Assembly: GCF_002952215.1 (NCBI RefSeq)
Contig: NZ_CP022600.1
Location: 2,418,001-2,482,000, forward strand
Direction: 5' to 3'
DNA length: 64,000 bases
Origin: Porphyrobacter sp. HT-58-2
Lineage (GTDB): Bacteria > Pseudomonadota > Alphaproteobacteria > Sphingomonadales > Sphingomonadaceae
Shown here: positions 1 through 64,000 of the stretch, piece after piece
Numbering within the stretch: the stretch's first letter is position 1
How the letters are laid out: every line of letters starts with the position of its first letter
Program-made: the position numbers and the translations under genes
The notes under the pieces: model-generated
The model's database searches: none
Told to the model about the DNA's origin: nothing
Seen by the model: only the letters and a program-made list of their open reading frames with translations

Positions 1-707
1 GTCCACATGTGGAACGGCACGGCGCTGATCTTGAAAGCGAGGCCGGAGAGCACGAAGATCACGCCGAAGAGTGCGCCAAGCCCCAGTTCACCGGTCAGCC
101 CGGTGCGAACGGCAGCAAAGCCGGTGCCGCCGGTAAAGCCATAGAGCAGGCTCATGCCGTAAAGCAGGATGCCGCTCGCCAGCGCACCAAGGACGAAATA
201 CTTGAGCCCCGCCTCGCCTGAACGCGTGTCCTTGCGCAGGATTGCCGCAAGAACGTAAGCGGACAGGCTGTTCAGTTCGAGCCCGAGATAGAGGCTCATG
301 AAATCATTGGCCGAAACCATGATGCTCATGCCCACAGCAGCAAACATCACCAGCACCGGATATTCGGCGCGCATCCCGCGCTCGGCTCCTGCAGACGGGC
401 CAGCAAAGAAGGCCGGAGCGATCATCAGCGCGGCGATGGCGGCAAGATAGATCAGCGCCTTGGCAAAGAGTGCAAAAGTGTCGATCTTGAGCAGGCCGCC
501 AAAAGCCAGCGTTTGCGGACCGTCAACGCCAAGGTGAAGGCCCGGCACCAGCAGGAACCCGGCGACGAACAGCGCCGCCGCCGCACCGATGGCGATTTGA
601 CGCGCCCCCTTGTCCCCGCTCCACGCGGCGACCAGCAACAGCACGAGGCCGGTAAAGCTCAGCAGCAGCTCAGGGATGATGAGGCCGAAGGAGTGAGCGA
701 AATCCAT
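1..707 (-). CDS. nuoN: NADH-quinone oxidoreductase subunit N (5' part; cut by window edge)
   Basis: Antiporter-like membrane subunit of complex I, part of the proton-pumping arm in the inner membrane. The frame opens at an ATG at 707 ([14 protein letters not shown]...) and runs off the left edge after about 235 residues, roughly half of a usual NuoN. Several hydrophobic helices are visible, and the conserved stretches LELNSLSAYVLAA and LKYFVLGALASG identify the proton-conducting family. The start overlaps the nuoM stop by one base, so it is the last gene of the operon seen here. The C-terminal half is outside the window. Confidence 0.95.
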   Translation of the reverse strand, partial: MDFAHSFGLIIPELLLSFTGLVLLLVAAWSGDKGARQIAIGAAAALFVAGFLLVPGLHLGVDGPQTLAFGGLLKIDTFALFAKALIYLAAIAALMIAPAFFAGPSAGAERGMRAEYPVLVMFAAVGMSIMVSANDFMSLYLGLELNSLSAYVLAAILRKDTRSGEAGLKYFVLGALASGILLYGMSLLYGFTGGTGFAAVRTGLTGELGLGALFGVIFVLSGLAFKISAVPFHMW

Positions 708-2272
708 TAGTGCGCGCCCTCCTTGGCGCTCGAATGATCCATGCCCTCGTGGTGCGGCAGCGCATTGGCCGCCTCGGCGCGCGGAGCACCGGGGGCGAGC
801 TGCGCATCGCCTGCCGGAGCCGCCGCCGCGAGCCGCGCGTCAAGCACGGCAATGTCGGCGCGCATGGGCGCGAGGAAGCTTTCAGGGTAGACGCCCATCC
901 ACAGCACGGCCGCCGCGATGGGGGCCATCATGATCCATTCGCGGGCCGTGATGTCACCCATCTTGGCCGCGTCCTCGTTCACCTGCGGCCCGAACGCCAC
1001 CCGGCGATAGAGGTAGAGCATATAGGCCGCGCCGAGGATGATCCCGGTGGTGCAGATCAGCGCGACGAGGCTTGATGTCTGGTAAATCCCGGCCAGCGAC
1101 AGGAACTCGCCGACGAAGCCGCTGGTGCCCGGCAGGCCGATGCTCGCCATGGTGAACAGCAGGAAAAAGAGCGCGTAATAAGGCATATTGGTCGCAATCC
1201 CGCCGTAACGGGCAATCTCACGCGTGTGCAACCGGTCGTAGATGACCCCGACACACAGGAACAACGCCCCCGAGACGAGACCGTGCGACAGCATCACGAT
1301 CATCGCGCCTTCCAGCCCCTGCACGTTGAAGGCGAACAGGCCGACGGTAACGATCGCCATGTGCGCGACTGAGGAATAGGCGATCAGCTTCTTCATGTCG
1401 GCCTGCACCAGCGCGACCAGCGAGGTGTAGACCACCGCAACCATCGACAGCGCGAACACGAGCCATGCAAACTGCGCGGAGGCCTCGGGGAACATCGGCA
1501 GGCTGAAACGGATGAAGCCATAGCCGCCGAGCTTCAGCAGCACGCCCGCCAGAATGACCGAGCCAGCGGTCGGCGCCTGCACGTGCGCGTCGGGCAGCCA
1601 GGTATGCATCGGCCACATCGGCACCTTCACCGCAAAGCTCGCAAAGAAGGCCAGCCACAGCCAGGTCTGCGCGCCTGCCGGGAAGTTGTACTGCATCAGC
1701 GTCGGAATGTCGGAGGTGCCCGCCTCGGCTACCATCCAGAACATCGCGATGAGCATCAGCACCGAGCCCAGCAGGGTGTAGAGGAAGAACTTGTAGCTCG
1801 CGTAGATGCGGTTATCCCCGCCCCACACGCCGATGATGAGATACATCGGAATGAGGCCCGCCTCGAAGAAGACGTAGAACAGGAACAGATCCTGCGCCGC
1901 GAAGGTGCCGATCATCAGCACCTCCATGAACAGGAAGGCGGCCATGTATTCGCCGACCCGCTTGGTGATCGAATCCCAGCTCGCCAGGATGCAGACCGGC
2001 ATCAGGAACACGCTGAGCATGATCAGCAGCAGCGCGATCCCGTCGATCCCGAGCTTGTAGGTGAAGCCTTCAAACAGGTTCGCCTCTTCGGTGAACTGCC
2101 ACTGCGGGCCGCCGATTGCGTAATTCGACCACAGGACCACGCCGAGAGCAAAGGTGACAAGCGTCGCCCCCAGCGCGATCCAGCGGGCGGCGTTCGCGCC
2201 TGCAAACAGGCACAGCGCCGCGCCCGCCAGCGGCACGCACATCATCAGCGACAGGATGGGAAGGCCTTCCAT
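707..2272 (-). CDS. nuoM: NADH-quinone oxidoreductase subunit M
   Basis: Proton-translocating membrane subunit of complex I, homologous to Mrp antiporters. The 521-residue length is normal for the family and about 14 membrane helices can be read. Family signatures include [18 protein letters not shown] around residue 135, the lysine-bearing helix [18 protein letters not shown] around 215, and [15 protein letters not shown] around 290. The C-terminal tail is soluble and His/Glu-rich. It lies 14 bases after nuoL and overlaps nuoN by one base. Confidence 0.97.
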
Positions 2273-2286
2273 TACGAAGCGCGCTC

Positions 2287-4278
2287 CTAAAGCAGAACGT
2301 AGGTGACAGCGGCGACCAGCCCAAGGAGCATGATCAGCGCATAGGTGTAGACGTAGCCCGACTGGATCGACTTGGCGGCAGTGGCGCTGCGGTCCACCAC
2401 CCAGGCAATGCCGTTAGGGCCGAAGCGGTCGATGGTGCCAATATCGCCTAGCTTCCAGAAGGCGCGGCCCAGCACCAAGGCGGGCTTCACGAAGATCGCG
2501 TCGTAAAGCTCGTCGAAGTACCACTTGCGATAGACGAACTGGTGCAGCGCACCGAAGCTGCTCACGAACTTCGCCGGGATGTCAGGCTTGGCGATATAGG
2601 CGACGTAAGCGCCCACGAAGCCGATGATCATCACGATCAGCGCGGTGTACTTCACCCAGTACGGCACGGCGTGCATCGCGTGGATCAGCGCCTCGTTGTA
2701 AAAGATCGAGCCGCCCCAGAAGGCCGCGCTGTCGAGGAAGGCAGGCGCGAAAACCTGACCGGCAGCAATCGCGCCGATGGTCAGCACGCCCAGCGGGATT
2801 AGCATCGGCACCGGGCTCTCATGCGGATGATAGCCGCCGGTGGTGTCCTCGCCCGCCTCAGCCGGGGTCTTGTGGACCGAGTGCTGGATATGCTCGCTCT
2901 CGATCCAGCGGGGCTTGCCCCAGAAGGTCAGGAACATCAGGCGCCAGGAATAGAAGCTCGTCAACAGCGCCGCGCCCGCGCCCGCCCAGAAGGCGAACTG
3001 GCCCGCACCATTGCCGCGCGCAAAGGCGACTTCGAGGATCGCGTCCTTCGACCAGAAGCCCGCGAACCCTGCGCCGAGGTGATAGACCCCCAGCCCGGTG
3101 ATCGCCAGCGTGCCCGCCAGCATCGCGTAGAAGGTGATCGGGATGTGCTTCCTGAGGCCGCCGTAATACCGCATGTCCTGTTCGTGGTGCATAGCGTGGA
3201 TCACGCTCCCTGCGCCAAGGAACAGCAGCGCCTTGAAGAAGGCGTGGGTGAACAGGTGGAACATCGCCGCCCCGTAAGCGCCTACGCCAGCGGCAAAGAA
3301 CATATAACCCAGCTGCGAGCAGGTCGAATAGGCGATCACCCGCTTGATGTCCCACTGGGTCGTCCCGATGGTGGCGGCAAAGAAGCAGGTCGACGCGCCG
3401 ACGATGGTCACAATCATCAGTGCGGTCGGCGCGGTCTCGAACATCGGGGAAAGGCGGCACAGCATGAACACGCCCGCTGTCACCATGGTCGCCGCGTGGA
3501 TCAGCGCCGAGACCGGGGTCGGGCCTTCCATTGCGTCCGGCAGCCAGGTGTGCAGGCCCAGCTGCGCCGACTTGCCCATCGCGCCGATGAACAGCAGGAT
3601 GCACAGGATATCCATCGTGTAGAGGCGCATGCCGACGAAGGTGATCGTCGATCCGCTCATGGCAGGGGCAGCTGCGAGGATCGCCGAAATCTCGGTCGTC
3701 TGGAACACCAGATAGGTGCCGAAGATGCCGAGCATGAAGCCGAGGTCACCCACGCGGTTGACCACAAACGCCTTGATCGCCGCCGCGCCTGCCGAGGGCT
3801 TCTTGTACCAGAACCCGATCAGGAGGTACGAGGCAAGGCCCACCCCTTCCCACCCGAAGAACATCTGCACAAGGTTATCGGCGGTCACCAGCATCAGCAT
3901 TGCGAAGGTGAACAGCGACAGGTAGGCGAAGAACCGCGGCTGATCCGGGTCTTCCTCCATGTACCCCCACGAATAGAGGTGCACGAGCGCCGAAACGCTG
4001 TTGATCACCACCAGCATGATCGCAGTGAGCGTATCGACCCGCAGGCTCCAGTCAAAGCTGAGCGTGCCGCTTTCGACCCACTTCAACACCTGCACCACCT
4101 CGGCGGTTTCAGTGCCGCCAAGGAAGCCGAGGAAGATCGGCCAGCTCAGGCCCGCCGAAAGCAGCAGCGCGCCGGTGGTGACGGACTTGGCGACGACATT
4201 GCCGAGCATGCGGTTGCCCAGCCCTGCGACCAGCGCGGCCAGCAATGGGCCGAAAACGATGATAAGGATCGGATGCAC
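2287..4278 (-). CDS. nuoL: NADH-quinone oxidoreductase subunit L
   Basis: Largest antiporter-like subunit of complex I (663 residues), sitting at the distal end of the membrane arm with the long lateral helix at its C terminus. Key stretches are [23 protein letters not shown] (quoted across residues near 130-150), the lysine helix [19 protein letters not shown] and [19 protein letters not shown]. The final hydrophobic segment [17 protein letters not shown] fits the terminal anchor helix. It starts 7 bases after the nuoK stop, in the same tight operon. Confidence 0.97.
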
Positions 4279-4285
4279 GAGAACC

Positions 4286-4591
4286 TTACCCCTTCATCCG
4301 GTTGATGTCGTCGACCGCAATCGAGCCATGGGTGCGGAAATAGATCACGAGAATCGCCAGGCCGATGGCCGCCTCCGCCGCCGCAACGGTCAGCACCAGC
4401 ATCGCGAAGACCTGACCCACCAGATCCTGCATGAAGGCGCTGAAGGCGACGAGGTTGAGGTTCACCGCCAGCAGGATCAGCTCGACCGCCATCAGGATGA
4501 CGATCACGTTCTTGCGGTTGAGGAAGATCCCCAGCACGCCCAGCACGAACAGGATCGCGCCCACGGTGAGGTAATGTTCGATGCCAATCAC
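4286..4591 (-). CDS. nuoK: NADH-quinone oxidoreductase subunit K
   Basis: Small three-helix membrane subunit of complex I, 101 residues as usual. I place the start at a GTG (4591) that overlaps the nuoJ stop, giving [18 protein letters not shown]. Helix 2 carries the conserved glutamate in [14 protein letters not shown], and helix 3 the second one in [13 protein letters not shown]; both belong to the proton path. A longer open frame exists upstream but runs inside nuoJ and has no K-like sequence. Confidence 0.96.
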
Positions 4592-5211
4592 AGCTCGACC
4601 CCCTGGCCCACTTCCGGGCTCTTCATGACGGTTGCATCTTCCGGGCGGCGGCGGATCTGCTTGCCCACGTCCTGCCGCGCGCGCGCGCCGGGCTTGGGCG
4701 GCTGGAAGGTCAGCACGATCGCGCCGATCATGGCGACGAGCAGGATGATCCCGGCAATCTCGAACAGCAGGATGTAGCGGCCGTACAGCAGCGCGCCCAA
4801 GGCCTCGATGTTCGACGTGTCGGCAGCCTGCATCGCCGCGCCATCGGGCGTGCCGAGGGTGATACCGCCCGCATTGTAAGCGCCCACCGCCAGCAGCAGC
4901 TCCGCCAGCAGCACCGCCGCAATCGCTAGCCCCAACGGCGCATTGCGGCTGAAGCCTGCGCGCATTGCGGCGAAATCGATGTCGAGCATCATCACCACGA
5001 ACAGGAACAGCACCGCGACCGCACCGACGTAGACGATCACCAGCAGCATCGCGATGAACTCCGCGCCCACCAGCACCATCAGGCCGGCGGCGTTGAAGAA
5101 CGCCATGATCAGCCACAGCACCGAGTGCACCGGGTTCTTCGCCATGATCACCATCACGGCGGCGCCGACCACAATGGTCGCGAAGAAATAGAAGGCGATG
5201 GCCTGTATCAT
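4588..5211 (-). CDS. nuoJ: NADH-quinone oxidoreductase subunit J
   Basis: Five-helix membrane subunit of complex I. I choose the ATG at 5211 ([16 protein letters not shown]), preceded by GGGGAT; the frame stays open to an ATG at 5295 but the extra 28 residues are polar and unlike the family. NuoJ signatures are [19 protein letters not shown] and the helix with [20 protein letters not shown], the pi-bulge region near the quinone site. The 136 bases between nuoI and this start (5212-5347) are the only sizeable gap inside the operon; I see no gene there. Confidence 0.94.
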
Positions 5212-5347
5212 GATGATCCCCGTGTCCCGCGCCCCGCCCCGTATGAGGGAGCGCTGCGCAAAACCGTCCAGATTGATCCCATAGTCTCCATGCAAGAGCC
5301 GGTCGTCCGCCCGTCCCTTGCACGCATTGTGTTATGTTTGGCGCGCC

Positions 5348-5836
5348 CTAGCGATAGGGTGCGTCGGCTTCAAGGTTGGCCGCGATGGCCCGTTCCCATT
5401 TGTCACCATTCGCAAGCAGCTTGGCCTTGTCGTAAAGCAGCTCCTCGCGGGTTTCGGTCGAATATTCGAAGTTCGGCCCTTCCACGATGGCATCGACCGG
5501 GCAGGCTTCCTGGCAGAAGCCGCAGAAGATGCACTTCGTCATGTCGATGTCGTAGCGGGTGGTGCGGCGGCTGCCATCTTCACGCGGCTCGCTCTCGATG
5601 GTGATCGCCTGCGCGGGGCACACGGCCTCGCACAGCTTGCACGCGATGCAACGTTCCTCGCCGTTGGGATAGCGCCGCAGCGCGTGCTCACCCCGGAAGC
5701 GGGGCGAGAGCGGGGCTTTCTCGAAGGGGTAGTTGATCGTCACCTTGGGCTTGAAGAAATACTTCAGCGTCAAGGCATGCGCCTTGAGGAATTCCCAGAG
5801 GGTGAACGATTTGATGAGGTGGGAGACGGTGGTCAT
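5348..5836 (-). CDS. nuoI: NADH-quinone oxidoreductase subunit I (2x[4Fe-4S])
   Basis: Peripheral-arm ferredoxin-like subunit that carries clusters N6a and N6b and passes electrons to NuoB. The 162-residue protein has two classic eight-iron motifs: [12 protein letters not shown] around residue 62 and [12 protein letters not shown] around residue 101. The N terminus has the amphipathic [15 protein letters not shown] stretch typical of NuoI. The start codon overlaps the stop of the upstream secreted-protein gene in an ATGA, so the two are translationally coupled. Confidence 0.97.
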
Positions 5837-6333
5837 TGGACATTATCCGAATTAATCGGCTGGCAGAACATCTTGTATCGCGAGTTTACGCCGCTGCTAT
5901 CGTGAACGATCAACGCTGACTTTGCGGGCTCGAACTCGACCCTATCCCCGCGAGCATTGGGCTGCTTGAGGACGCGGGCGTTGATGAAAGCATTGAAGCC
6001 GAGCTCCCCACGCGCCACGCCCATCACATTTGACGAAACGACATTGAGAGACCTCTGATCAGGATCATCCCCCGGAAAAGACGCAATAAAGGTCAGACTC
6101 GCGCCATCGAAGTTATGTTCTGAAGCAAGGCCTTCGACACCCGTTATGCCTTCCAAACGAATTTGCACCGGATTTACCGTGTCGTTCAGGCCTTTAATGG
6201 GCACCACGAAAAAGTTGAAGCGCAAGCCATGCCCTTCCTCGGCATCGGGGCCGCACGCATAGCCAACGAGCGGAGCAGCAGGTGTTCCTGCAGCCTGAAG
6301 TGCCAAAGCAACAAGGGCAGACAAGGCCATCAT
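5833..6333 (-). CDS. Secreted protein of unknown function inside the nuo operon (nuoH-nuoI)
   Basis: I do not recognise this 166-residue protein. It begins [21 protein letters not shown], which looks like a signal peptide, so the mature protein should be periplasmic or membrane-anchored. The mature part has no further helix and only two cysteines, one near the start (YACGPD) and one near the end (MFCQP), which could form a disulfide. It overlaps nuoH (ATGA at 6330-6333) and nuoI (ATGA at 5833-5836), good evidence for real translation. Its codons use many more A/T third positions than nuoH or nuoI, suggesting later acquisition. The second ATG at 6330 is an alternative start. Confidence 0.8.
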
Positions 6334-7376
6334 CCGAAATGCCCCGTCGCCATCAGGTAGCCGCTGGTCGCCGCGACAAACAGCAGGCTCATCGGCAGGA
6401 ACACCTTCCACCCGAGGCGCATCAGCTGGTCGTAGCGGTAACGCGGCACGGTCGCCCAGATCCAGCTGAACATGAAGAAGAACACGAAGGTCTTGAGCAG
6501 GAACCAGATGATCCCCGGCACCATGTAAAGCACCGGAATGTCGAGCGGCGGCAGCCACCCGCCCCAGAACAGCAGCGTGTTCAGCGAGCACATCAGCAGG
6601 ATGTTGGCATACTCGCCGAGCCAGAACAGCGCGAAGCTCATCGAGGAATATTCGGTCTGATAGCCCGCGACGAGCTCGCTCTCCGCCTCGGTCAGGTCAA
6701 ACGGCGCGCGCGCGGTTTCCGCGAGGGCCGAGATGAAGAACACCACCCACATCGGGAACAGCAGCGGGTGCACCGCATAGGCGTTGATCAGCCCGAGCCC
6801 GAAGCCCTGCTGCGCGTTCACGATCCCGCTGAGGTTGAACGTGCCCGCGAACAGCACCACGCACACCAGCACGAAGCCAATCGAGACCTCGTAGGAGATC
6901 ATCTGCGCCGAGGCGCGCATCGCCGAGAAGAACGGGTATTTGGAGTTCGACGCCCACCCGCTCATCACCACGCCGTAAACCCCCATCGAGGAGATCGCGA
7001 GGATGTAGAGCAGGCCCACGTTGATGTCGGCCAGCACCATGCCCGCATCGAACGGGATCACCGCCCAGGCCGCCAGCGCGACGGTGAAGGTAATGATCGG
7101 CGCGAGCAGGAAGATGCCCTTGTTCGCGGCCGACGGGATGATGGTTTCCTGAAGGAAAACCTTGAGCCCGTCCGCGAAGCTCTGCAGCAGCCCGAACGGC
7201 CCGACCACATTCGGCCCCCGCCGCATCATGATCGCGCCCAGCACCTTGCGGTCGACATAGATCACCATGGCGACGGAGAACATCACGAGCAGCGAGATCA
7301 CGATGATCCCGGTCAGCGTGGCGACCGTCCAGGCCCATTCGTAGCTGAGGCCGAGCGATTGGAAGAAGGCAGTCAT
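6330..7376 (-). CDS. nuoH: NADH-quinone oxidoreductase subunit H
   Basis: Eight-helix membrane subunit that joins the two arms of complex I and forms much of the quinone chamber. About 348 residues from the ATG at 7376 ([16 protein letters not shown]); an upstream GTG would add an arginine-rich stretch not seen in the family. Signatures are [40 protein letters not shown] and [23 protein letters not shown] sits about 13 bases before the ATG, within the 3' end of the 66-aa gene, which overlaps it by an ATGA. Confidence 0.96.
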
Positions 7377-7576
7377 CAGTCGCAGCCTCCGTCGGCGCCG
7401 CCACCAGAGCAATCATCAAACCCCGAAGCGCCGTAGCTACCACCCGCAGCCGCACCGCTCCCCGCATCGGGACCCGATGCCTTGGAATTTCTCATATACT
7501 TCGGCGCAAACGTTGCCGCGGCCCAAAGAACCGCAAGAAAAGCAAGCGCCCCACCCAAAGTGACAAGGACGTTCAT
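7376..7576 (-). CDS. Small membrane protein inside the nuo operon (nuoG-nuoH), unknown function
   Basis: Unrecognised 66-residue protein. An N-terminal hydrophobic segment ([20 protein letters not shown]) is followed by a short basic stretch and a Gly/Ala/Ser-rich tail ending in [14 protein letters not shown], with two cysteines close to the C terminus. The start overlaps the nuoG stop and the stop overlaps the nuoH start, both as ATGA, so it is almost certainly expressed with complex I. It could be an accessory or assembly factor; that is inference from position only. Confidence 0.72.
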
Positions 7577-9590
7577 TCCGCAGCCTCCTTCACGTCCGCG
7601 CCGTGGAGCAGCTCATCCGAGCAGCGCTGCATCACCTCGCTCGCGCGGGCGATGGGGTTGGTGAGGTAGAAGTCCTTGATCGGGTAGCCCGCAAGCTCGC
7701 CCTCGAACTTGGCGCCGCTGTCCGCCTTGGGCAGCGCACCGTATTCCGCGAGGCCTTCGTCTCCCAGCGCAGGAACGGCGGCGATCATCTTGGCCTGAAG
7801 CTGATCGAAGCTGTCGAAGCCCACGGTCACGCCCAGCGCATCAGCCAGCGCACGCAGGATCGTCCAATCCTCACGCGCGTCACCGCCGGGGCGAAGACCG
7901 CCTTCTCGGCGAACTGCACGCGGCCCTCGGTGTTGACGTAAGTCCCGTCCTTCTCGGCATAGGATGCGCCGGGGAGGATGATGTCGGCGTGATGCGCGCC
8001 CTTGTCGCCGTGGTGGCCAATATAGACCTTGAGGCTCTTGGCGTAGGGCGCATAGTCCATCTCGTCCGCGCCGAGGCTCAGCAGCACCTTGGGCGCGGCG
8101 GTGGCGATATCACTCATCCCGCCCGGAAGCGTGAAGCCGAGCATCAGCGAGGCCATGCGCGCCGCCGAGATGTGCAAGACGTTGAAACCGTTCCAGCCAT
8201 CCTTCACCAGCCCGAACTTGTCCACCAGCTTGAGCGCCGCCGGAAGCGCGCCCTTGGCGAGCGCCGCCGCACCGACGATCACCGCCGGACGCTGGGCCGA
8301 CTTCATGACGTCACCCAATTCCTTGGGCACGCGGTTGAGGATCTTCAGATCGGAGCCGAGGAAGGTCGCCGGATAGGTCGGGTCCCATTCGGGGCCGATG
8401 ATGTAGACCTTGGCCCCCGCCTTCACCGCCTTGCGCAGGCGGACGTTGAGCAGCGCGGCCTCCCATCGGACATTGCTGCCGACGATCAGGATAGCGTCGG
8501 CCGACTCGATGCCGGCGAAGGTGCTGTTGAAATTCACCGCCGCAAGGTTCGACACGTCATAGGTCATGCCAGTCTGGCGCGCTTCGGTGAGGTTCGACCC
8601 GCAGGCGTTGACCAACGCCTTGGCGGCGAACATCGTCTCGGCATCGAGCAGATCACCCGCGACCGCCGCAATGCTGGCCTTGTCGCCTTCAAGAGCGGAG
8701 GCGATCATGCCGAAAGCCTCGGCCCAATCGGAAGGCTGCAACCGGCCATCGCGGCGCACCCAAACGCGGTCGAGGCGGCGCTTGGTGAGGCCGTCGACCT
8801 GATAGCGGCCCTTGTCGCTCAGCCACTCCTCGTTGACGTCGTCATTGACGCGCGGCAGCGCGCGCATCACTTCGCGGCCCTTGGAATGGAGCGTGATGTT
8901 GGCGCCCACCGCGTCCGAGACGTCGATGCTCAGCGTCTTCTTCAGCTCCCACGGGCGCGCCTCGAAAGCATAGGGCCGCGAGGTCAACGCGCCGACCGGG
9001 CACAGGTCGATCACATTCGCCGACAATTCATGCGCCGCCGCCTGTTCCAGATAGGTGGTGATCTGCATATCCTCGCCGCGATACAGCGCGCCGATTTCGT
9101 CCACGCCGGCGATCTCCTCGGAGAACCGCACGCAGCGGGTGCAGTGGATGCAGCGGGTCATGATCGTCTTGATCAGCGGGCCCATGTACTTCTCGGTCAC
9201 CGCGCGCTTGTTCTCGTGATAGCGCGAGCCGCCGCGGCCATAGGCGACCGCCTGATCCTGAAGATCGCACTCGCCGCCCTGATCGCAGATCGGGCAATCG
9301 AGCGGGTGGTTGATGAGCAGGAACTCCATCACCCCCTCGCGGGCCTTCTTGACCATCGGGCTATCGGTGCGGATTTCCTGGCCTTCGCTGGCGGGCAGCG
9401 CGCAGGAAGCCTGCGGCTTCGGCGGCCCGGGCTTCACCTCGACAAGGCACATGCGGCAATTGCCCGCAATGCTGAGGCGTTCGTGATAGCAGAAACGCGG
9501 GATTTCCTTCCCCGCCAGCTCGCACGCCTGAAGCACAGTCGCGCCCGCGGGGACCTCGATTTCCTGACCGTCTACGGTGACCTTCGGCAT
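7573..9590 (-). CDS. nuoG: NADH-quinone oxidoreductase subunit G, reading frame broken by a 1-base deletion
   Basis: Large iron-sulfur subunit of the complex I peripheral arm. The first 560 or so residues are intact: a [2Fe-2S] ferredoxin domain (FCYHERLSIAGNCRMCLVEV), the HxxxC cluster region with CPICDQGGECDLQD, and CIHCTRCVRFSEE for the [4Fe-4S] cluster, followed by the molybdopterin-oxidoreductase-like domain. Near 7888-7891 one C is missing from a C run on the coding strand. The frame ends early with unrelated residues, and the true C terminus (about 85 residues) continues in the next frame to the stop at 7573. Restoring one base gives 672 residues, the normal length. The start overlaps the nuoF stop as TAATG. 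Confidence 0.93.
7888..7891 (-). other. Frameshift site in nuoG (one base missing in GGGG/CCCC run)
   Basis: On the coding strand GCCCCGGCGGTGACGCG should read GCCCCCGGCGGTGAC to keep the family sequence APGGDAREDWTILRALADALGV. Adding one C in the run at 7888-7891 rejoins the two frames without a gap. The same kind of lesion occurs in rne and zapE, which favours a sequence error over a mutation. Confidence 0.85.
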
Positions 9591-10882
9591 TACTCGGCTG
9601 CCTCTTGGAATTGCGCGTTATGTTCGTTGATCCGCCGCTCAAGCTCGGGGCGGAAGTGGCGGATGAGGCCTTGGATCGGCCATGCCGCCGCATCGCCGAG
9701 CGCGCAGATGGTGTGGCCTTCGACCTGCTTGGTGACTTCCTGCAGCATGTCGATTTCCTCGATGGCTGCGTCCCCGGTGCGCAGGCGCTCCATCATGCGC
9801 CACATCCAGCCCGTGCCTTCGCGGCAGGGGGTGCACTGGCCGCAGCTTTCGTGCTTGTAGAAATAGCTGAGGCGGCTGATCGCGCGGACGATGTCGGTCG
9901 ACTTGTCCATGACGATGACCGCCGCGGTGCCGAGGCCCGAGCCCAGTTCCTTGAGCCCGTCGAAATCCATCGGCGCGTTGCGGATCTGCGCGGCAGGCAC
10001 CAGCGGGACCGAGGAACCGCCCGGGATCACCGCCAGCAGATTATCCCACCCGCCGCGAATGCCGCCGCAATGCTTCTCGATCAGCTCCTCGAACGGGATG
10101 CTCATCGATTCCTCGACGACGCAGGGCTTGTTCACATGACCCGAGATCTGGAACAGCTTGGTGCCCTTGTTATTCTCGCGCCCGAAGCTGCTGAACCACG
10201 AGGCCCCGCGCCGCAGGATCGTCGGCGCGACCGCAATGCTCTCGACGTTGTTGACCGTGGTCGGGCAGCCATAGAGCCCCGCACCCGCCGGGAACGGGGG
10301 CTTGAGGCGCGGCTGGCCCTTCTTGCCTTCGAGGCTCTCGATCATCGCGGTTTCTTCGCCGCAGATGTAAGCGCCCGCGCCGCGATGCATGAAAACATCG
10401 AAATCATAGCCCGACTTGCAGGCGTTCTTGCCGATGAAACCGGCCGCATAGGCCTCGTCGATCGCCTTCTGGAGCGTCTCGGCCTCGCGGATATATTCGC
10501 CGCGAATGTAGATATAGGCCGCCCGCGCACGCATCGCGAAACCGGCGACCAGCGCGCCTTCGACTAGCTTGTGCGGATCATGGCGGATGATCTCGCGGTC
10601 CTTGCAGCTGCCGGGCTCGGATTCGTCGGCGTTGATGACGAGGAAGCTCGGGCGACCGTCGCGCGATTCCTTGGGCATGAACGACCACTTCAGCCCTGTG
10701 GGGAAGCCCGCCCCGCCCCGCCCGCGCAGGCCGCTGGACTTGATTTCCTCGATGATCGCATCCTGCCCGCGTGCGAGCAGCGCCTTGGTGTTGTCCCAAT
10801 CCCCGCGCGCCTGCGCGGCCTTGAGGCTCCAGTCCTGGAACCCGTAGAGGTTGGTGAAGATGCGGTCCTTGTCAGCCAGCAT
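9590..10882 (-). CDS. nuoF: NADH-quinone oxidoreductase subunit F (FMN/NADH-binding)
   Basis: Flavoprotein subunit where NADH is oxidised and electrons enter the iron-sulfur chain. About 430 residues. The NADH/FMN region is [16 protein letters not shown], followed by [19 protein letters not shown], and the N3 [4Fe-4S] ligands are in [15 protein letters not shown] plus [14 protein letters not shown] prefer the ATG at 10882 (TGATG overlap with the 58-aa gene, AAGGGA eight bases upstream); a GTG at 10885 is the alternative. Confidence 0.97.
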
Positions 10883-11058
10883 CACTGCATTCCCTTGTTC
10901 TTTGCACGCTTGATGCGCACCAGCGAAATCACCTGAAACACGAGGCCAAGGCCCATCACGATCACACCCATCTCGTAAGGCCCGGTCATGGTCAGCACCG
11001 CGCCCAGCGCAAAGCCGGTGAGGCCGAGGATCGCAAACAGGAGCGTCAGCGGGTTCAT
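10882..11058 (-). CDS. 58-aa membrane microprotein inside the nuo operon (nuoE-nuoF)
   Basis: Unrecognised. The sequence starts [19 protein letters not shown] and ends in a basic tail [12 protein letters not shown], with two hydrophobic helices separated by TGPYEMG, so a two-helix hairpin in the inner membrane with a positively charged cytoplasmic end is likely. Its ATG overlaps the stop of the 47-aa gene (ATGA) and its stop overlaps the nuoF start (TGATG). This tight coupling on both sides, rather than any homology, is why I call it a gene. Confidence 0.7.
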
Positions 11059-11198
11059 CCGATCGCTCCCTGCTGCCACAACCCGGCCAGCACCGCGATG
11101 ATGAGCAGGATCACGCCGACGCGGATCAGGCCCATAAGCAGCTTGTAGGCGATGAAGCCCAGCAGCAGCGCGCCGAGGAGGGTGACGACTTCGGTCAC
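11055..11198 (-). CDS. 47-aa membrane microprotein inside the nuo operon (nuoE-nuoF)
   Basis: A very short gene starting with GTG at 11198, immediately after the nuoE stop (TAAGTG), and ending in an ATGA overlap with the next microprotein gene. The product ([19 protein letters not shown], then [20 protein letters not shown], then LWQQGAIG) is nearly all hydrophobic, enough for one long or two short helices. It fills exactly the space between nuoE and the 58-aa gene, leaving no untranslated base. No function can be assigned. Confidence 0.6.
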
Positions 11199-11867
11199 TT
11201 ACCAATCACCCCGGTAGTCGTGGTTCTCGGTGACCATCTCCTTGAGCGTGGTCGGCCCGCCCGCAGGCTCGGAGGTGTGACGGCCGGGCTCCTGCGTCCC
11301 GGTCTTCGGCTGCTGGCCGGCGGCCAGCGCATCAAGCACCGCGTCGAGGCGCTCCGGCGTCAGATCCTCGTAGTTGTCGTCGTTGATCTGGACCATCGGC
11401 GCGGTGGCGCAATTGCCCATGCATTCGACTTCGGTGAGGGTCCAGAGACCATCGGCCGAGACCCCACCCTTCACCATCCCGCGCTTCTTGCAAGCGGTCA
11501 TGATGTCGTCGGAGCCGCGCAGCATGCAGGGCGTGGTGCCGCACACCTGCACGTGGAATTTGCCGACGGGCTTCAGGTTATACATGAAGTAGAAGCTGGC
11601 GACTTCGAGCACGCGGATCACCGGCATGTCGAGATAGGCCGCGACATACTCGATCACCGGCAGCGGCAGCCACCCCTGCGTATCGGTCTCCGCGCCGACC
11701 TGCCGCTGGGCGAGATCGAGCAGCGGCATCACCGCCGAGCGCTGACGCCCCTCGGGATACTTCGCGATGTGCCAGTCGGCGGTTTTCTTGTTCTCCGGCG
11801 TCCACGCGAAGCCGCCCCAGCGGGCGCGCAGTTCGGGGGTATCGGGAGCGGGGGTACGGTCAGCCAT
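11199..11867 (-). CDS. nuoE: NADH-quinone oxidoreductase subunit E ([2Fe-2S] N1a)
   Basis: Thioredoxin-fold subunit partnering NuoF. The start [17 protein letters not shown] at 11867 fits; a longer open frame upstream overlaps the 86-aa gene and looks random. The cluster ligands are in VCGTTPCMLRGSDD and VECMGNCATAP. At 222 residues it carries a C-terminal tail of about 50 residues (Pro/Gly/Thr-rich, ending ENHDYRGDW) beyond the core, seen in some alphaproteobacterial NuoE. Its 5' end overlaps the preceding small gene by eight bases. Confidence 0.95.
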   Translation of the reverse strand: MADRTPAPDTPELRARWGGFAWTPENKKTADWHIAKYPEGRQRSAVMPLLDLAQRQVGAETDTQGWLPLPVIEYVAAYLDMPVIRVLEVASFYFMYNLKPVGKFHVQVCGTTPCMLRGSDDIMTACKKRGMVKGGVSADGLWTLTEVECMGNCATAPMVQINDDNYEDLTPERLDAVLDALAAGQQPKTGTQEPGRHTSEPAGGPTTLKEMVTENHDYRGDW

Positions 11868-12120
11868 TGGGGATTTCCATGTTCTTGCGCTCGGCCCGGC
11901 GCGCTTCGATCCGGGGATAGGCAAAGCCCCACCACAGCACATTCCACAGCACAACGGGCACGAAACCCAGCCATTCGGACAGCGGCAATTCGACCGGCAG
12001 TTTGATGAACCCGGCATAATCGGCACAGGTCGCCGCGAACCACGCCGCGCTCAAGACCGAAATCACGGTCTTCCAGCGCGTCGAGAACGCATCGGCCCGG
12101 TCGATCAGGTCGTCGATCAC
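11860..12120 (-). CDS. 86-aa membrane protein inside the nuo operon (nuoD-nuoE), unknown function
   Basis: Not recognised. Starts at a GTG (12120) overlapping the nuoD stop as GTGA and ends eight bases inside nuoE. The first 20 residues are charged ([16 protein letters not shown]). Two hydrophobic stretches follow ([20 protein letters not shown] and [20 protein letters not shown]), then a basic tail [11 protein letters not shown]. This reads as a two-helix inner-membrane protein with both ends cytoplasmic. Coupled translation with nuoD and nuoE supports expression. Confidence 0.72.
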
Positions 12121-13328
12121 CGGTCACACTCCCCGAAAACCACGTCGATCGCGCCGAGAATGGCGGTCGCGTCGGGCAGCATGTGGCCCTTGGACATGAA
12201 GTCCATGGCTTGCAGGTGCGAGAAGGCCGTGGGGCGGATCTTGCAGCGGTAGGGCTTGTTGGTGCCGTCGCTGACGAGATAGACGCCGAATTCGCCCTTG
12301 GGGCTTTCGGTCGCCACGTAAACCTCGCCCGCAGGCACGTGGAAGCCTTCGGTGTAGAGCTTGAAGTGGTGGATCAGGCTCTCCATCGACTGCTTCATCT
12401 CGCCGCGCTTCGGCGGAGAGACCTTGCCGTCCGTGCTGGCGATCGGCCCGGTCGGCATATCGCGCAGGCACTGGCGGATGATCTTGGCGCTCTCGTAAAC
12501 TTCCTTCACGCGCACCATGAACCGGTCATAGCAGTCCGAGTTGGTGCCGACCGGAATGTCGAATTCCATGCGGTCATAGACGTCGTAGGGCTGCGACTTG
12601 CGCAGGTCCCACGGAATGCCCGCGGCGCGGATCATCGGGCCGGAGAAACCCCATGCAATCGCGTCTTCGCGGCTGACAACGGCGATATCGACATTGCGCT
12701 GCTTGAAGATGCGGTTGTCCATGACGAGGCTCATCGCGTCCTCGAACAGCTGGAAGAAACGGTTGTCGAGCCAGTCGCCGATATCGACCAGCAGCTTTTC
12801 CGGCACGTCCTGATGCACGCCGCCCGGGCGGAAGTAAGCGCTGTGCATCCGCGCACCCGAAGCCCGCTCGAAGAAGTTGAGGCAGTCCTCGCGCAGGTCC
12901 ATGATCCACAGGTTCGGCGTGAACGCGCCGACATCAAGGATGTGCGCGCCCATGTTGAGCATGTGGTTGCAGATGCGGGTCAGCTCGGCGAACAGCACGC
13001 GCAGATATTGCGCGCGCAGCGGAACTTCGAGGTTCAGCAGCTTCTCGATGGCGAGCACATAGGAATGCTCCATCGCCAGCGGGGAGCAGTAATCAAGCCG
13101 GTCGAAATAAGGGAGCGCCTGAAGGTACGTCTTGTGTTCGATCAGCTTTTCGGTGCCGCGGTGGAGCAGGCCGACATGCGGATCGATCCGCTCGATCACC
13201 TCGCCGTCCAGCTCCATCACCATGCGCAACACGCCATGCGCGGCCGGGTGCTGGGGGCCGAAGTTGATGGTGTAGTTGGTGATGACCTCGCCTTCGGTGG
13301 TGGGCGATTGTTCGAGTTGCATGCTCAT
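12117..13328 (-). CDS. nuoD: NADH-quinone oxidoreductase subunit D
   Basis: The 49-kDa-type subunit that lines the quinone-binding cavity with NuoB. 403 residues, separate from NuoC as in most alphaproteobacteria. Recognised by [22 protein letters not shown] near the N terminus, [18 protein letters not shown], and the C-terminal [14 protein letters not shown] and [13 protein letters not shown]. The histidine of GPQHPAAHG is the conserved quinone-head contact region. The start overlaps the nuoC stop as ATGA. Confidence 0.97.
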
Positions 13329-13969
13329 TTCTTGGCCTCCCCTTCAGGCTTGGGAGGGGCTTTCTCGTCACCCGGAAGCACGTAATCGGCGCCTTCCCAG
13401 GGGCTGAGGAAATCGAAGGTCCGCATTTCCTGCGCCAGTTCGACGGGCTCATAGACCACGCGCTTTTCCTCCTCGGAATAGCGCAGCTCGGTGTAGCCCG
13501 TCATCGGGAAGTCCTTGCGGAACGGGTGGCCTTCGAAGCCGTAATCGGTGAGGATGCGGCGCAGGTCGGGGTTCCCGGCGAAGGTAACGCCATACATGTC
13601 GAACACCTCGCGTTCGAGCCACCCGGCGTTGGGCCACAGCGTGGTGACAGTAGGCACGGGAGTGTCCTCGGAGGCCGAGCACTTTACCATCACGCGGTGG
13701 TTCTTCGTCAGGCTCTGGAGCATGTAGACGACTTCGAACCGCTCGGTGCGGCTCGGATAGTCGGCCCCGGCGATCTCCATCAGCTGCTGGTACTGGTGAT
13801 CATCGCGCAGGATCTGGAGCACCCTCGCGATTGCATCGCGCTCAACCCGGAAGATGATCTCGCCGTGGGCTTCGGTAGCCTCAATCAGCCAGACAGAAAT
13901 CGTCTCGCTGATGGCGTCGATCACGCCCTCGTTGGAAGCGAACTTCGGGGCGGAATGCAGAACGGCCAT
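13325..13969 (-). CDS. nuoC: NADH-quinone oxidoreductase subunit C
   Basis: The 30-kDa-type subunit of the peripheral arm, 214 residues. Diagnostic stretches are [23 protein letters not shown] and the hallmark [29 protein letters not shown] (quoted over residues near 125-155), followed by [15 protein letters not shown]. It begins 11 bases after the nuoB stop and overlaps nuoD. The tail is lysine-rich ([10 protein letters not shown]). Confidence 0.97.
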
Positions 13970-13980
13970 GTCTCTCGCCC

Positions 13981-14559
13981 TTACCTCTCGATCGTGCCGA
14001 CGCGGCGGATCTTGCGCTGCAACTGCATCACGCCATAGAGCAGCGCCTCGGCGGTCGGCGGGCAGCCGGGCACGTAGATGTCGACCGGCACGATGCGGTC
14101 GCAGCCGCGCACCACCGAGTAACTGTAGTGGTAATAGCCGCCGCCATTGGCGCAGCTGCCCATGCTGATCACATATTTGGGATCAGACATCTGATCGTAG
14201 ACCTTGCGCAGCGCCGGAGCCATCTTGTTGCACAGCGTGCCGGCGACGATCATCACGTCCGACTGGCGCGGGGAGGCGCGCGGCGCGGCGCCGAAGCGCT
14301 CCATGTCGTAGCGCGGCATATTCACGTGGATCATCTCGACCGCGCAGCACGCAAGGCCGAAGGTCATCCACCACAACGAGCCCGTACGCGCCCACTGGAA
14401 CAGCTCTTCGGTCGAGGTGACGAGGAAACCCTTGTCGGTGACCTCGGTCTGGAGCGCCTTGAAGAAATCCGCATCGGGCGCCCGCACCTGACCGCCCTGA
14501 GCGGTGGCAAGTTGCGAGACGTCAGGCAGCCCTTGGGGAGGAGTAACAATGGTGTTCAT
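13981..14559 (-). CDS. nuoB: NADH-quinone oxidoreductase subunit B ([4Fe-4S] N2)
   Basis: Subunit holding cluster N2, the last electron carrier before quinone. I take the ATG at 14559 ([10 protein letters not shown]), whose overlap with the nuoA stop (ATGA) makes it more likely than the ATG 27 bases upstream inside nuoA. Cluster ligands are in [20 protein letters not shown] and [14 protein letters not shown]. Length of 192 residues is normal. Confidence 0.96.
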
Positions 14560-14930
14560 TCCCAGTCCAACGCCCCTTTCTTCCATTCATAGGCAAGCCC
14601 GACCGCGAGGATGAACAGGAACACCATCATGCCCCCCCATCCGATCCATCCCGTCTGACCCAGGCTCACCGCCCACGGAAAGAGGAAAGCGGCTTCAAGA
14701 TCGAACACGATGAAGCTGATCGCCACGAGGTAGAAGCGCACGTCGAACTGACTGCGCGCGTCCTCGAAGGCGGGAAAGCCGCATTCATACTCGCTGAGCT
14801 TCTCGGCATCGGGATTGTGCACGCCGGTCAGGCGCGACACCGCCATCGGCGCGATCACGAACAGGATCGACAGACCGAAGGCAACGAGAACAAATAACAG
14901 TATCGGCAGATACTGGCTGAGATCGACCAC
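14556..14930 (-). CDS. nuoA: NADH-quinone oxidoreductase subunit A
   Basis: First gene of the operon; three-helix membrane subunit near the quinone site. The family core [20 protein letters not shown] is present, with [20 protein letters not shown] and WKKGALDWE at the end. I choose a GTG at 14930, giving [14 protein letters not shown] and 124 residues, matching the usual N terminus. The frame is open to an ATG at 14990, but those 20 residues are not helix-like. No strong ribosome site was found for any of these starts. Confidence 0.9.
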
Positions 14931-15075
14931 GACGATGTCCAAGCTATTAATCCCGTGGGTCGCCCTAAGCCTGTCAGACGCGCGGTGCAAGTCTGAGACT
15001 CGGGGAAAACACCGTATGGATGTTGCAGGAAATCGAACAAAGGTTGCGAGGGAGCGTCCTTCCCCGCCCCGCAGC
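14931..15075 (-). promoter_or_regulatory. Upstream region of the nuo operon, probable promoter
   Basis: The 145 bases between the aldehyde dehydrogenase stop and nuoA are the only non-coding space ahead of about 19 coupled genes, so the operon promoter should lie here or in the end of the preceding gene. On the minus strand TTGCAC followed 16 bases later by TTAGGG is a weak -35/-10 candidate. I see no clear terminator for the upstream gene, so read-through is possible. Confidence 0.3.
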
Positions 15076-16506
15076 TTACTTCATCATTCGCGCCGCCGCT
15101 GCCTCAGTCGCCTTGCCATAGGGAGGCTTCAACCCACCCAGCTTGGCAATGTCGATCTTCGGCTGGTGATAGACCGCGCGGGCGTGGCTGAATTCGCGGA
15201 AGCCCTCGATGGCGTGATAGCTCCCCATCCCCGAGGGGCCGACCCCGCCAAACGGCAGATCCTCCATCGAGACATGGAACACCACATCATTGGTGGTCAC
15301 CCCGCCCGAGATCGTGCGGGTCAGCACCCGCTCCTGCTCGGCGCGGTCTTCACCGAAGTAATAGAGGCCAAGCGGGCGGTCGTGATCATTAATGTAATCC
15401 ACCGCCTGATCGACCGACTTGTAGGTCATCACCGGCAGGACGGGGCCGAAGATTTCCTCCTGCATCACCGTCATGTCGTCATTCACCCCGCGCAGCACCG
15501 TGAGCGGCATCTTGCGCTGGTTGGCATTGGCGAAGTCTTCCCCGCCCGGATTGACCTCGATCACTTCCGCGCCCTTGGCCTTCGCGTCGGCGACAAGCCC
15601 CTGCAACCGCTCGAAATGGCGGTCGGAGACGATCGAGGCGTAGTCGTCATTGTCGAGCACGCGCGGATACATGGCGGCAGCCGCCCCGGTAACGCCCGCC
15701 ACGGCTTCATCGGCCTTGTCCTCGGGCACCATCAGATAATCAGGCGCGAGGCAGATCTGGCCCGCATTCATCATCTTGCCGATGGCGATGCGCTCCCCCG
15801 CCTTGGCGAAATCGGCGCTTCGGCCCATCACGACGGGCGACTTGCCGCCCAGTTCGAGCGTCACCGGTACCAGATTGGCCGCCGCCGCCTGCATCACCCG
15901 GCGGCCGGTCGCGGTCGAGCCGGTAAAGACCAAGTGATCGAACGGCAGCGAGGAAAACGCCGCCGCCACTTCCGGCCCGCCGGTGATCACCGCGACTTCC
16001 TCAGGCGCGAAATACTTTGCGGTCAGTTCGGCCATCAACTCGCTGGTGCGTTCAGTGAATTCGGACGGCTTGATCATCGCCCGGTTGCCCGCCGCCAGCA
16101 CCTGCATCAGCGGCCCGAAGGCGAGCTGCACCGGGAAATTCCACGGGCTGAGGATGCCGATCACGCCCTTGGGTTCATAACGCAGTTCCGCCCGTGCGCC
16201 GAGCAGGCCCAGAGGAAACTGAACTTTCCGCTTTTCGGTCTTGGCCCAGGCATCCATGTGCTTGAGCGCATGACTGCCCGCGCCCACCGTTGCGGCAATG
16301 TCTGTCAGCATCGACTGGTGCATCGAACGGCTGCCGAAATCGGCGCTCATCGCCTTGGCGAAAGCCTTGCCATTATCCTTCACCAGTGCCATCGCGCGGC
16401 GAATGCGATCCTTGCGCTCGCTCATCGGTTCGGGGCGCGAGGCGGTGAAGGCGGCGCGCTGACGCGCCAGCAGGGCTTCTTGTTCGTCGCGGCGGTCGTC
16501 AGCCAT
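15076..16506 (-). CDS. Aldehyde dehydrogenase family protein (coniferyl-aldehyde-dehydrogenase type)
   Basis: NAD(P)-dependent oxidation of an aldehyde to an acid. 476 residues from the ATG at 16506, preceded by GGGAGA. The cofactor-binding turn is [12 protein letters not shown], the general-base region [12 protein letters not shown] and the catalytic cysteine is in [11 protein letters not shown]. The short N terminus and the [19 protein letters not shown] and [19 protein letters not shown] stretches resemble the coniferyl aldehyde dehydrogenase group, but substrate cannot be told from sequence. Divergent from the thiolase gene. Confidence 0.9.
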
Positions 16507-16528
16507 GTCATTCTCCCATAGACATTGG

Positions 16529-16545
16529 CGCATCTTCGAGATGCG
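16529..16545. promoter_or_regulatory. Perfect 7-bp hairpin in the aldehyde dehydrogenase/thiolase divergent region
   Basis: CGCATCT-TCG-AGATGCG is followed on the plus strand by TTTTGATTT. It lies 23 bases upstream of the aldehyde dehydrogenase start and far from any plus-strand gene end. A terminator role on the plus strand would therefore have no gene to serve. It may be an operator palindrome or a leader hairpin of the minus-strand mRNA. Confidence 0.4.
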
Positions 16546-16684
16546 TTTTGATTTGCGACGCGTTGTTGCGCAAAGGCGACTGACTGACAAGCGTCTTGCC
16601 AGAGCGAAGGTACAATTGCCTTTGCCGCAGCGCAGCATTAGAGCCTGCGCCACACACACCTTCCTGACCTGAGGACGACCGCAT

Positions 16685-17881
16685 ATGACCCAGCTCTCCC
16701 CCGCCGATCCGATCGTGATCCTTTCCTATGCCCGCACCCCGATGGGGGCGATGCAGGGCGCGCTGGCGGATGTTTCGGCAACTGATCTGGGCGCGGTAGC
16801 CGTGAAGGCTGCGGTGGAGCGCGCCGGGGTCGCGGGCGAGGATATCGACCGCGCCTATATCGGTTGTGTGCTTCCGGCCGGGCTCGGGCAGGCGCCTGCG
16901 CGTCAGGCCGCGATCAAGGCCGGCCTCCCCCTCAGTGTCGAAGCGACCACGGTCAACAAGGTGTGCGGCTCAGGCATGCAGACCGTGATCATGGGTACCG
17001 AGGCGCTGGCCAGCGGCACCGTCGATGTGGTCGTGGCTGGCGGGATGGAGAGCATGACCAATGCGCCCTACCTGCTCAAGAAGCACCGTTCAGGCGCGCG
17101 CCTCGGGCATGACACCGCCTATGACCACATGTTCCTCGACGGGCTTGAGGATGCCTACGAGCCGGGCCGGGCGATGGGCACTTTCGCGCAGGACACCGCC
17201 AATGCCTACCAGATGACCCGCGAGGAAATGGACGCCTATGCCATCGAATCGCTCGCCCGCGCCAATGCCGCCATCGCCAGCGGGGCCTTCAATGATGAAG
17301 TCGTGCCGGTGACGGTCAGCACCCGTGCAGGCGATGTGGTGGTCGAACATGACGAAGCACCCTCAAAAGGCCGCCCCGACAAGATCCCGCAGCTGAAGCC
17401 CGCCTTTGCCAAGGACGGGACGATCACGGCGGCAACCTCCAGCTCGATCTCGGACGGCGCTGCTGCACTGGTGCTGACCCGCGCGAGCGTGGCCGAGGGC
17501 AAGGGGCTGACGCCGGTTGCCCGCGTGGTCGCTACGGCTGCCCATGCGCAGGCTCCCGCGCAGTTCACCACCGCGCCGATCCCGGCGATCCAGAAGGTGC
17601 TGGCGCGCGCCGGATGGGGCGTGGATGATGTCGATCTGTTTGAAGTGAACGAGGCTTTCGCCTGCGTCGCCATGTTCGCGATGCGCGATCTGGGTATCGG
17701 CCACGACAAGATCAACGTCAACGGCGGCGGTACGGCGCTCGGTCACCCAATCGGGGCGAGCGGCACGCGGATCATCGTGACTTTGCTGAACGCGCTCAAG
17801 ACGCAGGGCAAGAAGCGCGGCGTTGCCTCACTGTGCATCGGCGGTGGGGAAGCCACCGCTGTCGCCGTCGAATTGATCTGA
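16685..17881 (+). CDS. Acetyl-CoA C-acetyltransferase (thiolase)
   Basis: Condenses two acetyl-CoA or cleaves acetoacetyl-CoA. 398 residues, normal for the degradative/biosynthetic thiolase family. The acyl-accepting cysteine is in VNKVCGSGMQTV (about residue 90), the NEAF motif in LFEVNEAFACVAMF, the histidine in GGGTALGHPIGASGTR, and the second cysteine in ASLCIGGGEATAV. AGGA lies about nine bases before the ATG. Whether it serves beta-oxidation, ketone metabolism or polyhydroxyalkanoate is not decided here. Confidence 0.95.
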   Translation: MTQLSPADPIVILSYARTPMGAMQGALADVSATDLGAVAVKAAVERAGVAGEDIDRAYIGCVLPAGLGQAPARQAAIKAGLPLSVEATTVNKVCGSGMQTVIMGTEALASGTVDVVVAGGMESMTNAPYLLKKHRSGARLGHDTAYDHMFLDGLEDAYEPGRAMGTFAQDTANAYQMTREEMDAYAIESLARANAAIASGAFNDEVVPVTVSTRAGDVVVEHDEAPSKGRPDKIPQLKPAFAKDGTITAATSSSISDGAAALVLTRASVAEGKGLTPVARVVATAAHAQAPAQFTTAPIPAIQKVLARAGWGVDDVDLFEVNEAFACVAMFAMRDLGIGHDKINVNGGGTALGHPIGASGTRIIVTLLNALKTQGKKRGVASLCIGGGEATAVAVELI

Positions 17882-17888
17882 TTAACCA

Positions 17889-17906
17889 GCGCCGGGCGGC
17901 GTTTTT
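17889..17906 (+). terminator. Possible intrinsic terminator after the thiolase gene
   Basis: GCGCCGGGCGGCGTTTTT begins eight bases after the thiolase stop: a short CGCC/GGCG stem with a four-base loop followed by five T. The stem is short, so the call is tentative. Confidence 0.45.
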
Positions 17907-18003
17907 GCGCTTTCCGCCAGCGCTGACGCGCACGGAAAAGCACGCTCAGGCGCCGCGCGGGCTGGAGCGCGCAAACAGGATCACGCCTGATCCAGTTTGC
18001 GCG

Positions 18004-18501
18004 TTACTCGTCGCCCGGCAGCGCCTCGGCACCCCACAGGCGCGCGGCGCTGACCCAGCCCTTGCGTCCGGCAATATCAAGCTCGCACCATGCGCCCCCG
18101 CAGCGCAGCAGGCGGCCGATGACGCCCGGCTCGGCGCGCCATTTGATTGCAGAGGCATCCGCGGGTTCGGCGCGCACCTCAACCAGCCCGTTCCCGACCA
18201 CCATGCCGCTGCGAGCGGGATCAAGCTGGCTCGAGGCAATCCAGCCCTGTGTGCCTTCGGGATCTTCAACCAGTCGCCACCCTTCGCGCAGGCGCACCAC
18301 CTTCACCGGCAGGCCCTTGCGTTTGTAGACCCATTCAATCGGATATTCACCGCTGGGGCCAGTCCGCATCCGCACCTCGTCATAGCGCAGACTGGCCCAA
18401 TAAGGTGTCTGACGATCCTGCGCCTGCGCCGGATTGCAGACGATCGTGAAGGCCATCAGCAGGCACAGGCCGAATACGGCAATTACGCGAAATCCCATCA
18501 T
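18004..18501 (-). CDS. Exported SH3 domain-containing protein
   Basis: 165 residues from MMGFRVIAVFGLCLLMAF, a clear signal peptide ending near NPAQAQ; an upstream ATG at 18540 would only add a charged extension. The mature part holds two bacterial-SH3-like repeats, the first around YWASLRYDEVRMRTGPSGEY and the second around VEVRAEPADASAIKWRAEPG. WAS, MRTGPS and GWI/GWV turns are typical of the SH3_4/SH3_3 type. Such proteins act in the periplasm, often binding cell wall; the target is unknown. It is divergent from the downstream dehydrogenase gene. Confidence 0.85.
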   Translation of the reverse strand: MMGFRVIAVFGLCLLMAFTIVCNPAQAQDRQTPYWASLRYDEVRMRTGPSGEYPIEWVYKRKGLPVKVVRLREGWRLVEDPEGTQGWIASSQLDPARSGMVVGNGLVEVRAEPADASAIKWRAEPGVIGRLLRCGGAWCELDIAGRKGWVSAARLWGAEALPGDE

Positions 18502-18599
18502 AGACCGGCAGCGATAGCGCGCCTTGCCTTTGTCTTTCAAGCAGCCCGTGCCGGATCGCGCCTTGACCGCACGGCCTCACTCGCATTAGCCCCATCACC

Positions 18600-19613
18600 A
18601 TGACCCAGCGCCCTCCCCGCCCCCTCACAAACCCGCCGCGCGTGATCGTCACACGCCACCTGATGCCGAGCGTCGAAGCGCGAATGCGCGAATTGTTCGA
18701 CGTGGTGCTGAACGAGGCGGATGTGCCGCTGACCCGCGATCAACTTGCCGCCGCCATGCAGGATTGCGACGTGCTGGTGCCGACCGTGACCGACCGGATC
18801 GATGCAGATCTGATCGCGGGAGCAGGAGAGCGGCTTGGCCTCATTGCCAGCTTCGGCGCGGGGACCGAGCATATCGACCTTGCCGCCGCTGCCGCGCGCA
18901 AGATCATCGTCACCAACACCCCCGGCGTCTTCACCGACGACACCGCTGACCTTGCGATGGCCGGCATCATCGGCGTGCCGCGCCGCATCCGCGAAGGCAC
19001 CGCGCTGGTGCGCCGGGGCGAGTGGACCGGCTGGGCGCCTTCGGGCCTGCTGGGGAGAAAGCTCGCGGGCAAGGTGCTCGGCATTATCGGCATGGGGCGC
19101 ATCGGTCAGGCGGTCGCCCACCGCGCCCGCGCCTTCGGGCTGGAGATCGCCTACTACAACCGCAAGCCCCTGCCCGAAGCGCTCGAACGGATGCTGGGCG
19201 CGCGCTACGTGGCCGATGTCGATACGCTCATGGCCGAAGCAGACATCCTCACCCTGCACTGCCCTCTCACCGAGGAAACCCGCCACCTCGTCGACGCGCG
19301 CCGTATCGCGCTGATGAAGCCGGGCAGCAGCATCGTGAACACCGCGCGCGGTGAGCTGATCGATCAGGAGGCGCTGATCGCGGCTTTGGAGTCGGGCCAC
19401 CTCGCGGGCGCAGGGCTGGATGTCTATCCTGACGAGCCTCACGTCGATCCGCGTTTGATTGCGCACCCCAACGTCATGACTCTCCCCCACATCGGCAGCG
19501 CCACCGCCGAAGGCCGCGAGGATTCGGGCCACAAGGTGATCGCCAATATCCGGATGTGGGCAGACGGACACCGCCCGCCGGATCAGGTGCTGGACGCGCT
19601 GGTGCGGGGCTGA
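18600..19613 (+). CDS. D-isomer-specific 2-hydroxyacid dehydrogenase
   Basis: NAD(P)H-dependent interconversion of a 2-keto acid and a D-2-hydroxyacid, probably glyoxylate/hydroxypyruvate reductase-like. 337 residues. The Rossmann turn is GKVLGIIGMGRIGQAVA, the catalytic Arg is in NTARGELID, the Glu in YPDEPHVDP and the His in LPHIGSAT. The substrate is not settled by sequence. It converges with the nitronate monooxygenase-like gene with 22 bases between stops. Confidence 0.92.
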   Translation: MTQRPPRPLTNPPRVIVTRHLMPSVEARMRELFDVVLNEADVPLTRDQLAAAMQDCDVLVPTVTDRIDADLIAGAGERLGLIASFGAGTEHIDLAAAAARKIIVTNTPGVFTDDTADLAMAGIIGVPRRIREGTALVRRGEWTGWAPSGLLGRKLAGKVLGIIGMGRIGQAVAHRARAFGLEIAYYNRKPLPEALERMLGARYVADVDTLMAEADILTLHCPLTEETRHLVDARRIALMKPGSSIVNTARGELIDQEALIAALESGHLAGAGLDVYPDEPHVDPRLIAHPNVMTLPHIGSATAEGREDSGHKVIANIRMWADGHRPPDQVLDALVRG

Positions 19614-19635
19614 CGGCCGCCGCGCCCGCACGGCC

Positions 19636-21039
19636 TCAATCCCCCGTCAAAATCCGTTCGACCAGTTCGCCCACGCTGGGGGTGTAGCCGTTCGAATAGA
19701 ACGGATCGGTCTTGAAGTTGTAAGCCGCGTGGCCCGCAAAGGCGAGGTTCTTGTCGGGATCGTCGCCATGGGCGATGTCTTGCAGGGTCTTCTGGATGCA
19801 GAAGCTGCGCGGGTCGGCAAGGCGGCCGGTGGTGTAATCGTCGTGGTCTTTCCAGCTCGAAAATCCGCAATGCGACAGGCAGCCCATGCAGGCTTGCTGA
19901 TCTTCGCGGATCGTGTCGCGCGCTTCGGGCGTGACGAAGACGATAGTGCCGTCCGGCGTCTTCAAGGGCTCGGTATGCCCGGCGCGCATCCACATTTCGG
20001 CACGCGACTTGTCTTCGGGGCGCACCCAGAAGCTGCGCGCCTTGCCGTCTTCGCCCAGTTGCACCGTGCCATCTTCCTCGCCGCGCTTGAAGAACGGGAT
20101 CTGGCGCTCGGAGCGGTGCATAAGGTCGTAGAGGAACGGGGTCTTGACCGCGCTCGAGTAAAAGCCGGTGGGCGAGAACTTGTGGAGCAGCACATCGCCC
20201 GGCTCCACGGTACGCAGCATGTCCTTCCAGATCTGCGGGATCGGGCTTTCCTGCGTGAGCAGCGGCCGCGTGCCGAACTGGAAGGCGATGGTGCCGAGTT
20301 CGGGATTATCGATCCAGTCGTTCCAGTCGCGCAGGTACCACACCCCGCCAGCCATCACGATCGGCACGCTATCGGCCACACCCTCGGCGCGCATCACATC
20401 GCGCAGCGCCTTGACGCGGGGATAGGGATCTTCGGGCTTGGTCGGGTCTTCTGCATTGCTGAGACCATTATGCCCGCCCGCCAGCCAGGGATCTTCATAG
20501 ACCACCGCCGCCATCAGATCGGGAACCTTGTTGTAGCTGCGCTTCCACAGCGCGCGGAAAGCGCGACCCGAACTGACAATGGGGAGGTAGCAGACGTTGA
20601 AGCGCGCGGCGATCTCGGCCAGCTTGTAAGGCATTCCCGCGCCGCAGGTGACGCCCGTCACCATCCCGCGCGTGTTTTCCAGCACGCCTTCGAGCACGGC
20701 CTGCGCCCCACCCATTTCCCACAGCACATTGATGTTGATCGCGCCCTTGCCATTGGCGATCTCATAGGCCTTCTTCACCTGCGTGGTGGCACCGTCGATG
20801 GCGTAGCGGATCAGTTCCTGATGGCGCTCCTCACGCGTGCGGCCATGGTAGATCTGCGGAATGGGGTTACCATTATCGTCATAGCTGTCGGCATTGACGG
20901 CACTGACGGTACCAATACCGCCGGCTGCCGCCCATGCGCCCGAACTGGCGTGGTTGGTCGCCGACACACCCTTCCCGCCTTCCACCAGCGGCCACACTTC
21001 GCGCCCGCCATAGACAATCGGGCTCAATCCCTTGAACAA
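19636..21039 (-). CDS. Nitronate monooxygenase-family flavoprotein with a C-terminal cysteine cluster
   Basis: TIM-barrel FMN enzyme of the 2-nitropropane dioxygenase / NAD(P)H-dependent flavin oxidoreductase family. I prefer a TTG start at 21039 (LFKGLSPIVYGGREVWP) because GGGGAG sits six bases upstream; an ATG at 21075 gives 12 more residues with a poor ribosome site. FMN-binding parts include IVMAGGVWYLRDW and GTIAFQFGTRPLL. Beyond the core, a C-terminal block carries CMGCLSHC and a later SFCIQK cysteine, resembling a metal or Fe-S site not usual for the family. Natural substrate unknown. Confidence 0.82.
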   Translation of the reverse strand: MFKGLSPIVYGGREVWPLVEGGKGVSATNHASSGAWAAAGGIGTVSAVNADSYDDNGNPIPQIYHGRTREERHQELIRYAIDGATTQVKKAYEIANGKGAININVLWEMGGAQAVLEGVLENTRGMVTGVTCGAGMPYKLAEIAARFNVCYLPIVSSGRAFRALWKRSYNKVPDLMAAVVYEDPWLAGGHNGLSNAEDPTKPEDPYPRVKALRDVMRAEGVADSVPIVMAGGVWYLRDWNDWIDNPELGTIAFQFGTRPLLTQESPIPQIWKDMLRTVEPGDVLLHKFSPTGFYSSAVKTPFLYDLMHRSERQIPFFKRGEEDGTVQLGEDGKARSFWVRPEDKSRAEMWMRAGHTEPLKTPDGTIVFVTPEARDTIREDQQACMGCLSHCGFSSWKDHDDYTTGRLADPRSFCIQKTLQDIAHGDDPDKNLAFAGHAAYNFKTDPFYSNGYTPSVGELVERILTGD

Positions 21040-21135
21040 TGAAAACTCCCCTTCGCGCCGTCCCGTGGCGCGCATTACGATTTGGTCACATAGAGACGAG
21101 ATACGCGCCCCGCAACGCTTCAGACGAACCTGTCC

Positions 21136-21867
21136 TTAGCCTGCGTCGCAGACCTTGATCGCTTCAGGCGCCGTACGGGCTGAACCCCGCTGAAAACGCG
21201 CAAAATAGCCCTTGATGTCAGGCCGCTCGATGTACTCGACAAGGACATAGCCAACCGCTTCGAACTCGCAGAACAGCAGCGTATGCGGCAGGCCGTGGCG
21301 GCCAACCGGACTATCGGCTTCCACAACGATGATCTGCCCGCCGCTATTAAGCGCGGGCCACAGGTTCCAGAGGAAGGCGTAAGGCTCAGCCACCTCGTGA
21401 TACATGTGGACCATGAACACCCGATCGAAGCTGTCCGGCGGCAGCTGGGGATCATCGACATCGCCGAGCTTGATCGAGATATTCTCGAGCCGATCCTTCT
21501 CGACGCGCCGACCGAGCCGTTCAAGCGCCTCGCGGCTGATGTCCTGCGCCAGCACCCGTCCATCGGCGCCCACCCGATCGGCAAGACGAACAGTGTAATA
21601 TCCCTCACCTGCACCGATGTCCGCCACGGTCATCCCGGCGCGGATTTTGGCGAGGTCCATCACCACCTGCGCCTCATTTCGCTGGTCACGGGCGTCTTCA
21701 TTGGCGAACTGGTTGGAAACAACCTTTGCCACGGGACGATCAGGCTTGGGGAAAGTCGGCTCTCCCCCAGCAAGGTCAGCGGTAACCGGGACCAGGCTAT
21801 CGCACCCCAGCAGCAACACTGCACCAAACGCCGTGACGCCTGACAGGATCGTGCGCCGCATCGCCAT
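21136..21867 (-). CDS. Class I SAM-dependent methyltransferase with a lipoprotein signal
   Basis: 243 residues. The N terminus MAMRRTILSGVTAFGAVLLLGC has a lipobox (LLGC), so it is predicted to be exported and lipidated. The rest is a Rossmann methyltransferase domain with the SAM loop VADIGAGEGYYTVRLAD and the acidic VLAQDIS, followed by FMVHMYHEVAEP. It lies five bases downstream of prfB on the same strand, so likely co-transcribed. Export of a SAM-dependent enzyme is odd, as SAM is cytoplasmic; it may have another role. Confidence 0.82.
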   Translation of the reverse strand: MAMRRTILSGVTAFGAVLLLGCDSLVPVTADLAGGEPTFPKPDRPVAKVVSNQFANEDARDQRNEAQVVMDLAKIRAGMTVADIGAGEGYYTVRLADRVGADGRVLAQDISREALERLGRRVEKDRLENISIKLGDVDDPQLPPDSFDRVFMVHMYHEVAEPYAFLWNLWPALNSGGQIIVVEADSPVGRHGLPHTLLFCEFEAVGYVLVEYIERPDIKGYFARFQRGSARTAPEAIKVCDAG

Positions 21868-21872
21868 AGGCG

Positions 21873-23000
21873 TTATTCCACGTCCTCGATCTCGACCTTC
21901 TCGCCCGTCACCCGCTGAGCCAGTGCGGCCGAAATGAAGGGATCAATTGCGCCATCCAGCACAGCATCGGGCGCGGTCGAGACCACGCCGGTGCGCAGGT
22001 CCTTGACCATCTGATAGGGCTGCAACACGTAGGAACGGATCTGGTGGCCCCAGCCAATGTCGCTCTTGGCCGAATGTTCTGCGCTCGCCGCTTCCTCACG
22101 CGCCCGCATTTCGGCCTCATAAAGCCTCGCTTTCAGCATGTTCATCGCGATTTCGCGGTTCTTGTGCTGGCTGCGATCCTGCTGGCTGGCGACGACAATG
22201 CCCGTCGGAGCGTGGGTGATGCGAACTGCGGAGTCCGTTGTGTTGACGTGCTGCCCACCTGCCCCGGAGGCGCGGTAAGTGTCGATCTTGAGGTCGGCCG
22301 GATTGATCTCGATCTCGAAGGAATCGTCAATCACCGGATAGACCCACACGCTTGAAAAGCTGGTGTGGCGACGGGCCGAGCTGTCATAGGGGCTGATCCG
22401 GACAAGGCGGTGGACGCCGCTTTCGGTCTTGGCGTAACCGTAAGCGCCATCGCCTTTGATCAGCAGGGTGGCAGACTTGATGCCTGCCTGCTCGCCCGCC
22501 TGATATTCGACCGTTTCGACCTTGAAGCCGCGCCGTTCGGCCCATCGGCCGTACATCCGGAAGAGCATTTCGGCCCAGTCCTGGCTTTCCGTGCCGCCTG
22601 CCCCGGCGTGGATTTCGAGATAGGTATCGTTGCCGTCGGCCTCGCCGGAAAGCAGCGCCTGCACCTTATCGGCGTCCGCCCGGTCGGCAAGCGCAGCGAG
22701 AGTAGCAAGACCATCCTCTACGATCGCGTCCTCGCCCTCCGTCTCGCCCATTTCGATGAATTCGACCGCATCGGCCATTTCTGCCGCGATTTCGTTGACA
22801 GTGTTGACGGCCGTCTCAAGCGTCTTCTGCTCGCGGCTGATCGCCTGCGCCTGCTTGGGATTGTCCCACAGGTTCGGGTCCTGCACCCGCGCATTCAATT
22901 CGTCGAGCCGGCGCAGGGCGCGCTCCCAGTCGAGCGAGAGCCGCACCAGCGCCAGCGCCGCTTCGATCCGGTTGATGTAAGCCTGGGCCTCGGCCCGCAT
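21873..23000 (-). CDS. prfB: Peptide chain release factor 2
   Basis: Recognises UGA and UAA stops and triggers peptide release. 375 residues, full length in one frame: there is no programmed frameshift, unlike in Escherichia coli. The catalytic GGQ is in ASGAGGQHVNTTDSAV. The stop-codon recognition tripeptide reads SPY (ISPYDSSARRHTSFSS) where E. coli RF2 has SPF. The C terminus has IRSYVLQPYQMVKDLRTG. Confidence 0.96.
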   Translation of the reverse strand: MRAEAQAYINRIEAALALVRLSLDWERALRRLDELNARVQDPNLWDNPKQAQAISREQKTLETAVNTVNEIAAEMADAVEFIEMGETEGEDAIVEDGLATLAALADRADADKVQALLSGEADGNDTYLEIHAGAGGTESQDWAEMLFRMYGRWAERRGFKVETVEYQAGEQAGIKSATLLIKGDGAYGYAKTESGVHRLVRISPYDSSARRHTSFSSVWVYPVIDDSFEIEINPADLKIDTYRASGAGGQHVNTTDSAVRITHAPTGIVVASQQDRSQHKNREIAMNMLKARLYEAEMRAREEAASAEHSAKSDIGWGHQIRSYVLQPYQMVKDLRTGVVSTAPDAVLDGAIDPFISAALAQRVTGEKVEIEDVE

Positions 23001-23079
23001 GGTCTATCCTTCAGTCATGCCAGAAAGTCGGCACCGCTTAGCGTTGGCGGCGCGATTGTAAAGCGCCGCGCGTGGCCGC

Positions 23080-23628
23080 TCACTTCTTCAACGCCCGCAC
23101 CGCAGCCAATGTCTTTTCAACGTGGCCCCGGTAGTCCGAATTGGAATGCACCGCCACGATCCGCCCATCTTGGGCAATGACGTAGGACGTGCGGCTGGCA
23201 AGCCCCGATGACCCCATCGCCACATCATAGGCTTGAATGATTCTGGGTGATGCCACGCCAACCGGGAAGGCATCGCGGCATTCCTCCCGACTGAACCGCT
23301 TGAGCGTCGCTATATCATCGTTCGACATGCCGATCACGCTTGCCCCGGCCGCCTTGAAACTGGGCATGGCCTCGGCAAAGGCATTGGCTTCAAGCGTGCA
23401 GCCCGAAGTGAAAGCCTTGGGGTAGAAATAGAGCACCACCGGCCCCTTCGCCAAGGCAGCGTTGAGCGTGAAGCCGAATTCCTCCCCGGCCAATGCAGCG
23501 CGGGTCGTGAATGCGGGTGCCTTTGCGCCCTGAGCAAGTTCTGCCAAGGCGGTCGTGGCGGTGACGGAGGTCGCGGCAACGCCAAGAACGGCAAAGGCGG
23601 CGACGATGGGCTTCAATGCGTGTTTCAT
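23080..23628 (-). CDS. Exported peroxiredoxin (AhpC/TSA family, BCP-like)
   Basis: Reduces hydroperoxides with a cysteine thiol. 182 residues. The N terminus MKHALKPIVAAFAVLGVAATS looks like a signal peptide, placing it in the periplasm, unlike the usual cytoplasmic BCP. The peroxidatic cysteine is in PKAFTSGCTLEA (PxxxTxxC), about residue 76. A further cysteine is in REECRDAFP. It sits between prfB and the PBP1A gene, 53 bases downstream of the latter on the same strand. Confidence 0.88.
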   Translation of the reverse strand: MKHALKPIVAAFAVLGVAATSVTATTALAELAQGAKAPAFTTRAALAGEEFGFTLNAALAKGPVVLYFYPKAFTSGCTLEANAFAEAMPSFKAAGASVIGMSNDDIATLKRFSREECRDAFPVGVASPRIIQAYDVAMGSSGLASRTSYVIAQDGRIVAVHSNSDYRGHVEKTLAAVRALKK

Positions 23629-23681
23629 GGTGCTGCAACCCCTGAGACCGGCACCGGGTTCCTGTCCGGCCCTGTGATGGA

Positions 23682-26204
23682 TCAGTAAATCCCGCCTTGC
23701 TGCTCGACGAAATTGGCAGGCTGTTCTTCGACGTCATCGACAATAGCCGTGTCGGCGTTCGCGCGGCCGGCCCGGAGAAGCGCGAGGATTTCATTGCGGC
23801 GTGCCACGATTTCGTCCTGCCGGGTGTAACGCTCGGGCTCGGTATCGGGCTTGAAAGCTTCCCAGATGATCGCGGACTTGGGATCATCGGTCGGCCAACC
23901 ATCGAACACGCGCTTGCCGGTGCTGCGATCGACCCTGACCATGCGCACCCCCTGCGGAGCGACAGCGGGAAGATCTGACCACTTGGCGCGGGTCTTCTCG
24001 ATCAGGCTTTTCACGATCGGTGCTGCAATCGTGCCGCCATAGGCATATCCGCCCATGTTGCGGGGCTGATCGAATCCGACATAGGCACCGGCGATATACT
24101 GCTGCGTGCCGCCGATGAACCACACGTCCTTTGGCCCGGTGGTGGTTCCGGTCTTGCCGAACAGCGGCAGGCCGAGCGGATTGAGCACCGTCGCCGTCCC
24201 CCGGCTGACAGCGCCGCGCAGCATGTGCATGACCTGAAAGGCGGTGCGCGCATCCATTGCCTGCGTACCCTGCACACCAAAGCGAGGCATTGGCTTGCCG
24301 TCCCACTCGGCCATGTTGCAGCCGCGGCATTCCCGCTTGTCGGCGCGCCACAAGACCTTGCCGCGGCGGTCAAGGACATAGTCGATGACAGTCGGCGTAT
24401 TGAGGCGCCCGTGATTGGCCAGCGCACTATAGCCGGCGACCATTTTCACAAGCGTCGTCTCGCCCGCCCCTAGCGCCGTCGAAGGATAGGCCGGAAATTT
24501 GCCGATGCCGAGCTTCTCGATCCCCTCAACGACATTGTCCATCCCTGCGGTCATGCCGATTTGCACAGTCATGATGTTCTGTGACTGTTCAAGCCCATAG
24601 CGCATCGGAAACTGTCCGCCACGCCCACCGCGGATGCACTTCTCGCCAAGGTTTGCCCCCTGATAATAGCAGAAGCGCGAATTATCGATTTGCGTGGAAG
24701 GCGTCATGCCATTGTCAAGTCCGGCGGCGTAGACGAAAGGCTTGATGGTCGAACCGGGCTGACGCATCGCCTGGGTCGCGCGGTTGAAATCGGAAAGGCG
24801 GTGATCAAAGCCGCCCTGCATCGCCAAGACCCTGCCCGACTGCGGCGCTTGCACCACAAGCGCGCCCTGCGCTTCGGGGACGGTACGCACGCGCCAGCCA
24901 TTGCCTTCCGGGCTCGCGGCGATGACATCGCCAGCCTTGAGCCGGTCGGGCAGATTGCCGAGCGAGGCCTCGGTTCCGTCGGCAAAGCCGATGCGGGCGG
25001 ATTGACCCTGGCGGCTGGTTACCACCCCGATCCGCCAGTCCTTGTAACTTATGCCGAGCGGCGAGCTCTGCAGTTGGCTTGCCCAGTCACCCTGGCCAAC
25101 GTCAATCGTGGCGATCGGGCCGGTCCAGGCGCGCCCGCCATGATAGCGCAGCAGCCCGTCGCGCAAGGCATCGCGCGCGGCGAGCTGCATCTGCGGGTCG
25201 AGCGAGGTGCGCACCCACAAGCCCCCGGCATAGACCGAGTTGGGGCCGTCTTCAGCAGTTTCGCCAAATCGTTCGATCAGCTCACGGCGCACCTCCTCAA
25301 GGAAGTAACCTGCATCCACACTCCGTTCGCGGCGTTGCGTCACAAGGCCGAGCGGCAGTGCCGCTGCCGCTGCCTTCTCAGCCTCGGTGATAAAGCCGTT
25401 CTTCGCCATCTGATCGAGAACGAAGTTGCGGCGCCCGATCGCAGCCTGTTCCTGACCCTTGCGGCCATAGCGTTCCGGGGCCTTTGGCAGGATCGCAAGG
25501 AATGCCATCTCGTGCAATTCGAGCTGGTCCACATCCTTGTCGAAATAGGCCCGCGCAGCAGCCTGCACCCCGAAGGAACGCCGCCCCAGCGGGATTTCAT
25601 TGAGGTAAAGTTCGAGAATTTCCTGCTTGGTCATCACCTGTTCGATGCGACCTGCAAGGATCATCTCCTTCAGCTTGCGGGTGACAGAATATTCATCGCC
25701 CAGGAGCAGGTTCTTTGCGACCTGCTGCGTGATCGTGGAGCCGCCCACTGCGCGGCGCGTGCGCATGGGATTGAGGTAATCGATCACGGCACCGGCAGTG
25801 CCGAAATAGTCGATCCCGCCGTGGCTGAAGAAGGTCTTGTCTTCCGCAGAAAGATAGGCCTCGATCAGTTGTTCGGGGAAATCGGCAAACTGCAGCTGCA
25901 CCCGTCGTTCGCGGGCGCAGGAATGGACAATCTCTCCGTCATAGCCGCGCACGACGGTGGGCAGCGGCGTTTCGTAGGTGAGCAGCGCCTCAGCCTCCGG
26001 CAGATCGCTGGCAAGCCATACGAACAGCGCGATCCAGATCACCAGTCCAAGCCCGAACAGGCTGGCAAGGATGCGGAACAAGAGACTGTCACGCCACTTC
26101 TCTCGGAACCATGCATAGGCCCCGCCAAGGTCGCGCGCGACGCGATAGCGCAAGTAAGCCAAGGTCGATTGCGAACTGGCGGAGGAGGAGATCGGTTCGG
26201 TCAT
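23682..26204 (-). CDS. mrcA: Penicillin-binding protein 1A (bifunctional peptidoglycan synthase)
   Basis: Inner-membrane enzyme that polymerises and cross-links peptidoglycan. 840 residues: short cytoplasmic N terminus, one membrane helix near residues 45-68, GT51 glycosyltransferase (SAEDKTFFSHGGIDYFG, GGSTITQQVAKNLLLGDE), an OB-like insert, then a transpeptidase domain. The active serine is in PGSTIKPFVYA (about residue 485), the second motif is SQN in EQSQNIMTV, and the third is FGKTGTTTG. It follows the amidase gene by about 54 bases; both are cell-wall enzymes and probably co-transcribed. Confidence 0.95.
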   Translation of the reverse strand: MTEPISSSASSQSTLAYLRYRVARDLGGAYAWFREKWRDSLLFRILASLFGLGLVIWIALFVWLASDLPEAEALLTYETPLPTVVRGYDGEIVHSCARERRVQLQFADFPEQLIEAYLSAEDKTFFSHGGIDYFGTAGAVIDYLNPMRTRRAVGGSTITQQVAKNLLLGDEYSVTRKLKEMILAGRIEQVMTKQEILELYLNEIPLGRRSFGVQAAARAYFDKDVDQLELHEMAFLAILPKAPERYGRKGQEQAAIGRRNFVLDQMAKNGFITEAEKAAAAALPLGLVTQRRERSVDAGYFLEEVRRELIERFGETAEDGPNSVYAGGLWVRTSLDPQMQLAARDALRDGLLRYHGGRAWTGPIATIDVGQGDWASQLQSSPLGISYKDWRIGVVTSRQGQSARIGFADGTEASLGNLPDRLKAGDVIAASPEGNGWRVRTVPEAQGALVVQAPQSGRVLAMQGGFDHRLSDFNRATQAMRQPGSTIKPFVYAAGLDNGMTPSTQIDNSRFCYYQGANLGEKCIRGGRGGQFPMRYGLEQSQNIMTVQIGMTAGMDNVVEGIEKLGIGKFPAYPSTALGAGETTLVKMVAGYSALANHGRLNTPTVIDYVLDRRGKVLWRADKRECRGCNMAEWDGKPMPRFGVQGTQAMDARTAFQVMHMLRGAVSRGTATVLNPLGLPLFGKTGTTTGPKDVWFIGGTQQYIAGAYVGFDQPRNMGGYAYGGTIAAPIVKSLIEKTRAKWSDLPAVAPQGVRMVRVDRSTGKRVFDGWPTDDPKSAIIWEAFKPDTEPERYTRQDEIVARRNEILALLRAGRANADTAIVDDVEEQPANFVEQQGGIY

Positions 26205-26258
26205 GGACGAAGGCCAACTAGCACGCAGGCAACCGCCAAGGCTAGCCGCTTTCCATCC

Positions 26259-27158
26259 CTATTCCCTGTCTGCCAAGGCACTTGCACGGCGTGCAAAATA
26301 CACCCGGATGGCGCGCGCGAGGACACTGGCATAATCGGCCCGACCTTGCGCCGTTGTCAGCCGCGCTCGGTCCGACAGACTGGTCACGAAGCCGCTCTCG
26401 AACAGGACGGAGGGAACATCGGGCGCGCGCAGCACTGCCAGCGCGGCAGCACGGCGCGGTTGGGAATGAAACGCCAGCTTGTCCCCGCCTTCGCGCAAGA
26501 CCAGGGCGGAAAAATCAAGTGCATCCTCCTGCGTCCGCTGTTGCGAAAGCTCGACCAGAATGGCGCTCACCGCTTCGCTGGCACCATCGATGGCGATACC
26601 GTTAAGCCGGTCGGCATCGTTCTCGCGCGCGGCAAAACGCGCTGCTGCCTCGCTCGATGCTTCTTCGGACAGCGTGTAGATGCTCGCGCCGCTAACGTCC
26701 TCGCGCTCGCCGGCAGAATCAGCGTGGATCGAGATGAATAGATCAGCATCGAGCTGGCGCGCGATTTCCGGGCGATAGGCCAGCGGCAGGATGCGGTCGT
26801 CATCGCGGGTCAGGGCCACCCTGATCCCACCGCCACGCAGCAACTCCTCGCGCAGTGCCAGCGCAAGTGCCAGCGTGATGTCCTTTTCGGCGAATGTCTT
26901 GCCCTCAGGGTCTGTGCCGATCGCACCCGGATCGCGTCCGCCATGTCCGGCATCGATCACCACCAGAGGTCGTGAAGGATCATCCGGTCCGGCAATGGCA
27001 GGCAATTCAAGCGGTACCGCCGCCGCATCGACCACAAACCGCTGCACATAGTCCCGACCCCAATGCGGTATCGGGATTGTGACGCCCAATACCCTTGCCC
27101 CGGCCAGCAGCGCAGCCGGCAGCAGCAGAACAATCAACAGAAGGGTACGGTAACTCAT
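26259..27158 (-). CDS. amiC: N-acetylmuramoyl-L-alanine amidase (Amidase_3)
   Basis: Zinc amidase that cuts the peptide stem from peptidoglycan, needed for daughter-cell separation. 299 residues with an N-terminal signal or anchor helix (TLLLIVLLLPAALLAGARV). Zinc ligands are in VVIDAGHGGRDPGAIG, AEKDITLALAL and LFISIHADSAGE, and the catalytic glutamate in VLFESGFVTSLSD. No AMIN domain is present, so the symbol amiC is by analogy. The upstream neighbour rne is divergent. Confidence 0.92.
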   Translation of the reverse strand: MSYRTLLLIVLLLPAALLAGARVLGVTIPIPHWGRDYVQRFVVDAAAVPLELPAIAGPDDPSRPLVVIDAGHGGRDPGAIGTDPEGKTFAEKDITLALALALREELLRGGGIRVALTRDDDRILPLAYRPEIARQLDADLFISIHADSAGEREDVSGASIYTLSEEASSEAAARFAARENDADRLNGIAIDGASEAVSAILVELSQQRTQEDALDFSALVLREGGDKLAFHSQPRRAAALAVLRAPDVPSVLFESGFVTSLSDRARLTTAQGRADYASVLARAIRVYFARRASALADRE

Positions 27159-27582
27159 TGCCCTTGCGGCTTACGTTCTTGGCGCTCGGAAACGCAATAG
27201 AGTTGCGGGGTTTGCCCCACAGTGCTAGCGCTGCTTCCAGAGAGGCTGGATCGGTTCGCATTGCGTTCGATTGGCTCGCCTCTTGCGCCGGTTCACGTCC
27301 TTTCCCAGCGATCCGGCCCAGTACAGGTTGATGCAGTGACAGAAGGTTCTTCCCGTCAGATGAGCACGCTACGCGATCAGCGCGTGTGTGCTATCACGGG
27401 TGGGCGCGCGGCGATTTGCCGCACCTCTGGCACTGCAGACACGAGCTTCGCGCTGACTGCCCTTTGCGGACCAAGCGCGATTCCCCCTTCCGGTATCGCC
27501 TCGCCGCGGGCCGGTTCATCCCACAATTCGCGCCCCCTTCACGCCCCGTTGCGGGCAAGGCCGGGCGCATGGAGACTATTCA
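27159..27582 (+). promoter_or_regulatory. Long divergent region: probable rne leader and promoters
   Basis: These 424 bases lie between the amidase start (minus) and rne (plus) with no convincing gene. They contain a small GGGG-TTTG-CCCC hairpin around 27206-27219, a run of pyrimidine-rich sequence, and GGAG about eight bases before the rne ATG. In E. coli rne has a long 5' leader used for autoregulation; a similar leader here is inference from the length only. Confidence 0.35.
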
Positions 27583-30314
27583 ATGGCAACGCGCATGCTC
27601 ATCGATGCGCGCCACCCGGAAGAAACCCGGGTGGCGGTACTGCAAGGCAACCGGATTGAGGAATTCGACTTTGAATCTGCCGAACACAAGCAGATCAAGG
27701 GCAACATCTATCTCGCCAAGGTAACTCGGGTCGAACCGTCGCTGCAGGCGGCCTTCGTCGACTTTGGCGGCAATCGCCACGGCTTCCTCGCGTTCAGCGA
27801 AATTCATCCCGACTACTATCAGATCCCCAAGGCCGATCGTGATGCCCTGCTGGCTGAAGAAGCCGAGGCTGCCGAGGAAGAAGAACGCCTTCGTGCCGAA
27901 GAGGAAGACGAAGGCATCTCGCCCGGCGAGGAATATGACGCCGAGGACGATAGCGGAGAGGCGCTGGCCGAAGACCTCGCAGAGAACGGGGTCGAGGAAG
28001 TCGACACCTCGGACAAGGACGATGTCGCAACCATTGAAGGCGGCGCATCAGACGAAGACAGTTCGGATGAAGACGGTGCCGATGACGAAAACGGCGAAGA
28101 CAGCGACGAGGACGGGGACGGCAGGGAACGCAGCCGCGGTCGCCGCGGCCGTCGTCGTCAGGGCAAAGGCGACCGGGGCGGCAACGAAAAGGGCCGCAGC
28201 CGCGCCAAGCAGGTCGATGAGGTTCGCGCCAAGCGCATGGAACTGCGCCGCCGCTACAAGATCCAGGACGTGATCCAGCGCCGCCAGGTGTTGCTCGTCC
28301 AGGTCGTCAAGGAAGAACGCGGCAACAAGGGGCGGCGCTCACCACCTATCTCAGCCTCGCCGGGCGCTACACCGTGCTGATGCCGAACAGCACCAGCGGC
28401 GGCGGGATCAGCCGCAAGATCAGCTCGACCAGCGATCGCAAGCGCCTGAAAGAGATGGTCTCTGATCTCAAGCTGCCCAAGTCCATGGGCCTGATCGTGC
28501 GCACCGCAGGCATGAGCCGCACCAAGCCCGAGATCAAGCGCGACTTCGATTACCTCGCCCGCGTGTGGGACGAAATCCGTGAGAAGACCCTCGCCTCGGT
28601 GGCCCCGGCGCTGATCCATTCCGACAGCGACCTCATCAAGCGCGCGATCCGCGACATCTACAACAAGGAAATCGAGGAAGTCGTCGTCGAGGGCGAAGAC
28701 GGCTACAAGTCGGCCAAGGCCTTCATGAAGCTGCTGATGCCTAGCCACGCCCGGCGGGTTAAGGCCTATTCCGATCCCGTTCCGCTGTTCCAGCGTTATG
28801 GCGCGGAAGACCAGTTGCGGGCGATGTATGATCCGATGGTGCAGCTCAAGAGCGGCGGCTATCTCATCATCAACCCGACCGAGGCGCTGGTGTCCATCGA
28901 CATCAACTCGGGCCGTTCCACCAAGGAACACGGGATCGAAGCGACCGCGCTGCACACCAATCTCGAAGCCGCCAAGGAAATCGCCCGCCAGCTGCGCCTG
29001 CGCGACATGGCCGGCCTCGTCGTGATCGACTTCATCGACATGGAGTATTCCTCCAACGTCCGTAAGGTCGAAAAGGCGATGAAGGAGGCGCTCAAGAATG
29101 ATCGCGCGCGCATTCAGGTTGGCCGGATCAGTTCGTTCGGGCTGATGGAGATGAGCCGCCAGCGCCTGCGTACCGGCGTGCTGGAAGCCACGACCCGGCC
29201 CTGCCCGCACTGCGATGGCACCGGCCTTGTGCGTACCGCGTCGTCGGCGGGCCTGTCCGCGCTGCGTCTGATCGAGGATGAGGCAGCCAAGGGCAAGGGT
29301 ACGCAGATTCGTCTGGCCGCGAGCACGGAAGCGGCGATCTACCTCCTCAACGAAAAGCGCGCCGATCTGGTGGAGATCGAACAGCGTTACGGCGTCAGCG
29401 TCGAGGTCGTGCCGGAAGGCGAGGAAGAAGGCGCCAAGATGAGCGTGTCGAGCAGCGGGCCGCGCCCCGCGCAGGCACCGCGCTTCGAACCGATCGTCGA
29501 CGATGACGACGATGATCTGACCGAGGAGGAAGACGATTTCGCCGAGGAGGAAGCCGAGGGGCGGGAACCCCGTCAGTCTCGCCGGGAACGGGCCGACAAT
29601 GACGAGGATGGCGGTCGCAAGAAGAAGCGTCGCCGCCGTCGCGGTGGCCGTGGTCGCAACCGCGACCGGGAAGACGCGATCGAGGGCGAGAGCGAAGCTG
29701 GAGAAGACGCCGGCGATGCACAAGGCGAAGCCGTGGCCGGTGACGCACCCGAAGGCGATACCGACGAAGGTGGCGAAGGCCGCCCCAAGAAGCGCCGCCG
29801 TCGTGGTGGCCGCGGGCGCAAGCGTCGCTCTGACGAAGGAGTGGAAGGCAGCGAAGGCGAAGCCGGAATGGACGATGGCGACGCAGTAAGCGGTGGTGAG
29901 GCTGAAGCGGCAGCGGAGTCTCCCGCTGACCTCGAAGCATCGACAAGCGAAGCGCAGGCCGAAGCCGAGCCGGTTGCTGAAGTGCCCGCCGAAAAGCCCA
30001 AGCGTACCCGCGCCCCGCGCAAGAAGAAGGTGGCAGAGCCGGTCGCTGAAGCAGTGCCCGCCGAACTCGCGCCCGAGCTTGCCACTGACGTTGCTCCGGT
30101 TGCCGAGGAAGAACCGCCCGCCGAGAAGCCCAAGCGCAAGCGGGCGCCGCGCAAGGCCAAGGTTGCCGAAGCTGAACCTGCTGCGGTGGCCGAAGTGACC
30201 GAAGCTGCGCCCGCGCCTGCGGCTGACGACGAAGCGGCCAACGAGCCGGCCGCATCTGGTGAAGGCGAGACCAAGCCGCGCAAGGGCTGGTGGAGCCGCA
30301 CATTCGGTGAATAG
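27583..30314 (+). CDS. rne: Ribonuclease E (Rne/Rng family), reading frame broken by a 1-base deletion
   Basis: Endoribonuclease for mRNA decay and rRNA/tRNA processing, and scaffold of the degradosome. With one base restored near 28329-28332 it is 910 residues. The S1 domain (residues 37-75 and about 235-280) is split by a roughly 150-residue Asp/Glu-rich insert with a short Arg/Gly stretch, as in other alphaproteobacteria. The catalytic domain has SIDINSGRSTKEHG and VVIDFIDMEYSSN with the metal-binding aspartates, and the Zn-link CPHCDGTG. The C-terminal third is a disordered acidic/basic scaffold with near-repeats AEKPKRTRAPRKKK and AEKPKRKRAPRKAK. Confidence 0.93.
28329..28332 (+). other. 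Frameshift site in rne (one G missing in GGGG run)
   Basis: AACAAGGGGCGGCGCTCACC should read AACAAGGGGGCGGCGCTC to give [22 protein letters not shown], the conserved RNase E sequence. The upstream frame otherwise ends in unrelated residues at 28380 and the remainder of the enzyme continues in another frame. Same lesion type as in nuoG and zapE. Confidence 0.88.
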
Positions 30315-30341
30315 ATTGCCAAGTCAGGCCTGAGATACAAA

Positions 30342-30373
30342 GGGGCGGGAGCGAGCATGTCTCCCGCCCTTTT
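30342..30373 (+). terminator. Intrinsic terminator of rne
   Basis: GGGCGGGAG, a nine-base loop, then CTCCCGCCC and TTTTC begins about 28 bases after the rne stop. The nine-pair GC stem with a T run is a strong factor-independent terminator. On the other strand the T run is weaker (CCCCTTTG), so it may only partly stop the convergent methyltransferase transcript. Confidence 0.85.
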
Positions 30374-30386
30374 CATTTGCGCGTGA

Positions 30387-31019
30387 TCAGGCGGACTTGC
30401 GGGCGATGCCCCACTCCATCCATCCGGCAAAGCGCGGCGCCTGTGGGGTATAGCCCTGGCCAAGCCTCTCCACTGCGAAGCCTGCCCCTTCGAGAGCGGT
30501 TGCTATCGGTCGGGTAAGGTGGCACCCGCCCGCCAGGCGTTTCCAGAGCGGTTCGATCCGTTGCTGCCAGCCCTGCACGCCAGCATCAGGCGCACGGCCA
30601 TGTTCGAGAAACAGCATCTGCCCGCCCGGGCGCAGGATGCGGCGGAGTTCGCGCATCACCTGCGCCGGCTGATCGACCGAGCACAAGGTAAAGGTGCAGA
30701 CCACGCAGTCGAAGCTGGAATCGCCGAAAGGGATCGCCTCGCCCCGCCCCTGCCTAAGGTCGGCTACCCAGCCTTTCTCTTGCGCCGCGGCCCGCGCAGC
30801 GTCGAGCAGGCCGTCATGCGGGTCGATCCCGGCATAGGAGGTAATCGCGCGAGGATCGTAGAATTCGTGATTGATCCCGCCTCCGCACCCCAGTTCGAAC
30901 ACATCGCCTCGGGCGCGCGGCACCACCGCCGCGCGGCGCTTCATCACCTGACCCTGCGAACAGGCGCAGGTGATGAGGCGCGGCATGATATTCGCCTCGT
31001 ACCATGCCGTCAGTCCCAT
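30387..31019 (-). CDS. Class I SAM-dependent methyltransferase
   Basis: 210 residues from MGLTAWYEANIMPRLITCAC; the open frame reaches further upstream but with random-looking sequence. The SAM-binding loop is VFELGCGGGINHEFYD with the acidic end GIDPHDGLL, followed by FDCVVCTFTLCSVDQPAQVM and LRRILRPGGQMLFLEHGR, the Methyltransf_11 pattern. It resembles UbiE- or METTL7-like enzymes; the substrate is unknown. Gene is convergent with rne and divergent from the small membrane-protein gene. Confidence 0.85.
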   Translation of the reverse strand: MGLTAWYEANIMPRLITCACSQGQVMKRRAAVVPRARGDVFELGCGGGINHEFYDPRAITSYAGIDPHDGLLDAARAAAQEKGWVADLRQGRGEAIPFGDSSFDCVVCTFTLCSVDQPAQVMRELRRILRPGGQMLFLEHGRAPDAGVQGWQQRIEPLWKRLAGGCHLTRPIATALEGAGFAVERLGQGYTPQAPRFAGWMEWGIARKSA

Positions 31020-31111
31020 TGCCTTGCCCCCATTATCCTCTTTCCCGTGGCGGCCATGCGTGGCACGATCAATCGTGTTTGCCAACACCTGCAAAAGGAC
31101 AGAAGGCCACC

Positions 31112-31402
31112 ATGACGACCGACACCGCCACTGAATCGCGCTTTCGCTTCCATCCCTCCTTGTGGATGTGCGCAGCCATGATGCTGGCCTTTCCTGCGCT
31201 CGGCACACTGATGAGCGACGAGGTCAATTGGGGAGCGGGCGATTTCGCCGTCTTCACACTCATGCTTGCCGGCCTGTGCGTCGGAATCGAGGTCGCCTGG
31301 CACTTCCTCGATTCGCCGCGCTGGCGGATCGGGGCGATGCTGCTGGGCTTGCTGCTGTTCGGCACGCTGTGGGCGCACCTTGCGGTGGGGATCTTTGACT
31401 AA
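31112..31402 (+). CDS. Small membrane protein of unknown function
   Basis: 96 residues from MTTDTATESRFRFHPSLW. Three hydrophobic segments are visible: MCAAMMLAFPALGTLM, FAVFTLMLAGLCVGIEVAWHF and IGAMLLGLLLFGTLWAHLAVG. I do not recognise the family. The stop interlocks with that of the convergent SDR gene (CTAA at 31399-31402), leaving no space for a terminator. The region 31020-31111 must hold its promoter and that of the divergent methyltransferase. Confidence 0.7.
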   Translation: MTTDTATESRFRFHPSLWMCAAMMLAFPALGTLMSDEVNWGAGDFAVFTLMLAGLCVGIEVAWHFLDSPRWRIGAMLLGLLLFGTLWAHLAVGIFD

Positions 31403-32154
31403 GCCGGGACTTCGACACCGCGAAAATCAAACACCCGGCCCGATTGCTCCGGTGTAAGCGATGCCAGAACGCCGAGCAGATTGTCAGCCGCATCACCCGG
31501 CGCAGTCAGCTGGCCTTCGGGCAAACCGGACTGGAATGGCAGCGAAAGCGCAGAATCCACTGTCCCCGGATGCAGGCCCACCACCACGCCTTGGGGATGG
31601 GTGCGGGCCATCTCCAGCGCGAGGTTCCTGAGCAACATGTTGAGCGCCGCTTTGCTTGCTCTGTAGGAATGCCACCCGCCCAGACGGTTGTCGCTGATCG
31701 AACCTACCCGTGCCGATAGCGCTGCAAGGACGAAAGGCTCCGAACGCGGCATCAGCGGTAACACATGCTTTGCGATGAGCGCCGGGCCGATGGTATTGAG
31801 GGCGAAGACCTCGGCCATCACAGCCGGATCGAGCCGTTTGTAGGTGCGTTCCGGCCCCGTGCCGTCAGCGAGCGTGAGCACGCCGCTGGCGATGATCACC
31901 CATTCGGGCGGATCGTCCCGCATGACCTCGGCAGCGGCGGCAATGCTGGCCTCGTCGGTCAGATCAAAGGCGAAGGGGCAGATCCCTGTCCCTTCCGGCC
32001 CGCCCCCCTGACGCGATCCGGCATGGATCACCTGCGTCCCACGCGCGGCCAATCCGGCGCAAATGGCAGCGCCTATCCCGCCGCTCGCTCCGAACACTGC
32101 CGCTACGCGCGGCCAGCGCGCTACCTTTTCCGCTACTTGCTGACCATGTCCCAT
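31399..32154 (-). CDS. Short-chain dehydrogenase/reductase (SDR) family protein
   Basis: NAD(P)-dependent oxidoreductase fold, 251 residues. The nucleotide-binding turn is VFGASGGIGAAI, the active-site tyrosine and lysine are in WHSYRASKAALNML, and the serine is in AALSARVGSISD. The product after catalysis, HPGTVDSALSLPF, follows the family pattern, and the protein resembles the C-factor (CsgA-like) subgroup. Substrate unknown. Confidence 0.88.
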   Translation of the reverse strand: MGHGQQVAEKVARWPRVAAVFGASGGIGAAICAGLAARGTQVIHAGSRQGGGPEGTGICPFAFDLTDEASIAAAAEVMRDDPPEWVIIASGVLTLADGTGPERTYKRLDPAVMAEVFALNTIGPALIAKHVLPLMPRSEPFVLAALSARVGSISDNRLGGWHSYRASKAALNMLLRNLALEMARTHPQGVVVGLHPGTVDSALSLPFQSGLPEGQLTAPGDAADNLLGVLASLTPEQSGRVFDFRGVEVPA

Positions 32155-32297
32155 TGCCCTTCAAAGCGCATGGCCGCCCGCATGGTTCCCCCATGTGAGG
32201 CGCTTTCAACTCCTGTTCAAAAGGCTGCAACAGCCCCCGCTTGCGTGACGGGGCAATGCCGCTAGATAGGGTGCAAATTGCAACGCGGGATCACGTA

Positions 32298-33077
32298 ATG
32301 GCGACCTTCACTCTCCCCAAGAATTCCAAGATCAATGCCAACGGCAAAGTCCACAAGGCCACTGGCAAGCGGGTCAAGTCGTTCAAGATCTACCGTTACG
32401 ATCCCGATTCCGGCCAAAACCCGCGCTATGACAAGTTCGAGATCGACCTTGATGAATGCGGTCCCATGGTTCTCGACGCACTGTTCAAGATCAAGAACGA
32501 GATCGACCCGACCCTGACCTTCCGCCGTTCGTGCCGCGAAGGGATTTGCGGATCGTGCTCGATGAACATGAACGGCAAGAACGGCCTCGCCTGCACCACC
32601 GCGATCGAGGACCTCAAGGGCGAAATTCGCATCACGCCCCTGCCCCACATGGACGTGATCAAGGATCTGGTGCCTGATTTCACCCACTTCTACGCGCAAT
32701 ATGCCTCGATCCGGCCCTGGCTTCAGACTGTCAGCCCGACGCCGAGCGGCAAGGAACGGCTGCAATCGCCCGAACAGCGCGAGAAGCTGGACGGCCTCTA
32801 CGAGTGCATCCTGTGCGCCTGCTGCTCGACCTCGTGTCCGTCCTACTGGTGGAATTCGGACAAGTTCCTCGGTCCTGCGATATTGCTGCAGGCCTATCGC
32901 TGGCTGGCTGACAGCCGCGACGAGATGACCGGTGAGCGTCTGGATGATCTGGAAGACCCCTTCCGCCTCTACCGCTGCCACACCATCATGAACTGCGCTA
33001 ACGTCTGTCCGAAGGGCCTCAGCCCTGCCAAGGCGATTGCCGAGACCAAGAAAATGATGGCCGAGCGGGTCATCTGA
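32298..33077 (+). CDS. sdhB: Succinate dehydrogenase iron-sulfur subunit
   Basis: Electron-transfer subunit of respiratory complex II in the TCA cycle. 259 residues from [17 protein letters not shown]; an earlier in-frame ATG at 32241 adds 19 residues without family likeness. Clusters: [2Fe-2S] in [19 protein letters not shown], [4Fe-4S] in [16 protein letters not shown] and [3Fe-4S] in [15 protein letters not shown]. The partners sdhA, sdhC and sdhD are not adjacent. Confidence 0.96.
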
Positions 33078-33081
33078 TCCC

Positions 33082-33549
33082 GTGACGTTCAAGGACGACG
33101 TTTTCGAACACGGTCCGGATCAGGACAATCCGGGCTGGCACCACTGGAACCTGAAGGACGAGACGTTGTTCAACGGCGCGGTGATGGGCAAGCTCGTCAC
33201 CCGGGTCGATCCGGACGGAAAAGCGCGCCTGCGCATGTTCCCAGAGCGGCGGCATATGAATCTTCAGGGCGTGATCCACGGCGCAGTGACGCTGTCGCTG
33301 ATCGACATTGCGCTGTTCGTCACCATGCACCGCATCGGCACCGGCAATGCCGGGCCTTCGGTGACGCTCGAGCTGTCGACGCAGTTTGTCGGTGGCGGCG
33401 ACGTCAACCGCCCGCTCGATGCCGTGACGGAAATCGTGCGCGAGACCGGCAAGCTGGTCTTCATCCGCGGCATGGTGGTGCAGGACGACGACACGGTCGC
33501 CAGCTTCTCCGGCATCGTGCGCAAGATGCAGCCGCGCGCCCAAGCCTGA
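33082..33549 (+). CDS. PaaI/hotdog-fold thioesterase family protein
   Basis: 155 residues starting at a GTG four bases after the sdhB stop. The hotdog-fold acyl-CoA thioesterase core is visible in MNLQGVIHGAVTLSLIDIA, where HGA replaces the usual HGG, and in GPSVTLELSTQFVGGGDV. It likely hydrolyses an acyl- or aryl-CoA; the substrate is unknown. It lies between sdhB and zapE with four-base gaps, so the three genes probably form one operon. Confidence 0.83.
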   Translation: MTFKDDVFEHGPDQDNPGWHHWNLKDETLFNGAVMGKLVTRVDPDGKARLRMFPERRHMNLQGVIHGAVTLSLIDIALFVTMHRIGTGNAGPSVTLELSTQFVGGGDVNRPLDAVTEIVRETGKLVFIRGMVVQDDDTVASFSGIVRKMQPRAQA

Positions 33550-33553
33550 CGCT

Positions 33554-34674
33554 GTGCCGGGGTTGCTCGCCCGCTACGACGCGCTCATTGCCAACGGCGA
33601 GCTGCGCGCCGACCCGGACCAGCGCGCTGCTGCCGACCGGCTGGCCCGTTTGCAGGACGAGTTGGAAGCACCACCTCCGAAGAAAAGCCTTTTCGCCCGC
33701 CTGACCGGCACCCGCGAAGCCGCCTCGGACCCGCGCGGGTCTATCTGTGGGGCGGTGTCGGGCGCGGCAAATCGATGCTGATGGACCTGTTCGTCGAGAC
33801 CCTCGGGATCGAAAAGAAGCGCCGCGTGCATTTTCACGCCTTCATGCTCGAAGTCGACCGTCGCATCGCCGAGGCGCGCAAGGCCCAGCAAAAAGACCCG
33901 CTGATCGCGGTTGCCATGCGGCTTGCCGAGGAAGTGCGCTGCCTTGCTTTTGATGAGATGGTGGTCACCAACACCGCCGACGCCGCGATCATGGGCCGCT
34001 TCTTTACCGCACTGATGGAGGCCGGCACGGTGATTGTCACAACCTCCAACCGTCCCCCGCGCGACCTCTACAAGGACGGGCTCAATCGCTCGCTGTTCCT
34101 GCCTTTCATCGACCTCGTCGAAGCGCGCATGGATGTGCTCAGCCTCAACGGCCCGACCGACTACCGGCTCGACCGCATCGGTGGGCTTGCGATGTGGCAT
34201 GCCCCGATGGGCGATGCAGCGACGGCGCAGGTGCGCGAGGCCTTCTTCCGCCTGACCGATTTCGACCCAGACGATGCTGCCCATGTGCCAAGCGGCGAGC
34301 TCGATCTGGGCGGTGGGCGCACGCTCCATGTCCCCAAAAGCCTCAAGGGCGTGGGCGTGTTCAGCTTCAAGAAGCTGTGCGTGGAAAACCGAGGGGCGGC
34401 GGATTATCTCGCCATCGCCCGCGCGTTTCACACCGTAATTCTCGTCGGCATTCCGAAGATGGGGCCGGAAAACCGCAACGAGGCGATCCGCTTCACCAAG
34501 CTGATCGACGCGCTCTACGAGAACCGCGTGAAGCTGTTCGCCACCGCCGCTGCCGAGCCGGAAAAGCTCTATAAGTCAGGCGACGGCGCATTCGAATTCG
34601 AACGCACGGTCAGTCGGTTGAACGAAATGCAGAGCGACGCCTACATGGCGCTCGGTCACGGCGCCGAAGGCTAG
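33554..34674 (+). CDS. zapE: ZapE/AFG1-family ATPase, reading frame broken by a 1-base deletion
   Basis: P-loop ATPase linked to cell division (ZapE) and to mitochondrial protein quality control (AFG1). With one base restored near 33737-33739 it is 373 residues, the usual length. It starts at a GTG (MPGLLARYDALIANGEL). The Walker A motif VYLWGGVGRGKSMLMD follows directly after the lesion, the Walker B motif is RCLAFDEM, and sensor/arginine parts are VTTSNRPPRDLYKDGLNRSL. The C terminus EFERTVSRLNEMQS is typical. The stop codon shares CTAG with that of the convergent amidotransferase gene. Confidence 0.9.
33737..33739 (+). other. Frameshift site in zapE (one G missing in GGG run)
   Basis: CCGCGCGGGTCTATCTG should read CCGCGCGGGGTCTATCTG to give PRGVYLWGGVGRGKS, joining the N-terminal part to the P-loop. 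The first frame otherwise ends at 33781. Third instance of the same lesion type in the window. Confidence 0.87.
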
Positions 34675-36566
34675 GACGACACCCCAAGCTGCCCGAACGA
34701 CTTCTCCAGCATCAGCAATTGCCAGAGCGTGCGCGAATGGTCCGCGCGGCCCGCAATATGCGCCTCGGCAAGTGCGGCAATGGCCTCAGGCCGGAAGAAC
34801 CCGGTCTGCGCGAGGCTCCCGCTGGCAATCCCCCGCGCCGCGCCCGCCAGCGGCCCTTTGAGCCACTCCGCAATTGGCGTCACGAAGCCCTGCTTGGGCC
34901 GGTAGAGGATGTCGTGCGGCAGATAGCGTTCGAGCGTCTTCTTGAGCAGGTATTTGCCGGTCGAACCCTTAACCCGCATCCCTTCGGGCAGGCGCGCGGC
35001 GAATTCGACAAGGCGGTGGTCGAGCAGCGGCTCCCTCGCCTCAAGGCTCACCGCCATGCTGGTGCGGTCAACCTTGGTGAGGATGTCGCCCGGCATCCAG
35101 AAGGTCAGATCGGCATATTGCGCCCGGTCAAGGCCGCTGCGGCCCGGCGCTGAACGCATCAGCGCGATCAGCTCGTCCTCGGCGCGGAAACCCGCAAGGC
35201 TGGCGGCAAAGGCGTCCGAATAGAGCGCCGCCCGCGCCCCCGGCAAAGTCACCGACAGCCCACGCGCATAGCCTTCCTCGCCAGTTTCGGCCAAGGCCAG
35301 CAGGGTCGACTTGGCACGCAGCGGACGCGGCGCCCAGTCAGCCTTGGGCCATAGGCTTCCCAGCGTACCGAACAGCGGAGCCCGCAGGGCCGCAGGCAGC
35401 ACCGAGCGGGCGCGCTCCTCGTGGTGGTGGAACACCTGCCGGCGGTATCCGGCAAAGGCCTCGTCCGCCCCGTCGCCCGACAGCGCCACCGTCACCCGCT
35501 CGCGCGCCAGCTGGCACACGCGCCATGTCGGAAGCGCCGAGGCGTCGGCGAAGGGCTCGTCGAACATCGCGGCTAACTGTTCGATGGCGGCGAAATCATC
35601 GGTCGCGACGATGCGTTCCTGATGATCGGCACCGAACTTGGCGGCAACCTGACGGGCATAGGAGGTCTCATCGTAGGCGGCGACGTCGAAGCCGATGGAG
35701 CAGGTCTGAACCGGCTGGCTGCTGGCTTCGCTCATCAGCGCCACTACGCCGGAGGAATCCACCCCGCCCGAAAGGAACGCGCCGAGCGGCACATCGGCCA
35801 CCATGCGTGAACGCACGCCCTCGCGCAGCAGGTGCACCAGCTGGGCCGAGAGATCCGCCTCGCTCCCGCGCTCGCGCTCGGTGAAGGAAATGTCCCACCA
35901 GCGCCGCGGGCGGCCCGGCGTCTTGCCCTGCTCCAGCAACCAGAAATGCCCGGCGGGAAGCTTCTCCACCCCGGCAAGGATAGCATGGCTATCAGGCACG
36001 TAGCCCCAAGCCATATAAGCCTCGATCGCCTGCGGGTTGACCCGGCGGCGCAGCAGCGGGTGAGCGAGCAGGCCTTTCAGCTCGGAGGCGAAAGCGATGC
36101 TGCCGTCTGACAGCGCAGCGGTGAACAGCGGCTTCACCCCGAAGCGGTCGCGGGCAAGGAACAGCTGCCGCTTGTCGCGGTCAAAGATCGCGAAGGCGAA
36201 CATCCCGTCGAGCCGCGCAAGGCAATCCGGCCCCCAGCGTTGCCAGGCGGCGAGGATCACCTCGGTATCGCCGCTGGTCCGGAAGGTGAAGCCCGCCTGC
36301 TCCAGCTCGCGGCGCAATTCGCGGAAATTGTAGATCTCGCCGTTGAAGACAATCACCGCGCGGCCATCGACAGAATGCATCGGCTGCGGCGACCCGGCGA
36401 GGTCGATGATCGAAAGGCGGCGGTGGCCGAGCCCCACGCCAAGATCGGTCCACACCCCCGCCCCGTCAGGCCCCCGGTGGGCCAGCGCGTCGCACATTCG
36501 CTCGACCCGCAGGGGGTCGACCGGCTTGGGGGTTTCAGCGTGAAAGATCCCGGCAATTCCGCACAT
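34671..36566 (-). CDS. Asparagine synthetase-like amidotransferase, XrtA/exosortase A system-associated
   Basis: 631 residues. N-terminal glutaminase domain with the catalytic Cys2 (MCGIAGIFHAE), then an ATP-pyrophosphatase synthetase domain with FLSGGVDSSGVVALM and SGDGADEAFAGYRR. Proteins of this type (TIGR03108 kind) are found with exosortase A and are thought to amidate a sugar of the exopolysaccharide. That assignment is by context. It is the last gene of the ten-gene EPS operon, 12 bases after xrtA, and overlaps the zapE stop by four bases. Confidence 0.9.
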   Translation of the reverse strand: MCGIAGIFHAETPKPVDPLRVERMCDALAHRGPDGAGVWTDLGVGLGHRRLSIIDLAGSPQPMHSVDGRAVIVFNGEIYNFRELRRELEQAGFTFRTSGDTEVILAAWQRWGPDCLARLDGMFAFAIFDRDKRQLFLARDRFGVKPLFTAALSDGSIAFASELKGLLAHPLLRRRVNPQAIEAYMAWGYVPDSHAILAGVEKLPAGHFWLLEQGKTPGRPRRWWDISFTERERGSEADLSAQLVHLLREGVRSRMVADVPLGAFLSGGVDSSGVVALMSEASSQPVQTCSIGFDVAAYDETSYARQVAAKFGADHQERIVATDDFAAIEQLAAMFDEPFADASALPTWRVCQLARERVTVALSGDGADEAFAGYRRQVFHHHEERARSVLPAALRAPLFGTLGSLWPKADWAPRPLRAKSTLLALAETGEEGYARGLSVTLPGARAALYSDAFAASLAGFRAEDELIALMRSAPGRSGLDRAQYADLTFWMPGDILTKVDRTSMAVSLEAREPLLDHRLVEFAARLPEGMRVKGSTGKYLLKKTLERYLPHDILYRPKQGFVTPIAEWLKGPLAGAARGIASGSLAQTGFFRPEAIAALAEAHIAGRADHSRTLWQLLMLEKSFGQLGVSS

Positions 36567-36578
36567 TATCGGGACGGC

Positions 36579-37583
36579 CTAAAGCAGCGCAGCCAGCGCG
36601 GCAACGCCTGCAAGGGCAATGATCGCAAGCGCAGCGGTGCCGGGCGCCAGAGTCAGCGCTTCAGCGCGGGCAACCACAGGCCAGCGCGCAATAGTTGCGG
36701 CCGACCAGCCATAGGCCTCGGGCTCACGATCAAAGAATCGCCACGCGCCGCCGAGCAGCAGCGACACGATGATCGCGAAGAAAATCCAGCCATAGACGAT
36801 GTGATCGAACCCGGTCGCCTGCTCCGCGCCGATGGATTGCGCGACATAGATCGTTGCCCAGGCCCGCACGCCATTCGCGAGGATCGGAACGATCACGCAA
36901 GCGGCAAGAAACAATAGGCGGCGCGTCAAACGGGCAAAGCGGGTGAAGGCGACCAGTACGCCAAGCGTTACCATCGCAATCAGGAACTTCACGCCGGAAC
37001 AGGCCTCGGCCACGATGAACAGTCCTGCCGGCGTATGGATATGGATCCCGTCGATCCGCGCCGGAACCCCGCTCCAGTGGGTCAGCGCAATCGCAATGTC
37101 GGCTGTGAGGAATTGCAGCGGAGGAATGATCTCGTCACCGAAGGGTACGAGGAAGCAGGCAAAGGCCAGCGGCAAGGCCAGCAGAAGGCTTACTCGCACT
37201 CCCAGCACTGTAACGACCGCTGCCTGTAGCGCACCTACTGCGCCTGCCTGCGCGACAAGGTTTATGCCGAGCCGTTCGCCCGCCCACGATAGGCCGAGCG
37301 CCGCAGCCACGCAGGCAAGGCCCGGCCAGAACGGCCGCGGGGCAAGCCGCGCAAGCTCCTCCTCCTTGAGCGCCACCAGCCAGGCGATGATGAAGGGCAA
37401 AAGAACAAGGTGGCTGTAGGTATCGATATTCCACCATTGGTGCAGCATCGCGCTCCAGCTTCGTGCCGTTACCGCGATCAGCGCGAGCCATGCTGCACCA
37501 AGCGCTGCCAAGGGCGCGCGCCATGCAGCGGGCAAGCTGGATACACCGTGCGAGACCGAAAGGGATGCGGCCTCAGGCGGCAT
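36579..37583 (-). CDS. xrtA: Exosortase A (XrtA), without an EpsI domain
   Basis: Multi-helix inner-membrane transpeptidase-like enzyme, presumed to process proteins with a C-terminal PEP-CTERM signal. 334 residues with about eight helices. The catalytic triad is visible: Cys195 in VAEACSGVKFL, Arg240 in LANGVRAWATIY and His261 in GFDHIVYGWIFF. Many exosortase A proteins continue into an EpsI (DUF3485) domain, reaching about 500 residues. This one stops after a final helix (ALAIIALAGVAALAALL) and only 12 bases separate it from the next gene. It overlaps the preceding glycosyltransferase gene by 11 bases. Confidence 0.9.
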   Translation of the reverse strand: MPPEAASLSVSHGVSSLPAAWRAPLAALGAAWLALIAVTARSWSAMLHQWWNIDTYSHLVLLPFIIAWLVALKEEELARLAPRPFWPGLACVAAALGLSWAGERLGINLVAQAGAVGALQAAVVTVLGVRVSLLLALPLAFACFLVPFGDEIIPPLQFLTADIAIALTHWSGVPARIDGIHIHTPAGLFIVAEACSGVKFLIAMVTLGVLVAFTRFARLTRRLLFLAACVIVPILANGVRAWATIYVAQSIGAEQATGFDHIVYGWIFFAIIVSLLLGGAWRFFDREPEAYGWSAATIARWPVVARAEALTLAPGTAALAIIALAGVAALAALL

Positions 37584-38799
37584 GGCGCTGATGTCCCTGC
37601 ACGTCCTTGCCGATCAACCCGGCAAGCGGTGCCAGCATGGCCTCCCATCCATGGTGATCAAGCACAAAGCGCCGGGCCGACGCGCCGATCGCGGCACTGA
37701 CGCTCGGATCACCGACAAGCCCGGCCATGCGTTCGGCCATCGCCTCAGGTTCGGGCGGGGAGACAAGCCAATCCGCCCCATCTTCAGCCGCAATTCCGGT
37801 GGCAGCTTCCGGCGTGAGCACCACGGGCCTCGCCATGGCCATTGCCTCAAGTACCTTGTTCTGCACACCGCGCGCAATCAGCAACGGGGCGAGCACAGCG
37901 TCGGCAGCGGCGATGAAGGGGCGCACATCGGCGACCTCGCCCCACACTTGGACACCGGCGATGCCATGATGCGCCATCAGCCGAGCGGTCGGGTTGCGGC
38001 CGACGACATGGAACACGGCTTCGGGCAAGCGCGCGCGCAAGACCGGCAAAAGCGCTTCAATCACCCACAACGCCGCCTGTTCGTTGGGAAGGTAGTCCAT
38101 CTGCCCGGTAAAGACGAAATGCGGCCCCGCCGCCCCTGCCAGAGCGGGGTGCGGGGTAACGGCGGCGGGATCGAAGAAAGCCGCATCGATGCCGTTGCCG
38201 ATCACCTGCACATTGACCTTCGCCGGATCGTTGAGACGCGAGCGATAGAGCGCCGCCTCGGCCTCGGAAATGAGGATTGTCGCATCAGCGCGCTGGCCGA
38301 GGCGCTCCTCCTCAACGGCCAGCAGGCGCGCCTCGCGGGCGTTCAGCCACACCCGCTCGCCCGCTTCGGCGTAGCTGGCGAACTTGGCGCTGTCGACGTC
38401 GCACAGGTCGATCACCACACGACCTTCAAAGTCGTCGGGAACGTATTGGCCCATCTGGCCGGAAAAGACGACGATCGCAGCAATATCGCAGGTGGCGATG
38501 GTATGGCGCACCCACGCGGCGAGCTGGCGCGAATGGAAAGCGGTGAGACTGACCGGCTTGCCCGCCAGCACGGCCTCGATCCCGGCAAGCGGCAGCGGCT
38601 TGGTACGCGGAGCGATGCAGTGCGAGGCCGTAATCTGCGCCAGTGCCTCGGCGCCGGTCGTGTCGTTCCCCTCGGCAAAGCAGCCGACATGCACCGGGCC
38701 AAGCCGCGCCAGACCTTTGAGCAGGTGGTGCGAGCGGATGCGGTCGCCGCGATCGGGCGGAAACGGCACGCGGTGCGCGAGGAACAGGATGTCGCCCAT
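37573..38799 (-). CDS. Glycosyltransferase (GT4), PEP-CTERM/XrtA system-associated
   Basis: 408 residues from MGDILFLAHRVPFPPDRGDRIRS, a start typical of the XrtA-linked sugar transferase family (TIGR03087 type). A GTG just before it is an alternative. GT-B fold: N-terminal acceptor domain, then a donor domain with FVFTGQMDYLPNEQAALW, VWGEVADVRPFIAAADAVLAP (over residues near 290-310) and the glutamate of GVQNKVLEAMAMARPVV. It adds a sugar during exopolysaccharide repeat-unit assembly on the cytoplasmic side. Sugar not predicted. Confidence 0.9.
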   Translation of the reverse strand: MGDILFLAHRVPFPPDRGDRIRSHHLLKGLARLGPVHVGCFAEGNDTTGAEALAQITASHCIAPRTKPLPLAGIEAVLAGKPVSLTAFHSRQLAAWVRHTIATCDIAAIVVFSGQMGQYVPDDFEGRVVIDLCDVDSAKFASYAEAGERVWLNAREARLLAVEEERLGQRADATILISEAEAALYRSRLNDPAKVNVQVIGNGIDAAFFDPAAVTPHPALAGAAGPHFVFTGQMDYLPNEQAALWVIEALLPVLRARLPEAVFHVVGRNPTARLMAHHGIAGVQVWGEVADVRPFIAAADAVLAPLLIARGVQNKVLEAMAMARPVVLTPEAATGIAAEDGADWLVSPPEPEAMAERMAGLVGDPSVSAAIGASARRFVLDHHGWEAMLAPLAGLIGKDVQGHQRHAA

Positions 38800-38812
38800 C
38801 ACGCAAGCCCCC

Positions 38813-39874
38813 TTAGGCCAGCCCACGTGCAATCCACGGCCCCAGCGTGTTGGCGACGGAAAGCGGCAGCTTCTTCCAGAGCTCGATCTTGCGGGAATAG
38901 CTGGCATCAGTCGGGTCGATGTTGCGCACAGCCTGCCCCGGCGCGGTCCATGCGCCATAAGTGAGCGGTTCGGGCGTGAAGCCCCAGTTCTTCTTGAAGG
39001 CGAACGGCCCGCTCCCCGTCTTCGAACGTCCGAAGTCGAAGCGGGTCATGCCCTCCCGCCGGGCATGGAGCATCAGTTCGTAATACATCCGCTCGTTGGC
39101 GCGGGCGGAACGGGCAGCGACGACCCCGCCGCCCCAGAACGGCATCACTGCGCCATCGTGATAGAAGCTCAGAACACTGGCCAGCGGGCGCGCGCCGTCC
39201 CACACGGTGAGGATGTCGCTGTTGTCTGGAAAGGCCTCCAGCATCGCGGCAAACAGCGCGCGCGGAAACACCGGGGTGCCGAGATTGCGCACGCTTTCGC
39301 TATAGCAGGCGTAATGCGCCGCCAGATCGTGCGGGGCGCGCCCGATGGTGATACGGTGGCCGAGCGCCAACCCCTTGCGGACTTCGGCGCGGGCCTTGCG
39401 TGGGATGGCCAGCAGTTCCGCATCGTCATCAGCCGCCAGCGCCCGTTCGAAACCGCAATGCTTGTCCGCCCATCTGTCCCAGCCATCGGGGATCATCCCG
39501 CCGCGCAGTTCGATACCGGCAAAGCCGCCGCGCATGGCATGGCTCTGCGCTGCCTCGGCGAGCGCCCGCGCCGCATTGCCACTATCCGCGACAATCCCGC
39601 CACCGACCCCGAACCCGCTCGACACCAGCGCCTTGCCGAACAGCAGTGATCGCACTTCGGTGAGCGGCAACCAACCCGTCACCACGCCGAGCCGTTCGCA
39701 GAGCAGGCCCGCGGCGCGCTGGCCTGCGCCCTGCTCGACCGCCTTCAGCCATGCCGGACGGTGGAACAGGCTTGCGCCTGCTTCAGCGACGAAGCCCTCG
39801 ATCCGGCGCAGATCGAGCGGATCGCGAAAATCCGCAACGCGCACCACCTCGCCGGCTTTCACCGGCGCGTTCAT
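38813..39874 (-). CDS. FemAB-like protein, XrtA/PEP-CTERM system-associated
   Basis: 353 residues with a GNAT/FemAB double-domain look (TIGR03019 type). Recognisable stretches are LLFGKALVSSGFGVGGGIV, AEVRKGLALGHRITIGRAP, the conserved VLSFYHDGAVMPFWGGGVVA and FDFGRSKTGSGPFAFKKNWGF. FemAB proteins transfer aminoacyl groups from tRNA, but in these loci the role is unknown; modification of the exopolysaccharide or of a carrier protein are options. It overlaps the deacetylase stop by an ATGA and ends 13 bases before the glycosyltransferase. Confidence 0.88.
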   Translation of the reverse strand: MNAPVKAGEVVRVADFRDPLDLRRIEGFVAEAGASLFHRPAWLKAVEQGAGQRAAGLLCERLGVVTGWLPLTEVRSLLFGKALVSSGFGVGGGIVADSGNAARALAEAAQSHAMRGGFAGIELRGGMIPDGWDRWADKHCGFERALAADDDAELLAIPRKARAEVRKGLALGHRITIGRAPHDLAAHYACYSESVRNLGTPVFPRALFAAMLEAFPDNSDILTVWDGARPLASVLSFYHDGAVMPFWGGGVVAARSARANERMYYELMLHARREGMTRFDFGRSKTGSGPFAFKKNWGFTPEPLTYGAWTAPGQAVRNIDPTDASYSRKIELWKKLPLSVANTLGPWIARGLA

Positions 39875-40803
39875 GCGACGAACTCACCAACCGGATCGGG
39901 CAGGACGAGATCAACCGCCCTGGCAGCCTCGCGGTGAGCGACCAGATCCATCCGGGTCCAGCGGAATTCGTGAACCAGATCGCGCAGCTTGCCTGCCATC
40001 TTCGACAGACCGGTATAGTGCCGGAAGCGAGAACGCAGCGATGCATGGCCCACACGCGGCTGATCGGGATCAACCTCCCACGGGTGGAAATAGAACACCG
40101 CCGGACGGCTGTCCTGACGGTTCACCTGCCGGATCGCCCAGCGCGAAAAGCCATAGGGCAGCACCCGGAAGAATCCGCCCCCACCCGCCGCGACGCGCCG
40201 TCCGCCAAGCATTGCGGTGGTCACCGGCAGCTCGATCATCGACGACCAGGGGAGTGGCTTGAAGGCGAAACGCGGTGCTTCTGGCCAGCCATAGTGGTCA
40301 TGCACCACCGGCGCGACGCTGGAGGAATAGGCATAGCCCTGCTCTGCCAGCTCCGCGAAGGCCCAGGGCGTTCGTCCGTCGATCGAGAAGCTGGGCGCGC
40401 GGTAGCCGGTCACCGCAACGCCGGCGCAATCCTCGATAATGGCGCGCGCCTTGCGGATATCCTCGGCGAATTCGTGGCGGGTGAAGGTAAACACGCGCGC
40501 ATGATCATAACCATGGCTGGCGAGTTCGTGGCCAGCATCGGCGATGCGGCGAATCATGTTCGGATGGCGCTTTGCCACCCAGCCCAGCGTGAAGAAGGTC
40601 GCTGACACATCTGCTTCGGCAAACAGATCGATCACGCGGTAGACGTTGTCCTCGACACGGGTCTTGATCGAATCCCACTCGCCGCGCTCGATCACGTTCT
40701 CGAACGCGCCGACCTGAAACCAGTCCTCGACATCGACCGACAGGCCGTTGGCGATGACTGGCCCATTGCCGTCAGGAGCGAGAGGCGAAAACGGGGCATT
40801 CAT
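39871..40803 (-). CDS. Polysaccharide deacetylase, XrtA system-associated
   Basis: 310-residue NodB-type (CE4) enzyme, TIGR03006-like. The metal-binding Asp is in NGLSVDVEDWFQVG and the HxxxH in ELASHGYDHARVFT; the catalytic arginine is in TGYRAPSFSIDGRTPWA, and the downstream His in YFHPWEVDPDQPR. It probably removes N-acetyl groups from the exported polysaccharide or its precursor. No signal peptide is seen, which leaves the compartment open. Three bases after the ATPase stop. Confidence 0.92.
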   Translation of the reverse strand: MNAPFSPLAPDGNGPVIANGLSVDVEDWFQVGAFENVIERGEWDSIKTRVEDNVYRVIDLFAEADVSATFFTLGWVAKRHPNMIRRIADAGHELASHGYDHARVFTFTRHEFAEDIRKARAIIEDCAGVAVTGYRAPSFSIDGRTPWAFAELAEQGYAYSSSVAPVVHDHYGWPEAPRFAFKPLPWSSMIELPVTTAMLGGRRVAAGGGGFFRVLPYGFSRWAIRQVNRQDSRPAVFYFHPWEVDPDQPRVGHASLRSRFRHYTGLSKMAGKLRDLVHEFRWTRMDLVAHREAARAVDLVLPDPVGEFVA

Positions 40804-40806
40804 GTC

Positions 40807-41985
40807 TTAGGCAGCCTCGCGCGACGGGTCTTCCTCGAGCCATTCGATCAGCATGGTCAGCACGTGGCGGAAGGATTGCTCCTGCTCCTCGAGCCGCGCC
40901 TCGATCCGCTCAAGCGCGGCTGCAAGCCGGGCCTCGGCAATGCCGGCCTCCTCTGCCGAAAGCGGCGCGCCGCCTTCGTCACGCTGACCGATCCCGGCTG
41001 CCTGCAATTCGCTGATCGCCGCCTCAAGTTCGGCGGTACGCGCATCGCGTTCGGCCAACAGGGCAGCGACCTCCGCCGCTGGCAGACTGTCAGAGGCAGC
41101 ACGCGCGGCAGGCATCGTCGCTGCAACAGGGGCGGCGCGCAGATCACCACCGCTACCACGCGAGCCGCGGGTCTGATCGGCGGCCATTTCCGCAATCACA
41201 TCATCCAGCATCCCAAGGCCAAGAGTATCGCGCTCCTCGATCGCTCCGAGCAGCAGCAGACGGTTCATCACCTGATTGACGCGGCGCGGAATTCCGGCGG
41301 TTTGCGCGTAAAGCGCATCGATCAGACCGGGTTCGAATGCCGGCTGACCGTCCCAGCCGACCTGCGCAAGGCGGTGGCACACGTAATCCTCGACCTCGCT
41401 CGCATCGAGCGCATCGAGATGGTGCGAGGCGATGATCCGCTGGCGCAGTTGTTCAAGGCCCGGATGCTGGGCGACGGTGCGGCGGAACTCCGGCTGGCCA
41501 AGCAGCAGGCTTTGCAGCAGCGGGTGCGAACCGAGCTGGAAGTTGGAGAGCATCCGCAGCTCTTCCAGCGCGGCCAGATCAAGGTTTTGGCACTCATCGA
41601 CGATCAGCAGGCAACGCCGCCCGGAGCGCGCTTCGTCCTGCAGGAAACGCTCGATCGCACCCAATGCGCCGGCCTTGTCATGCCCCTCGACCGCAAGGCC
41701 GAAAGCCTGCGCGACGACATGCACCAGTTCAGCGCCGTCGAGCGCACTGGTCACGACCTGTGCCACGGTCAGCGCCGCCGGGTCGATCCGCTCCATCAGA
41801 TGCGCCACCAGCGTCGATTTGCCCGCCCCCACCTCGCCGGTGATGACGATGAAGCCCTCGCCTTGGCTCAGCCCGTAGCCGAGATAGCTCATCGCCTTCT
41901 TGTGGCTGGTGCTTTCAAAATAGAACTGCGGATCGGGGGTCAGCTGGAAGGGGCGCCCGCTGAAGCCATAGAATTGTTCGTACAT
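40807..41985 (-). CDS. AAA ATPase, XrtA/PEP-CTERM system-associated (ExeA-like)
   Basis: 392 residues. AAA+ domain with Walker A ITGEVGAGKSTLVAHL (Lys56) and Walker B CLLIVDECQNLD (Asp130-Glu131), arginine-rich sensor region RRVNQVMNRLLLLG, then a low-complexity linker and a coiled coil of about 90 residues (AELEAAISELQAAG, AALERIEARLEEQE). It matches the TIGR03015 type found in EPS loci and resembles ExeA of type II secretion. Probably energises or regulates assembly at the inner membrane. Confidence 0.9.
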   Translation of the reverse strand: MYEQFYGFSGRPFQLTPDPQFYFESTSHKKAMSYLGYGLSQGEGFIVITGEVGAGKSTLVAHLMERIDPAALTVAQVVTSALDGAELVHVVAQAFGLAVEGHDKAGALGAIERFLQDEARSGRRCLLIVDECQNLDLAALEELRMLSNFQLGSHPLLQSLLLGQPEFRRTVAQHPGLEQLRQRIIASHHLDALDASEVEDYVCHRLAQVGWDGQPAFEPGLIDALYAQTAGIPRRVNQVMNRLLLLGAIEERDTLGLGMLDDVIAEMAADQTRGSRGSGGDLRAAPVAATMPAARAASDSLPAAEVAALLAERDARTAELEAAISELQAAGIGQRDEGGAPLSAEEAGIAEARLAAALERIEARLEEQEQSFRHVLTMLIEWLEEDPSREAA

Positions 41986-42001
41986 GACCGTCCGTTCCCC
42001 G

Positions 42002-43672
42002 TCAGAAGTTGTAGCGCATGCCGATCAGCGCAGTGGCAAAGGCAAAGTCCTCGGCGGTGAGCTGGCTGTCGAAGTAATCGACCGCAATCGCCGCACGACC
42101 AACCAGTCGCCGGGTAATCGATTGGTTGTAAGCGATCGAACCACCCATCGCGGTAACGTCATTCCCGGTGCCAGCGCCATCGAACCAGTTGATGTAGGCG
42201 TTGCTGGTGATGTCGGCATCGAGCCCGAGGTTGCGGGTCAGGCCGGCGATGACATAGTAGCTCTCGTCGGTGATGCCGTTGGCTGGCGCGAGTGCTGTGC
42301 CCGCGGCGGCGATGAAGGTGCGCCGGTCGTAACCTGCGCCGATTGCAGCCACGGTGCGGCCAAAGTTACGTTCATAGGAAGCGCGTACCCCCCGCCCGCG
42401 GAAGGCAGCCGAGCGCACCGAGCCGAGCGAACCGACGATGGCCTGTCCCTGCGTGCCGGTCACGAGACCGCCGAAGTCGCCCGTGACCGGGTTGCGGATC
42501 GCCTGAAAATCGCTGTCGAGACCGGCAAGCGCGTTGTTGAGCACCCCGCCAAAGCCGCTCACCCCGTCATAGGCCTGCAAGGCGAAGGCGCTGCGCTCGT
42601 TGGGGACGTAGGTGAACTGACCGTAATAGGTGGTGGAATCGTAACGCCGGCCGACGGCGGCCTGAAGGTTTGTGCGCGAGGACGGGCGCCACAACACGCC
42701 GACGTCCCACAGCAGCCCATCGACATCGAAGGCAATCTGCCGCGGTGAAGCGGGATCGGTGACGAAGCGGCCATCAGCGCCGATCACCGGATCGCCATTG
42801 GCGTCGCGCAGCGCATCGCGGCTCGAAATCTCGACGTCCTCGTAACCGGCACCGGCCACAATCGCGAGGTTGTTGTTGAGCGGCACCGTCACATCGCCGC
42901 GCACGAACAGGTCGCGCACGCGCTGGTCGAGATTGCCGATATCCTCCTGGAAACCCCCGGCGGTCACGGCAAGGCCCACCGGCAGCACCTCGCCCGGTCG
43001 CGTGCCCGCACGCAGCTGGCCGAGATAGGTCACGCTGTCGTCGAAGACGTCCACCGTCTGGCCTTGCGGGGTCACGAGCGCGGCATCGGTTTCGAACCGG
43101 TTGTAGCCGACGCGCGCCACGCCGGTCAGGTCGACATCGCCGACCCGGGTGTTGAGGCTCGGCCCGGCATAGGCACTGTAGAAACGGCTTTCGGCATCCT
43201 CGCGCACCAGCGGGTTGGCTGTGGTACCACCGCCCGGATCGATCCGGGTGCGTGCCGCAAGACCGCCTGTCTCGAAGCTCAGGGCATTGGGAATCAAGGC
43301 CACCGAAGTGCGCGCGATCCCGCTGATGGTGTCGGTATCGATGCTGTCGTCGCCGTAACCGATGTTGCGTTCATAGCGCAGCGAAACCGCCGCTCCCGAA
43401 TTGCGCCCCTGCACATTGATGTCGACGCCGACGGCAACCTGGGTGAAGGTGACCACATCATTGCCCGGGCTGAGTTCGGCCGAGACGACCTGCCCGACTT
43501 CGATATAGGGCTGCACCACGCGTTCGGAACGCTGGCCGATCAGATCATTGCCCTGATTCTGCCCCTGCCTCTGTCCCTGCCCCTGCATCTGGGCAAAAGC
43601 GGGGGTTGCGGCAGCACCTGCCAGCACCACGGCGATGAGCGGAAGTACCAGTCTTTTGGGACGCATGGTCAT
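42002..43672 (-). CDS. Outer-membrane beta-barrel protein, XrtA/PEP-CTERM system-associated
   Basis: 556 residues. A signal peptide (RLVLPLIAVVLAGAAATPAFA) is followed by a Gln-rich linker (MQGQGQRQGQNQG), then alternating amphipathic strands and a C-terminal phenylalanine in ALIGMRYNF, the usual mark for BAM-mediated outer-membrane insertion. It corresponds to the TIGR03016 type, whose role in exopolysaccharide export is unproven, possibly as an outer-membrane port or adaptor. It overlaps the tyrosine-kinase-like gene by an ATGA. Confidence 0.88.
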   Translation of the reverse strand: MTMRPKRLVLPLIAVVLAGAAATPAFAQMQGQGQRQGQNQGNDLIGQRSERVVQPYIEVGQVVSAELSPGNDVVTFTQVAVGVDINVQGRNSGAAVSLRYERNIGYGDDSIDTDTISGIARTSVALIPNALSFETGGLAARTRIDPGGGTTANPLVREDAESRFYSAYAGPSLNTRVGDVDLTGVARVGYNRFETDAALVTPQGQTVDVFDDSVTYLGQLRAGTRPGEVLPVGLAVTAGGFQEDIGNLDQRVRDLFVRGDVTVPLNNNLAIVAGAGYEDVEISSRDALRDANGDPVIGADGRFVTDPASPRQIAFDVDGLLWDVGVLWRPSSRTNLQAAVGRRYDSTTYYGQFTYVPNERSAFALQAYDGVSGFGGVLNNALAGLDSDFQAIRNPVTGDFGGLVTGTQGQAIVGSLGSVRSAAFRGRGVRASYERNFGRTVAAIGAGYDRRTFIAAAGTALAPANGITDESYYVIAGLTRNLGLDADITSNAYINWFDGAGTGNDVTAMGGSIAYNQSITRRLVGRAAIAVDYFDSQLTAEDFAFATALIGMRYNF

Positions 43673-44646
43673 TTCCCCTTCCTGCCATAAGAGCCGAAGC
43701 GACGGCCCGAGGGGCTGTAGCGCGCGGCGTTGAGGAGAAGCTTGATATCGGCGCAGGCGGAAAGCAGTTGCTGCGCATCTTCGAGCGCGGCGCGGCTCGT
43801 ATCGTCAGCGCGCACCACCAGCAGGGCCTGCCCAACATGCTGTGCCAATTCGGCAGCGGGCGATGCGGCAAGCGCGGGCGGCGTGTCGAAAATCACGATT
43901 CGGTCCGGCGCGCCTTCGGTCAGGCGATCCAGCACCTCGGCCGTGCGCGCACTGGCCAGATATTCGGCATCGCGCGACGAGGCTGTTCCGGCGGGAAGCA
44001 CGAACAGGCCTTCGATGTCCGTACGGATAACGAGACTCTCGGGCAGGATAGACGGATCGGCAAGCGCATCCATCAGACCTTGCTCGGCCTCGATCCCCAG
44101 CCGCTGATTGACGCTCGGCTTGACGACATCGGCATCGACCAGCAGCACCTCAAGACCACGCTCGGCAGCGAGCGCAATGGCAAGGTTGGTGGCGCAATAG
44201 GTCTTGCCCTCGCCCGGATGGGGCGAACACACCAGAATGCGGCGGGCCTGTGGCGTATCTTCGGCGCGCGCATCGGCCAGCAGCTCGCGCTTGACGATGC
44301 GGAATTCCTCCAGCAGCCCGGTCACAGGGTCTTCCGGTACGATCAACCCGCCTTCGCGCAGATGCTCACGGTCGATCGCAGCAAAAGGCCCGCGGAACGC
44401 GACGGCGCGCGGCGCGGGCGCGGGCGCGGCCTGCCGAACGCCAGGTTCAGGCGGCAGGGAACGAACAGGTGCAGCTTGCGGCGCGACAGGCCGGCGTAGC
44501 GCCTGCGGCACCGGCGGAATGTCAATCGGAACGCTCGGCATTTTCGGAGAAACACCGCGCGGATCGCGGCCGAATGTCATGTCGGCCCGCTCGAACAGCG
44601 ACGCCGGCCTTGCGCCTTCACGGTTGATCTTGCCCTGATCGGTCAT
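43669..44646 (-). CDS. Tyrosine-protein kinase-like ATPase (CpsD/BY-kinase type), XrtA system-associated
   Basis: 325 residues: Pro-rich N-terminal 80 residues, then a MinD/ParA-like P-loop domain. Walker A is VCSPHPGEGKTYCATNLA (Lys148), Walker A' is VLLVDADVVKP and Walker B is RIVIFDTPPALAA. It matches the TIGR03018 type and should act with the chain-length protein to control polymer length. The usual C-terminal tyrosine cluster is poor: only two tyrosines occur in the tail (ARYSPSGRRFGSYGRKGK), so autophosphorylation as in classic BY-kinases may be limited. Confidence 0.9.
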   Translation of the reverse strand: MTDQGKINREGARPASLFERADMTFGRDPRGVSPKMPSVPIDIPPVPQALRRPVAPQAAPVRSLPPEPGVRQAAPAPAPRAVAFRGPFAAIDREHLREGGLIVPEDPVTGLLEEFRIVKRELLADARAEDTPQARRILVCSPHPGEGKTYCATNLAIALAAERGLEVLLVDADVVKPSVNQRLGIEAEQGLMDALADPSILPESLVIRTDIEGLFVLPAGTASSRDAEYLASARTAEVLDRLTEGAPDRIVIFDTPPALAASPAAELAQHVGQALLVVRADDTSRAALEDAQQLLSACADIKLLLNAARYSPSGRRFGSYGRKGK

Positions 44647-44661
44647 CGTCTTATCCCGTCC

Positions 44662-46188
44662 TCAGGCCATCGCTCCGACCGAGACGACCTCGATCGCAAG
44701 CAGGATCACGAACATCACGCCAAGCCCTGCACAGGCCCCGGCAAACTGCTTAAGACGGCGCCGTTCAACGACCCGCGCGGCATCCGAGACGGTCAGCGAG
44801 ATCGAACCGATCACCGGCAGATCGAATGCCCGTTCGAGCTTCTGCGGCGTGGCAAAGCTCGATTTGAGCTGGCCCAAAGCATAGGCCCCCGCGACCCCGG
44901 CACCCAGACCGACAATCAGCACGCCCAACAGCAGCAACGGGCGATTTGGCGCCGCCGGTTTCTGCGGCACGGTGGGCTGCTGGATGATGTCGAAACGGAA
45001 CTGGCTGGCCTTGTCCTCGACCTTGCCGCGCGTGCGCAATGCCTCGCGGTCCTGCAGCAGCTTTTCGTAGTTCTGACGCAGCACATCGTAATCGCGGCTG
45101 ATGCGGTTGGCCTCGGCCGCAATCGCCGGCTCGCTGGCCTGACTGGCCATCAGTGCAGCAAAATTGCTCTGCAGCGCCGCGCGGCGGGCCTGAAGCGCCT
45201 CGACCGTGGCCTGACGTTCGCTGCGGATCGCCACCAGCGAGGCATAGGCAGGGTTCGGCACCCCGCCCGCATCATCACCCGCTGCAGCGGCCTGCTTGGT
45301 CAGCACCGCGACCTGCTTGGTGGTCGAAACAACATCGGGGTGGCTATCGGTCAGACCGCGTGCGCGCAGTTCGGCAAGCTGGGTCTGTGCCTGAAGCAGG
45401 GCAGCGCGCGGCCCCATCGCCGGGCCTCCCGCAGCGCCAGGAACCGTCCGCGGGGTGCCAGCCATCTGGTTCGCAATCGCTGCCAGCCCGCTTTGCGCGG
45501 CAGCGAGATCCGCATCAACATTGCGCAACTCGGTGCGCGCCTGCTGGACCTTGGACGACAGGCTGTCCGAACCGCCGACCAGATCGGGATATTGCGCCTC
45601 GAAGGCGAGGCGGCGCTGTTCGGCTTCCTCGAGTTCGAGCTTGCGCTCATCGAGTTGGCGGTCGAGATCGCCGATGGCAGAACTGATCCCGGCACGGTTG
45701 CCGATGATGTGTTCCTCGCGCAGGATATCGAGCAGCTTCTGCACCACATCGCGCGCCAGCACGGCGTTTTCGGCATCGGACAGATCGCCGTGGCCAATGG
45801 CGGCGGTGATTTCGAACAGGTTGTCCTGCTCGCTCGTCACCTTCACCTTCTTTTCGAGTTCGCCGATTGCGGCATCCAGCGCACCGCGCTCGGTAATGCC
45901 TTCGCCAAGGCGGGTCGAGGTGATGACCTTTTCGAGATTCTTGGCACTCGACAGGGTCTGCCGCACGCGCATGATCTCTTCCTTGCCGTCACCGGCAATG
46001 CCAAGCTGCTTGGACAGGACGTCCTGCACATCGACATAGACGCGCGCCTTGCTCTCGTAGCTGTTCGGGATCATCGCGATCACCAGCCAGCCCAGCAGGC
46101 ATACGCCCCAGGCCGCGGCAATCGCGATCCAGCGCCGGTGCCAGACCGACCACAGCGCGGCGCGCAGTTCGTCGAAGATCTCGCTCAT
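44662..46188 (-). CDS. Chain-length determinant (Wzz-like) protein, XrtA system-associated
   Basis: 508-residue polysaccharide co-polymerase. First membrane helix near residues 18-40 (WIAIAAAWGVCLLGWLVIAM), a long periplasmic segment with extended coiled coils, and two C-terminal helices (LLLLGVLIVGLGAGVAGAYA, GACAGLGVMFVILLAIEVVS). The Wzz signature SYESKARVYVDVQDVLSKQL is near the N terminus and the proline motif QQPTVPQKPAAPNRP precedes the second helix. This is the TIGR03007 type. It lies 15 bases after the export lipoprotein gene. Confidence 0.92.
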   Translation of the reverse strand: MSEIFDELRAALWSVWHRRWIAIAAAWGVCLLGWLVIAMIPNSYESKARVYVDVQDVLSKQLGIAGDGKEEIMRVRQTLSSAKNLEKVITSTRLGEGITERGALDAAIGELEKKVKVTSEQDNLFEITAAIGHGDLSDAENAVLARDVVQKLLDILREEHIIGNRAGISSAIGDLDRQLDERKLELEEAEQRRLAFEAQYPDLVGGSDSLSSKVQQARTELRNVDADLAAAQSGLAAIANQMAGTPRTVPGAAGGPAMGPRAALLQAQTQLAELRARGLTDSHPDVVSTTKQVAVLTKQAAAAGDDAGGVPNPAYASLVAIRSERQATVEALQARRAALQSNFAALMASQASEPAIAAEANRISRDYDVLRQNYEKLLQDREALRTRGKVEDKASQFRFDIIQQPTVPQKPAAPNRPLLLLGVLIVGLGAGVAGAYALGQLKSSFATPQKLERAFDLPVIGSISLTVSDAARVVERRRLKQFAGACAGLGVMFVILLAIEVVSVGAMA

Positions 46189-46203
46189 GCCCCCACGCCC
46201 GCC

Positions 46204-46845
46204 TTAGAACCGGCTCTCGGGGATGATGATGGTGTCGCCGGGCTTGAGCATGACATTGGCGCTGGCATCACCCCGTCGGATGAGGTCCGACAGGCGCAGG
46301 CGGTATTCCACCTGCTTGCCGGTTTCGCGGTTGAGCCGGATGAGCTTGGCGCGGTTGCCAGCGGCAAATTCGTTGAGCCCCCCCACCGCGATCATCGCAT
46401 CAAGAGCCGTCATGTTGGCCCGGAACGGGAGCGAGGCCGGCTGCGGCGTCGCGCCGATGATGCGCACCTGCTGGGTGAAGTTGCCTTCGGGCGTGTTGAC
46501 GATCACCGAAACAATCGGCTGCTCGATATACTTGGACAGTTCGCCGGCGATGTAGTCCTGCAACTGGGTCGCGGTCTTGCCCACCGCCGGGATGTCCTGC
46601 ACCAGCGGGATCGTCAGGCGGCCATCAGGACGCACGCGAACCTTGTCGGCGGAAAGTTCAGGGTTGCGCCAGACGTGGATGGTGATCTCGTCAAGCGGGC
46701 CGATGGTGTATTCCTCCGATGGGGCAACGGAGCCATCGCCATAATTGACGGGCGGGAGTTGCGGGCCGCCGCCGCCGCAGCCTGCGAGCAGAACAGCCGC
46801 AAGGCCGAGAGCCGCGAGACGCTTGAGGGGCAGAGGGTACAGCAT
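46204..46845 (-). CDS. Polysaccharide export lipoprotein (Wza-like), XrtA system-associated
   Basis: 213 residues. Lipoprotein signal with LLAGC (LAALGLAAVLLAGCGGG). The Poly_export domain (YTIGPLDEITIHVWRNPELS, VRPDGRLTIPLVQDI) is followed by one SLBB repeat and a final GDTIIIPESRF. This is the short TIGR03027 form, which lacks the membrane-spanning C-terminal helix of Wza. First gene of the ten-gene EPS operon; a strong hairpin lies 30 bases upstream. Confidence 0.93.
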   Translation of the reverse strand: MLYPLPLKRLAALGLAAVLLAGCGGGGPQLPPVNYGDGSVAPSEEYTIGPLDEITIHVWRNPELSADKVRVRPDGRLTIPLVQDIPAVGKTATQLQDYIAGELSKYIEQPIVSVIVNTPEGNFTQQVRIIGATPQPASLPFRANMTALDAMIAVGGLNEFAAGNRAKLIRLNRETGKQVEYRLRLSDLIRRGDASANVMLKPGDTIIIPESRF

Positions 46846-46874
46846 TGGTTATGGATCCTTGGCCAGTTCGTGAC

Positions 46875-46921
46875 GGGCCGCACGTGCAGCACGCAGGAGC
46901 GACCTGCGACACGTGCGGCCC
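46875..46921 (-). promoter_or_regulatory. Large nested hairpin in the leader of the EPS operon
   Basis: Perfect 12-bp arms GGGCCGCACGTG (46875-46886) and CACGTGCGGCCC (46910-46921), with an inner 6-bp stem CGCAGG/CCTGCG at 46892-46908. It starts 30 bases before the ATG of the export gene, so in the mRNA it would fold just upstream of the ribosome site; it lacks a T run on either side. It may be an attenuator, an mRNA-stability element, or an operator since CACGTG is itself palindromic. Confidence 0.6.
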
Positions 46922-46986
46922 GGGTATCGAACCGCTTGTCGCCGGAAATGGTGAACATATTGTTAGTTATACAGCCGCAAATCCGC

Positions 46987-47010
46987 CCCCTTCCCGAAAC
47001 GGGACAGGGG
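46987..47010 (-). terminator. Terminator-like hairpin after the decarboxylase gene
   Basis: On the minus strand CCCC-TG-TCCCG-TTT-CGGGA-AG-GGGG forms an interrupted nine-pair stem 36 bases after the PLP-decarboxylase stop, followed by GCGGATTT. It lacks a strong T run. It separates the decarboxylase/ligase pair from the EPS operon. A possible -10 (TATAAC, plus strand 46966-46972 region) lies just beyond. Confidence 0.4.
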
Positions 47011-47046
47011 TTTGCCGCGGGTTAACAGGGCGCTACGGTCAGCCCG

Positions 47047-48279
47047 TCAGACCAGCAGTTCGGCGGCCGGGCCATGGCCGAGAAAGGCCGAAGGCGAGGC
47101 GCTGGCCCCATAGGCTCCGGCGCAGAAAACCGCGACCAGATCGCCCACCTCGGCGCGCGGCATCATGGCGTTGTCGGCCAGGCGATCGAGCGGGGTGCAA
47201 AGGCAGCCGACGATGTTGACCTCCTCGCTCGGTTCCGCACCGAAACGTGTCGCAATCGCTGAAGGATAGTTGCGCCGAACCACCGTGCCGAAATTCCCCG
47301 AAGCGGCCAGCTGATGATGCAGCCCGCCGTCAGTCACAAGGAATGTCGTCCCGTGGCTTTCCTTGCGGTCGATCACGCGGCAGAGGTAAACCCCCGCTTC
47401 ACCCACCAGATAGCGGCCCAGTTCCATGCACAGTTTGGTATCGGCCAGCGCAGGTGGAAGACGTTCGAGCCGCTCAGCCAGCGCCGCGCCGACCCTCGGC
47501 AGATCGACCGGGGTATCGCCCGGAAAATAGGGAATGCCCAGCCCCCCGCCCATGTTGAGCTTGGGGCAGCCATGGCCGATCGCCTCGGTCAGCTCGGCTG
47601 CGAGGGCAAGGACATTGGCCTGCGCTTCGATGATCGCGTCGGCGCTAAGGGTCTGACTGCCTGTGAAGATATGCAGGCCGCGCCATTCGGCCCCTTCTGC
47701 AATCAAACGTTTGGCAAGCATCGGCACCTTGTCGGCATCGACGCCGAATTGCTTGGCCCCGCCGCCCATCTTCATGCCCGATCCGGTCATCACGAAGCTG
47801 GGATTGACCCGCACCGCGATGCGCGGCGCCGCGCCGATACGCTGGCCGATGGCGAGCGCACGCAATCCCTCGCCCTCGCTCTCGCAATTGAGCGTGACCC
47901 CGGCGGCGATGGCAGCCTCAAGCTCGTCGTCGCGCTTGCCCGGCCCGGCGAAGCTGATCCGTGCAGGGTCGATCCCTGCCGCTTGGCACAGCGCAAGTTC
48001 GCCCCCAGAGGCGATGTCGAACCCGTCGACTTGGCCTGCCATATGAGCGATCACCAGCGGGTGCGGGTTGGCCTTGACCGCATAATTCACCCCGACACGC
48101 TTTGGCAGCGCCGCGCGCAACTCCGCCACGCGGGCATCCAGCAGCGCGCGGGAATAGACGAATACCGGCGTGCGACCTGCCTCGGCCACCAGTTCGCTCG
48201 CGCGCTTGCCGCCGATGGCGAGTTCGCCATTGATAGTCTCGAAGCCGGGGGGATCGGGCCGACGGGCTTCATGCGCCAC
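47047..48279 (-). CDS. Pyridoxal-dependent decarboxylase, XrtA system-associated
   Basis: Fold-type III PLP enzyme (diaminopimelate/ornithine decarboxylase family), 410 residues. The PLP lysine is in GVNYAVKANPHPLV, the glycine loop in LNMGGGLGIPYF, and the second-site cysteine in NIVGCLCTPLDRLADN, with DLVAVFCAGAYGAS at the end. It matches the TIGR03099 type of exosortase-A loci. Substrate unknown; an amino acid bound to the acyl carrier protein is one idea from the neighbouring ligase and ACP genes. It overlaps the ligase stop by 11 bases. Confidence 0.9.
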   Translation of the reverse strand: MAHEARRPDPPGFETINGELAIGGKRASELVAEAGRTPVFVYSRALLDARVAELRAALPKRVGVNYAVKANPHPLVIAHMAGQVDGFDIASGGELALCQAAGIDPARISFAGPGKRDDELEAAIAAGVTLNCESEGEGLRALAIGQRIGAAPRIAVRVNPSFVMTGSGMKMGGGAKQFGVDADKVPMLAKRLIAEGAEWRGLHIFTGSQTLSADAIIEAQANVLALAAELTEAIGHGCPKLNMGGGLGIPYFPGDTPVDLPRVGAALAERLERLPPALADTKLCMELGRYLVGEAGVYLCRVIDRKESHGTTFLVTDGGLHHQLAASGNFGTVVRRNYPSAIATRFGAEPSEEVNIVGCLCTPLDRLADNAMMPRAEVGDLVAVFCAGAYGASASPSAFLGHGPAAELLV

Positions 48280-49819
48280 ATTCCTTGTTGAGTTCCGCCT
48301 GCAAGGCTATGCGGTCGATCTTGCCATTGGGATTGAGCGGCATGGCCTCGCGCCAATGGATATGCTGCGGCTGCATGAAGTTGGGAAGATCGCGCTGAAG
48401 CTGCTTGGCCAGCGCCTCGGCCCCCTCGGGATCGCCGCGCACCACCAGATGCACCGCCTGCCCCAGCCTTGCATGCGGCACCGCCAGCGCCACGGCTTCG
48501 ACCGCAAACCCAGTGGCAAGCGCCGCTTCCTCGATCTCCTGCGGGGAAATCCGGTTGCCCGCGCTCTTGATCATCGCATCGCGCCGTCCGGCAAAATAGA
48601 GCAACCCGTCTGCGTCGCGCTTGACCCGGTCGCCCGAAAACACCGCCATTCCGCCATATTGCGAGGCGGCAGGCGCAGGCTTGAAGCGTTCCGCCGTGCG
48701 CTCTGCGTCCTGCCAATAGCCCTGCGCCACGAGCGGGCCGCAATGGACAAGCTCGCCCTCTTCGCCATCCGCCGCGATGTCGCCTGCGTCGTTCACCACG
48801 AGGATCTCGGCGAAGGGTATCGCCTTGCCCATCGAGGTCGGGTGGCGATCGACCAGCGCCGGATCGAGGAAGGTCGAGCGGAACGCCTCGGTCAGCCCAT
48901 ACATCGGGAACAGCCGCGCATCCGGAAACATCGCCCGAAGGCTGCGCACCAGCTCCACCGTCAGCGCCCCGCCGCTGTTGGTCAGCCGACGGAGAGGCTT
49001 GGCAGCTTCGGCAGGCCACTCGATCTCGGTCAGTTGCACCCACAAGGGCGGCACCGCGGCGAGGGTCGTCACGCCATGCTTGGCGCAGGCCTTGGCGACA
49101 TCCTTGGGGAACAGGAAATCGAGCGGCACCACACACCCGCCTGCATACCATGTGCTCAAAAGCTGGTTTTGCCCGTAATCAAACGACAACGGCAGCACCG
49201 CCAACGTGACGTCATCCCCCGCCAGCCCGAGATAATGCGCCACGCTCACCGCGCCCAGCCACATGTTGGCATGGCTCAGCATCACCCCCTTGGGCTTGCC
49301 GGTCGAGCCGGACGTGTAGAGGATCGCGGCCAGTTCGGAAGGATCAAGGCGCGACGGGCCGAGCGCGCCGAACCGGTCGGCCATCTGCAAGGCCTCGCTC
49401 TCTCCCAACGCGGCGCATCCGGGCGGCAGATCGCCCGGCTCCAGCGAGGCAAGCCGCGAGCCTGTCCCGATCAGCAGCCTTGCGCCGCTATCGGCGAGGA
49501 TATGCGCGACCTGCGCGCGCTTGAGCAGCGGATTGACCGGCACATGCACCAGCCCGGCCCGCGCCGCCGCAAGCGGCAGAAGGCAGGTGAGCTCCCCTTT
49601 CGCCGCCCAGCTTGCGACGCGTGCGCCGGGCTCGGGCAGCATATCGGTCAGCCACATCGCAAGCTGGCCCACACGCTGTCTTAACTGATTGTGGTTAAGG
49701 GTGCTGGCCTTGAGCACCAGCGCCGGTGCCTCGCCGCGTCCCGCCACCCCTGCCAGTTCGGCAAGGTGGTCGAGGGGCCTCGGAGAGGGATCGGGCTGCG
49801 GTGGCATGGTCAGGAGCAT
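48269..49819 (-). CDS. Acyl-CoA ligase (AMP-forming), XrtA system-associated
   Basis: Adenylate-forming enzyme of about 516 residues (TIGR03098 type). The AMP-binding P-loop is ILYTSGSTGKPKGVMLSH, the adenine motif FPMYGLTEAFRS, and later motifs YFAGRRDAMIKSAGNRISP and NPNGKIDRIAL with the catalytic lysine. It probably activates an acid and loads it on the adjacent acyl carrier protein. Two starts are possible, 49819 (MLLTMPPQP) or 49807 (MPPQPDPSP). Either one overlaps the 5' end of the divergent GNAT gene. Confidence 0.92.
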   Translation of the reverse strand: MLLTMPPQPDPSPRPLDHLAELAGVAGRGEAPALVLKASTLNHNQLRQRVGQLAMWLTDMLPEPGARVASWAAKGELTCLLPLAAARAGLVHVPVNPLLKRAQVAHILADSGARLLIGTGSRLASLEPGDLPPGCAALGESEALQMADRFGALGPSRLDPSELAAILYTSGSTGKPKGVMLSHANMWLGAVSVAHYLGLAGDDVTLAVLPLSFDYGQNQLLSTWYAGGCVVPLDFLFPKDVAKACAKHGVTTLAAVPPLWVQLTEIEWPAEAAKPLRRLTNSGGALTVELVRSLRAMFPDARLFPMYGLTEAFRSTFLDPALVDRHPTSMGKAIPFAEILVVNDAGDIAADGEEGELVHCGPLVAQGYWQDAERTAERFKPAPAASQYGGMAVFSGDRVKRDADGLLYFAGRRDAMIKSAGNRISPQEIEEAALATGFAVEAVALAVPHARLGQAVHLVVRGDPEGAEALAKQLQRDLPNFMQPQHIHWREAMPLNPNGKIDRIALQAELNKECGA

Positions 49820-50795
49820 TCTTTCAGTGATCGAAGCGCGGTATCACGATAGCGTTAACGTCTTGCAAGCGCTGTCTGCTTCAGGGACCGCTGCGCCGTT
49901 CGATCGCGCAGAGTGGTACGCGCTGCTTGCCGACACCGGACTCACCCCGCTGATCGCGATTGCCAGCGACGCCGATAAAACGGCCGCCCTCGCTTTAACG
50001 CAGGATGCAGGGCGGATCACGCCCTTGCGCAACTGGTACAGCTTTACCTGGCGCGAGCTTGCTCCGCCGGGCGCGGCCGGCGACCGCTTGCTGCTTGCCA
50101 TTGCCTGTCAACTGAAGCAGCGCGGGTGGCGCGTCACGCTCGAACCCGTGCCAGGCGAGGATGGCTCGGCTGAAAGGCTCGCTCGCGCGTTCCGGGCGGC
50201 AGGCTGGCAGGTGATGGTGGAGCCTTGCGACACCAACCACATCCTGCCGGTCAAGGGCCGCAGCTTTGCCGAATACTGGGAGACCCGCCCCGGCCCCTTG
50301 CGCACCACGCTGAAGCGCAAGGCGAAGAGGGTTGAAGTCGAGGTGCTGACCCATTTCGACGCGGCTGTATGGGCCGATTACGAGGCGATCTATGCCGCAA
50401 GCTGGAAACCGGCCGAGGATCAGCCCGCCATGCTGCGTGCTTTCGCTGAAGCCGAGGGCATGGCGGGACGGCTGCGGCTCGGGGTCGCCCGCGCCGATGG
50501 GCTGGCGGTTGCGGCGCAGTGCTGGACGGTCGAGAACGGCGTGGCCTACATCCACAAGCTGGCCCATCTGGAAAGCCACAAGCCGCTGTCCGCCGGGACG
50601 ACACTCACCGCCGCGCTGTTCCAGCACGTGATCGACATCGACAAGGTTCGCCTGGTCGATTTCGGCACCGGGGACCAGAGCTACAAGGCTGACTGGATGG
50701 ATGAGGTGCGCCCGCGTTTCCGCATCGATTGCCTCGATCCGGCGCACCTTCGCAGCTGGCCCGCGCTCGCCAAGCGGCTGCTCCGGCGCGGGTAA
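49806..50795 (+). CDS. GNAT/FemAB-like acyltransferase, XrtA locus
   Basis: About 329 residues, of the Acetyltransf_6 type, with WETRPGPLRTTLKRKAKRVE (over residues near 160-175), AVAAQCWTVENGVAYIHKLAH and FGTGDQSYKADWM. This C-terminal half has the acetyl-CoA-like fold features shared with FemAB proteins. The ATG at 49806 gives the longest product; a GTG at 49827 is also likely, as AGGAG lies ten bases upstream. It is divergent from and overlapping the ligase start. First of four plus-strand genes. Confidence 0.8.
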   Translation: MVRSILSVIEARYHDSVNVLQALSASGTAAPFDRAEWYALLADTGLTPLIAIASDADKTAALALTQDAGRITPLRNWYSFTWRELAPPGAAGDRLLLAIACQLKQRGWRVTLEPVPGEDGSAERLARAFRAAGWQVMVEPCDTNHILPVKGRSFAEYWETRPGPLRTTLKRKAKRVEVEVLTHFDAAVWADYEAIYAASWKPAEDQPAMLRAFAEAEGMAGRLRLGVARADGLAVAAQCWTVENGVAYIHKLAHLESHKPLSAGTTLTAALFQHVIDIDKVRLVDFGTGDQSYKADWMDEVRPRFRIDCLDPAHLRSWPALAKRLLRRG

Positions 50796-50886
50796 GGGAT
50801 GCTCTGCGCGCCCGGCAATGCTTGCACCCGCGCCCGCGCATGGCTAAGCCCCGCCGCCACAGCCTGGAACAGGGATTTCGGCACAG

Positions 50887-51174
50887 ATGAACACCTCTGC
50901 GAACATCGACAGCGAAGCTGGGCTTGACCGCGAACTCAAGAGCTTGATCGCCGACGTGCTAGGCCTCGATCCGTCGCAGGCCGATGCCTTCGGCCCTGAG
51001 TCGGGACTGTTCGGCCACTTGCCGGAGCTGGATTCGATGGCGGTCGCAGGGCTCCTCACCGAAATGGAAGACCGGCTCGGCATCGTGATCGAGGATGACG
51101 ATGTGACCGGCGAAATGCTGGAAACCTATGGTGGCCTGCTCGCTTTCGCGCAGGCCAAGCTTGCCCACCGCTAG
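50887..51174 (+). CDS. Acyl carrier protein, XrtA system-associated
   Basis: 95-residue carrier with the 4'-phosphopantetheine attachment serine at residue 50 in LPELDSMAVAGLLTEMED, where DSM replaces the usual DSL. An acidic helix II-III region follows (DRLGIVIEDDDVTGEML). It should carry the acyl or aminoacyl group activated by the divergent ligase. GGAACAGGGA lies upstream of the ATG, 91 bases after the GNAT gene. Confidence 0.9.
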   Translation: MNTSANIDSEAGLDRELKSLIADVLGLDPSQADAFGPESGLFGHLPELDSMAVAGLLTEMEDRLGIVIEDDDVTGEMLETYGGLLAFAQAKLAHR

Positions 51175-51218
51175 ACCGCCTTAGCCCGCCTTTTGACCCC
51201 CTCCAGGGGAGAGCTTGC

Positions 51219-51908
51219 GTGATTTTCACGTGGAACAAACCCCCGCTTGATGGCGCCTCGGAGGGCGAGGAACTGCTGCTTGCCTTCGATCGTGGCAGGG
51301 CGGTGCGGATATTGGTGTGCCCTGCGTGGTTCGATGAAGCGAACAAGCTGCGGCGCTTTACGGTCGAGGTGATGCGGCGGCTCGATGCGGCCGGGATCGA
51401 CAGCCTGCTACCCGATCTGCCGGGGTGCAACGAGAGCCTTGCACCGCTGGAAAAACAGACACTTGAAGGCTGGCGTACAGCGATGGAAGCCGCCGCGCAG
51501 GCACTGGGAGCAACCCATGTGCTGGCGATCCGCGCCGGTGCGTTGCTCGCGCCTGCTCACCTTCCCGGCTGGCACTATGCGTCCCAATCCGGCCCGAAAC
51601 TGCTGCGCGGGATGATCCGCGCCCGCACCATCGCTGCGCGCGAAGCCGGAATTTCCGAGACTTCCGAGAGCCTTACGGCGCAAGGTCGCAATTCCGGTCT
51701 GGTCCTGGGCGGCTGGACTATCGGGCCTGCGATGTTCCGCGCACTCGAAGGTGCCGAGGCCCAACCTGCCTCATGTACGTCTGAAATCGGTCAGAGCGCC
51801 ATCGGTGGCCCGGGATTGTGGCTGCGCGCCGAGCCGGACGAGGACGCAGGGCAAGCAGAGCGACTGGCCGCATTGATCGCTGAAAGCATTGGTATTACAG
51901 CGTCATGA
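51219..51908 (+). CDS. Alpha/beta-hydrolase-fold protein, XrtA system hydrolase 2 type, lacking a nucleophile
   Basis: 229 residues. The fold is recognisable (ILVCPAWFDEANKLRRFTVE and LLPDLPGCNESLAPLE), and it corresponds to the exosortase A system-associated hydrolase 2 family (TIGR03101 type). At the nucleophile elbow it reads LAIRAGALLA, with Arg where Ser would be, so ordinary serine hydrolysis is unlikely. It may bind rather than cleave. Start at a GTG (51219); stop overlaps hydrolase 1 by four bases. Confidence 0.75.
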   Translation: MIFTWNKPPLDGASEGEELLLAFDRGRAVRILVCPAWFDEANKLRRFTVEVMRRLDAAGIDSLLPDLPGCNESLAPLEKQTLEGWRTAMEAAAQALGATHVLAIRAGALLAPAHLPGWHYASQSGPKLLRGMIRARTIAAREAGISETSESLTAQGRNSGLVLGGWTIGPAMFRALEGAEAQPASCTSEIGQSAIGGPGLWLRAEPDEDAGQAERLAALIAESIGITAS

Positions 51909-52696
51909 CGCGACTTTCTCACACTTTTGCTTGCGGCAGCCGGACCCTTGTTGGCACGCTTGACACCGCACCGGGCAGCACGGGTCTGCTGATCGTGAGT
52001 GGCGGCAACGAGATCCGCAGCGGCGCTTTTGGCGGGCAGGCCGACATGGCCGCACGGATCGCCGCCGCCGGCTTCCCGGTGTTCCGCTTCGACCGCCGCG
52101 GGATCGGTGACAGCGAGGGCGAAAATCGGGGATTTCGTCATTCAGCCAAAGATATAGCCGCCGCAATTGACGCATTTCGCGCGATGGTGCCGCAGATGGG
52201 CCGAGTCATCGCTTTCGGCAATTGCGATGCCGCTTCGGCTTTGATGCTGGCAGGCGGTGCAGGTTGTGACGGGCTGGTGCTGTCCAATCCCTGGACCATC
52301 GAACACAGCGCGACTGGCGGTGCCGCGCACGACGCCCCGCCCCCCGCAGCGATCCGCGCGCGTTACCTCGAAAAGCTCAAGAATCCACGTGAAGTCATCC
52401 GCTTGCTGAGCGGAGGCGTGAACCTGTCCAAGCTTGCCCAAGGTCTTGTCCAAGCCCTGCGACCGCCCCCGCCGCCCTCCAGTCTTGCAACAGAGATGGC
52501 CGAGGGGCTGGCGGGCTTCAGCGGCCATGTGCGGATCCTGCTCGCCACCGCTGACCGCACAGCACAAGTGTTCGAGGAAGCATGGGACAAGGGTGATCCG
52601 CGCATCTATCGTTGCGAGGGGGCAGGCCACGCCTATGTCGAGCCGGAACATCGCGACTGGCTGACGGCTCAGATCCTTGCGAGCTTACGCGCCTAA
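51905..52696 (+). CDS. Alpha/beta hydrolase, XrtA system hydrolase 1 type (Cys nucleophile)
   Basis: 263 residues. The nucleophile elbow is AFGNCDAASALML, with Cys107 in place of the common serine. The acid region is FRFDRRGIGDSEGENRGF and the His is in GAGHAYVEPEHRDW. It matches the exosortase A system-associated hydrolase 1 family (TIGR03100 type), always found near a hydrolase 2. A thioesterase or acyl-transfer role with the ACP is plausible inference. Its stop interlocks with the RNA methyltransferase stop (CTAA, 52693-52696). Confidence 0.82.
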   Translation: MTRLSHTFACGSRTLVGTLDTAPGSTGLLIVSGGNEIRSGAFGGQADMAARIAAAGFPVFRFDRRGIGDSEGENRGFRHSAKDIAAAIDAFRAMVPQMGRVIAFGNCDAASALMLAGGAGCDGLVLSNPWTIEHSATGGAAHDAPPPAAIRARYLEKLKNPREVIRLLSGGVNLSKLAQGLVQALRPPPPPSSLATEMAEGLAGFSGHVRILLATADRTAQVFEEAWDKGDPRIYRCEGAGHAYVEPEHRDWLTAQILASLRA

Positions 52697-53889
52697 CGCT
52701 CGAAATAGCTAACCAATTCCACATGGGTAGACCAGCGGAACTGGCCGACAGGGCGCAACTTGACAAGCCGGAAACCTGCCTCGGTCAGCATCGCCGCATC
52801 GCGCGCCCAGCTTGACGGGTTGCAGCTGACATAGACCAGCCGTGCAACCGTGCTTTGCGCAATCTCGGCGACTTGCGCGCGGGCTCCGGCGCGGGGGGGA
52901 TCAAGCAGCACGGCGTCGAAGCGGTTCAATTCAGCCGGCTGGAGCGGCGATCGGAACAGATCACGGTGCAGCGCCAACACCTGCCCACCCGACAGCGCTC
53001 CGGCGGTCTTGCAGGCAAGATGCGCCGCGCGCTCGGCCTCGACGGCGAGCACCTTGCGCCCCTCTCTGAGCGCAAAGGCGAAGGTGCCGAGACCCCCGAA
53101 CAGATCGGCGACCACCCGCGCAGAAGCGAGCCAATCGGCGGCATCAACGGCCATCCGGGCTTCGGCATCATGAGTCGCCTGAAGAAAGGCGCCGGGCGGA
53201 AGGCTGACCGGAACCCCGGCGAGCGTCACTGTGACGGGTTCTGGCTCCCACATGGTCTCAGGCCCGTAACCCTGATCAATCGTGAGCCGCGCAAGCCCTT
53301 GTTCGCGCGCGAAATCGAGCGCTGCTTCGGTCGGCCCCAGCCCTTCGAGCGGAAAGTGGGTGAGGTTTGCTTCCACCCCCTGATCGGCCAGCGTCAGATC
53401 AATCCCCACCATCCCCTTGGGGCCATGCGTGGCGACGAACTTGCTCAAGGGCGCGATCAGAGCGGCGAGCGCGGGGTGCAGCACCGGACACTCGGCCAGA
53501 TCGACAACGCGATGCGATCCGCCCTCGCGGTATCCCAGCACCGCGCCCCTGGCTGTGCGAAGGCCATGCAGCCCCGCGCGGCGGCGGGTATGCGGGGGAG
53601 ACAGATGCACGGGAAGCAGTTCGTCAGGCTCCAGCCCCTGCCCCTTCGCCGCGTTGACCACACGGTCGCGCACGAAATCGGCCAGCATCGCATCATCGAC
53701 GTGCTGCAACTGGCACCCGCCGCAGGTGCCGAAGTGGCGGCAGGCAGGCAGGATATGGTGCGGCCCGGGCGTGATTGCCCCGTACCCGTCGACCACATCG
53801 CCCGGCACCGCGCCTGCGACATGGCGACCGGAGGCGGTCACGCCGTCGCCCTTGGCGGCGAGGCGGATGATGGGTTCGGAAGCGGTCAC
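52693..53889 (-). CDS. Class I SAM-dependent RNA methyltransferase (RumA/TrmA-type, m5U)
   Basis: 398 residues starting at a GTG (VTASEPIIRLAAKGDGV) that overlaps the preceding gene as GTGA. It has a [4Fe-4S]-like set CRHFGTCGGCQLQ, with a fourth cysteine in DLAECPVLHP, and the SAM site DLFGGLGTFAFALR. The catalytic cysteine is in YVSCNPSSWARD and LDPPRAGARAQ precedes it. These are hallmarks of 23S rRNA uracil-C5 methyltransferases (RlmD type). The N-terminal TRAM domain seems shortened. Confidence 0.9.
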   Translation of the reverse strand: MTASEPIIRLAAKGDGVTASGRHVAGAVPGDVVDGYGAITPGPHHILPACRHFGTCGGCQLQHVDDAMLADFVRDRVVNAAKGQGLEPDELLPVHLSPPHTRRRAGLHGLRTARGAVLGYREGGSHRVVDLAECPVLHPALAALIAPLSKFVATHGPKGMVGIDLTLADQGVEANLTHFPLEGLGPTEAALDFAREQGLARLTIDQGYGPETMWEPEPVTVTLAGVPVSLPPGAFLQATHDAEARMAVDAADWLASARVVADLFGGLGTFAFALREGRKVLAVEAERAAHLACKTAGALSGGQVLALHRDLFRSPLQPAELNRFDAVLLDPPRAGARAQVAEIAQSTVARLVYVSCNPSSWARDAAMLTEAGFRLVKLRPVGQFRWSTHVELVSYFER

Positions 53890-55274
53890 AAACAGGCCGC
53901 TAGCGCCTCCGATACCCTTTCGGCAAGCTGCGACGGCGTGAAAGCCGGGCCAGCGCGGCGCGCCGCATCGCCATGAAGCCACAGCGCCTCGCAGGCGGCA
54001 GAGAAAGGATCGCTGCCCGTGGCCATGCGACTTGCGGCAATGCCTGCGAGGACATCGCCCGTCCCTGCCACCGAAAGCCAGCTCGGCGCAGGTATCCCCA
54101 GCGCCAACCTGCCATCGGGCGCGGCGATCACGCTGTCCGGCCCCTTCGCCAGAACCACCATCCCACTGACCCTCGCCAAGGCGACTGCGCGGGCGCGGCG
54201 CCCCTCGGCAATCACCCCGAAGGCACGGCACAGGGCTTCCAGCTCTCCGTCATGCGGGGTGGCAAGGATCGGCAAATCACGGGCGAGCATAGCGGGCGCA
54301 AGCAGCACGAGTGCATCCGCATCGAGCACCAGCGTCTTCGCATGGGCCAGGGCCTCACTCAGCTTTGCCAGCGCCGATGCGTCGCGCCCCAGCCCTGGCC
54401 CGACCAGCGCAGTGGCCATGCGCGGGTCTGACAGCGCCTCGTCCAGCGGCGCGCTGTCCGTGACCACGTCTGGCGGCGTGCGCGGGTCGGCCTGCGAGGC
54501 GAGCAGCTTCACATAGCCTGCGCCTGCGCCCTGCGCGGCGGCCGCGGCTAGCAGGCTCGCGCCGGGCATGGCTCCGCCAACGATGCCGAGCAGGCCCCGG
54601 CGATATTTGTGACTGTCGGCCGGGGGGACAAAGAGCTTCGGCCGGCTGACGACCTGTGCCGCGCCGTCCACGCCCGCGATCCCGATGGGCACAAGCCGCA
54701 TCTGCCCCATCAGCGCGCGGCCCGGCAGGCTCCAATGCGCAAACTTCCAAGCACCAAGGGCCAGCGTCACATCATAGGCAGGAAGCTTTTCGTTCAGCAC
54801 CGCACCACTGTCGCTGGCGATTCCCGAAGGCACATCCACCGCCACCCGGTAACGGTGTCGCGCGGCAAGATCGCGCAGGAGCAGGGCGTGCTCAGGGATC
54901 AGCGGACGGGCGAGGCCCGATCCGAACAGGCAATCGACAACCACATCGCCACCCGTCGCTCCTGACGTGACCACCGCCCCGCCCCAGCGGCGCTTCGCCT
55001 CTTTGGCGGCGTCCGTGGCGGGCGCGAGCGGCGCGATCACGGTAACGCTGTTCCCTGCGTCGCGCAGGCGGCGGGCAATGACATAGCCATCGCCGCCATT
55101 ATTGCCTGGGCCGCACAGCACCGTCACCGGGCGCCCCGCTGCGACCCGGCGGATCCACTCCGCTGCGCCCCCGGCGGCGGTCTCCATCAGGTCGGAAACG
55201 CTGATCCCTTCGTCAAACAGCGCCTGCTCGGCGGCGCGCATCTGTTCGGCTGTGAGAACCTGGCTCAAGCTCAT
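53886..55274 (-). CDS. nnr: Bifunctional NAD(P)H-hydrate epimerase/dehydratase
   Basis: Repairs hydrated NAD(P)H (NADHX/NADPHX). 462 residues: N-terminal YjeF_N epimerase domain with VLCGPGNNGGDGYVIARRL and the catalytic Asp region VVVDCLFGSGLARP, then a ribokinase-like dehydratase domain with VGPGLGRDASALA, LVLDADALVLLAP and LSVAGTGDVLAGIAAS. Two-domain form as in E. coli Nnr. It overlaps the lipoprotein gene by four bases. Confidence 0.94.
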   Translation of the reverse strand: MSLSQVLTAEQMRAAEQALFDEGISVSDLMETAAGGAAEWIRRVAAGRPVTVLCGPGNNGGDGYVIARRLRDAGNSVTVIAPLAPATDAAKEAKRRWGGAVVTSGATGGDVVVDCLFGSGLARPLIPEHALLLRDLAARHRYRVAVDVPSGIASDSGAVLNEKLPAYDVTLALGAWKFAHWSLPGRALMGQMRLVPIGIAGVDGAAQVVSRPKLFVPPADSHKYRRGLLGIVGGAMPGASLLAAAAAQGAGAGYVKLLASQADPRTPPDVVTDSAPLDEALSDPRMATALVGPGLGRDASALAKLSEALAHAKTLVLDADALVLLAPAMLARDLPILATPHDGELEALCRAFGVIAEGRRARAVALARVSGMVVLAKGPDSVIAAPDGRLALGIPAPSWLSVAGTGDVLAGIAASRMATGSDPFSAACEALWLHGDAARRAGPAFTPSQLAERVSEALAACL

Positions 55275-55615
55275 GAGACAGGCGGCTGGAGCATGGACTG
55301 CGGAATACGGTAGCGATCCGCACCGAGGGCGATTTGGAGCAGCCCATCGGCCACACGTTCCACGACAAAGGGGTCAGCTCCGTCACGCGCCGCAAGTTCT
55401 CCGCTTGCCGGATCAAGTGTGAGCCGACGGAACCCGCCGTCAGGATGATGCAGCACATACTGCCCACCACTGGCCTGTTCGAGCGTGCATACAGGCGAAA
55501 AATCCGCGCCTGCACCGATTGCGCAAACAATCTCGTCCCCCGGCGGCGGGCGTTCGCTTCCGCAGGCCGCCAGCAGGGCCATGGCCATAAACGTGCTAGA
55601 TGTCCGCAAAGACAT
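55271..55615 (-). CDS. Small lipoprotein of unknown function
   Basis: 114 residues from [21 protein letters not shown]; the lipobox LAAC marks it as a lipoprotein. The mature part has two more cysteines ([15 protein letters not shown]) and a Phe/Leu-rich C terminus. It overlaps the 3' end of ilvD by 20 bases and the epimerase/dehydratase start by an ATGA. I do not recognise the family. Confidence 0.72.
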
Positions 55616-57317
55616 GGGTTTCCGCCTTGGCACCCGGGTGCGTGATCGCCCCGTAGCGCGCCTTGCCGACGACCTGACTATAGCGCCATAGCGCCCCCGC
55701 CTGATAGTCGTTGGTGCGCGGCTGCCACTTGGCGCGACGTTCTGCGAGGACGTCCTCGTCAACTTCGAGATCGATGGTCCCGGCGACCGCGTCAATGCTG
55801 ATGATGTCGCCGTCCTCGACGAGGGCGATGGGGCCGCAGTCCGCCGCTTCCGGGCCGACATGGCCGATGCAGAAGCCGCGCGTCGCGCCGCTGAACCGCC
55901 CGTCGGTGATCAGCGCGACCTTCTCGCCCATGCCCTGTCCGTAGAGCGCGGCGGTGGTGGAGAGCATCTCGCGCATACCGGGGCCACCCTTGGGGCCTTC
56001 GTAGCGGATGACGATGACGCAACCCTCGGCAATGTCGCGGCTTTCGACGGCGGCGAAGGCATCTTCCTCGCAATCGAACACCCGCGCCGGGCCGGAGAAT
56101 TGCAGGCGCGCCATGCCCGCGACCTTCACGATTGCACCATCCGGGGCGAGCGAGCCTTTCAGGCCGACGACGCCGCCGGTTGGCGTGATCGGGGTCTTCA
56201 CGTCGTAGAACACCTTCTGATCGGGGTTCCAGGTGATCTCCTCCAGGTTTTCCCCGATGGTCTTGCCGGTGACGGTGATCGGGTTCGGGTCAATGAACCC
56301 GCCATCGAGCAGCGTCTTCATCGCCATGTAGACCCCGCCCGCCTCGTGCATATCCTTTGCGACATACTTGCCGCCGGGCTTCAAGTCCGCGATGTAAGGG
56401 GTTGATTTGAAAATCTCGGCAACGTCGAACAGATCAAAGTCGATGCCGCATTCACTCGCCATGGCGGGCAGGTGCAGCGCGGCGTTGGTCGAGCCGCCGG
56501 TGGCTGCGACCACGCGGGCGGCGTTCATGAAGGCCTCGCGGGTGCAGATCTCGCGCGGACGCAAGTTTCGGGCGACGAGCTCCATCACCTGCTTGCCTGC
56601 CGCCACCGCGATATCATCGCGTGATCTGTAAGGTGCGGGTGCCATATTGCTGTTCGGCAACGACAAGCCGATCGCCTCGCCAACGCAGGCCATGGTGTTC
56701 GCGGTGAACTGGCCGCCGCAAGCGCCGTGGCCGGGGCAAGCGACCTTTTCGAGCGCGATCAACTCGGTCAGCGGGCAGTTCCCGGCGGCGAACTGGCCGA
56801 CGGCTTCGAACACGTCGACCACAGTCACGTCCGCCCCCCGGTGCGTGCCGGGCAGGATCGAGCCGCCATAAACAAAGATCGACGGCACGTTCAGCCGCAG
56901 CATCGCCATCATCATGCCGGGCAGGCTCTTGTCGCAGCCCGCAAAGCCGACAAGCGCGTCATAACAATGGCCTCGGACCGAAACCTCGATGGAGTCTGCG
57001 ATGATCTCGCGGCTGATGAGCGAGGACTTCATGCCCTGGTGGCCCATCGCGATGCCGTCGGTCACGGTGATGGTGTTGAACCGCCGGGGCGTGCCGCCGC
57101 CCGCGATCACGCCCTCGCGGCAGATATCGGCCTGGGCGTTCAAGGTGGTGTTGCACGGCGCGGAGTCGTTCCCCGCGCTGACCACACCGACGAAGGGCGC
57201 GGCGATCTCTTCCTCGGTCATGCCCATCGCGTAGTAGTAGGAGCGATGCGGCGCGCGCTCCGGCCCGACCGAGACGTGGCGGCTGGGGAGCTTCGACTTG
57301 TCAAACTTCTGCGACAT
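55596..57317 (-). CDS. ilvD: Dihydroxy-acid dehydratase
   Basis: Dehydrates 2,3-dihydroxyisovalerate and its homologue in valine/isoleucine synthesis, using an iron-sulfur cluster. 573 residues from [18 protein letters not shown]; an upstream in-frame ATG adds 16 unlikely residues. Cluster cysteines are in [27 protein letters not shown] and [14 protein letters not shown], the three-cysteine pattern. The C terminus has [23 protein letters not shown] (quoted around residues 470-495). Confidence 0.96.
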
Positions 57318-57358
57318 AAGATTTCCTGCTGCGGGGATTTTGTGAAACGCCCTTGCCT

Positions 57359-58075
57359 CTAGCAAAGCGCCGACGCAACCCTTTGCGCAATTTTTGCCAA
57401 GAGCGCAGCCCAGCGGGCGTGATCTTCGGGGGTCTGCGTCAGATCCTGCCGCAGCTCCACACCGAGATAGGCGCGGCCTGCGCCTTCGGCATGGCGGTTC
57501 ATGGTGTAATTGAGATCTCGCCCCGAATAGGGGAGGTTGTCGCCGACCATCAGCCCCTCGGCTTGCAATAGCGGAATGGCGATGCGGGCGGCGCGGTCGT
57601 CCTCGTTATACAGCACCCCCACCTCCCACGGCCGCGCGGCGTCCGAGGTTTCGAGGCGCGGGGTGAAGGAATGGAGCGAGAGGATCAGCGCCGGTTCCGC
57701 CGCTGCCAGCCAATCGGCCAGCGCGGTGTGATAGGGGCGGTGGAAGCGGGCGAGCCGCGCCTCCCTGTCCGCGCCGATATTGCCGGGGATCGGGTGGCCG
57801 TCAGATGCTTCGGGGACAAGGCCGGGGGCATCCTCCTCGCGGTTCAGGTCGCACACGAGGCGGCTGACAGCGGCGATGTGGGCGGGGATGGCGTGTTTGT
57901 GCGCTAGCAATTCGGCAATCGCTTCGGTGCCGATGTCGACAGCGATATGTTCGTGAAACAGGTGTTCGGGAATGCCAAGGGCAATGTCGGCAGGCACGCG
58001 GTTGCTGGCATGGTCGGCAGCGCAGACGATCCCGCCTGGATGGGGCGTGCCGAGTTGGCGATAGGGTGCGGTCAT
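57359..58075 (-). CDS. N-formylglutamate amidohydrolase
   Basis: Hydrolyses N-formylglutamate to glutamate and formate, a histidine-degradation step. About 238 residues from the ATG at 58075, with GGAGG nine bases upstream; a GTG at 58084 also lies in frame. Family stretches are [40 protein letters not shown] and [12 protein letters not shown], with metal-binding His/Glu/Asp. Ends 41 bases before ilvD on the same strand; no other hut gene is present. Confidence 0.9.
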
Positions 58076-58086
58076 CCTTCCCACCT

Positions 58087-58151
58087 CCGTTCGCCTCGAG
58101 CGTAGTCGAGAGGCCTGTGCGCGGTGTCTCGACTACGCTCGACACGAACGG
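58087..58151. repeat. REP-like inverted repeat between ispE and the amidohydrolase gene
   Basis: Two near-identical 25-base arms in opposite orientation: 58087-58111 and 58127-58151, 23 of 25 matching, with a perfect 16-bp core TCGAGCGTAGTCGAGA / TCTCGACTACGCTCGA and a 15-base loop. This matches repetitive extragenic palindromes I recall as common in Sphingomonadales intergenic regions. It sits between two co-directional genes and could act as a transcript stabiliser or terminator. Confidence 0.8.
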
Positions 58152-58169
58152 GGTTGGCTTGGGGCGCGC

Positions 58170-58985
58170 TCACCGCAGCCGCCCCGCCATCGTCCACCAG
58201 TCGCGCGGCATCGCCGCCTGCGCCGCATCGCGGGCTTCGGGGCTGTCGTAGAGCGCAAAGCAGGTCCCGCCCGAGCCGGACATGCGGGCGAGCCACGGTC
58301 GGGTGTTGCGCAGGGCCGCCAGCACCTCGGCGATTTGAGGGCAGAGGGAAATGGCGGGGGCTTCGAGGTCGTTGCGCCCTTCCCTTGCGATCTTGGAGGC
58401 GGGGCCTTGGGGGAGCACCCCGCGATCCTCGCCGTCCCCCACACTGGCCCACGCCTTGAACACCGGACCGGTGCTTAGTGGCACGCGCGGGTTGACCAGC
58501 AGGACAGGGGTTCCGGCGAGATCGTCCTCTACCTTAAGCTGCTCGGTGCCGGTGCCGAGGCCGATATGGGTGCGGCTGAGGACGCAGGCAGGCACATCCG
58601 CGCCGAGCTTCGCAGCGCGCGCCTGCCAGTCATCGGGCAGCCCATGAAGCGCCTCGACCATGCGGAACACCGCCCCCGCATCCGCCGACCCGCCGCCGAG
58701 ACCCGCCGCGACGGGAAGGTTTTTCTCCAGCGTCACCGCGAGGCCCTCCGGGCGCGTAAGGGTGTTGAGAGCGCGCGCGACGAGGTTGTCGAAGGGATTG
58801 TCCAGCACCCCCGCAAACTCGCCCAGCGTGGTGACGCTATCCTGCGCGGCAGGCTCAGCCGTCAGCACATCGCCCGCATCGACGAAGGCGAACAGGGTCT
58901 CAAGCTCGTGATACCCGTCCTCCCGCCGCCTGCGGACATGCAGCGCGAGGTTGATCTTGGCGTAGGCGGTTTCGGTGAGGGTCAC
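58170..58985 (-). CDS. ispE: 4-diphosphocytidyl-2-C-methyl-D-erythritol kinase
   Basis: ATP-dependent kinase of the MEP isoprenoid pathway. 271 residues of the GHMP fold: AYAKINLALHVRRRREDGYHE (residues 7-27 quoted here), the ATP loop LPVAAGLGGGSADAGAVF, and the C-terminal motif LARMSGSGGTCFALYDS. It lies 15 bases downstream of the 82-aa gene. Confidence 0.95.
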   Translation of the reverse strand: MTLTETAYAKINLALHVRRRREDGYHELETLFAFVDAGDVLTAEPAAQDSVTTLGEFAGVLDNPFDNLVARALNTLTRPEGLAVTLEKNLPVAAGLGGGSADAGAVFRMVEALHGLPDDWQARAAKLGADVPACVLSRTHIGLGTGTEQLKVEDDLAGTPVLLVNPRVPLSTGPVFKAWASVGDGEDRGVLPQGPASKIAREGRNDLEAPAISLCPQIAEVLAALRNTRPWLARMSGSGGTCFALYDSPEARDAAQAAMPRDWWTMAGRLR

Positions 58986-59000
58986 AGGTAAGCCATGGGA

Positions 59001-59249
59001 TCAGGGCACCTCAATGTTCTGCTCCGTCCCCGGCGGCAGCTCTTTCAGCTCGACTTCCCAACGCTCCTCAACCTTCTGAAGCTGGATGTGAACGGAAGGT
59101 CCTTCCCCGCCGCTATTCAGATACCAGAGGTCAATTACGTCACCCTCCACGGCGACGAACTGGATGAAGTCCATATCGACATAAGAGCCGATATGCTCGG
59201 AAATCAGTCCCGCAATATCCAGTGCGCCGACGCGTGAAAGGCCCGTCAC
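59001..59249 (-). CDS. 82-aa protein of unknown function between ETF-QO and ispE
   Basis: Unrecognised, starting at a GTG (59249) seven bases after the ETF-QO stop and ending 15 bases before ispE. No helix or signal peptide is seen; the core is alternating hydrophobic/charged (DMDFIQFVAVEGDVIDLWYL, VHIQLQKVEERWEVELKEL), suggestive of beta strands and a soluble protein. Its codons are less GC-biased than those of the flanking genes. Tight spacing suggests it is co-transcribed. Confidence 0.6.
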   Translation of the reverse strand: MTGLSRVGALDIAGLISEHIGSYVDMDFIQFVAVEGDVIDLWYLNSGGEGPSVHIQLQKVEERWEVELKELPPGTEQNIEVP

Positions 59250-59256
59250 GTAGCCA

Positions 59257-60906
59257 TCACATATTCGGATAGTTCGGCCCGCCGCCGCCTTCCGGCGTCA
59301 CCCAGCTGATGTTCTGGTTGGGGTCCTTGATGTCGCAGGTCTTGCAGTGGACGCAGTTCTGCGAGTTGATCTGGAACTTCGGCTCGCCGGTCTTTTCGTC
59401 GGTCAGCCATTCATAGACCCCCGCCGGGCAGTAGCGCGCCGAGGGGCCGCCAAACACTTCCAGCTCGCTCGCCTTCTGCAGCCCGAGGTCGGCCACCTGC
59501 AGGTGCACCGGCTGGTCCTCGGCATGGTTGGTGTAGCTGTAGGCGACATTGGTGAGGCGATCGAAGCTGATCACGCCGTCGGGCTTGGGGTAGTCGATCT
59601 TCGGGTAAAGATCGGCGCGGCCCGTGTAGGTGTAGTCCGGCTTGTGCTTCATGCTGATCGGCAGGCCGATCTTGAGCGTGCGCATCCACATGTCGATGCC
59701 TGCGAGCGCGGTGCCGATGTCGCCGCCGTACTTGGCGACCGCCGGCTGGGCGTTCTGCACCAGCTGGAGTTCCTTGGCGATCCAGCTCGAACGCACGGCC
59801 GCGTCGTAATCGGCGAGTTCGGTATTTGCGTTACCCGCCGCAATCGCCGCCGCGATGCTTTCGGCCGCCAGCATCCCGCTCTTCATCGCGGTGTGGCTGC
59901 CCTTGATGCGCGGCACATTAACGAAGCCCGCCGCGCAGCCGATCAGCGCGCCGCCGGGGAAGGCGAGCTTGGGCACGGACTGCCAGCCGCCCTCGTTGAT
60001 CGCGCGCGCGCCGTAGGACACGCGCTTGCCGCCTTCGAGATATTCGCGGATCGCCGGGTGCTGCTTCCAGCGCTGGAATTCCTGATAGGGCGAGACCCAG
60101 GGGTTCTTGTAATCGAGCGCGGTCACGAAGCCCAAGGCCACCTGCCCATTGGCCTGATGGTAGAGGAAGCCCCCGCCCCAGCTGTCGCTTTCGGTGAGCG
60201 GCCAGCCCTGCGTGTGGATCACGCGGCCCGGCTTGTGCTTCTTGGGATCAATGTCCCACAACTCCTTGATGCCGAGGCCATAGACCTGCGGCTGGCAGTT
60301 CGCCTCGAGATCGTACTTCGCCTTCATCTGCTTGGTCAGATGCCCGCGCGCTCCCTCGGCAAACAGGGTATACTTGGCGTGGATCTCCATGCCCGGCTGG
60401 TAATCGCCCTTGTGGCTGCCATCGGCGGCAACGCCCATGTCCTGCGTGATGACGCCGGCGACCGCGCCGTTCTCGTCGAACAGCACCTCGGCCGCCGGGA
60501 AGCCGGGGAACACCATCACGCCCAGCCCTTCGGCTTGCTCGGCCAGCCAGCGCGCCAGATTGCCGAGACTGCCGGTGTAGCAGCCGTGGTTGCTCATCAG
60601 CGGCGGCATGATCGCGTGCGGCATGGAGGTCTTGCCCGACTTCGACAGTACCCAGTGCCAGTTGTCGGTCACCGGGGTCTGCGCCATCGGGCAGCCCATG
60701 TCGCGCCATTCGGGCAGGAGTTCATCGAGCGACTTGGGATCGACAACCGCGCCTGAAAGGATGTGTGCGCCGATTTCCGAGCCCTTTTCCAGCACGATCA
60801 CTTCCAGATCGGCATTGATCTGCTTGAGCTTGATGGCCGCCGCAAGGCCCGCAACCCCGCCGCCGACAATCACCACGTCGCAGGGCATTGATTCACGTTC
60901 GCTCAT
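59257..60906 (-). CDS. etfD: Electron transfer flavoprotein-ubiquinone oxidoreductase
   Basis: Moves electrons from ETF to ubiquinone in fatty acid and amino acid oxidation, at the inner membrane. About 549 residues from MSERESMPCDVVIVGGGVAGLA; an ATG 15 codons earlier lies in frame. FAD site VVIVGGGVAGLAAAIKL, ubiquinone and FAD parts LIGCAAGFVNVPRIKGSHTAM, and the C-terminal [4Fe-4S] cysteines in CPAGVYEW and NCVHCKTCDIKDP. Confidence 0.95.
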   Translation of the reverse strand: MSERESMPCDVVIVGGGVAGLAAAIKLKQINADLEVIVLEKGSEIGAHILSGAVVDPKSLDELLPEWRDMGCPMAQTPVTDNWHWVLSKSGKTSMPHAIMPPLMSNHGCYTGSLGNLARWLAEQAEGLGVMVFPGFPAAEVLFDENGAVAGVITQDMGVAADGSHKGDYQPGMEIHAKYTLFAEGARGHLTKQMKAKYDLEANCQPQVYGLGIKELWDIDPKKHKPGRVIHTQGWPLTESDSWGGGFLYHQANGQVALGFVTALDYKNPWVSPYQEFQRWKQHPAIREYLEGGKRVSYGARAINEGGWQSVPKLAFPGGALIGCAAGFVNVPRIKGSHTAMKSGMLAAESIAAAIAAGNANTELADYDAAVRSSWIAKELQLVQNAQPAVAKYGGDIGTALAGIDMWMRTLKIGLPISMKHKPDYTYTGRADLYPKIDYPKPDGVISFDRLTNVAYSYTNHAEDQPVHLQVADLGLQKASELEVFGGPSARYCPAGVYEWLTDEKTGEPKFQINSQNCVHCKTCDIKDPNQNISWVTPEGGGGPNYPNM

Positions 60907-61030
60907 GGGGCTTTCCTGATCCTTGATGCTTTGGGCGCGCGCGGCGCACATTCCGGCGAATTGCTATCCCGGCTCACTTGCTAAGCGGGGCTCTGACAGT
61001 CAAGACCCGCATTGGATAGCACCCGCAGCG

Positions 61031-61840
61031 ATGACCCGTCCCGAAACCACCCTTGCCCGCGAACTCGAAGCCGCGCTGGCCTTCTGGCAGGCAGCCGGGG
61101 TGGACTGCGACTTCGTCGATGACGCTACGGCGTGGTTGGCCGATCCGGTGGCTCAATCGCCTCGGCCTGCCGACGCACCCGGCGCAGACGCGGGGAATGC
61201 GCGCTCTGCCAACCCCGCCCAGATTGCCGCGCCAGACCGGCGGGCGATGCCGGTATTGGCGGCCGCGCCACCCGCACCGGCAGTTCTCAGGCGCAATCTG
61301 CTGGGCGATTCGCCGCCAGCCGATCTCCCCGCCTTCCAGGAATGGTGGATGGAAGCACCCGGGCTCGATACGGCGCGCGGTTTTCCCCGGGTTCCGCCGC
61401 GTGGGAAAGCAGGCGCCGCGCTGATGGTTCTGACTGTGCAGCCCGAGTTCGATGATCGCGAGCAGTTGCTGGCCGGGCCGCAAGGGCGCCTGCTTGGCCG
61501 AATGCTGGCCGCCATGGGCCTCGACGAAAGCGCAGTCTATGTCGCCTCAGCTCTTGCCTGCCACACACCGATGGCTGACCTTGCAGCACTGGCGGCGGGC
61601 GGAATGGACGCGGTGACGGCACATCACATCCGTCTCGTTGCGCCCGCCCGTGTGCTAGCGCTCGGCGCTGGCCTCTCGCCAATGCTAACCGAAATTAACC
61701 CTAATAGTTTAAGTCGGAATAACCATACCAATGCTAACCGCCCGGTAATGATCAGCGAGACGCTCGACGCGATGATGGAAATGCCCCGGCTGAAAGCCCG
61801 GTTCTGGCGGAGATGGATGGAATGGTCGGCCACAAACTGA
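61031..61840 (+). CDS. Uracil-DNA glycosylase-superfamily protein, degenerate
   Basis: 269 residues from MTRPETTLARELEAALAF. The C-terminal half resembles family 4 uracil-DNA glycosylases: GRLLGRMLAAMGLDESAVY, VASALACHTPMADL and LVAPARVLALGAGLSPML. The N-terminal iron-sulfur cysteines and the usual GEAPG active-site motif are absent; the corresponding stretch reads VQPEFDDRE. An Ala/Pro-rich linker fills residues 45-100. It overlaps the lytic transglycosylase start by 28 bases, so the two are coupled. Activity is doubtful. Confidence 0.65.
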   Translation: MTRPETTLARELEAALAFWQAAGVDCDFVDDATAWLADPVAQSPRPADAPGADAGNARSANPAQIAAPDRRAMPVLAAAPPAPAVLRRNLLGDSPPADLPAFQEWWMEAPGLDTARGFPRVPPRGKAGAALMVLTVQPEFDDREQLLAGPQGRLLGRMLAAMGLDESAVYVASALACHTPMADLAALAAGGMDAVTAHHIRLVAPARVLALGAGLSPMLTEINPNSLSRNNHTNANRPVMISETLDAMMEMPRLKARFWRRWMEWSATN

Positions 61841-63594
61841 AGTGCTCCGCTGCTGCGCTTGCAGCAATGGTGCTGACCACGACCTTCCCGCTGACGCCCG
61901 CGGCGGCGCAGTCGGGCGATCTCGTGGCACGCTGGAACGGAGCAACGCCCGCTGACAGCCCGGTCACGGCCGTCCTTTCGGCTGATGAACGCGCTCATTA
62001 CCGCGCGCTGTTTGCCGCAATCGATGCCGAAAAATGGGCTGAGGTCGAAAACCTGTTGGCCCAGCGGCCAGGCGGCGTGCTGGATCAGGCGGCGCGGGCC
62101 GAATATTACACCCATGCCAACAGCCCCAAGATTGCGGCTGAGCAGATCGCCGCCTGGTTTGCTGCGGGTACTGATCTCCCGCAGGCAGAACAGCTTGCCC
62201 GGATGGGGGCCAAGCGCGGGCTGACCTATCTTCCGCCTTTGCCTTCTCCGCAGGGCTTTGCCCGCCAGCCCTATGCACCGAAGCGGATACTTCCGCGCCC
62301 GGTCAACGATGGCACCATGCCCGCCGCAACCGCCAGTGCGATCCTTGCCGCGATCAAGGCTGACACGCCTGCCGAGGCGCATCGCCTGCTGATCGAGGCT
62401 GACTGGCAGCTCTCCAGCGATGCCCGCGCCGAGTGGCGCCAGCGCGTGGCGTGGAGCTATTACATCGAAAACGATGATAACGCCGCGCTCGAACTTGCCC
62501 GGACAGTGGCTGAGGGAACCGGCGAATGGGTCGCGGAGGGCGCCTGGGTCGAAGGGCTTGCCGCCTGGCGGCTCGGCCACTGCTCGCTCGCCGGTGAAGC
62601 TTTTGCACGGGTTGCTGGCCGGGCCTCCAATGTCGAACTGGCCGCTGCCGGGCATTACTGGGCGCACCGCGCTGCGATCCGGTGCCGTGAGCCGGGTCTG
62701 GCAGCGCAATATCTCAATGCCGCCGCCCAGATGGACGAGACGCTTTACGGCATGCTGGCCGCCGATCAGCTGGGCGTGGAACTGCCGGCCCATGCCCCGC
62801 CCGCGGCTCTCAGCCGTGCGGACTGGCAGCAATTGGCGCAGCGTCCCAATGTCCGCGTTGCTGCGGCACTGATGGAGATCGGCCGCCCGGGCCTTGCCGA
62901 CGAAGTCTTGCGCCACGAAGCGCGCATTGCCCCGGCAATGCACTTTGCCCCGCTTTCGCGACTGGCGCGCGAACTGGGTCTGCCTGCCACGCAGCTGTTC
63001 ATGGCGCACAATGCTCCTTACGGCGTCAGCAGCGACCGGTCCTTGCGTTTTCCGGTGGCACATTGGCAGCCGGTGGGCGGCTGGCAGGTCGATCCGGCGC
63101 TGGCCTTTGCCCATGCGCTTCAGGAATCGAACTTCCGTGCCAACGCCGTCAGCCCGGCCAACGCCCGCGGCCTGATGCAGATCATGCCTGCCGCGGCCCG
63201 CGACCACACGGTCCGGCTGGGCCTGGGCGCCTCCTATCAGGACCTCAACGACCCCCAGATCAACCTCGCCTATGGCCAGCGTCATCTGGAAATGCTGCGC
63301 GATCACCCTTCGACCGGCGGCGCGTTGCCCAAGATCATGGCCGCCTATAACGCAGGCCTGACGCCGATCGGCCGCTGGAATTACGAGATCAACGACCAGA
63401 ACGATCCGCTGCTGTGGATGGAATCGATCCCCTATTGGGAAACCCGCGGCTATGTCGCGATCGTGATGCGCAATTACTGGATGTACGAACGCGCCGCCGG
63501 GGTCCCCTCGCCCAGCCGCCGCGCCCTTGCACAAGGGCGCTGGCCGGAGTTCCCGCGCGCTGCTACGACCCGTTCGGCCAGATTGGAGCCATAG
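61813..63594 (+). CDS. Soluble lytic murein transglycosylase (Slt-type)
   Basis: Cuts peptidoglycan glycan strands leaving 1,6-anhydro ends, in the periplasm. 593 residues. Signal peptide in CSAAALAAMVLTTTFPLTPAAA, a helical repeat U-domain, and a C-terminal SLT catalytic domain with the glutamate (about residue 438) in AHALQESNFRANAVS and the lysozyme-like ARGLMQIMPAAA and ILAYNAG-type motif MAAYNAGLTPIGRWN. A start at 61822 (MVGHKLK) is an alternative. Followed 16 bases later by moaB. Confidence 0.92.
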   Translation: MDGMVGHKLKCSAAALAAMVLTTTFPLTPAAAQSGDLVARWNGATPADSPVTAVLSADERAHYRALFAAIDAEKWAEVENLLAQRPGGVLDQAARAEYYTHANSPKIAAEQIAAWFAAGTDLPQAEQLARMGAKRGLTYLPPLPSPQGFARQPYAPKRILPRPVNDGTMPAATASAILAAIKADTPAEAHRLLIEADWQLSSDARAEWRQRVAWSYYIENDDNAALELARTVAEGTGEWVAEGAWVEGLAAWRLGHCSLAGEAFARVAGRASNVELAAAGHYWAHRAAIRCREPGLAAQYLNAAAQMDETLYGMLAADQLGVELPAHAPPAALSRADWQQLAQRPNVRVAAALMEIGRPGLADEVLRHEARIAPAMHFAPLSRLARELGLPATQLFMAHNAPYGVSSDRSLRFPVAHWQPVGGWQVDPALAFAHALQESNFRANAVSPANARGLMQIMPAAARDHTVRLGLGASYQDLNDPQINLAYGQRHLEMLRDHPSTGGALPKIMAAYNAGLTPIGRWNYEINDQNDPLLWMESIPYWETRGYVAIVMRNYWMYERAAGVPSPSRRALAQGRWPEFPRAATTRSARLEP

Positions 63595-63610
63595 GCGGGA
63601 GAGGCAGAAC

Positions 63611-64000
63611 GTGGCGATTGACGAGAGCCGGGCATTCAAGCCGATCAACATCGCCGTTCTGACCGTTTCCGACACGCGCACGCCAGAGACTGATACCTCG
63701 GGCGATATCCTCGCGGGCCGAGTGACCGGCGCAGGCCACATCCTGGCCGCGCGCACCATCGTGAAAGACGACGCCCACCTGCTTGCCGCCCAGTTCGAGG
63801 CGTGGATCGACGATCCGCAGATCGATGCTGTGGTCAGCACCGGAGGCACCGGCCTGACCGGGCGCGATGTCACGCCTGAGGCACTGGCGATGATCAATGG
63901 CGCGCGCGACATTCCGGGCTTTGGCGAGCTGTTCCGCTGGCTCAGTTTCAAGAGCATCGGCACCAGCACGGTACAATCGCGCGCCTGTGCGGTGGTGGCG
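63611..64000 (+). CDS. moaB: Molybdenum cofactor biosynthesis protein B (3' end outside window)
   Basis: Starts at a GTG at 63611, with GAGAGG upstream, and runs off the right edge after 130 codons, most of a usual 170-residue MoaB. The MoCF-binding core is visible: AVLTVSDTRTPETDTSG, VVSTGGTGLTGRDVTPEAL and FRWLSFKSIGTSTVQSRA. Involved in adenylylation of molybdopterin or a related step in molybdenum cofactor synthesis. Confidence 0.93.
   Translation, partial: MAIDESRAFKPINIAVLTVSDTRTPETDTSGDILAGRVTGAGHILAARTIVKDDAHLLAAQFEAWIDDPQIDAVVSTGGTGLTGRDVTPEALAMINGARDIPGFGELFRWLSFKSIGTSTVQSRACAVVA

Follow-up and report, generated by a model that had tools for sequence, protein, structure and literature searches.

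The joints between the middle genes of the nuo operon (D/E, E/F, F/G, G/H and H/I, less often B/C) are probably insertion hotspots that favour translated inserts. This probably applies to the genus studied and, to a lesser extent, to other Sphingomonadales. Across 60 loci of this genus, these six joints were filled in 194 of 353 cases; the C/D, K/L and L/M joints were filled in 1, 0 and 0 of 58 loci, respectively. When inserts of at least 60 nt were counted as tiled if every seam lay between − 14 and + 15, 190 of the 194 inserts were fully tiled by coupled ORFs, compared with 798 of 3880 dinucleotide-shuffled inserts (20.6%). Both the filled and the tiled counts include one D/E "insert" (locus L132) that is in fact the remainder of that locus's nuoD, which is probably broken there. 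The I/J gaps, used as a negative control, were tiled in 0 of 32 cases. The content of the joints varies among close relatives while the nuo genes persist: the places occupied in one locus hold other genes or repeats in another, or are empty.

Extra open reading frames of the nuo operon

We analysed a stretch of 64,000 nt, hereafter the window. All five extra ORFs that a sequence-only reading had placed between nuoD and nuoI were found there on the minus strand. Together they tile the D/E, E/F, G/H and H/I joints through start/stop overlaps. The ORFs and their seams are as follows.

11860..12120, minus strand: 86-aa ORF at the D/E joint, a sporadic resident with no Pfam or NCBIfam match
11055..11198, minus strand: 47-aa hydrophobic ORF with a GTG start at the E/F joint, following the clade
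10882..11058, minus strand: 58-aa ORF with two hydrophobic helices at the E/F joint, the last gene ahead of nuoF (alignment A2)
7376..7576, minus strand: 66-aa ORF with one hydrophobic helix and a tail containing Gly and Cys at the G/H joint, a sporadic resident
5833..6333, minus strand: 166-aa ORF with a signal-peptide-like start (judged by eye) and two cysteines at the H/I joint
12117..12120, minus strand: GTGA, the nuoD stop holding the start of the 86-aa gene
11860..11867, minus strand: ATGGCTGA, the 8-base overlap of the 86-aa ORF and nuoE, with the nuoE start followed by the stop for the upstream ORF
11201-11196, minus strand: TAAGTG, from the nuoE stop to the 47-aa start
11055-11058, minus strand: ATGA, overlap of the 47- and 58-aa ORFs
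10882, minus strand: the one base shared in TGATG, from the 58-aa ORF into nuoF
7573-7576, minus strand: ATGA, nuoG/66-aa joint
7376, minus strand: the one base shared in TGATG, 66-aa/nuoH joint
6330-6333, minus strand: ATGA, nuoH/166-aa joint
5833-5836, minus strand: ATGA, 166-aa/nuoI joint

The junctions agreed with those listed previously except at the 66-aa/nuoH joint, which had been given as ATGA. Translation of the five ORFs together with the complex I subunits, as the sequence-only reading had proposed, is well supported by these seams; the coupling of the inserts to the nuo subunits is predicted from sequence. By simple hydropathy, the 47-, 58- and 66-aa proteins are membrane-spanning, and the 86-aa protein, which had also been counted among four such proteins, fell under the cut-off used.

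None of the five proteins reached the cut-off for a family in Pfam or NCBIfam. A profile of the 58-aa protein matched no PDB chain, and that of the 47-aa protein gave a single weak match to a light-harvesting protein (E 0.33). The third-position GC content was 0.567 for the 66-aa gene, 0.593 for the 166-aa gene and 0.78-0.92 for core genes; the codon usage of the 86-aa gene resembles that of core genes. Searched for as dispersed repeats, each of the five genes had one match in its own genome (protein or profile search). Scans for promoters and terminators across the nuo operon yielded nothing above shuffled sequences.

A separate observation, overlooked in the sequence-only reading, concerns nuoG, which is split by an apparent frameshift in the window and is a single reading frame in all 59 other loci of the genus. 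The two parts overlap by GTGA.

7827..9590, minus strand: first part of nuoG (587 aa), ending early by the frameshift
7573..7830, minus strand: C-terminal part of nuoG (85 aa) in another frame, matching PF09326 at 4.1e-11

Joint signals and comparison with other operons

We compared the nuo operon with the dcw and atp operons in the same 19 relatives. With curated genes and the I/J joint left out, nuo held 62 tiled inserts in 209 places (63/209 filled). The corresponding numbers were 4 tiled inserts in 188 places for dcw (10 coupled joints; 7/188 filled) and 6 in 57 for atp (3 coupled joints; 12/57 filled). When genes were chosen fully automatically, nuo held 26 tiled inserts in 152 places (8 coupled joints, one of which is nuoK itself, with D/E mis-called; 29/152 filled). 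Gene turnover at the nuo joints of close relatives thus exceeded that in dcw and atp, the two operons compared; the contrast shrinks with automatic gene choice, and the atp operon takes inserts too.

In the downstream nuo core genes, a stop codon in a different frame lies at the start or immediately behind it. In nuoE, the ATGGCTGA stop beside the start, the 3′ half of a proposed socket, occurs at D/E whether the joint is filled or empty, and the − 8 seam at D/E was counted 34 times in the genus. Many relatives carry ATGCCTAA in nuoG, and nuoH and nuoI carry ATGA; these signals are also present in empty joints. On the upstream side, a stop-with-start (GTGA, ATGA) exists in empty G/H and H/I joints. 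An upstream start signal was found in 47 of 48 filled and 0 of 10 empty D/E joints, and in 26 of 29 filled and 0 of 30 empty F/G joints. The idea that this signal always exists before insertion was ruled out at D/E and F/G, where it is seen in filled joints only.

We propose that DNA arriving at a joint would become a coupled gene if its linking frame is open, because the built-in stop beside the downstream core start would end that frame in place. For D/E and F/G, the upstream start that goes with it may arrive with the insert or be selected later. DNA closed in the linking frame would probably be counter-selected, as the next subunit would lose its coupling. Residents may be exchanged between species, perhaps through recombination within the flanking nuo genes, which are conserved; repeated loss may also play a part.

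Distribution and origin of the residents

The five genes differ in how widely they are kept (presence was counted over 81 or 114 genomes, some of them incomplete). The 58-aa gene, more widespread than the other four, was found in 63 of 81 genomes, 64 of its 66 matches lay at most 9 kb from nuoI, and its dN/dS was 0.36. The 47-aa gene was found in 38 of 81 genomes. Thirty-five of its 38 matches lay at most 9 kb from nuoI; the other three are on other contigs of fragmented assemblies, and one of these (G041) was shown to be at nuo. Both genes were located only at nuo wherever their position could be determined. On the core tree, the 47-aa gene required 3 changes, compared with 19.4 in shuffles; the dN/dS of its family, 0.49, does not fall below the 0.47 of three repeat-derived ORFs. 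These two genes are long-term residents of the nuo joints. An accessory or assembly/stability role in complex I is plausible for their putative membrane proteins, given that the genes persist and that every placeable copy lies at nuo.

The 86-aa gene matched 14 of 114 genomes of the genus, seven with the gene at nuo D/E and seven with weaker relatives in other or undetermined places; its dN/dS was about 0.21 (3 pairs). The 66-aa gene matched 7 of 114 genomes, with a low dN/dS from few pairs. It lies between nuoG and nuoH in loci L193 and L195, and ahead of nuoH in L194. The 166-aa gene was detected by sequence search in its own genome alone (1/114). We regard these three as sporadic residents, whose sole tie to complex I would be the co-expression expected from their place in the operon.

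In total, 371 insert ORFs fell into 36 families and 109 singletons, some of the latter being repeats or doubtful ORFs. Thirty-one of the 36 families stay at one joint, and four of the five exceptions look repeat-derived. The five largest families each occupy a single joint (71/71, 32/32, 26/26, 23/23 and 11/11). Two inserts in relatives are confirmed dispersed repeats, with 56 matches in G001 and 26 in G056, and both read through as ORFs whose overlaps are of the kind seen for the genes of the window. Repeat-like inserts of a single ORF were tiled in 10 of 10 cases, 5.3 being expected by chance, although these were picked after the ORFs had been seen. In 4 of 286 inserts, the resident gene begins with a copy of the 5′-terminal 36-43 nt of nuoE or nuoG; nine of the 13 insert-versus-core matches, which were short and lay elsewhere in core genes, were left out.

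A tentative and rather doubtful extension of the hotspot reading is that the nuo joints of Sphingomonadales form a nursery for new genes. In this reading, the stops built in at the core starts and the stops that contain a start would convert arriving open DNA, including mobile palindromic repeats, into small genes translated with the complex I subunits, and some residents (such as the 58- and 47-aa genes) would have been promoted to partners of complex I.

Presence at the joints was mapped on a core tree built from the nuo core proteins themselves. H/I, with 20 presences, required 18 changes (shuffled 16.6), G/H 17 (shuffled 19.3; 32 of 200 shuffles as low) and D/E 8 (shuffled 9.4; 23 of 200 as low). 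Presence partly follows the tree at F/G (15 changes versus 19.4 shuffled, 3 of 200 as low) and B/C (6 versus 11.8, 0 of 200 as low). H/I presence, the SnoaL family, the F/G secreted family and the main G/H families look random on this tree; the 47-aa gene does not.

These patterns were weighed against a gene-rich ancestral nuo cluster with independent losses, in which the joints are no special landing places. The confinement of protein families to one joint is consistent with such losses, as is the synonymous divergence of the residents, which mostly reaches the level of the core genes and suggests recent exchange in two pairs only. However, the number of families and singletons would demand a very gene-rich ancestor, the dispersed repeats at joints are gains, and the copies of the nuoE and nuoG 5′ ends resemble insertion marks. 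We therefore consider an ancestral cluster unlikely.

The H/I proteins were also compared with each other, as a candidate single family under fast evolution, using leave-one-out profiles. When ranked with 49 proteins from other joints, eight of 22 came first; when ranked with 220 shuffles keeping the first 22 residues, only 3 of 22 reached the top five, and the 166-aa protein of the window ranked 29th. In alignment A1, a late Cys was present in 21 of 21 sequences and an early Cys in at least 90%, both of which the aligner could have forced. Pfam gave no family over the cut-off for 21 H/I proteins (that of L030 left out).

The sequence-only reading had suggested that all five genes encode complex I proteins particular to the lineage, either supernumerary subunits or assembly factors. 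This now appears quite improbable for the set as a whole. The shared operon with its overlaps, the mostly small hydrophobic products, the low dN/dS found for the 86-aa and the 66-aa gene (few pairs) and the restriction of the 58- and 47-aa genes to nuo where placeable speak for it, and for these last two genes such a role is plausible. Against it, the 86-, 66- and 166-aa genes are absent from nearly all close relatives, in which the nuo genes are conserved, a pattern named in advance as contradicting the proposal, and the same joints in relatives hold SnoaL-like or DUF3291 proteins or repeats. Tight start/stop spacing by itself does not prove subunit status, because the two confirmed dispersed repeats show like overlaps. 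It is highly improbable that the inserts are translational spacers that keep ribosomes flowing and set subunit ratios, the peptide being irrelevant: repeat-derived ORFs with like seams and unrelated contents at one joint would fit, but families with dN/dS well below 1 (0.12 for SnoaL, 0.21 for the 86-aa gene) and the empty joints of many loci would not.

Relation to known systems

It has long been asked how complex I came by its extra subunits. Across dozens of species, the same operon positions are empty in some loci and hold repeat-derived ORFs, sporadic residents or nuo-only residents in others, a living series that would make subunit gain testable. If the nursery reading is true, the passage from passenger to accessory subunit could be watched within one genus. 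The data also caution against taking tight start/stop spacing in an operon as proof that a small ORF works for the complex.

Extra reading frames (URFs) are present in the nqo/nuo clusters of two alphaproteobacteria, Paracoccus denitrificans and Rhodobacter capsulatus. The inserts described here are likewise non-subunit ORFs amid alphaproteobacterial nuo genes; the turnover across many species, the repeats and the coupled seams are new here. Rickettsia palindromic elements are mobile palindromic DNA tolerated within translated sequence, whereas the repeat in the relatives forms its own small ORF between two coupled genes; none of the five genes of the window is itself a repeat.

As described for Paracoccus complex I, alphaproteobacterial supernumerary subunits include NDUFS4, NDUFS6, NDUFA12 and a PIMT-like subunit (PMC11522691, PMC8115037), the last indicating that a co-opted protein can turn into a subunit (PMC11522691, PMC8115037). 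Unlike the subunits in these accounts, the five proteins of the window have no Pfam family over the cut-off.

Chromosomal hotspots of horizontal gene transfer are outlined as a few chromosomal places with rapid gene turnover (PMC5635113). Compared with the hotspots of that outline, the nuo sites are joints within one respiratory operon, and nearly all of their residents are flanked at either end by stop/start overlaps or by very short seams. Translational coupling by termination-reinitiation is described at ATGA and TGATG overlaps (PMC6728339). The nuo joints carry the same signals as in that description, but around genes that differ among close relatives.

The five ORFs of the window operon

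The genome is a single contig of 3.28 Mb, and the nuo operon in the window is encoded on the minus strand. Among named contigs, nuoI matched best to Erythrobacter, Porphyrobacter and Erythrobacteraceae records. All five ORFs that the sequence-only reading had recorded between nuoD and nuoI were recovered in place, and they are real. They are listed below with a frameshifted core gene; a joint X/Y is the space between nuoX and nuoY.

Joint D/E: 86-aa ORF
Joint E/F: 47-aa and 58-aa ORFs
Joint G/H: 66-aa ORF
Joint H/I: 166-aa ORF
7573-9590, minus strand: nuoG, broken by a frameshift into two ORFs (587 and 85 aa; overlap GTGA)

The junction overlaps agreed with that reading except at the 66-aa/nuoH joint, which is TGATG with one shared base and not ATGA. 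Judging from the sequence, the five ORFs are very likely co-translated. No Pfam or NCBIfam family scored over the cut-off for any of the five proteins. In codon usage, the 86-, 47- and 58-aa genes resembled core nuo genes in frame 1. The frame-1 scores of the 66- and 166-aa genes were above shuffles and below core nuo genes, and their third-position GC was 0.57-0.59, against 0.78-0.92 in core nuo genes.

Both halves of nuoG were in one frame in 59/59 other loci of the genus and in 131/131 other loci, among which at least three genomes are represented by two loci each (L003/L089, L004/L085 and L005/L103; L-numbers denote nuo or atp regions of relatives). The frameshift is either a real mutation or a sequencing error.

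Occupancy of the nuo joints

nuoI was detected in 75 of the 81 genus genomes, including that of the window. We took 60 nuo regions, excluded one for insufficient length and included the window itself, giving 60 loci. A joint with a gap of at least 60 nt was scored as filled.

Filled joints in the genus, in 37 other Sphingomonadales loci and in 40 other alphaproteobacterial loci, the last two groups being drawn from named records and assigned by their titles.
A/B: genus 2/58
B/C: genus 13/58; other Sphingomonadales 4/31
C/D: genus 1/58; other Sphingomonadales 4/31
D/E: genus 48/58; other Sphingomonadales 24/32; other alphaproteobacteria 3/29
E/F: genus 55/58; other Sphingomonadales 19/32; other alphaproteobacteria 1/30
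F/G: genus 29/59; other Sphingomonadales 19/33; other alphaproteobacteria 6/33
G/H: genus 29/60; other Sphingomonadales 7/36; other alphaproteobacteria 8/33
H/I: genus 20/60; other Sphingomonadales 7/37; other alphaproteobacteria 0/40
J/K: genus 4/60
K/L: genus 0/58
L/M: genus 0/58

At the six hot joints, 190 of 194 inserts were tiled, that is, fully covered by ORFs, with every seam (overlap negative, gap positive) between -14 and +15 nt. The untiled inserts were those of L107 (D/E), L119 and L134 (F/G) and L140 (H/I), and the filled and tiled figures include D/E of L132, where nuoD is probably broken. In L132, nuoD seems interrupted, and its remainder forms the ORF following its stop. Dinucleotide shuffles of the 194 inserts were tiled in 798/3880 cases. 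The I/J gap, used as a negative control, was at least 60 nt in 32 loci and tiled in 0/32; thus, tiling is not a property of just any gap.

The control operons of 19 relatives were analyzed with genes picked by an automatic conservation criterion. The cell-division cluster dcw had 7 gaps of at least 60 nt in 188 places at 10 coupled joints (4 tiled), and the atp operon had 12 such gaps in 57 places (6 tiled). For nuo, the same procedure gave 29 gaps in 152 places at 8 coupled joints (26 tiled), one of these being nuoK itself and D/E being mis-called. With curated genes and I/J excluded, 63 of 209 places were filled and 62 tiled in the same 19 genomes. Insert frequency in nuo thus clearly exceeds that in dcw and, by a smaller margin, that in atp. 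The atp operon (L173-L191) also accepts coupled inserts, such as a small gene at one conserved gene pair in two relatives.

Nature, seams and turnover of the inserts

Linkage by phmmer of the 371 insert ORFs (60 genus loci and 34 loci of other Sphingomonadales) gave 36 families, with 109 ORFs left as singletons. The five largest families each kept to a single joint (E/F, 71/71 and 32/32; F/G, 26/26; D/E, 23/23; G/H, 11/11). Five of the 36 occurred at more than one joint, four being repeat-like as judged by eye and one not; three more repeat-like clusters were confined to one joint each. Among ten family representatives compared with Pfam, one was SnoaL-like, one matched DUF3291, one matched TauE below the cut-off and seven had no match. 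Several short inserts appeared palindromic by eye.

Two inserts were confirmed as dispersed repeats. The F/G insert of L092 matched 56 times in its own genome, 24 and 15 times in two other genomes and not at all in the window's genome, some places being counted twice owing to palindromy; the G/H insert of L141 matched 26 times in its own genome. The J/K insert of L131 was not confirmed as such, as three of its four own-genome matches were pieces of about 25 nt. The F/G joint of L015, about 2.7 kb long, holds four consecutive ORFs of 217-264 aa resembling divergent copies of one secreted type. The H/I proteins of 21 loci (alignment A1) are 125-204 aa long, with very low identity, and carry one cysteine early and another late in the sequence; they may represent one very fast-evolving secreted family.

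Seam lengths were few and recurring: -4, -8 and -1 at both D/E and F/G, and mostly -4 at G/H and H/I. The nuoE start was ATGGCTGA or GTGGCTGA in 57/58 loci and the nuoG start ATGCCTAA or GTGCCTAA in 45/60, that of the window being ATGCCGAA; almost all loci have ATGA or GTGA at the start of nuoH and nuoI. The downstream signal was also present in empty joints (D/E, 10/10; G/H, 31/31; F/G, 17/30), and the downstream-side seams are supplied by the core genes. The upstream end of empty joints was already ATGA or GTGA at G/H (31/31) and H/I (37/40). At D/E and F/G, it was TAA or TAG in empty joints (10/10 and 30/30) and GTGA or ATGA in filled ones (47/48 and 26/29). There, the start-containing stop either arrives with the insert or is selected afterwards. 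Ribosomes presumably use these start/stop signals. nuoD and nuoF ended in TAA or TAG wherever the joint was empty (40/40) and in TGA in 73/77 filled joints, which may bear on the way inserts arrive. In 4/286 inserts, a resident gene starts with a 36-43-nt copy of the 5' end of the downstream core gene (nuoE in L098 and L122; nuoG in L135 and L026), and a fifth case, L148, was noticed by eye. These copied 5' ends look like insertion marks.

On a FastTree phylogeny of concatenated nuo core proteins (58 loci), presence at H/I (20 loci) required 18 changes against a shuffled mean of 16.6; the corresponding values were 17 and 19.3 at G/H, 15 and 19.4 at F/G, 8 and 9.4 at D/E, 6 and 11.8 at B/C, and 2 and 3.0 at E/F. 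For the SnoaL family, the secreted F/G family and the main G/H family, the distribution on the tree could not be told from random; the 47-aa gene and the main family at B/C followed the tree. In most cases, residents had as many synonymous differences per site as core genes. Values of 0.13 versus 0.20-0.36 for the G/H pair L099/L101 and 0.45 versus 0.57-0.58 for the F/G pair L137/L139 suggest transfer in these pairs. Loss and exchange of residents are both possible.

Candidate complex I partners

The 58-aa gene was present in 63 of the 81 genus genomes, and 64 of its 66 matches sit at most 9 kb from nuoI; the others are at nuo by their own flanks (genome G041) and on a separate contig with no assigned location (G068). 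The 47-aa gene was found in 38/81 genomes, near nuoI for 35 of 38 matches, at nuo in G041 and without an assigned place in two; its presence on the core tree required 3 changes versus 19.4 in shuffles. Across 114 genomes, the 86-aa gene had matches in 14. Seven of these lie at the D/E joint of nuo (in the window, L145-L149 and L137); the remaining seven matches were weaker, at other or unassigned places. The 66-aa gene matched in 7/114, adjoining nuoH in L193, L194 and L195, lying about 1.5 kb from nuoI in G050 and having no assigned place in two, and the 166-aa gene matched only its own genome (1/114).

Median dN/dS was 0.49 for the 47-aa gene, 0.36 for the 58-aa gene, 0.21 for the 86-aa gene (3 pairs) and 0.175 for the 66-aa gene (1 pair); by comparison, NuoD, E, H and I gave 0.04-0.12 and three repeat-derived ORFs 0.47. 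As the 47-aa value is close to that of the repeat-derived ORFs, dN/dS does not demonstrate selection on this peptide; constant length, fixed place and presence following clades are the better argument for the gene.

The five ORFs are the present occupants of insertion-prone joints. Of the earlier proposal that all five are complex I accessory or assembly proteins, two ORFs stand as good candidates for complex I partners, and the other three may be no more than passengers. Among the matches listed in the open-licence literature, none dealt with insertion hotspots within the nuo operon. For Paracoccus complex I, passages of two papers name three mitochondrial-type extra subunits (PMC11522691, PMC8115037), and a passage of the former also names a PIMT-like extra subunit (PMC11522691).
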